IMG/VR virus record: IMGVR_UViG_3300032080_000022
Location: 1 to 22,815 of that record
Source: a virus
Length of the DNA: 22,815 nt
Reading direction: 5' to 3' (one strand)
A program made the position numbers and the translations under genes. Positions 1 through 22,815 of the stretch are shown piece after piece (the first letter of the stretch is position 1; every line of letters begins with the position of its first letter). A model generated the notes under the pieces. It did no database searches and was not told where the DNA came from. It saw only the letters and a list, made by a program, of their open reading frames with translations.

Positions 1-816
1 TACGGCAATCCCGCCCCCGCCGCCCGATCCGTCCAGCGACTTCTCGATCAGCCGGAGGAACGGCGATTTTCCGATATATCCCGCGCCCGACCCGGCGCCG
101 TTGCCGCCCGGCAGGGTGGACGATCCGGCCTGCCCGCCCGGCGCGGTGATGCCGGGGCCGCCCGGCCCATAGGGGACGGTTGTGGCCGGACCCGCCGTGC
201 CGCCGCCGCCGCCACTGCCGCCGCTGCTCGGCGAGCCGCCGTTGAACCCGGCCCCGCCGCCGCCGCCGCCGCCGGAGTTGCCGTTGCCGCCGTTCCCGCC
301 ACCCAGGCCGCCGCCGCCGCCTGGGTTGGTTCCGCCGTTGCCGCCGTTGCCGTAGAGGCTGCCCGCCGCCCCGCCGCCGCCCTGCGTGCCGTTGCCGCCC
401 GACCCGCCCGATGCCGTCATGCGCCCCCGCAGACCGCCGGCGGCGGTTCCGGTGCCGCCCGTGACGGCGCTCTGTGCGCCCCCGGTGGCACTCAGCAATG
501 AGCCGACCGAACTCGTTCCACCCGCGCTGCTGGCCCCCACGCCGCCGGCCCCCACCGTGATGGTCGGCAGATCCTGCCCCGGCGTCACGTCGATGATGCC
601 GAACGCGAAGCCGCCGCCACCGCCGCCGCTGGTGCCGGTCGGGGCGCCGCCGCCGCCGCCGCCCACGACATAGCAGCCGATCTGGTAGACGTTGGCCGGC
701 ACCGTGAAGGTGTAGGTGCCCGCCGTCAGGTAGGTTTGGCAGTTCTTCCACTCGGGCGGTGCCGTGCGGGGCGGCCGGGTCAGGCCCATGGGGTTGCCGA
801 ACAATCCTTGGTTCAT
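1..816 (-). CDS. Glycine-rich tail protein, partial (C-terminus outside the window)
   Basis: 272 residues are visible without a stop. The ATG overlaps the previous stop (TGATG) and has GGGAG about 8 nt before it. After 'MNQGLFGNPMGLTRPPRTAP' comes 'WKNCQTYLTAGTYTFTVPAN' and then 'VYQIGCYVVGGGGGG', a typical start of the glycine-rich domain found in phage tail tips ('tftvP.gv....v..vGgGGgG'). The rest is about half glycine in GGN, GGG and GGS runs, with short aromatic or hydrophobic insertions such as 'GFAFGIIDVTPGQDLPTITV'. The pattern is like the polyglycine sandwich of T-even adhesins, so a receptor-binding tip is a reasonable guess. Host contact is not shown. Confidence 0.82.
   Translation of the reverse strand, partial: MNQGLFGNPMGLTRPPRTAPPEWKNCQTYLTAGTYTFTVPANVYQIGCYVVGGGGGGAPTGTSGGGGGGFAFGIIDVTPGQDLPTITVGAGGVGASSAGGTSSVGSLLSATGGAQSAVTGGTGTAAGGLRGRMTASGGSGGNGTQGGGGAAGSLYGNGGNGGTNPGGGGGLGGGNGGNGNSGGGGGGGAGFNGGSPSSGGSGGGGGTAGPATTVPYGPGGPGITAPGGQAGSSTLPGGNGAGSGAGYIGKSPFLRLIEKSLDGSGGGGGIAV
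256..273 (-). repeat. GGC trinucleotide tract (six units)
   Basis: Six GGC glycine codons in a row inside the glycine-rich protein gene, with shorter GGC runs nearby. Slippage by whole units would change the number of glycines without breaking the frame. Confidence 0.7.
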
Positions 817-1196
817 CAGAAATCTCCCCCGATTGTCAGGACGTTGAAGGTTTCGGCGACATGGGTTGCCGCGCGCAGCGTCCAGCCGCTCGGGATGACC
901 AGCCCCGGCAAAGCTTGCTCGGCGCGGAACGCCGGGATGGTCGATGACGGGGTGGTTGCGATCACCGGGATTTCGAGGAACAGCCGGTGGTTCGTGCCGT
1001 CCGACAGGAACAGCCGGATCATGCCGGCGGTAGTCGTGCCGGGTGCCGAGATCACCAGCCAGTCGATGCGCGACCCGTTCGAGCCGGCTGTCAGAATGGT
1101 AACCAGCGTGCCGGTGCCGTCGCGGTTGGTGTTGGCCGCCGAGACGGTTCCCGAACCGATCTTCGGCGTTGCCGCATATTGGGGGGAGGTTGCCAT
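816..1196 (-). CDS. Hypothetical tail-region protein, 126 residues
   Basis: It begins MATSPQYAATPKIGSGTVSA and continues as an all-beta pattern: 'TNRDGTGTLVTILTAGSNGS', 'RIDWLVISAPGTTTAGMIRL', 'SDGTNHRLFLEIPVIA' and 'LPGLVIPSGWTLRAATHV'. I recognise this as a common small protein of tail-fibre regions in Alphaproteobacteria phages, with a fold like a receptor-binding or decoration beta sandwich. It begins 1 nt after the fibre gene stop and its stop overlaps the next start (TGATG). No catalytic motif is visible. Confidence 0.72.
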   Translation of the reverse strand: MATSPQYAATPKIGSGTVSAANTNRDGTGTLVTILTAGSNGSRIDWLVISAPGTTTAGMIRLFLSDGTNHRLFLEIPVIATTPSSTIPAFRAEQALPGLVIPSGWTLRAATHVAETFNVLTIGGDF

Positions 1197-1197
1197 G

Positions 1198-1635
1198 TCA
1201 GATGACCCCGGTTGCTATGTTGTAGAGGTGGTTCACTGTGGCGGCGAGCACGTAGCCGGACCCGCCGGCATCAACCGAGATGACCTTGCCGGCATCGGCC
1301 GACCCGGAGATCAGGGGAAGGCCCGTGATGGCCGATGCCGCGGCGGCGCTCGCAGCCGCCGCCGAAGCGCTCGAAGCGGCGTTCGTCGCCGACGTGCCCG
1401 CCGCCGTGGCGCTTGCCGCCGCCGCCGTGGCGCTGGTCGCAGCAGCCGAAGCGCTCGCCGCCGTTGTCGTCGCATGCCCCGCCGCCGTCAGAGCATCAGC
1501 AGCCGCCTGACCGGCAACGATCACAGCATCGCCGAGCATCGGCAGAAGCCACGTCCGATGCCCGCCGCTAAGCATATCTCTCGTTCCGGTGCCGTCCGAG
1601 CTGTAGTTGTTCCCGTTTATCGTGTAGCTTGTCAT
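1198..1635 (-). CDS. Ala-rich tail fibre-like protein, 145 residues
   Basis: The ATG overlapping the previous stop (TAATG) begins MTSYTINGNNYSSDGTGTRD. A longer upstream frame is shadow. Residues 41-102 are nearly all Ala, Ser and Thr in a heptad-like rhythm (AATSATAAAASATAAGTSAT in part), as in the repeats of lambda-type side tail fibres that form triple-helical coiled coils. The ends are different: the N-terminal 'TWLLPMLGDAVIVAGQAAAD' may attach to the tail, and the C-terminal 'GLPLISGSADAGKVISVDAG' is a common cap in fibre proteins. Probably a trimeric fibre stalk or adaptor. Confidence 0.75.
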   Translation of the reverse strand: MTSYTINGNNYSSDGTGTRDMLSGGHRTWLLPMLGDAVIVAGQAAADALTAAGHATTTAASASAAATSATAAAASATAAGTSATNAASSASAAAASAAAASAITGLPLISGSADAGKVISVDAGGSGYVLAATVNHLYNIATGVI

Positions 1636-2498
1636 TACAGCACCTCTTCGAAGGACATCGGCAGGGCTTCGCGGCCCGGCGAGGAATATGCCAGCAAGCC
1701 CGGCGCGACGTTGCGTGCAAGAAAGACCGTGCGAACCCAATGAACGGGTTCTCCAGGGTAGGGGAACCACAAAAACGGCGTATCGACATCGGCTTGACGA
1801 AGATGCTCGAAGCCGTTGGCAAGCGCTTCGTCACGATCCAATGCGGAAATCTGCCCGCGCCAGACCCGCGGTTTGTCGCGCCTTTCAAAATATTTCGTGC
1901 CGCCGAGCGCTTCGACTTCCTGCGATCGGAAGCGGTGCCCGAAGCTGGCGCCGAAATCAGGGTTTGTCGAAACCTGCCAACCCTGCGAAATCTCGAACAA
2001 GCCGATTTCGATATAACCGGCGGTATTGGCGGTATCGACGATATCAACGTCGATAACTCTCGCGAGCTTCAGCGACCCTATCCAGATCGGCAGTGTCCAA
2101 GTCGAGCCCGCCAGATCGTCGGCGAGCGGCGTTCCCGACCACCAATTATCGGCTTCCCATTCGAGCGTGTCGGGCGGATAGACCGCCGCCCAGACAGGAA
2201 GCGTGCCACTGTCCCACGTCGAAACCGTGGCGCCGGCGTCAGACCAGACCCGCACCCGGTATGTTGCTGTGATGCTGAGATTGTGCCGAACCAGCGCCAT
2301 GCAGCGCACGCCGCGCTGTGCCGACAGCGTTGCGCGGAACTTCGTATTCGATGCCGTCAGGTTGGTACTTCGCGCGACGCGCGCTAGAGGAAGCGTTCCC
2401 AGGTTCGCCGCCGGATATGTCGCCGACCAGCTTCCGCCGGTGAACGTCGCACTCGCCGTCCATCGCGGCCAGCCGATCACCGCCCGTTGAACTGCCAT
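1635..2498 (-). CDS. Tail tip protein, beta-rich, 287 residues
   Basis: The ATG at 2498 (MAVQRAVIGWPRWTASATFT) follows a GGGGG run and AGGA. A GTG four codons upstream overlaps the previous stop and is less likely. The first part, with 'WPRWTASATFTGGSW', 'ARSTNLTASNTKFRATLS', 'ALVRHNLSITATYRVRVWSD' and 'DIVDTANTAGYIEIGLFEI', is the pattern of a galactose-binding-like beta sandwich. The C-terminal part, 'RGQISALDRDEALANGFEHL' and 'TPFLWFPYP', is like phage tail proteins that end in a short docking domain. It may touch host sugars or simply build the tip. The stop overlaps the next start (TAATG). Confidence 0.7.
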   Translation of the reverse strand: MAVQRAVIGWPRWTASATFTGGSWSATYPAANLGTLPLARVARSTNLTASNTKFRATLSAQRGVRCMALVRHNLSITATYRVRVWSDAGATVSTWDSGTLPVWAAVYPPDTLEWEADNWWSGTPLADDLAGSTWTLPIWIGSLKLARVIDVDIVDTANTAGYIEIGLFEISQGWQVSTNPDFGASFGHRFRSQEVEALGGTKYFERRDKPRVWRGQISALDRDEALANGFEHLRQADVDTPFLWFPYPGEPVHWVRTVFLARNVAPGLLAYSSPGREALPMSFEEVL

Positions 2499-2500
2499 TC

Positions 2501-4066
2501 CTACCCCCACAATTCCAGCTCAGCGAGATTGTTCGCCGCGTCATATTCGATCGCCGTGACCGTGAACAGCTTTCCTGAACCATACCCGAAGCGGTTCAGC
2601 GTCAGGCTGACGACGCTTCCCAGATCCACCGCGGCGACCAAAGCACCGTCGAGCCGCGTCCTGACCTTCAGCCTGTCACGCCGCACGCTATAGAGTGCGA
2701 GCAACCGCGCCGCTTCGGTATCGGCGGCGGCTTGGGTCAGCAACAGGGTTTCACGATCGATCGTCGGCGACAGCAGATGTTTTGTCGGCACCGTGGCATC
2801 AGAGGCGACCGCCGTGCGGAACTGTTCGGCGACGAAGGCGCGCCGCGCCGCCGTCACGCTGCCCGCTATGCCGCCGGTCTGCACTGTCCAATTCCTGCTG
2901 TGCCCGACTGTGACGCGCCAAACCGGAATACCGCGCCCGGCATCGTCGCTCGCGATCCGCTCGACATCGACGATATCCGCGCTGGCATTGTCGGCGGGTG
3001 CGGCCATCGTGAAGCGGCGCAGCGTCAATGCCGGTGTGCCGGAAGGTGCGGCAAGCCTGCCCATGCGCAGCACGCCGGCATGATCGAAGCCGAACCATGC
3101 GCCGACGCCACCGGCGACGGTTTCCATGACCTCGCGCGCCGAGTGATCGCCGTCAACCCACACGCCGGTTTCCGCACTCTGTGCCGTGTCGAGTACTGCG
3201 ATATCGGTTGCCGAAACCTCGCCGCCCGTCAGCCCGCCGGGCCCGGTTGCGATTGCGTTGAGGATCTGTGCCGCCGTCCGCGCCGCCGTGGTCGTGCCCT
3301 GCGTCACGTCTGCGGTTACCTGCCCGGCGGGCGAGCTGCCCAAGCGGAACATGCCACCGGCGGGCCAGACCCGGTAGTTCGATGCCGAAGGCGCGTTGGT
3401 TTCCATATCAACTTGGCTGGAGTAGTCCGACCCTTTCGTCAGGCTGACGCCATTGTCGTAGACGGCGGGCACATCCTGCACGGCGCCGTCATTGACTTGG
3501 TAGATCAGTCGCGACGTGTTGACGTTGGGTGGCGAGACGTTCAGCACCCGCCCCCAGGTCTTCGGCTTCGGCCTGCCACGCAGATCGTCCGCCGTGCCGT
3601 CAACGCCGGCGGGCAGCGAGTTGGTCCCGCCGTACAAGTTCGGCGATGCCCGGCGCTGATCAAGCAATGCCAGCTTATCGCGAACCCTGACCGTGACATC
3701 GCCGATCGTAAAGACCGCCTGTTCCATGGTGCCGGCGAGGACCAAAGTAAACGTGTTGTATGCCGCCCGATCATCGCCAACCAGAAGCCGGAAGCTTCGA
3801 CCGTCGAAGCCGTACCCGGCGAGAGCATCAAGCCCGCCGTCGATGTTGGCGAGCACCAATTCCCCATACCCGACTTCGACCGCGCCCGATGTCGTGCCCG
3901 ATGACCACATTGACCGAACCAGATTTGCCGGCTGCACGATGCGCGGTTCGTACCATCCCGCCGCACTCGGGTCGCTGTACCCGGTGCCGCTGGAATAGCG
4001 CAATACCGTCGTAGTGCCGGCGGCATCGGTCGCCGCCGTGATTTCGGCAAGGTAGATCGTCGTCAT
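2501..4066 (-). CDS. Tail tip / baseplate hub-like protein
   Basis: 521 residues, starting with an ATGA overlap on the tape measure stop. The N-terminal part (TTIYLAEITAAT, 'YEPRIVQPANLVRSMWSSG', 'GYGELVLANIDGGLDALAGY', 'DGRSFRLLVGD') is beta-rich. 'LRGRPKPKTWGRVLNV' near residues 160-180 is a conserved-looking segment. The C-terminal part (RLKVRTRLDGALVAAVDLGS, 'LTLNRFGYGSGKLFTVTAIE', 'NNLAELELWG') has the pattern seen at the end of hub domains, where a protein binds the tip of the tube. The family is usually annotated as hypothetical. Its place right after the tape measure supports a tail-tip role. Confidence 0.7.
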   Translation of the reverse strand: MTTIYLAEITAATDAAGTTTVLRYSSGTGYSDPSAAGWYEPRIVQPANLVRSMWSSGTTSGAVEVGYGELVLANIDGGLDALAGYGFDGRSFRLLVGDDRAAYNTFTLVLAGTMEQAVFTIGDVTVRVRDKLALLDQRRASPNLYGGTNSLPAGVDGTADDLRGRPKPKTWGRVLNVSPPNVNTSRLIYQVNDGAVQDVPAVYDNGVSLTKGSDYSSQVDMETNAPSASNYRVWPAGGMFRLGSSPAGQVTADVTQGTTTAARTAAQILNAIATGPGGLTGGEVSATDIAVLDTAQSAETGVWVDGDHSAREVMETVAGGVGAWFGFDHAGVLRMGRLAAPSGTPALTLRRFTMAAPADNASADIVDVERIASDDAGRGIPVWRVTVGHSRNWTVQTGGIAGSVTAARRAFVAEQFRTAVASDATVPTKHLLSPTIDRETLLLTQAAADTEAARLLALYSVRRDRLKVRTRLDGALVAAVDLGSVVSLTLNRFGYGSGKLFTVTAIEYDAANNLAELELWG

Positions 4067-7000
4067 GCGGCACCCGCCAGCCGGGTCTTGCGCTCGACGG
4101 TCGCCAGACGCTTTTCGATCGCCGCCAGCCCGGCGCCGTTTTCATCGCCCGCCGCGGCGCTGATCCTGACCAGCGCCCGCAGTTCGTCACGCAGCGCCCG
4201 CAGTTCGGCAACGGCGCCGTCATCGTTTGCCGGCATGCGCCCCGTTCGGTTGATGTGCTGAAGTGCGCTCAGCGTGCCGCCGTTGACGCTCGGCGCCCGC
4301 GTCACGAATTCGCCACCGGCGAGCGGTACGAGCATGCTGTCTTGGTTCCAAATGCCGCCACTCACCATGCCGCCGTCCGCGCGCCCATACGCCTTCGCTT
4401 CCGCCGAATTCTTGATCGCATCGACGACTTGCCCGGCACTCATGACGCCGGCGGAAAGCTGGCTCTGCCAGTTGGCGTAGCCCGCCGCTTCCGGCGCTCT
4501 GCCCAAATACTGCTGATATGCCGCGGCAACGATATCGACGCTCCCGCCGCCGCCCGATGCCGTCGCCGCTTGTGCCGCCGCGGCGGCTGACTGTTGGGCG
4601 AGTGCTCCCGAAAGCGCCGTCATCGCCTGAGCAACGCTCAGCGTCGCCGACTGCGTGCCGAGCGCGACCTGAAGTTGGCTTTGCAGCAACGATGTCTGCC
4701 GTTCCGCCGCGGCAAGCTGTTGTTCCGCCGCACTCGCCTGACGTGCGGCGCTCGACTGTGCCGCGGCAAGCACCTGTTGGACGCGGGCGAAATCGCGGCT
4801 GTATTGCTCGCCGGATGCATTGTAGTCACGGCTCGACTGGAGAAAGGTGCCGGCACCCGACTGAAGTTGCGCCAGCGCCGAAGCGTCGCCCGCGGCGGCG
4901 CGTGCCGCAAGGTCTTCGAACTGCGATCGTGCCGCCGTGTACTTGCCTTCCGGCGACAGGTTGGATAGCTCGCCGGTCAGAAGCCCTTGCGCGAAGTCCT
5001 TCAGCTCTTCCGCCAGCCGGCGCATTTCGTCGCGCGTCGCCGCCGCTGATTGGGCAAGCTCTTGCTGTATGTCGATTTCGCGTTGGAAGGCGTCCTGTAC
5101 TTTTGCCCGCGCCGCTTCGACGGCGGCGTTTGCGCTGGCAAGCCGATCGTCGGCTATCGTCTGCATCGCCGCCTGAAGGTCGGATGCCCGGCGCGCCGCT
5201 TCGGCGACGGCATCGACCGCGTCGGCGACTTCCGTTGCGGCTTCGGCGACGCCGCCCGCCCGCGCCGCAAGCAAGCTGTCCGCGATTGCCTGAATGCCCG
5301 ACCCGAAACGCCGCCCGGCTTCGGCAAGCTGAGCGTCGGTCAGGTCTTTCATGATATTGACCATCGCGGCGTGGTTGTTTCTCAAAACCTCGCCCGACCC
5401 GGCGCCGAGTGCCGCGGCATCGCGAAGCCGGGTTTCCGTCGTCGCGAAAGCACTGGAAATCTGGTTGATCCAACCTTCGCCCGTCATCTCGAAGAATTCG
5501 CGCTCAAGCCCGGCAAGAAACTGATCGCGCATCGCCGTGACGGCGCGGTCAAATCCCTTCGCCGCTTCTTCCGCCGCGATGCCGACTTCGGCGAGCAACG
5601 GCGCCATTGCTTCGAACCGCACGCGAAGCACGCTGACCGCCGCTTCGGTTTCCGTCATCGCAGGTGCGACGGCGCGCATGCCCAACAGGCTTTCGACATA
5701 CCCGCGCGTCGCATCGTTGGCTGCGTTCGTGTCGAGACCGAGCCGCGCCGTCGTCGCGCGGAATTCCCGGATGTTCGCCGTCAGCGTGGATACCTCTTCC
5801 TTCGCGGCGGCGCTCGCCTGATCAACCATGCCGAGCCCGCCGCGCAAGGCGTCGATCGCATCGCGGAAGTTGCCGGCGAAGTTCACGTCTTTAAGTGCCG
5901 TTTCAACATCCGACCAATCGACGTGCTGAAGCGCGGTACGGATTTCCGCGGGCAAGTCATCGCCGAGCTGCGCAGCAAACTCGCCGACGAAGAATTCCGT
6001 CATCTGCTTCATGCCGCGCTCATCGCGGGAGAAGCTTTTGCTGGCGTCGCCGAACTTGGCCGACATGCCGTCACGGTTGCCCATGAAGACGGCCAGCCCG
6101 CCCGTTACCTGACGGTCGCTGAACCCGCCGAGCATTCCGGCGATACCGCCGTAAGCGCCCGCCGCCTTTTCCGCGGCATCGCGGTTTTCTTGGCTGAACT
6201 TTTTTCCCTCCTGCCCGCCGACAACAGTTCGGCCCGTCGCAAGATCGACAGTCGCATTGCCCTCTTTATTCGACGGCTTGCCGGCTGTGCCCAACGCGCC
6301 CATGAGCGCGCCGCCGATAGCCCCGACAGCGGCGCCCACCGGGCCCCCCATCATAAAGCCGACCGCCGCGCCGGTCAGGGCGCCCGACCCGGCGCCGATG
6401 GCCTTACTCTCGGTCGCATTGCCGATCATGGACCCGACCATGCCGCCCGCCGCGGCGCCCGCGAAACCGGCGCCGAGCGCCGCCGTCATGGTCGATCCGC
6501 CCGCTATCGCTGATGTGCCCTGAGCCATCGGCATAGGCCCGACGAAAGCAGCGCTCGGCGCCGCCGCCACGGTGCCGGGCGCGAAGCCCATAGTAGACGC
6601 GCCCCATGCATTGACGCTTGATGTCATGCCCGACATCATGCCGGTGCTTCCGACGCTCCCGCTGCCCAACGCCATCTGCGAGCCGCCGCCGGCGCCGCTC
6701 ATGCCGTTGTAGATCGACGACGCATTGCTGATCATACCGCCGGCGTCGAAACCGCCGCCCTGCGTGCCCGACTGCGGCGAGGATACGCCGAACATACCCG
6801 GTGCCGAACCGACAACCTGAGTTGTGATCGGCAGAATTACGTTTGCAGCCAATGCTTCAACCGCGATCCGCTTGAATAGAGCTTTGAACCAATCGACGAT
6901 ATCGCCGCCCTTGCCCGTCAACCCGTCGAATATCTTTTCTGAAACGTCGTCGCTGATCTTTTCCGCTGTGTCCTGTATATCCTTGACGTACTTTTCCTGA

Positions 7001-8739
7001 GCGTCGGCGGCTTCCTTTTCGGCTTTCTTCCGCGCGTCGGCGGCGGCTTTCTGAGCTTCGGTTTCCTTCTTCGTTTCGATTGTCAGGTCGTAATTGGCGC
7101 GGGCCAGTTCGCGCGCCTTGTTCGCTTGTTCTTCCAGCGCCTTGTTGTTTTCCGTCAGAGCGAGCGCCTGTTTCGATGTCTCGACGCCGAGCAATTCCCT
7201 GACGGCGCGTTCGCCCTCAAGATCGCGGTTCAGGTCTTCGACCGCCTTTTCGCTTTGCTTCGTCGCATCCAACAACCGGGTCTTTTCGTCCCATTCGACC
7301 TTCAGCTTATCGATGACCTTCTGCCGGCGTTCGGCTTCGCGCTTCGCGGCTTCGGCGGCTTTCTTATCGACTTCGACTTCGACATCGGCCTGAACCTTCG
7401 ATGTCTCGATAAGCTTCTTCCGCTCGGAATTCTCCTTTTCCAGCAACGCCAACGCCTTTTCGCGTTCGATCAGCGCCGCCTTGCGCCCTTCGATTTCGGG
7501 CCCATAGGCTTCCGGGTGCGCCGCCATGTCGGCGAGTTCCTTGCGCAGCATCTCGACTTCGCTGCGGGTATTGGCAATCTGAGCATCAAGCGACGGAAAC
7601 AGCGCGTTGTTGACGGAAATTACCGCGTTCGCCAAGCCGTTGATAAGCGCCGTCGCCGCCTGTATCGGCCCGCTGTTTGCGATGTTGTCGAGAAAGATCG
7701 ACCAACCATTAGACAGCCGGGTTAACGCGCCGTCGAGCGTCTTGGATTGCTCGGCAAGCCCGCCGGCGAACTTCGTGTTGCCGATCGCGAGAAGGTATTT
7801 CTGTATTTCCGTCGAGTTGTTGGCGATGACGGTCTTCGTTCCCTGGAAGTTCATCGTCACTTTGCCATTTTCGGCACTCGCCTTGATGCCGAATTCCTTC
7901 AAGCGCTCGAATTCGCCCGTGCTGGCGTCGGCAACCGCTTCGATCATATCCGTCAAGCTCTTGCCCATGGCGCCCGCCGTGTTGCCATAGGACTTCAGCG
8001 CTTCCATCGACGGATTGAGCCCGAGCGCCTTCAGCTTGATAAATGCCTGCGTCGCGTCGCCGACCGACACGGGCACTTCGAGCGCAAATTGCTTGAGCTG
8101 GTCGAATTCGGCGGCTGCGAGCTGCGCCGACCCGCCGACTGTGCGAAGCGTTGCCTGCAAATTCTGAAATTCCCTGCCCGCCGACAGCACGGCGGCGCCC
8201 GCCAGACCCGCCGCGGCTGCCATTGCGCCAAGCACGCCGGCGGCGACCGCGCCCCGTGTGCCGAGCGCCGACATCGCTTCACCCGCAATGCCGAGATTGC
8301 TCGACATGCCGCGGGCGCCGTCCCTCAGAACGTCCATCGCACGGGCGCCCCGTGCACTTTCCTGCGCCGCCCGAGCCTGCGCCGCGGCGGAATTCTTCGC
8401 CGCCTGCCCGACCCTGTCATATCGATCTTCGAGCAATTTCATCAGGCGTGCGTGTTCGTCGCGCCCGATCTTGCCTTCATCAAGCGCCCGCTGAAGCGTC
8501 TTTTCACCTTCCGACAGACGCTTCAGCGACGCCGCCGCCGGGTCGATCGCGCGGACCAGCTTGGCGAGCGAGCCCGTGCTTTCGTTCAGCTTCTTATCCG
8601 TCTGCGAAACGGCGACGCCCATGCCCGTCGCCGCGGTGCCCGCTTGGTTGGCGGCGCCGACAACCTGTTGAGCGCCCTGCACGAACTTGGCGGCGTCGAT
8701 TTCCGCCGAGTAGCGAAGCTGGCGTAGCTGCACCGTCAT
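4063..8739 (-). CDS. Tail tape measure protein
   Basis: 1558 residues from the ATG that follows a strong ribosome-binding site (AAGGGGAAAG) and overlaps the T stop. A longer frame adds 35 shadow residues. Residues of about 195-400 match the TMP_3 tape measure domain (LKALGLNPSMEALKSYGN, 'AVADASTGEFERLKEFGIKA'). Residues of about 385-595 are a long charged coiled coil. Residues of about 750-820 are a glycine-zipper hydrophobic segment, probably the part that enters the host membrane. Near 1400-1453 lies a DUF4214-like unit (AYQQYLGRAPEAAGYANWQ). The end is another helix (AAIEKRLATVERKTRL). It sets tail length and helps DNA entry. Confidence 0.93.
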   Translation of the reverse strand: MTVQLRQLRYSAEIDAAKFVQGAQQVVGAANQAGTAATGMGVAVSQTDKKLNESTGSLAKLVRAIDPAAASLKRLSEGEKTLQRALDEGKIGRDEHARLMKLLEDRYDRVGQAAKNSAAAQARAAQESARGARAMDVLRDGARGMSSNLGIAGEAMSALGTRGAVAAGVLGAMAAAAGLAGAAVLSAGREFQNLQATLRTVGGSAQLAAAEFDQLKQFALEVPVSVGDATQAFIKLKALGLNPSMEALKSYGNTAGAMGKSLTDMIEAVADASTGEFERLKEFGIKASAENGKVTMNFQGTKTVIANNSTEIQKYLLAIGNTKFAGGLAEQSKTLDGALTRLSNGWSIFLDNIANSGPIQAATALINGLANAVISVNNALFPSLDAQIANTRSEVEMLRKELADMAAHPEAYGPEIEGRKAALIEREKALALLEKENSERKKLIETSKVQADVEVEVDKKAAEAAKREAERRQKVIDKLKVEWDEKTRLLDATKQSEKAVEDLNRDLEGERAVRELLGVETSKQALALTENNKALEEQANKARELARANYDLTIETKKETEAQKAAADARKKAEKEAADAQEKYVKDIQDTAEKISDDVSEKIFDGLTGKGGDIVDWFKALFKRIAVEALAANVILPITTQVVGSAPGMFGVSSPQSGTQGGGFDAGGMISNASSIYNGMSGAGGGSQMALGSGSVGSTGMMSGMTSSVNAWGASTMGFAPGTVAAAPSAAFVGPMPMAQGTSAIAGGSTMTAALGAGFAGAAAGGMVGSMIGNATESKAIGAGSGALTGAAVGFMMGGPVGAAVGAIGGALMGALGTAGKPSNKEGNATVDLATGRTVVGGQEGKKFSQENRDAAEKAAGAYGGIAGMLGGFSDRQVTGGLAVFMGNRDGMSAKFGDASKSFSRDERGMKQMTEFFVGEFAAQLGDDLPAEIRTALQHVDWSDVETALKDVNFAGNFRDAIDALRGGLGMVDQASAAAKEEVSTLTANIREFRATTARLGLDTNAANDATRGYVESLLGMRAVAPAMTETEAAVSVLRVRFEAMAPLLAEVGIAAEEAAKGFDRAVTAMRDQFLAGLEREFFEMTGEGWINQISSAFATTETRLRDAAALGAGSGEVLRNNHAAMVNIMKDLTDAQLAEAGRRFGSGIQAIADSLLAARAGGVAEAATEVADAVDAVAEAARRASDLQAAMQTIADDRLASANAAVEAARAKVQDAFQREIDIQQELAQSAAATRDEMRRLAEELKDFAQGLLTGELSNLSPEGKYTAARSQFEDLAARAAAGDASALAQLQSGAGTFLQSSRDYNASGEQYSRDFARVQQVLAAAQSSAARQASAAEQQLAAAERQTSLLQSQLQVALGTQSATLSVAQAMTALSGALAQQSAAAAAQAATASGGGGSVDIVAAAYQQYLGRAPEAAGYANWQSQLSAGVMSAGQVVDAIKNSAEAKAYGRADGGMVSGGIWNQDSMLVPLAGGEFVTRAPSVNGGTLSALQHINRTGRMPANDDGAVAELRALRDELRALVRISAAAGDENGAGLAAIEKRLATVERKTRLAGAA

Positions 8740-9065
8740 GTCTTTCCCCTTCGCTGGCGCTCCAACAGCACGCCGTCCATTTCGCGGATCACTCTTACCA
8801 GCAATTCGAACTGCCCGCCGGTGATGCCGTGGCGCCGCGCCCAACGGTCGATCGCGAGCCAGCCGATACGGCCAGGAAGCGGCGGGCCCATGCCGCCCGC
8901 GACGACAAGCCGATCGTCGTCAAGGTCGCGCCAGCACCGCCAATACAGATCGGCACCGGCGGGGAATTCGGGCTCTTCGGGCCGTTCCCAATCGGCCGGC
9001 AATTGCTCGATAAGCCCGGCATGACTTGACCAATCAAGCTCCCACGTCAGCCGGGCTATTATTCC
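8736..9065 (-). CDS. Tail assembly chaperone T part, made as a G-T fusion by -1 frameshift
   Basis: This frame is open from the slip site near 9065 to the TGA at 8736, 109 residues, and lies exactly -1 relative to G. After the slip it reads GII, then ARLTWELDWSSHAGL, IEQLPADWERPEEPEF and 'LYWRCWRDLDDDRL', with 'GWLAIDRWARRHGITGGQFELLV' near the end. The fusion would have about 239 residues. A separate start is possible only at a TTG at 9002, which has no good ribosome-binding site, so the fusion is the better reading and matches lambda gpG/gpGT. The stop overlaps the tape measure start (ATGA). The rich Trp content resembles other T domains, which contact the tail tube protein. Confidence 0.75.
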   Translation of the reverse strand, partial: GIIARLTWELDWSSHAGLIEQLPADWERPEEPEFPAGADLYWRCWRDLDDDRLVVAGGMGPPLPGRIGWLAIDRWARRHGITGGQFELLVRVIREMDGVLLERQRRGKT

Positions 9066-9068
9066 CCC
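9013..9068 (-). promoter_or_regulatory. Programmed -1 frameshift signal with bulged hairpin
   Basis: The last codons of G are GTG GGG GAA TAA, so there is a run of five G on the minus strand (9068-9064), and a tRNA on GGG can re-pair perfectly one base back. Four nucleotides after GAA begins a stem: AGCCCGGC pairs with GCCGGGCT (8 bp), and after a one-base bulge TGAC pairs with GTCA (4 bp), with a small TTGA/TCAA hairpin inside the loop. This is the layout of a stimulated slippery site. Confidence 0.7.
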
Positions 9069-9454
9069 ACAAGCTCATCGCTGAATTCGACATCGACACT
9101 GCCGACTTGTGCCGCGGCATATTCGACATGACGCCGCAGATCGCGGAACGCCGGATCAGTCAGCAGTTCGCGCGCCAGTTCCGCCGAGTACGCTTCGTCG
9201 AAGCCGCGCCAGTCGCCGAGAATGTGCTTTGCATAGAGCTTGCCGAATTCCGTTTCCGCCTCATCCGGCGGCGACGGCTTCTTCCCGTGCTTCCGTGCCA
9301 ACCGCTGTACGAGCTGGTCGCGGGCGATCCTGTACGATGGATCGTTGAAGCTCTTCACGAAGAGCGACACGCCGGGCAGCTCGGGTATATCGACCCAATC
9401 GCCGACTTTTTCTTTCTCGACATCAGCCCGAAGGCTCCCGAGCTTTACCGTCAT
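9059..9454 (-). CDS. Tail assembly chaperone G
   Basis: 131 residues. It is acidic and soluble (MTVKLGSLRADVEKEK, 'VDIPELPGVSLFVKSFNDPSY', 'KLYAKHILGDWRGFDEAYS', 'AAAQVGSVDVEF'). The form 'l.s...d....e..W.dip..pgv...vr......y....' is that of gpG-like chaperones in phages of Alphaproteobacteria. It stands between the tail tube and the tape measure gene, where this chaperone pair always lies. It binds and protects the tape measure protein until the tube grows around it. Its 3' end carries a probable -1 frameshift site that would fuse it to the T part. A ribosome-binding site (GGAAAG) precedes the ATG. Confidence 0.82.
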   Translation of the reverse strand: MTVKLGSLRADVEKEKVGDWVDIPELPGVSLFVKSFNDPSYRIARDQLVQRLARKHGKKPSPPDEAETEFGKLYAKHILGDWRGFDEAYSAELARELLTDPAFRDLRRHVEYAAAQVGSVDVEFSDELVGE

Positions 9455-9496
9455 CGTCTTTCCAGTCTGGTCAAGGTGTGGATTTGCGTTGCTAGG

Positions 9497-9526
9497 TAGC
9501 TACGCAGCCGCCTAGCTGCGTAGCTA
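9497..9526 (-). promoter_or_regulatory. Intergenic hairpin after the major tail protein
   Basis: TAGCTACGCAG and CTGCGTAGCTA form a perfect 11 bp inverted repeat with an 8 nt loop. It lies between the tail tube stop and the start of the chaperone gene G, within an 81 nt gap. No T-run follows it on the minus strand, so it is not a canonical terminator. It could be an RNA stability element, a processing site, or an attenuator that lowers expression of the downstream tail genes. Confidence 0.6.
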
Positions 9527-9535
9527 GGTGCCGCG

Positions 9536-10486
9536 TCACGCAGCCGGCGTTCTGTCGATCGCGATGGTATAGCCGTCCGCACCCGGCTCTGCCTCCAAGG
9601 CAAACTCTGCCATTACGCTCTGACCCGGCCCGCCGGCGGTAATCTGGGGGTTCATGAGATTGCAGCTCGGCAGGATGATCGTGTAGGCGTTGTCGTCAAG
9701 GTCGCGAACCGTGAACGCGATTTCGTGCAGGCTTTCCGCTTTGTACTTATCGTACAAATCGAAGTTCCTGAAATAGGTGCGCAGCGTGCCCGTAACCGTC
9801 AGCGTGCCGCGAAGCATCCCCTGCGCATCGGCACTGCCGAGCCCGTATTGAGCGGCGGCGCCCTCTTTGCTGATATTGATCGTGATTGCATCCGCAACCG
9901 CGTCGATCGCGTCGCCGTCGAGCTGGAGCGCCTGAAAGCCCGCAACATTGTCGATGACGCGCCCGTCAGGCGCCGCAACAACAGCGCCCGTCGATCCGTT
10001 TGTCGTCGCCTTGCTTTCGCTCTGTGCGAAGCCGGAGAAGCTGCCGGTAAGAAACTGCCCGGTGCTGGCGCTCAAGCTGCCGCTGCTGAAATAGGTCGCC
10101 GGATAGACAAGATACTTATCGGTCGCCAATTGCTTCTGAAACCAGTACGTCGTTACCGTCGTGCCGTTGGTCAGCCGCGACGTGCCGTCAACGGGTGCTG
10201 CCCATGTGCCCATCAGCAACCCGGCAAGCAGATCGTCATAGGTGCCGTAGCTCATCGCGAGGTTGAAGCCCGCGGAAGCTGTTTCCTGCGTCGTAATAGC
10301 AGCCGACGATTGATAATCCTGTCGGATTTCATTCGGGCGCGAGCGAGACTTGTTGCCGGAAAAGCTTTCGCTTGTGAAGCGAAGCGCCTGAAACGCGACA
10401 GCAGGCTTCACGCCCCAAGTTGCCTCTGGAGCATAGGCAAGGCCAACGGAATTGCTTTCGATGCCGGCGGAAAACCCGGTTGTCAT
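9536..10486 (-). CDS. Major tail tube protein
   Basis: 316 residues. It polymerises into the tail tube. The N-terminus 'GLAYAPEATWGVKPA' followed by 'RFTSESFSGNKSRSRPNEIR' is typical of the Phage_tube_2 family ('yv.E.t.Gt.P....w..l...sesl......t..s.eir'). Later marks are a 'GTYDDLLAGLLMG' helix, the tube-domain part 'DGDAIDAVADAITINISKEG', and the beta-rich C-terminus 'LHEIAFTVRDLDDNAYTIILP'. A strong ribosome-binding site (GAGGGAAG) stands before the ATG, as expected for an abundant protein. An intergenic hairpin begins 9 nt after the stop. Confidence 0.9.
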   Translation of the reverse strand: MTTGFSAGIESNSVGLAYAPEATWGVKPAVAFQALRFTSESFSGNKSRSRPNEIRQDYQSSAAITTQETASAGFNLAMSYGTYDDLLAGLLMGTWAAPVDGTSRLTNGTTVTTYWFQKQLATDKYLVYPATYFSSGSLSASTGQFLTGSFSGFAQSESKATTNGSTGAVVAAPDGRVIDNVAGFQALQLDGDAIDAVADAITINISKEGAAAQYGLGSADAQGMLRGTLTVTGTLRTYFRNFDLYDKYKAESLHEIAFTVRDLDDNAYTIILPSCNLMNPQITAGGPGQSVMAEFALEAEPGADGYTIAIDRTPAA

Positions 10487-10504
10487 GATTTCTTCCCTCT
10501 GTGC

Positions 10505-10906
10505 TTACGCGAAGTCTTGATAGCGGTAGTCAATCGTCAGGGTTTGGCGCCAATACATGCCGTCGTCATCGCCGGCTTGGCCTAAACCCAAGTTCTGATC
10601 CGTGAAGACGACAGGGCTGTCGCGGGCGGCTCGGAAAAGATTGCTGAGTTGCTTCGCGATCGCGCGGACTTCGAGCGACCCTGTACCGACCGGCGTGAAG
10701 ATGTGCAGATGCACGACGCCGGTTTCGAGCCATGCCCCGCCGCCGAGTTCAATCGACTGCGTCAGACCGCCGGCGACTTCGCAGTAAACCCAGGGCATCG
10801 ACGGGTCGGCAGGCGACGCGCCTTCGTTGGGGAAGATGACGGGCGCGCCTTCCCATTCGTCGGCGAGGATTTCCCGCACCGCCGTGAACACGACATCGGA
10901 TGACAT
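10505..10906 (-). CDS. Tail terminator protein (DUF4128-like)
   Basis: 133 residues. The tail terminator stops tube growth at the length set by the tape measure and forms the joint with the neck. The pattern is that of the DUF4128 or lambda gpU-like group: a short N-terminal helix 'FTAVREILADEWEGAPVIFPNE', a strand 'MPWVYCEVAGG', a central 'ETGVVHLHIFTPVGTG' followed by the helix 'LEVRAIAKQLSNLFRAAR', and a terminal strand WRQTLTIDYRYQDF. It has a good ribosome-binding site (AAGGA, 7 nt). It sits just before the major tail protein, the usual place. Confidence 0.83.
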   Translation of the reverse strand: MSSDVVFTAVREILADEWEGAPVIFPNEGASPADPSMPWVYCEVAGGLTQSIELGGGAWLETGVVHLHIFTPVGTGSLEVRAIAKQLSNLFRAARDSPVVFTDQNLGLGQAGDDDGMYWRQTLTIDYRYQDFA

Positions 10907-10908
10907 GC

Positions 10909-11538
10909 CTAATCCTTCGGCGTGATGACGATTGCGGGCGAGTTGACCGGCTTGCCGCGCTTCGGCCCGGTCTTCAGCGTGTATTGGCCGCGGTAACTGA
11001 TCGTGTAGAAGCGCTTGACGGTGACCAGATCGACGAACTTGGCGCGGATCGCCGACGCGCCGTCAGCGAAGATGCCCGGCGGCACGCTGACCCGGATCGA
11101 CCGCCCCCCCGACATCTGAACATCGAGCTTCCGGCTGTATGGGCGATCGTTGCCGATGATGACTTCGGCACCGGCGGCGATGCGACCGAACTGCGGCGGC
11201 TGAACCTCGCGACCGTCAGCCAGCACGAAGAAGCCGGCGCGGTAGTCGCCCGACTTCGACGGCGATCGGGCATGAAGGAAGGCAAGCGCGTATTCGAGGA
11301 TCTGCGCCCACCAACTGAACGAATAGACGATCGGTCCCGGCAAAATGACGCTGTCTTCGTCGGCGCCGATGCGCCCGTTGACGATCCTTGTGACGCCGGG
11401 CTTGTCTTCCAGCGTGCGAAGGTAGTCGGCAAGCCCGGCGCGGGCGAAGCGCGCCAGATCGTCGCCGAGCCCCGGCGCGCCAAGGTCTTCGAGCAACGCC
11501 GCGCTGATGTCGCGGTCAAAGAATTCGAGACGCGGCAT
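10909..11538 (-). CDS. Neck protein of unknown function, 209 residues
   Basis: Start at the ATG overlapping the previous stop (TGATG), giving MPRLEFFDRDISAALLEDL. A start five codons upstream would lie inside the head closure gene. The N-terminal half is helical (LEDLGAPGLGDDLARFARAG, 'LRTLEDKPGVTRIVNGRIGA'). The middle holds an aromatic segment 'PGPIVYSFSWWAQILEYALAFL', followed by a beta-rich half ending 'VKRFYTISYRGQYTL' and a lysine-rich tail. Its slot corresponds to the HK97 gp10-like or tail-completion protein, which links neck and tail, but I see no diagnostic motif. The next gene begins 2 nt after its stop. Confidence 0.65.
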   Translation of the reverse strand: MPRLEFFDRDISAALLEDLGAPGLGDDLARFARAGLADYLRTLEDKPGVTRIVNGRIGADEDSVILPGPIVYSFSWWAQILEYALAFLHARSPSKSGDYRAGFFVLADGREVQPPQFGRIAAGAEVIIGNDRPYSRKLDVQMSGGRSIRVSVPPGIFADGASAIRAKFVDLVTVKRFYTISYRGQYTLKTGPKRGKPVNSPAIVITPKD

Positions 11539-11870
11539 CAGCCCCGCACCCACACGACATGCGCCAGGACTTCCGAACCGAGATATTTCGCTTCGGCGCC
11601 CTGTACCGCCGCCGTCACGCCGTCGATGACGACGAAATCGCCCTTGCGCGGCGGGCCCGGCCAGCCCGTCGCCGCTATCTCGGCGTTGCTGATGATGACG
11701 CTTCGGTCGCCCTGTTGGACAAGCCCGACCAATTCGTCAGGCTTGAAGCCGGAGGCGACGCCCTTAACATCGACATCGACATAAGATGAAGTCGTGCCGA
11801 TGCGCCGGCGCAGCTTCATCGCCCGCCCGTAACGCTTGAGCGCCGCGGCGACTTTCGTTGAAGCGCCCAT
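11538..11870 (-). CDS. Probable head closure / head-tail joining protein
   Basis: 110 residues. A basic N-terminal helix (KVAAALKRYGRAMKLRRR) leads into a small beta domain with 'VDVDVKGVASGFKPDELV', 'QQGDRSVIISNAEIAA', 'PPRKGDFVVIDGVTAAV' and 'VLAHVVWVRG'. This is the pattern of small beta-barrel stoppers that plug the head after packaging ('...i....v..GD.v.vdG....V'). It lies directly after the connector with a TGATG overlap and before the next neck gene with another. Function is assigned by order and pattern, since the family is very divergent. Confidence 0.68.
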   Translation of the reverse strand: MGASTKVAAALKRYGRAMKLRRRIGTTSSYVDVDVKGVASGFKPDELVGLVQQGDRSVIISNAEIAATGWPGPPRKGDFVVIDGVTAAVQGAEAKYLGSEVLAHVVWVRG

Positions 11871-12520
11871 CAGCAGAAGCGCCGGTGCGGGTCAAGGCGC
11901 TCGGCGATATCAACCGGCATGCCGAATTTCGTCGACGCGCTGCTTGCCGCCGTCCAACTCGAATTGATGACATCGAGGATCTGTTCGCTGCGCAACGCCG
12001 GATCGCGCGACCTGCTGTAGTAGTGCCGCTTGATAAGATCGATCGCCGCCCGCTCAATGTCGTAGGGCAGCCCGCTGAGCAGCGCATAGCCGGCGGTATA
12101 GGTGACTTCCAGTCTTGTGCTGAACCAGCCGAAGCGCAGCCCGTCGCTGATGCGCCAGATCAGCCCGTTTTCCGCGTCGATGTCATATTCATCGGGCGGA
12201 ACGATAACATTACCATCGTCAATGATTTCGATAACGTCTGTGATCGGCGCCCGCGCCAGCCGCAACGGATGACAGAGGCTCGACGACCAATGTTCGTCGT
12301 TGTTGATCAGCCATTCGAAATCGAAGCGCTCTTTCACCGTCTCTTGTGCGAAGGTGCGGTTTGTGTACTGCCGGATCTGGTCGCTTGCCTGCCGGATCAG
12401 GGCCCCAAGAAATGCGTCATCGGTCGCGCCGGAAATCTCCATTTCCGCCTTCAGCGTCTCTATCGTCGTCAGGTCATGCGTTGCCGCCGGATCGATGACG
12501 GTCAGGGTACTTCTCACCAT
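11870..12520 (-). CDS. Head-tail connector protein (gp6-like)
   Basis: 216 residues. Adaptor of the neck that docks under the portal. The N-terminal helical part reads 'LTTIETLKAEMEISGATDDAFLGALIRQASDQIRQYTNRTF' in outline, the classic 'lk..l.i.....D..l..li..A...ie.yt.r.f' pattern of the HK97 gp6/Phage_connect_1 group. A beta-rich middle follows (RLARAPITDVIEI, 'DEYDIDAENGLIWR', RLEVTYTAGYA), then a second helical part, 'LPYDIERAAIDLIKRHYYSR'. Length and order fit. A good ribosome-binding site (AGGGAC) precedes the ATG, which overlaps the stop of the repeat protein. The stop overlaps the next start (TGATG). Confidence 0.88.
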   Translation of the reverse strand: MVRSTLTVIDPAATHDLTTIETLKAEMEISGATDDAFLGALIRQASDQIRQYTNRTFAQETVKERFDFEWLINNDEHWSSSLCHPLRLARAPITDVIEIIDDGNVIVPPDEYDIDAENGLIWRISDGLRFGWFSTRLEVTYTAGYALLSGLPYDIERAAIDLIKRHYYSRSRDPALRSEQILDVINSSWTAASSASTKFGMPVDIAERLDPHRRFC

Positions 12521-14253
12521 TACAAGTCCCTCGGTACTGCGCCCTGCCGGGCAGGGCGGGCAAGTGCTGCAACTGCCGACGATCTGGCGACGGAAGGCGG
12601 CGCCGGGCTTCTAGGTACGGCGGTCGGTGTGCGCTCCCGCGCGACGGGCGCGCCGAGATCGATCGCTCCCGCGGCGATGCCGCCCGCCGTCAACCGATGC
12701 AGTTGCGACAGCGCCGCCCGCGCGGGCGAAGGTGCGCCGAAAGCCAAGCCCGCGACGGAGAGCGAATGCGCCTGCGTGACGGGCGGATTGCCGAGCGCCG
12801 GCGTTCCGGTTGCGAGCGGTTGCGCCGCCAGAATGAAGGTTGTCGCCGCCGAAGGGCTCGCGAGCGACGGCGCTGATGCCGCAATGCCGATCGCCGCCAG
12901 GGCATGCGCTTGAACCAGCACGGCGCCGGCGAGCGACGGGCTGCCCGCCGTGATCGCCGAAGCGCCAAGCGCCGTTTCCGTCGCGTCTGCCGACAGCACG
13001 GGCCCGCCGAGCGACGGTGCTGCGATCGACAACGGCGCCGCAGTCAGAACATGGGTCTGCGATATCGCCGAGCTGGAGAGCGACGGAACGCCGGATGACA
13101 GCGCCGCGGCGGCGAGTGCGTAAATCTGACTGATCGCCGGATTGCCGAGCGACGGCGCTGATGTCGCAATGCCCGATGCTGCAAGCGACGCATGCCCGGC
13201 GGGCGACGGCGTGCCGAGCGATACAGCGCCGGTGCTGACGCCGGAAGCGGTCAGGCTGTGAAGCTGGCTGATCGTCGCCGGCGCCGTGACAGGCGCACCC
13301 GCGACAATGCCGGTTGCTGCCAGACTGTGAACCTGAGACAGCGCAGCACCGGCGAGCGATACCGCGCCGGTGTCGAGCGCCGATGCCGTGAAGCCGATGT
13401 CGGGGAACTGGCGGGCGAAGATCGCGGCTCCGACTTCCGGGGTTCCCGTCGCGAAGCCGGTTGCCGTCAGCCCATGCGCTTGGGTCAGCGTCGCCGCAGT
13501 GCGGGTCACGGCGCCGGTTGCCAGCGCCGCCGCGGCAAGCGAATGGACTTGGCTGAGCGCCGATGTGCCGAGCGATACGGCGCCCGATGCCAGCCCCGAA
13601 GCGGTCAGACTGTGATCAGTGACGCCGCCGGAAGCGCCCTTTACGGCGACCATCGCCACGCCGACAGCGTTGAACGGCGCCGTTGCCGTGCCGCTGTAAC
13701 TGCCTGCCGTCGCCGCGCTGCCCGACCAGCCCTTCTGCTGATGGTTGACCGAAGTCGTGTTGGACCATGCCGCCGTCGTTGCTGCGCCGCTGGCGGTCAG
13801 GCTGCCCGCCGTCGTGTAGTGATCGTGCGCCGAAAAGACCAACGTGCAATCACTCACGCTGGTCGTTACCGAAGTCGTGCCCGTCGTCGATCCTTCGGCG
13901 CACGACGCGACATGGAACGGGCTCGACGCGTCGCTTCCGATGATGTTGACGGCAGTGATGACGCCGATGTCGCCATTCTGCCCGCTGTGGCTGACGACAA
14001 CGTTGGCGGTCGTCTGCGCCGGGCTGTTGAGGCCATAGACCCACGTCGTCGTGCTGGTCGTCGTGCGGGCCAACAACGTCATTGCCGTGCCGTTGAACGT
14101 CGCGACGGTCGGGTCGAAGGTCGCCGAAGCGGCGTTCGTCACAAAGACAAGCAGCGCCGAAGCGCCCGTCGCATTGTGCGACACGGTGTAGGACATCGGA
14201 TAAGCAGACGCCTTGTAGGCGCTGCTTGCCGTGCCGAGTGTCGGTGCTGCCAT
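12520..14253 (-). CDS. Repeat protein with Ala/Ser/Gly-rich 22-23-residue repeats
   Basis: 577 residues. Residues 1 to about 210 form a beta-rich N-terminal domain (SYTVSHNATGASALLVFVTN, 'ATFNGTAMTLL', and a mid part ending 'FNAVGVAMVAVKG') that looks like a jelly-roll or concanavalin-like structural domain. Residues of about 214-536 are about 14 degenerate repeats with consensus H-x-L-x-A-x-G-[LIV]-x-x-G-[AV]-x-x-L-G-x-x-x-[LI]-x-Q-x. The last 40 residues are Pro/Arg-rich and look disordered. There is no signal peptide or catalytic motif. Its place between capsid and connector genes is unusual for a fibre, and suggests a head fibre, a decoration, or a cargo gene inserted in the operon. The stop overlaps the next start (TAATG). 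The ribosome-binding site is weak. Confidence 0.75.
   Translation of the reverse strand: MAAPTLGTASSAYKASAYPMSYTVSHNATGASALLVFVTNAASATFDPTVATFNGTAMTLLARTTTSTTTWVYGLNSPAQTTANVVVSHSGQNGDIGVITAVNIIGSDASSPFHVASCAEGSTTGTTSVTTSVSDCTLVFSAHDHYTTAGSLTASGAATTAAWSNTTSVNHQQKGWSGSAATAGSYSGTATAPFNAVGVAMVAVKGASGGVTDHSLTASGLASGAVSLGTSALSQVHSLAAAALATGAVTRTAATLTQAHGLTATGFATGTPEVGAAIFARQFPDIGFTASALDTGAVSLAGAALSQVHSLAATGIVAGAPVTAPATISQLHSLTASGVSTGAVSLGTPSPAGHASLAASGIATSAPSLGNPAISQIYALAAAALSSGVPSLSSSAISQTHVLTAAPLSIAAPSLGGPVLSADATETALGASAITAGSPSLAGAVLVQAHALAAIGIAASAPSLASPSAATTFILAAQPLATGTPALGNPPVTQAHSLSVAGLAFGAPSPARAALSQLHRLTAGGIAAGAIDLGAPVARERTPTAVPRSPAPPSVARSSAVAALARPARQGAVPRDL
12646..13614 (-). repeat. Tandem degenerate 66-69 bp coding repeats
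   Basis: About 14 in-frame units encode 22-23 residues each inside the repeat protein. The best conserved parts read HSLTASG..SGAVSLG, LSQVHSLAA and APSLGNPAISQ. The units differ at many codons, so they are old rather than freshly duplicated. Units near 13380-13440 and 12960-13020 deviate most. Confidence 0.8.
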
Positions 14254-14285
14254 GATGCAGGCTTAGAGGGAGATTTGCCGCGCTA

Positions 14286-14651
14286 TCAGGTCGGCGCAGG
14301 AATGCCGATATCGAAAGCCGCCGTGCTCCAAGTGTTGCCGGAAGTCACGGCTTGGCTCGACGACAGCGGCGCGGCGGCAAGCAGGCGTGTGTTTGTGGTA
14401 TCGACGATTGCATAGTATGCGGCGGTCCCCGTACCACTTACGGAAGCGCCGGATACGGCAGCAACCGTTACCTTCCGCCCATTCGGCGTGCGAGCCGCCG
14501 GGCTGCCGATGCTGACCGCGGCATTGCCCAACGTGTAGGTGGCAATATTCGCCCAGGTCGCCGCTTCGGAACTGGTGATGTGGATATGAGTTGCCTCAGT
14601 ATCCAGCACAGACAATCCGCTATCATACACACGGTCATTGAGATACGGCAT
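14286..14651 (-). CDS. Small phage structural-type protein, 121 residues
   Basis: It begins MPYLNDRVYDSGLSVLDTEA and continues through 'IHITSSEAATWANIATYTLGN' to PNGRKVTVAAVSGASVSGTG and 'AYYAIVDTTNTRLLAAAPLS'. I recognise this as a type common in phages of Alphaproteobacteria and usually annotated as hypothetical. The alternating pattern and small residues suggest an all-beta fold. It has a ribosome-binding site (GGGG, 7 nt before the ATG) and starts right after the stop of the preceding gene. A head-decoration or fibre-associated role is a guess from its place between the capsid and neck genes and from its position just before the repeat protein. Confidence 0.7.
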   Translation of the reverse strand: MPYLNDRVYDSGLSVLDTEATHIHITSSEAATWANIATYTLGNAAVSIGSPAARTPNGRKVTVAAVSGASVSGTGTAAYYAIVDTTNTRLLAAAPLSSSQAVTSGNTWSTAAFDIGIPAPT

Positions 14652-14653
14652 GG

Positions 14654-14959
14654 TTATACCCCGTCATCCAAAATCGGCGCAGCCGGATCACCCGAGACAG
14701 TCTTTCGCGGGCGCCCGCGCTTGTTTGCGGTCGGCGCGTCGGACTTGTTCAGCGGCGGGAGTTCTGCTTTGGTTTCGCTTTGCGGCGCGTCGGCGGGTGC
14801 GGGTTTCGGTTCAGCCGGTTCAGTGCTTGCCGACAGACTGACGGCCAGCCCGCGGGCTTCGAGTTCCTTGCCAAGCGCGTCGTGAACCTCGAATTCCTGC
14901 TTGGCATGCACACTGCCGATACCCGACGTGTGGAAGCTGTCTTTGGCTCTCATCTTCAT
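14654..14959 (-). CDS. Hypothetical protein with basic RGRPRK motif, 101 residues
   Basis: I start this gene at the ATG preceded by GGGGAC (MKMRAKDSFHTS...). A longer reading from 15022 would run through the terminator hairpin and has nothing to support it. Residues 1-40 form a compact part: 'MRAKDSFHTSGIGSVHAKQ' then 'EFEVHDALGKELEARGLAV'. This resembles small phage proteins found directly after the capsid gene that carry a short folded head and a disordered tail. The rest is Pro/Ala/Glu-rich linker ending in KRGRPRK, an AT-hook-like basic patch, and an acidic C-terminus. A DNA-contacting or capsid-associated role is possible but not shown. Confidence 0.65.
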   Translation of the reverse strand: MKMRAKDSFHTSGIGSVHAKQEFEVHDALGKELEARGLAVSLSASTEPAEPKPAPADAPQSETKAELPPLNKSDAPTANKRGRPRKTVSGDPAAPILDDGV

Positions 14960-14976
14960 TGCTGTCCCCGCGCATG

Positions 14977-15001
14977 AAAAAGGCGGCTCGAAAGCCGCCT
15001 T
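14977..15001 (-). terminator. Rho-independent terminator after the capsid gene
   Basis: On the minus strand AAGGCGGCT pairs perfectly with AGCCGCCTT (9 bp) across a TTCG loop, an exceptionally stable tetraloop, and five T follow. It starts 24 nt after the capsid stop. It probably ends or thins transcription past the very highly expressed capsid gene. Confidence 0.8.
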
Positions 15002-15025
15002 CCTGTCTTCCCACTGAACCATATG

Positions 15026-16237
15026 CTATGCTACGTTGCCGAAGTCGCCCTTGATGAACGCTTCAGGACGGTAGACGGCTAGCGCAAGTCTTTCTTCGCA
15101 CAAGATCGTGACAAGATTCTTGCGGAAGTTGTCGCTATCTTCGGTAGAGATCAGCACGTCGATAGCTTCGCGGTCAAACACCTGAGCGCCCATTTGGAAG
15201 CTTCCGGTAAGGAATTTGTCGATCGTCATTGCCTGAGTTGCGACTACCGGAAGTCCCCACAGTGTAGGAGCCGCCAGGGCTTGCGGGTTTGCGAAGATGT
15301 ATGCGCCGGTTGTGTCCTTGGTCAATTCGATGCCGGCCCAATCCGCCGGATGCAGCACGATACCGGTTGCGGGCAGCTCGGCGAGTTCCGATTGCAGGAT
15401 CGCCAGCCGAAGCGTGTCGATCATCGTTGCGTCTGCAATAGTGATCGGTGCTGAATACGCAGTTGCCTGCGTGTAGATACCATTCAGGTCGGTTCCGGTG
15501 CCGCCACCAATCAGAAGTTGATTTTCTTCGACCAGCTTCAATCCATAGCGAAGCCGACCGTCGATATATGACTGTAACTGAGGTGCGTCGCTGAGGATTT
15601 GCCGGGTTGCTAACACAAAATGCGCGATAGTGGTGACATTGCTGGTTGCAATATCGAATTTGATTTCCGACTGCGGCTTGGTCGGGCCCGTGACTTCTGA
15701 AACCGTCGCCGCGGAATTCGTGAACCCGGTTTCCTTGACGTATTGCAGTGAATTCGACGAAGTCTGACCCGGCGCGATCAGATCGCGGATCGTCAGCCGG
15801 CGCGTAACCATCGGCAGAATGCCGGGCCGTCGGTCAGGCACCAACAGGTCGCCGGCGGAACCGTTTGCGTCGGTCGTCAGGGCACTGACGATCGCCTTCG
15901 TGCTGATCTGCACGGATGCTTTGCCGCGCCCCGACTGCATGATCGCCTTGACGGCGTCATCGGCGACGACGGTTTCGCCGAGCGACTTCGCCCGCTCGGG
16001 CACGCCGCCGCGGTTGCCGACCGAGCGCTGTTCAAGTTCCGTCAGCCGGGCATTAAGCTCCGACTGCTTCATCAACAGTTCGTCAGCCTGTTGCTTGGTT
16101 TCGTTCGTGACCGTGCCAAGATTGCGCAGCTCGGTCTGTGTCGTTTCGGCGGTCTTCTTAAGTCCGTCGCTCGCAGCCTTCAGCTCTGCGGCGACGATCT
16201 TGATTTCGTCAGCTCCATCCAACGGCATGATACGCAT
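15026..16237 (-). CDS. Major capsid protein, HK97 family
   Basis: 403 residues. This is the shell protein. Residues 1 to about 95 are charged and helical (for example TETTQTELRNLGTVTNETK, KQSELNARLTELEQR), which is the delta domain that acts as internal scaffold and is removed by the protease. The mature part begins around residue 100-130, with 'LLVPDRRPGILPMVTRRLTIRD' in outline, then SEIKFDIATSNVTTIAHFV, 'LLIGGGTGTDLNGI', and a C-terminal strand ERLALAVYRPEAF typical of the fold. The start at 16237 has only a weak ribosome-binding site, and an ATG three codons later (16228) is possible. The exact cleavage site cannot be read. A hairpin terminator follows the stop. Confidence 0.95.
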   Translation of the reverse strand: MRIMPLDGADEIKIVAAELKAASDGLKKTAETTQTELRNLGTVTNETKQQADELLMKQSELNARLTELEQRSVGNRGGVPERAKSLGETVVADDAVKAIMQSGRGKASVQISTKAIVSALTTDANGSAGDLLVPDRRPGILPMVTRRLTIRDLIAPGQTSSNSLQYVKETGFTNSAATVSEVTGPTKPQSEIKFDIATSNVTTIAHFVLATRQILSDAPQLQSYIDGRLRYGLKLVEENQLLIGGGTGTDLNGIYTQATAYSAPITIADATMIDTLRLAILQSELAELPATGIVLHPADWAGIELTKDTTGAYIFANPQALAAPTLWGLPVVATQAMTIDKFLTGSFQMGAQVFDREAIDVLISTEDSDNFRKNLVTILCEERLALAVYRPEAFIKGDFGNVA

Positions 16238-16240
16238 CTT

Positions 16241-16960
16241 TCAAAGGGTGAAGCCGTTCAGCGCGGCGCGAACGTCGTTCAGCGCGGCGACCAGATCGGC
16301 GGGCTTTGCGGATTGCCCAAGCTCCCCTTGGGTAGATTTGGACAGCACGGCGGCTGCCCGTTCGGCTTGCGAGTTGGACAGGCTGAAGGCCACCTTCAGA
16401 CCCCTCTCCCACTCGCGGACGGACGGCAGTTCCCCTGCCGCCAATTTCAAACGCAGTTGCGCGAAATGTTCGTCTTCCATCAGCTCCGACTTGACGCTGT
16501 CTATCGTCGCTGGCGCACAGCTTCCGATGCTGACGATGGATACTTCGGCGAGCTTGACCCGCTTAAGCCGGGTGATGTGCGGGCGCTTTTCGTCGGGCTC
16601 GAATTCTTCCGGCCAATAGCCGATGCTCAGCCCGTCGATATCCTTTGCGGCGAGCAATTCGTAAGCTTCGCGACCCTTCTGAACGGCCATGTTCAGCCGG
16701 CCTTCGACATACAGCCCTTTGCCGTCTTCGTGGATTTCCGACCAACTGCCGATCGGCATCGCCATGTCGTGCTGCCAGAACATCTTCGGGCGAGAGCCGC
16801 GCCGGCGATGGTCTGCAAGAGACGCCGCGAAACAGCCCGGCATCGTCATTTCGCTGTGACTGTCAACTGTCGAAAAAACACTGGCGTAACCGCTGATTTC
16901 GCCGGTGCTTTCCAGGCTCTTCAGCTCCAATACAGGCGAAAGCGCCTTGATCCGGGTCAT
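16241..16960 (-). CDS. Prohead protease, HK97 family
   Basis: 239 residues from the ATG that overlaps the portal stop (ATGA). A longer frame upstream would add 32 residues of arginine-rich shadow sequence and lie inside the portal gene, so I did not use it. The enzyme removes the scaffold-like delta domain from the capsid precursor inside the prohead. The fold is that of the HK97 gp4/S78 protease family: 'GEISGYASVF' near residues 20-29, the catalytic His in FWQHD (H64) followed by MPIGSW, the catalytic Ser in DGLSIGYWP (S112), and a conserved 'LAEVSIVSIG' strand whose E139 may be the third residue. The C-terminal 90 residues are helical and variable. The gene sits between portal and capsid, as expected. 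Confidence 0.93.
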   Translation of the reverse strand: MTRIKALSPVLELKSLESTGEISGYASVFSTVDSHSEMTMPGCFAASLADHRRRGSRPKMFWQHDMAMPIGSWSEIHEDGKGLYVEGRLNMAVQKGREAYELLAAKDIDGLSIGYWPEEFEPDEKRPHITRLKRVKLAEVSIVSIGSCAPATIDSVKSELMEDEHFAQLRLKLAAGELPSVREWERGLKVAFSLSNSQAERAAAVLSKSTQGELGQSAKPADLVAALNDVRAALNGFTL

Positions 16961-18210
16961 TCTGCGGGCTCCATTTCCGGTGCAGGGTTGGTACTGGCGG
17001 GTTTGCCGGGTGCCGTGCGGTCGGCGTCGATCAACTGCATGTTGACGGGCATCCAAAGCTTGCCCGCGGGCCCGCCGATCGCCGGCTTGCCTTCGGTCGC
17101 CCGCACTTCGTCAGGTGTGAAAAGTCCCGACAGAACCATCGACTTGTTGAATTCGGCCCTCGCCTTGCTGTCGGCGCGAAGGATGCCTTCAACGCTGAAT
17201 TCGACGTGGCTCACAAGCCGTTCCGCCGGCGACATCAGCCACTTGTTGCAGGCTTGTTCGATGCGTTCGAGATACGGCATAAGTGAAAAGATCAGATAAC
17301 CGAGTTGCTGTTGCTCCAACCCGGTGCCCCACGAAGTCGAACGCTCGGTATGGAAGGCGAGGAACGGCGGCACGCCAAACCAGCGGCATATTTCCTCAGT
17401 ATTAAAACTTCTCGTTTCCAGCATTTGCGCGTCTTCCGGCGGCAACGAGAGCTGCTGATACTCCATGCCGCCTTCGAGCAACAAAATCTTTCCGGTGTTG
17501 CCGCTGCCGGTATATTCGCGCATGTTTTCGCGGAACTGCGCTTTCAAATCCGGCTTCAGGATTTGGTTGACCTTGATGAAGCCGGAAGGGCGAAGGCCGT
17601 TGGCGAAGAATTTCGACGCCGCCTCTTCGACCGCCATGCTGAGCCCGAGCCCTTGCCGCCCGAGCTGTATCGGCGACGCGCCGACAAGGCTCCAAGCGCC
17701 GCCCCAACCGCGCACGTGAAAGACCTTTTCCGCCGGAAGGTCTTCCGTCTTGCCGTCGATCAGCAGTTTGTACCGAACTTCGCCGTCCTTGCGGTACAGC
17801 GCCGCGGCGTCAGGACGAACCGGCGTCAACGCCACGATGCGCCCGAGCTGCGTCTCTTTCACGGCGTAGAAATTGCCGTACATGCATAAGGCTTGCCCGA
17901 CGCCTTCCCAAAACTCAAAGGCCGTCTGATACCTATTCGGGCTGTCGTGAAGCAGCATATACAGCGGATGATCGTAATCGACCTGCACTTCGCCGTTGCG
18001 TCTGCGCGTGTAGACCTTGCACGGCAGTACCGCAATACTCTCGCTGATCAGACGAATGCAGCGATACGCCGCGCTGAGATTTAGGGCGCTGTCGGCGCTG
18101 ACCGTCTTCCCCGACCAATTCTCGCCGCCGCCCAGGGCGCGATACAGGCGCGGGTCACGCAGGTTCGCATTGCCCAAGAAGAATTGGGCCATTTTCCGCA
18201 AGATGTTCAT
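16957..18210 (-). CDS. Portal protein, HK97 family
   Basis: 417 residues. The portal forms the dodecameric ring at one head vertex through which the terminase pumps DNA and to which the neck binds. Typical Phage_portal features are TVSADSALNLSAAYRCIRL near residues 36-54, 'ISESIAVLPCKVYTR' just after, 'HPLYMLLHDSPN' near 81-92, 'WEGVGQALCMYGNFYA' near 101-116, and 'FNTEEICRWFGVPPFLAF' in the C-terminal half with 'TSWGTGLEQQQLGYL' after it. The length matches the family. An AGGG lies about 8 nt before the ATG. The stop overlaps the start of the protease as ATGA. The Pro/Ala-rich C-terminal tail is variable in this family. Confidence 0.95.
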   Translation of the reverse strand: MNILRKMAQFFLGNANLRDPRLYRALGGGENWSGKTVSADSALNLSAAYRCIRLISESIAVLPCKVYTRRRNGEVQVDYDHPLYMLLHDSPNRYQTAFEFWEGVGQALCMYGNFYAVKETQLGRIVALTPVRPDAAALYRKDGEVRYKLLIDGKTEDLPAEKVFHVRGWGGAWSLVGASPIQLGRQGLGLSMAVEEAASKFFANGLRPSGFIKVNQILKPDLKAQFRENMREYTGSGNTGKILLLEGGMEYQQLSLPPEDAQMLETRSFNTEEICRWFGVPPFLAFHTERSTSWGTGLEQQQLGYLIFSLMPYLERIEQACNKWLMSPAERLVSHVEFSVEGILRADSKARAEFNKSMVLSGLFTPDEVRATEGKPAIGGPAGKLWMPVNMQLIDADRTAPGKPASTNPAPEMEPAE

Positions 18211-18219
18211 TTTTGCGCC

Positions 18220-19938
18220 CTAAAATATAACCGGGTCGTAGATCGCGGACGAAAGGTCCATTGACGCTTCTTCGGCCATGCATCGGCCAAGCGCGGTAAT
18301 CAGCGCGACAATGCCGTCGATCTTGTTTTCGGGCCGTTCCTTGCGCGGGTAGATGTTGTCTTTGTTATCGACGTGGCAGACGACGTTGCTCGCCATCCAG
18401 GCAAGCACCGGGTCGCCGTCATGATGAAGGCGACCCGATCGGATCAGCGCATCGATTTCCTTCATCGGCGCCGAGAAGTTCTGAACGTTGTTCCTGAATT
18501 CCGTGACTGTCGCGCCGTCGCTCTGGAGCTGCTGTGCAAGCTGCGTCGCCTGCCACGGGTCATACCCGATATCGACAACTTGATAGCGCCGGCTGTCTTC
18601 CATCAGGTCTTCGCGGATCGCGTCGAAATGCAGCACATCGCCCGGCGTCGTGCGCAACCTGCCTTCGATCTCCCACCCGGAATACTGCGAATTCCTGCCG
18701 TCCGTGACGGCGGCTTCGGGGAGGTAGTATTGCCCGAAGGCGTAGTAGTGCGTCGTACCGTCGATCTCCCGCCGGAACAGGCGCATTTTGGCGGCGATAT
18801 CCGTCTTGCTCGCTAGATCAAGCCCTATCCAGCACTGTTCGCCCTCAAAGTCGCCGATGTCGAGCGACGGATCGCCGGCCCTGTCCCATGCCCGCATATC
18901 CATCCAAGACACGTCTGCGTTGACCCAAACATTGAGATGCTTCGTCAGGAAATTGTTGGTCGCAGCCGGCATCTGCTGCGCCTTCGCGGCGAGCTGGCCG
19001 ACGACATCGGGCATGACGCTGATGTCCCAATTGGGGTTCGCCTTCGCCCATGACGCCGGCGATGTCCAAAGATCGCCGTCGTCTATCGTCCATATCGCGC
19101 CGAAAACGGCGTCGTCTGTCGCGACACCTTGGAGGATCTTCGTCAAATAGGCCCGCACTTCGAAGCAGATGCCCGCCCGGTTGCTGCCTGCCGTCGTAAT
19201 CGCCCACAGCAGCGATTGCGGGCGCTTGCCGGTGCCCGTTTCGATGACATCGTAGATATCGCGGGTTTTGTGGGCATGAAGTTCGTCGATCAGCGCCATG
19301 TGGATATTCAGACCGTCATGCGTTCCGCTTTCCGACGATAAGTATTCGAACTTGCTTGCGGTGCGCAGAACGTTGATGTTATGCGCATTGACTTCGATAC
19401 CGAGCGCCTTCGCCAACTCGGGCGACTTGCGGCACATATGCTGCGCGTCGTTGAACGTGATGCGCGCCTGCGATCTGGTCGTCGCCGCGCTGTAGACTTC
19501 CGCGCCGCCTTCACCGTCCGCCGCCAGCATGTAAAGCGCTATGCAGCTCGACAGAGTGGATTTCGCATTGCCCCGCGGCACCTCGACATAGACGCGCCGA
19601 AACCGCCGCATGTCCTTTCGCTGGCCCGCCTTCCAGACCCAACCGAAGGCGTTGACCAGTATGAAGCACTGCCACGGCTCAAGCCTGATATTGGTGCCCG
19701 CCAGCGGTCCCTTGATGTGCTTCAGGTGCTCGACGAAACGGCAGACGCGCCCACCCTTCTCTTCGTCGAGACGATACGGGAACGTCTTGTCGGACCTCTC
19801 CCGCTTCAGATCGGTCAGGAAGCGCTCAGCGGCGAGCTTGACCCATTTGCAGTTCGGAATGGTTCCGGCGATGACATCGGCGGCGTACTGCTTCGCCATG
19901 CTGACATGATCGCGGGTCATTTCGGCGGGAGCACTCAA
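18220..19938 (-). CDS. terL: Terminase large subunit
   Basis: 572 residues. This is the packaging motor: ATPase plus nuclease. The N-terminal ATPase has a Walker-A-like loop PRGNAKS (residues 121-127) and a Walker B strand ALIDE (215-219). The coupling segment 'LLWAITTAGSN' lies near 243-253. The C-terminal RNase H-like nuclease is marked by WIGLDLASKTD (D374), VVDIGYDP (D456/D460) and KIDGIVAL (D541). This is the Terminase_1 or HK97-like pattern, and the length is normal. I chose the TTG start because it is preceded by AGGAAGAG at 8 nt and overlaps the stop of the 77-residue gene. The first ATG, six codons later, has no ribosome-binding site. The portal gene follows 9 nt downstream, the usual order. 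Confidence 0.96.
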   Translation of the reverse strand: MSAPAEMTRDHVSMAKQYAADVIAGTIPNCKWVKLAAERFLTDLKRERSDKTFPYRLDEEKGGRVCRFVEHLKHIKGPLAGTNIRLEPWQCFILVNAFGWVWKAGQRKDMRRFRRVYVEVPRGNAKSTLSSCIALYMLAADGEGGAEVYSAATTRSQARITFNDAQHMCRKSPELAKALGIEVNAHNINVLRTASKFEYLSSESGTHDGLNIHMALIDELHAHKTRDIYDVIETGTGKRPQSLLWAITTAGSNRAGICFEVRAYLTKILQGVATDDAVFGAIWTIDDGDLWTSPASWAKANPNWDISVMPDVVGQLAAKAQQMPAATNNFLTKHLNVWVNADVSWMDMRAWDRAGDPSLDIGDFEGEQCWIGLDLASKTDIAAKMRLFRREIDGTTHYYAFGQYYLPEAAVTDGRNSQYSGWEIEGRLRTTPGDVLHFDAIREDLMEDSRRYQVVDIGYDPWQATQLAQQLQSDGATVTEFRNNVQNFSAPMKEIDALIRSGRLHHDGDPVLAWMASNVVCHVDNKDNIYPRKERPENKIDGIVALITALGRCMAEEASMDLSSAIYDPVIF

Positions 19939-20168
19939 TCTCTGTGCTCTTCCTGAAGCGCGTCGTCTGCCGCATTAGGGCGCCACACGACGTAACACGG
20001 TATGACATCCTGACCGTGCGCCCGCATGTGGCGGTCGATGGCAAGAACCCAGGTGCCGAGAGCATTCTTGCTGATATCCATCACAGGCAGCCAAGCCCGC
20101 GTGCCACTCATGAATACGGGCCCGTTGCGGACATTCGGGCGACCATCGGCGGCGGTCTTGTCAGCCAT
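19935..20168 (-). CDS. Hypothetical protein, 77 residues
   Basis: A small protein that I do not recognise. It has no signal peptide or membrane segment. A central hydrophobic and aromatic stretch (GTRAWLPVMDISKNALGTWV) is followed by 'VIPCYVVWRPN' and an acidic tail ending EEHRD. It begins 15 nt after the PAPS-reductase-like gene. Its TGA overlaps the TTG start of the large terminase (TTGA), and the terminase ribosome-binding site lies inside its last codons, so it is probably co-translated with that gene. The conserved operon position and tight coupling argue that it is a real gene rather than a chance frame. The ribosome-binding site is weak. Confidence 0.6.
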   Translation of the reverse strand: MADKTAADGRPNVRNGPVFMSGTRAWLPVMDISKNALGTWVLAIDRHMRAHGQDVIPCYVVWRPNAADDALQEEHRD

Positions 20169-20183
20169 TTCAACGCTTGTCCG

Positions 20184-20924
20184 TCATAGCGTGCAGACCC
20201 GACAGGCGCCGGCGTCGCGCTGACCGCGCATCGGCTTGTTGGTCTTCGGAATGCGCCCGGCTTCGAATTCGGCGCGAAGCCCGGCAAGGCTGCTAGGCCA
20301 TGTGTCGCGCCCTGGAGTGCGGAAGGTGGCGCCGATCGCCGCTTCCTGCCCTTCGGCTTCCGCCCACGTCTCAGGATCTTCCTTCCACAGTCGCCACCAC
20401 TCTATCAACCTCTGATGGTAGCATCTGCGACAGTCGGTCCTGACGGGGATATCCGCGCCGATGCCGTCGAGATAAGCCCACACGTCGGCTTCCCGCCAGC
20501 CCCACTCGCGCAAGGGAAAACGCATCTCGACGCCGTCGATGTCGGAGTAGGCGCCGCCGGCGCGGCCCTCTTCGTCGGCGCGAAGCCCGACGTAGGAGAA
20601 CACGGGCCCGAGCTTCGCCCGCTCGGCAAGCCAGCGGCGATACGGTTCGATCTTCAGAATACGGGTGCAGAAGCGCCGCCGGAAGTTCGGCAGGGTGCGT
20701 TGTTCCGCAATGATGCCGTTCAGTCCGGTGTGCGCCATGATCGGAAGCAGCGGCTTGCCCAACATGTCGCCGAGCTTGCGCCAGTGGGCGAACATTTCCG
20801 GGTATTCGTCGCCCGTTGGCGTGCAGACATACGTATAATCGGTTTCCGGGTGCAGTTCACGAAGGCGCAGTGCGAGCGCTGTGCTGTCCTTCCCGCCGGA
20901 CAGCGCGACGACATGGGTTTGCAT
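20184..20924 (-). CDS. PAPS reductase-like (adenine nucleotide alpha-hydrolase superfamily) protein
   Basis: 246 residues. The PP-loop SGGKDS at residues 9-14 binds ATP, as in PAPS reductases, DndC and N-type ATP pyrophosphatases. Other family marks are TPTGDEYPEM near residue 35, RRRFCTRILKIEP at 82-94 and YVGLRADEEGR at 111-121. Two CxxC pairs (C165/C168 and C241/C244, the latter almost at the C-terminus) could hold zinc or an iron-sulphur cluster. The start ATG overlaps the methyltransferase stop (TGATG), so the two are probably translated together. The substrate is unknown. Phage members are often annotated as phosphoadenosine phosphosulfate reductases, but a role in nucleic-acid modification, as for DndC, is at least as plausible here because the gene sits beside a DNA methyltransferase and none of the rest of sulphate assimilation is present. 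Confidence 0.8.
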   Translation of the reverse strand: MQTHVVALSGGKDSTALALRLRELHPETDYTYVCTPTGDEYPEMFAHWRKLGDMLGKPLLPIMAHTGLNGIIAEQRTLPNFRRRFCTRILKIEPYRRWLAERAKLGPVFSYVGLRADEEGRAGGAYSDIDGVEMRFPLREWGWREADVWAYLDGIGADIPVRTDCRRCYHQRLIEWWRLWKEDPETWAEAEGQEAAIGATFRTPGRDTWPSSLAGLRAEFEAGRIPKTNKPMRGQRDAGACRVCTL

Positions 20925-22372
20925 CAGTCAGCCGCTTCCGCTTCCAGCCCACAGCGCCGGCGAATGTCGCCGATGTACTCAGCTTCCTTCTCACAGCCGA
21001 TCGCGTTGAAGCCCTCAAGCTGTGCGGCCTCCAACGTCGTGCCGCTTCCGCAGAATGGATCCAAAATCGTGCCACCCGGCGGCGTGATCAGCCGCGCCAG
21101 CCAGCGGCAGACGGACACGGGCTTTATCGTTGGGTGCTTCGACCCGCCGCGCTCAGCCCGCGAAGCCTTCGCGCCGTAGAAGAAGCGCAACTCTTGGTCG
21201 CTGAACGGGAGCGCGGGGAAGAAGCGGGCGGCGGTTCCCCGATCCAGTTCAAGCCGAACGCCGTCGTTCGTGCCCTGCGATGTGCTCGGCATCGTCCGCG
21301 AGGAACCCAAGCCGCCGCGCCGTGCCGGGCGCGCCCCGCCGTTCTTCTCGCCGAACCGCGCGAAGGCGTCGAGCACTTCCGGCGAGTTGTCATGCGCTAA
21401 ATTACTCGGCCATCTGCCTTGCACGCTTGGCGGCTCTGTATTTGCGCGCGCGTGCTGTATCGGCGGCTCGCCGTTCATCGGCGGTTTTGTAGATTGCATG
21501 CTCTTGGCAGTGATCGTAACGCCGCATGCATCGCAGGTTTTCAAGCCTGTTGTCGGCTCTGTCTCCGTTGACGTGGTGGATATCATGCCCGGCAGGGATT
21601 GGCCCGTATGTATTCTCCCATATCCGTCTGTGTTCGAACTGATAGCGGTACTTGCCGCCCTCGTTCCAACTGAGCATCCAGTATCCGGCCTGTTTGTATC
21701 GGCAAGGCTGATGCCACCCCTTCCGCTCGAAGTCGGCTCGGCATGCCCTGTTGCAGTAGATGCCCTTGTTGCCGGTTTTCCACGTCTCGTTTTCCTTGCC
21801 GCATCCTCGGCACACGAAACGCAAAGGTTCTGATCGCCGTCCCATGATCCATCACTAGGCAGTTGGCCTGCTGATATTGGAACACGGCACGCATCTATAT
21901 TCAACGGCGCCAATGGACCCGGCTTTCTAGCTAGTACAATTGGCTCATATGCCGGTTTCAAGAGGGATTTAGACTTGGGGAACCCCTGCGAATGCACCCA
22001 CATCAGGCAGTCACGAATTTCAAATCCGGCATCCTCAATTGCGCACGCCAGCCGGTGATGAGTACGGCTTCCACCGAAGACGGCCATGTGCCCGCCGGGC
22101 GGAAGCAGGTCGTAGGCCAGCCGCCATGTCTCAGGGCGGAAGGCGATGTCGCCGCCGTCCCAGACCTTGCCCATGAAGCCCGGCGCGATCCGCTTGAACA
22201 CGCCGGTTTCGCCGTCGCTCTTGATCGGCGCGGCGCCTGGATCGCTGTACCGCTTGTTGATGCTGGTCAGGTGATACGGCGGGTCGGTCACAATCGCCTG
22301 TACCGTGCGGCCAGCCGCCTTCATCGCCGCCATCTGTTCCAGACAGCAGCCGTGCAGAATTTCGATCGTCAT
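20924..22372 (-). CDS. DNA N6-adenine/N4-cytosine methyltransferase with interrupted target-recognition region
   Basis: 482 residues, N6_N4_Mtase type. Motif IV is DPPY at residues 30-33, and the AdoMet motif is DPFCGSGTT at about 438-446. Catalytic motif before AdoMet motif is the beta-class order, so the region between them should carry the target-recognition domain. Residues 1-165 and 318-482 read like an ordinary phage methyltransferase (HSQGFPKSKSLLK, APLNIDACRV, then GRWPSNLAHD and KHPTIKPV). Residues of about 177-317 are Ser/Thr-rich low-complexity sequence. That stretch is the shifted-frame reading of an HNH endonuclease gene (see 21402-21845), yet it contains no stop, so the methyltransferase frame stays open throughout. 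The start lies 1 nt after the small terminase stop. The TGA overlaps the next ATG (TGATG). A likely role is protection against host restriction. Whether the enlarged protein is active cannot be told from sequence. Confidence 0.85.
   Translation of the reverse strand: MTIEILHGCCLEQMAAMKAAGRTVQAIVTDPPYHLTSINKRYSDPGAAPIKSDGETGVFKRIAPGFMGKVWDGGDIAFRPETWRLAYDLLPPGGHMAVFGGSRTHHRLACAIEDAGFEIRDCLMWVHSQGFPKSKSLLKPAYEPIVLARKPGPLAPLNIDACRVPISAGQLPSDGSWDGDQNLCVSCAEDAARKTRRGKPATRASTATGHAEPTSSGRGGISLADTNRPDTGCSVGTRAASTAISSNTDGYGRIHTGQSLPGMISTTSTETEPTTGLKTCDACGVTITAKSMQSTKPPMNGEPPIQHARANTEPPSVQGRWPSNLAHDNSPEVLDAFARFGEKNGGARPARRGGLGSSRTMPSTSQGTNDGVRLELDRGTAARFFPALPFSDQELRFFYGAKASRAERGGSKHPTIKPVSVCRWLARLITPPGGTILDPFCGSGTTLEAAQLEGFNAIGCEKEAEYIGDIRRRCGLEAEAAD
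21402..21845 (-). CDS. HNH homing-type endonuclease nested in the methyltransferase gene
   Basis: 147 residues, in the -1 frame relative to the surrounding methyltransferase. An N-terminal zinc-binding pattern is visible (C12-x2-C15 and C31-x3-C35). The HNH core spans residues 87-104, GHDIHHVNGDRADNRLENL in outline, with H90/H91 and N99 as likely active-site residues and the NRLENL tail typical of the HNH_3 group. The C-terminus is strongly basic. Its start is well bounded: the same frame has TAG TGA only two codons upstream of the ATG. The ribosome-binding site is weak. The stop TAA is formed inside the bases that encode the methyltransferase GRWPSN motif. GC is visibly lower than in the flanks, which suggests later arrival. 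Such free-standing enzymes nick or cut DNA at allelic sites and spread their own gene. The protein family is clear; expression is inferred. Confidence 0.85.
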   Translation of the reverse strand: MGRRSEPLRFVCRGCGKENETWKTGNKGIYCNRACRADFERKGWHQPCRYKQAGYWMLSWNEGGKYRYQFEHRRIWENTYGPIPAGHDIHHVNGDRADNRLENLRCMRRYDHCQEHAIYKTADERRAADTARARKYRAAKRARQMAE

Positions 22373-22373
22373 G

Positions 22374-22763
22374 CTAGGCGGCGCGGAATTCGCTGAAGGT
22401 GTCGGCTTTTTTCGGCGTCTGATCGACGCTGAACTTTTCGCGGCTCGCCGGCGTCATGCCGAATTCGCCCAAGTAATTGCGAAGCTGACCGGCATCAGCC
22501 GCCGTCATCGTGAACGGCGCCGTACGCAGCTTCAGGACAAGAACCGTCATCATTTCCAGCGCGACGCCGTCGCAGTGCTTCAGTACCATGGGCGGCGCGA
22601 TGTCTCGGATTTCGCGCCAGATCGCGGCTTGATCTTCGCCCAGGTGGGCGGGCGGCTCGCCGATCGGCACTTCGGACGGCTCGACAGTCTTCCGGCGGCG
22701 CGACGGGTTGTGCTTATAGGTGCCGTTCAATTCCATGATGACGGAAGGCTTGCGGCCCGGCAT
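22374..22763 (-). CDS. Terminase small subunit, P27-like (putative)
   Basis: 129 residues. The small terminase subunit recognises phage DNA and hands it to the large subunit for packaging. The protein opens with a basic segment (MPGRKP, then NPSRRRK near residues 16-22). A proline-rich linker follows (VPIGEPPAHL), then a helical part with 'AIWREI' and 'MTVLVLKLRTAP'. This is the layout of the P27/Terminase_4 family, where 'G.P..P.hL...A...W' is typical, and the length fits. The ATG is preceded by AGGGG about 8 nt upstream. The position, first in a cluster followed by large terminase, portal, protease and capsid, supports the call, although three or four accessory genes separate it from the large subunit. 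The identification rests on layout and context rather than on a catalytic motif. Confidence 0.75.
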   Translation of the reverse strand: MPGRKPSVIMELNGTYKHNPSRRRKTVEPSEVPIGEPPAHLGEDQAAIWREIRDIAPPMVLKHCDGVALEMMTVLVLKLRTAPFTMTAADAGQLRNYLGEFGMTPASREKFSVDQTPKKADTFSEFRAA

Positions 22764-22815
22764 GTTTTCTACCCCTGGAGGCCAAAAAATAAGGTTGAGG
22801 GCGCATACGCTCGGC
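22764..22815. other. Edge sequence upstream of the small terminase
   Basis: 52 bases that hold the AGGGG ribosome-binding site of the small terminase and an AT-rich patch. I see no promoter or cos-like element that I could support. Confidence 0.5.

What the first reader, a model, noticed from the sequence alone, without database searches (positions are those of the whole stretch)
21402..21845. A complete HNH endonuclease gene nested in another frame inside a methyltransferase, with both frames kept open
The HNH gene (147 codons) lies wholly within the region between the catalytic and AdoMet motifs of a beta-class methyltransferase, in the -1 frame. In the HNH frame, TAG TGA sits just before its ATG and its stop falls in the bases coding for the methyltransferase GRWPSN motif. 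The methyltransferase frame reads about 140 extra Ser/Thr-rich residues with no stop. Homing genes usually lie between genes, in introns or in inteins. One that invades a coding sequence, starts and stops in its own frame and leaves the host frame intact would be a fourth arrangement, with the insert acting as a harmless or specificity-changing loop in the target-recognition region. The arrangement is seen directly; the evolutionary reading is inference.
Basis: partly seen in the sequence, partly recalled or inferred. Interest (0 to 1): 0.78.

Follow-up and report, generated by a model that had tools for sequence, protein, structure and literature searches.

The report
Nuclease gene hidden inside methyltransferase gene
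A small DNA-cutting enzyme gene that behaves like a selfish homing gene sits inside a phage DNA-methylating enzyme gene and is read in a shifted frame that leaves the host gene readable; the arrangement was described in 2025 for mycobacterium phages, and here it turns out to recur at several places in this methylase family with both frames kept open.

Summary
A 147-codon HNH_3 endonuclease ORF (21845..21402, -) lies wholly inside a 482-codon beta-class DNA methyltransferase ORF (22372..20924, -), in another frame, and both frames are open. An uninvaded sibling (L180) has a linker of about 30 residues where the window has 154. Every contig found with this HNH family (48% identity or more) has it inside a methyltransferase or its remnant, in one phase. 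Between two phages the HNH cassette is 95% identical while the methyltransferase core is 67%. Synonymous recoding predicts about 22 stops across 11 family members; none is seen. For the window alone an open frame is unremarkable (P 0.16-0.49). Best explanation: a homing endonuclease gene that inserts into a target-recognition linker, keeps the host frame stop-free as a disordered loop, and spreads between phages. Homing itself is inferred. The kind is not new: Arsenault et al. 2025 (PMC11855218) described the 'ShiLan' out-of-frame HNH in mycobacteriophage methylases. The window is a variant with a different site, a different HNH subfamily, an ATG start, and a stop codon embedded in the host GRWPSN motif. 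The survey adds more sites, the other phase, and antisense cases.

The parts
20924..22372 (-). Host gene: beta-class DNA methyltransferase ORF, 482 codons
   Evidence: Pfam N6_N4_Mtase E=7.6e-31; phrog_67 DNA methyltransferase E=7.9e-54
21402..21845 (-). Nested HNH_3 endonuclease ORF, 147 codons, ATG start, TAA stop; methyltransferase frame = HNH frame +1
   Evidence: HNH_3 E=1e-16; predicted fold pLDDT 88, best PDB match I-HmuI
21419..21880 (-). Methyltransferase-frame linker that holds the insert (residues 165-318, Ser/Thr-rich, predicted disordered)
   Evidence: About 30 residues in uninvaded L180; pLDDT about 25-50
21852..21857 (-). TAG TGA stops in the HNH frame upstream of its ATG
21401..21418 (-). 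Conserved host motif GRWPSN; its AGT AAT codons supply the HNH TAA stop (21402-21404)
   Evidence: Same relation in most window-type relatives, whose HNHs end ..KMA(x)* at GRWP[SA]N
21534..21578 (-). HNH catalytic motif HHVNGDRADNRLENL (HNH residues 90-104)
   Evidence: H90, H91, N93, D98, N99, N103 and L104 invariant in 14 nested relatives
22274..22285 (-). Methyltransferase catalytic motif IV, DPPY
   Evidence: Invariant in alignments A1 and A5
21035..21061 (-). Methyltransferase AdoMet motif I, DPFCGSGTT
   Evidence: Conserved in alignment A1; position after motif IV gives the beta-class order

Best explanation
This is a frame-preserving homing-endonuclease cassette nested in a phage DNA methyltransferase gene. 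A cassette of roughly 0.45-0.5 kb encodes an HNH_3 endonuclease with an N-terminal zinc-ribbon-like region. It sits in the variable linker between the NIDACR and GRWPSN motifs, which is probably the target-recognition region. The host frame reads through it as a disordered loop without stops, while the endonuclease is made from its own internal start and stops at a TAA embedded in the host GRWPSN codons. The endonuclease presumably cuts uninvaded methyltransferase alleles near the conserved motif, and repair copies the cassette in. Shown: nesting, both frames open, empty site, constraint on the HNH frame, stop avoidance in the host frame across the family, and transfer between divergent methyltransferases. 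Inferred: cleavage and homing, translation of both products, and retained methyltransferase activity.
For: Empty-site sibling L180. Every detected member of the window HNH family is nested in a methyltransferase, or in a methyltransferase remnant (L102/L103), in one phase. L109/L111: HNH 95% identical, methyltransferase core 67%; DNA identity rises from about 57-80% to 97-100% at the cassette edges and falls to 33-43% beyond it. HNH and methyltransferase distances are uncorrelated in the window type (r=0.19, Mantel p=0.18). Differences concentrate at HNH third positions; window/L101 HNH codons 37 synonymous/42 non-synonymous, methyltransferase codons 12/74. Zero stops in the host frame of 35 nested copies, while the third frame and non-nested HNHs have about the expected number. 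HNH model pLDDT 88, closest to homing endonuclease I-HmuI. Methyltransferase core folded, insert disordered. No Rfam intron match; no intein family in Pfam at E 0.01. Several relatives have strong Shine-Dalgarno sequences before the nested start.
Against: For the window itself the open host frame could be luck (P 0.16-0.49), and its ATG has no good Shine-Dalgarno sequence (about the 56th percentile of background). No cleavage site is known and no experiment exists. The I-HmuI match is modest (E=0.012, TM 0.42). L102/L103 keep the HNH ORF in a deleted methyltransferase remnant and L005 has a frameshift in the methyltransferase C-terminus, so host function is not always preserved.
Confidence: 0.84

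Rival explanations
1. The HNH is a self-splicing intron ORF or an unusual intein, so the methyltransferase is restored by splicing.
For: Homing endonucleases commonly travel in introns and inteins, and the mycobacteriophage methylase family also carries a real intein elsewhere (PMC9957025).
Against: No Rfam match at E up to 1 over the gene; no intein family in Pfam; the host frame is open through every nested copy, which splicing would not require; HNH codons abut and overlap the host motif. PMC11855218 reached the same conclusion for ShiLan.
Confidence: 0.05
2. Chance: an HNH gene fell into the methyltransferase, the host frame happens to be open, and the methyltransferase is dead or dying.
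For: For this HNH sequence and codon usage an open frame has P 0.16-0.49. L102/L103 and L005 show damaged hosts.
Against: The family-wide absence of stops includes 43-48% GC loci where P is below 0.02; the window's catalytic and AdoMet motifs are intact; the cassette recurs in divergent methyltransferases.
Confidence: 0.07
3. The insert is a domesticated functional pair: the HNH acts with the methyltransferase, for example in packaging, nicking or restriction-modification, instead of homing.
For: HNH proteins serve phage packaging (cited in PMC12613952), and the window methyltransferase lies next to a terminase small-subunit gene.
Against: Patchy presence (2 of 159 viral and 1 of 80 genome methyltransferase loci carry a nested HNH); HNH and host histories are incongruent; the same methyltransferase family hosts unrelated nested nucleases at other sites.
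Confidence: 0.1
4. The HNH is made as a fusion with the methyltransferase N-terminus through programmed frameshifting.
For: Overlapping frames allow it in principle.
Against: TAG TGA stops lie two codons before the HNH start, so a shift would have to occur within a few codons; several relatives have an independent start with a Shine-Dalgarno sequence.
Confidence: 0.03

Closest known systems
[quoted passage not shown] Mantra gp64 is a member)
   Same: HNH endonuclease in the same relative frame inside a phage DNA methylase of the same broad family (phrog_67); host frame stop-free; no splicing signals; insert less diverged than its host.
   Different: Window HNH is only 33% identical to Mantra's; it sits between NIDACR and GRWPSN instead of in the EPIxxARKP motif; it starts with ATG, not GTG; its stop codon lies in the host GRWPSN motif; no mycobacterial context seen.
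Applejack gp54/gp55 (PMC12613952) and Molly gp60/gp61 (ON970627)
   Same: HNH annotated out of frame inside a DNA methylase.
   Different: Molly's HNH is in the other phase (host = HNH+2) and at another site, after GFPKS; Applejack's site was not examined here.
Pacc40 gp60 (PMC11855218)
   Same: Hidden out-of-frame endonuclease-like ORF in a phage methylase.
   Different: Different methylase-helicase host protein; its HNH assignment is less certain by that paper's own account.
I-HmuI, HNH homing endonuclease (PDB 1u3e)
   Same: Closest solved structure to the predicted HNH (probability 1.00).
   Different: I-HmuI is encoded in a group I intron (own knowledge); no intron here.
Lone in-frame LAGLIDADG insertion in cluster F methylases (PMC9957025)
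   Same: Unspliced homing-type nuclease insertion in the same methylase family.
   Different: Read in the methylase frame, another nuclease family, another site.

Membership tests
Out-of-frame HNH insertion elements of phage methylases (ShiLan type) | HNH ORF complete in an alternate frame within a DNA methylase gene | tested here: met
Out-of-frame HNH insertion elements of phage methylases (ShiLan type) | No stop in the methylase frame through the insert | tested here: met
Out-of-frame HNH insertion elements of phage methylases (ShiLan type) | Same relative frame as ShiLan (third frame of the methylase) | tested here: met
   Mantra and window both have methyltransferase = HNH+1
Out-of-frame HNH insertion elements of phage methylases (ShiLan type) | Same insertion site as ShiLan | tested here: not met
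   Mantra-type copies in EPIxxARKP, window in NIDACR-GRWPSN
Out-of-frame HNH insertion elements of phage methylases (ShiLan type) | GTG start near the insertion start and TAAC end | tested here: not met
   ATG start, TAA followed by T
Out-of-frame HNH insertion elements of phage methylases (ShiLan type) | No intron or intein signature | tested here: met
   Rfam; Pfam
Out-of-frame HNH insertion elements of phage methylases (ShiLan type) | Element moves between divergent methylases | tested here: met
   Met for the window's HNH family (L109/L111); not testable for the window copy alone
HNH endonuclease (Pfam HNH_3) | Profile match with conserved H/N residues | tested here: met
   E=1e-16; invariant HH, N, DN, NL
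Homing endonuclease | Cleaves the empty allele and is copied into it | not testable with these tools
   needs biochemistry or mixed infection
Beta-class DNA methyltransferase | Motif IV (DPPY) precedes motif I (FxGxG) | tested here: met
   DPPY residues 30-33, DPFCGSGTT residues 438-446
Group I/II intron | Intron RNA structure | tested here: not met
   no match at E up to 1
Intein | Splicing blocks around the insert | tested here: not met
   no intein family in the methyltransferase ORF at E 0.01; PMC11855218 for ShiLan

The most novel reading that the evidence does not exclude
This phage DNA methyltransferase family is a general landing pad for unspliced, frame-preserving homing genes. Several nuclease families (HNH_3, a phrog_2340/phrog_1271 zinc-ribbon nuclease, and a Vsr/PvuRts1I-like nuclease) have entered at about six sites, in both shifted sense frames and in antisense. 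In each the host frame stays open, in some hosts two at once. Such dual-frame cassettes would be a further way, beside introns and inteins, to occupy a conserved gene without killing it.
Probability: 0.6. Interest if true: 0.7.

Novelty: new variant of a known kind. Interest (0 to 1): 0.55.

Why it matters
Homing genes are thought to need an intergenic site, an intron or an intein to spare their target. Here a nuclease cassette sits in a coding sequence and is itself readable in two frames. The selection on each frame can be separated: amino acids in the HNH frame, stop avoidance in the host frame. That makes it a clean natural system for studying how overlapping genes arise. The methylase linker may tolerate insertion because it is a variable recognition region. 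Automatic annotation hides these nucleases, so published counts are likely low.

Tried and rejected
1) The idea that some nested HNHs (L131, L132, L136, L146, L147) were broken: rejected, an artefact of taking the ORF at the first aligned base (corrected). 2) Intron or intein: rejected. 3) Free-standing close relatives of the window HNH: none found; the two loci first thought to be free (L102, L103) are methyltransferase remnants. 4) Plasmids: no match to the HNH. 5) Bacterial genomes with the HNH alignment: no confirmed match; with the methyltransferase alignment 80 loci, one with a nested HNH (L286, Cupriavidus). 6) Many inserts of about 100 residues after GFPKS (profile position 148): left aside as probable in-frame domains, because they gave no hit to the HNH profile in any frame. 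7) PDB by sequence with the HNH profile: no match at E 0.01. 8) Specificity-changing role of the loop: no evidence found.

Full report
WHAT IS THERE. On the minus strand of a 22.8-kb virus record (63% GC; terminase small subunit, PAPS-reductase-like gene and other phage genes alongside) lies a 482-codon methyltransferase ORF, 22372..20924, with a complete 147-codon HNH_3 ORF, 21845..21402, inside it in a shifted frame. Reading along the HNH strand, the methyltransferase codons start one base after the HNH codons. The HNH frame is closed by TAG TGA two codons before its ATG. Its TAA stop is made from the AGT AAT codons of the host GRWPSN motif. Catalytic DPPY and AdoMet DPFCGSGTT motifs are intact in the host.

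EMPTY SITE. The nearest uninvaded relative found, L180 (IMG/VR 3300049501_000001), is 68% identical in its best segment and has about 30 residues between CRV and GRWPSN where the window has 154. So the extra host-frame sequence is about 124 residues. The predicted structure gives a confident core (blocks in the 90s) and pLDDT about 25-50 for most of residues 165-326; residues 340-401, outside the insert, are also disordered.

THE FAMILY IS ALWAYS NESTED. Scanning IMG/VR with the HNH found relatives at about 48-74% identity to the window in L005, L006, L101-L112. Every one is inside a methyltransferase in the same relative phase; in L102/L103 the HNH ORF is intact inside a methyltransferase that has lost much of its core. 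L105-L107 are one sequence in three contigs and L102/L103 one in two. Most end ..KMA(x)* exactly at GRWP[SA]N. L005 and L102/L103 sit at a second site, downstream, before RFFYCAKAS.

BOTH FRAMES: WHAT SELECTION DOES. Recoding each HNH synonymously with local codon usage predicts 21.7 stops in the host frame of 11 window-type members; 0 are seen. Over 35 nested copies of several types the host frame never has a stop, whichever phase it is in. The remaining frame carries stops: in the window type 66 observed against 84 expected. Twenty-nine HNHs not nested in a long ORF have 231 against 200 in +1 and 367 against 372 in +2. These controls are HNHs recovered in the same search; they are more distant relatives, so they control for the method, not for the exact protein. 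Differences fall on HNH third positions (window/L101: 33, 25, 60), and HNH codon changes are far more often synonymous than methyltransferase codon changes (37/42 against 12/74; L138/L136 32/14 against 9/37). So the HNH amino acids are constrained, while the host frame appears constrained mainly against stops.

MOBILITY. L109 and L111 share HNHs 95% identical in methyltransferases 67% identical. The DNA identity profile steps up at the cassette edges to 97-100% and falls to 33-43% beyond the downstream edge. The ShiLan-like copies L146/L147 and L138/L147 show the same (95% against 65%, 93% against 54%), and L146 and L147 come from loci of 40% and 60% GC. HNH and host distances are uncorrelated in the window type (r=0.19, Mantel p=0.18); in the ShiLan-like set they are correlated (r=0.68) with clear exceptions. 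Recombination of the cassette is therefore shown; that the HNH drives it is inferred.

TRANSLATION. PMC11855218 found no ribosome-binding site for ShiLan and proposed leaderless initiation. Here, about 13 of 35 nested starts lie behind strong Shine-Dalgarno sequences (top 3% of background), for example L110 AAGGAGG, L149 GAGGAGG, L005 AAGGAG, L136/L146/L147 TGGAGGC; some of these are related copies. Internal initiation on the methyltransferase mRNA is thus plausible for many. The window's own ATG has no such sequence.

WIDER SURVEY. A profile search of alternate frames of the methyltransferase ORFs found nested HNHs at several sites: after GFPKS (Molly, L286 in a Cupriavidus necator genome, L245; host = HNH+2), in EPIxxARKP (ShiLan/Mantra type), in NIDACR-GRWPSN (window type; antisense in mycobacteriophage MKC-IRE-02, L004), before RFFY (L005), before HPTVKP (second nested HNHs in L112 and L119), and in the CxxC region of a divergent methyltransferase (L165, L159; +2). 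Other nested nucleases appear too: an antisense Vsr/PvuRts1I-like ORF in L146 (phrog_559 E=7e-17) and phrog_2340/phrog_1271 ORFs in L147, L277 and L263. The open host frame is individually significant for L146 (P 0.002) and L263 (P 0.0015) but not for L147 and L277 (P 0.14-0.22), and only marginal for L004 (P 0.03-0.26, by frame and extent). The trait is uncommon in methyltransferases taken without regard to HNH: 2 of 159 viral and 1 of 80 genome loci by the HNH profile, and those lists favour uninterrupted genes.

KNOWN OR NEW. The arrangement has been published: Arsenault, Gosselin and Gogarten 2025 (PMC11855218), building on PMC9957025, with Applejack in PMC12613952. Mantra, a ShiLan carrier, was itself recovered here with the window HNH as query (33% identity). 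The window is a distinct variant by site, HNH subfamily, start codon and use of a host motif for its stop, and none of the close relatives found is a named mycobacteriophage. Not found in the parts of the papers read: antisense nesting, the second phase, two nested nucleases in one methylase, the stop-avoidance test, and nested starts with Shine-Dalgarno sequences. The literature held is partial (no bioRxiv), so prior description of some of these cannot be excluded.

VERDICT. Observation confirmed, evolutionary reading largely supported, novelty claim reduced to a new variant of a known kind.

Noticed in passing
L146:1448-2260 (-): A 271-aa antisense ORF with zinc fingers and a Vsr/PvuRts1I-like core (phrog_559 E=7e-17, phrog_3339 homing endonuclease E=2e-10) lies in a 276-residue insert right after DPPY of a methyltransferase that also carries a sense out-of-frame HNH.
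   Followed up: partly
L004:1614-2222 (-): In mycobacteriophage MKC-IRE-02 an unannotated HNH_3 (E=9.8e-10) is encoded antisense inside the methyltransferase at the same NIDA.R-GRWP linker as in the window.
   Followed up: partly
L112:3709-4128 (+), L119:2881-3321 (+): A second nested HNH in the same methyltransferase gene, before HPTVKP.
   Followed up: partly
L147:3691-4320 (+), L277:3400-3816 (+), L263:3433-3867 (+): Nested ORFs related to phrog_2340 'endonuclease' and phrog_1271 at the HPTVKP site, same phase as the HNHs; L277 is in a Paraburkholderia phenazinium genome, L263 in an uncultured bacterium MAG.
   Followed up: partly
L102/L103:2828-3430 (+): Methyltransferase remnant: most of the enzyme is deleted but the nested HNH ORF is intact.
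   Followed up: no
L005:3577-3780 (+): The C-terminal part of the methyltransferase continues in another frame: a real frameshift or an assembly error.
   Followed up: no
window 12520-14253 (-): A 577-aa ORF made largely of repeats of the type 'ALSQVHSLAATGIVAGAP', probably a tail or surface protein.
   Followed up: no
window 20184-20924 (-): PAPS-reductase-like gene overlapping the methyltransferase stop; the same neighbour occurs in Pseudomonas phage Dolphis.
   Followed up: no
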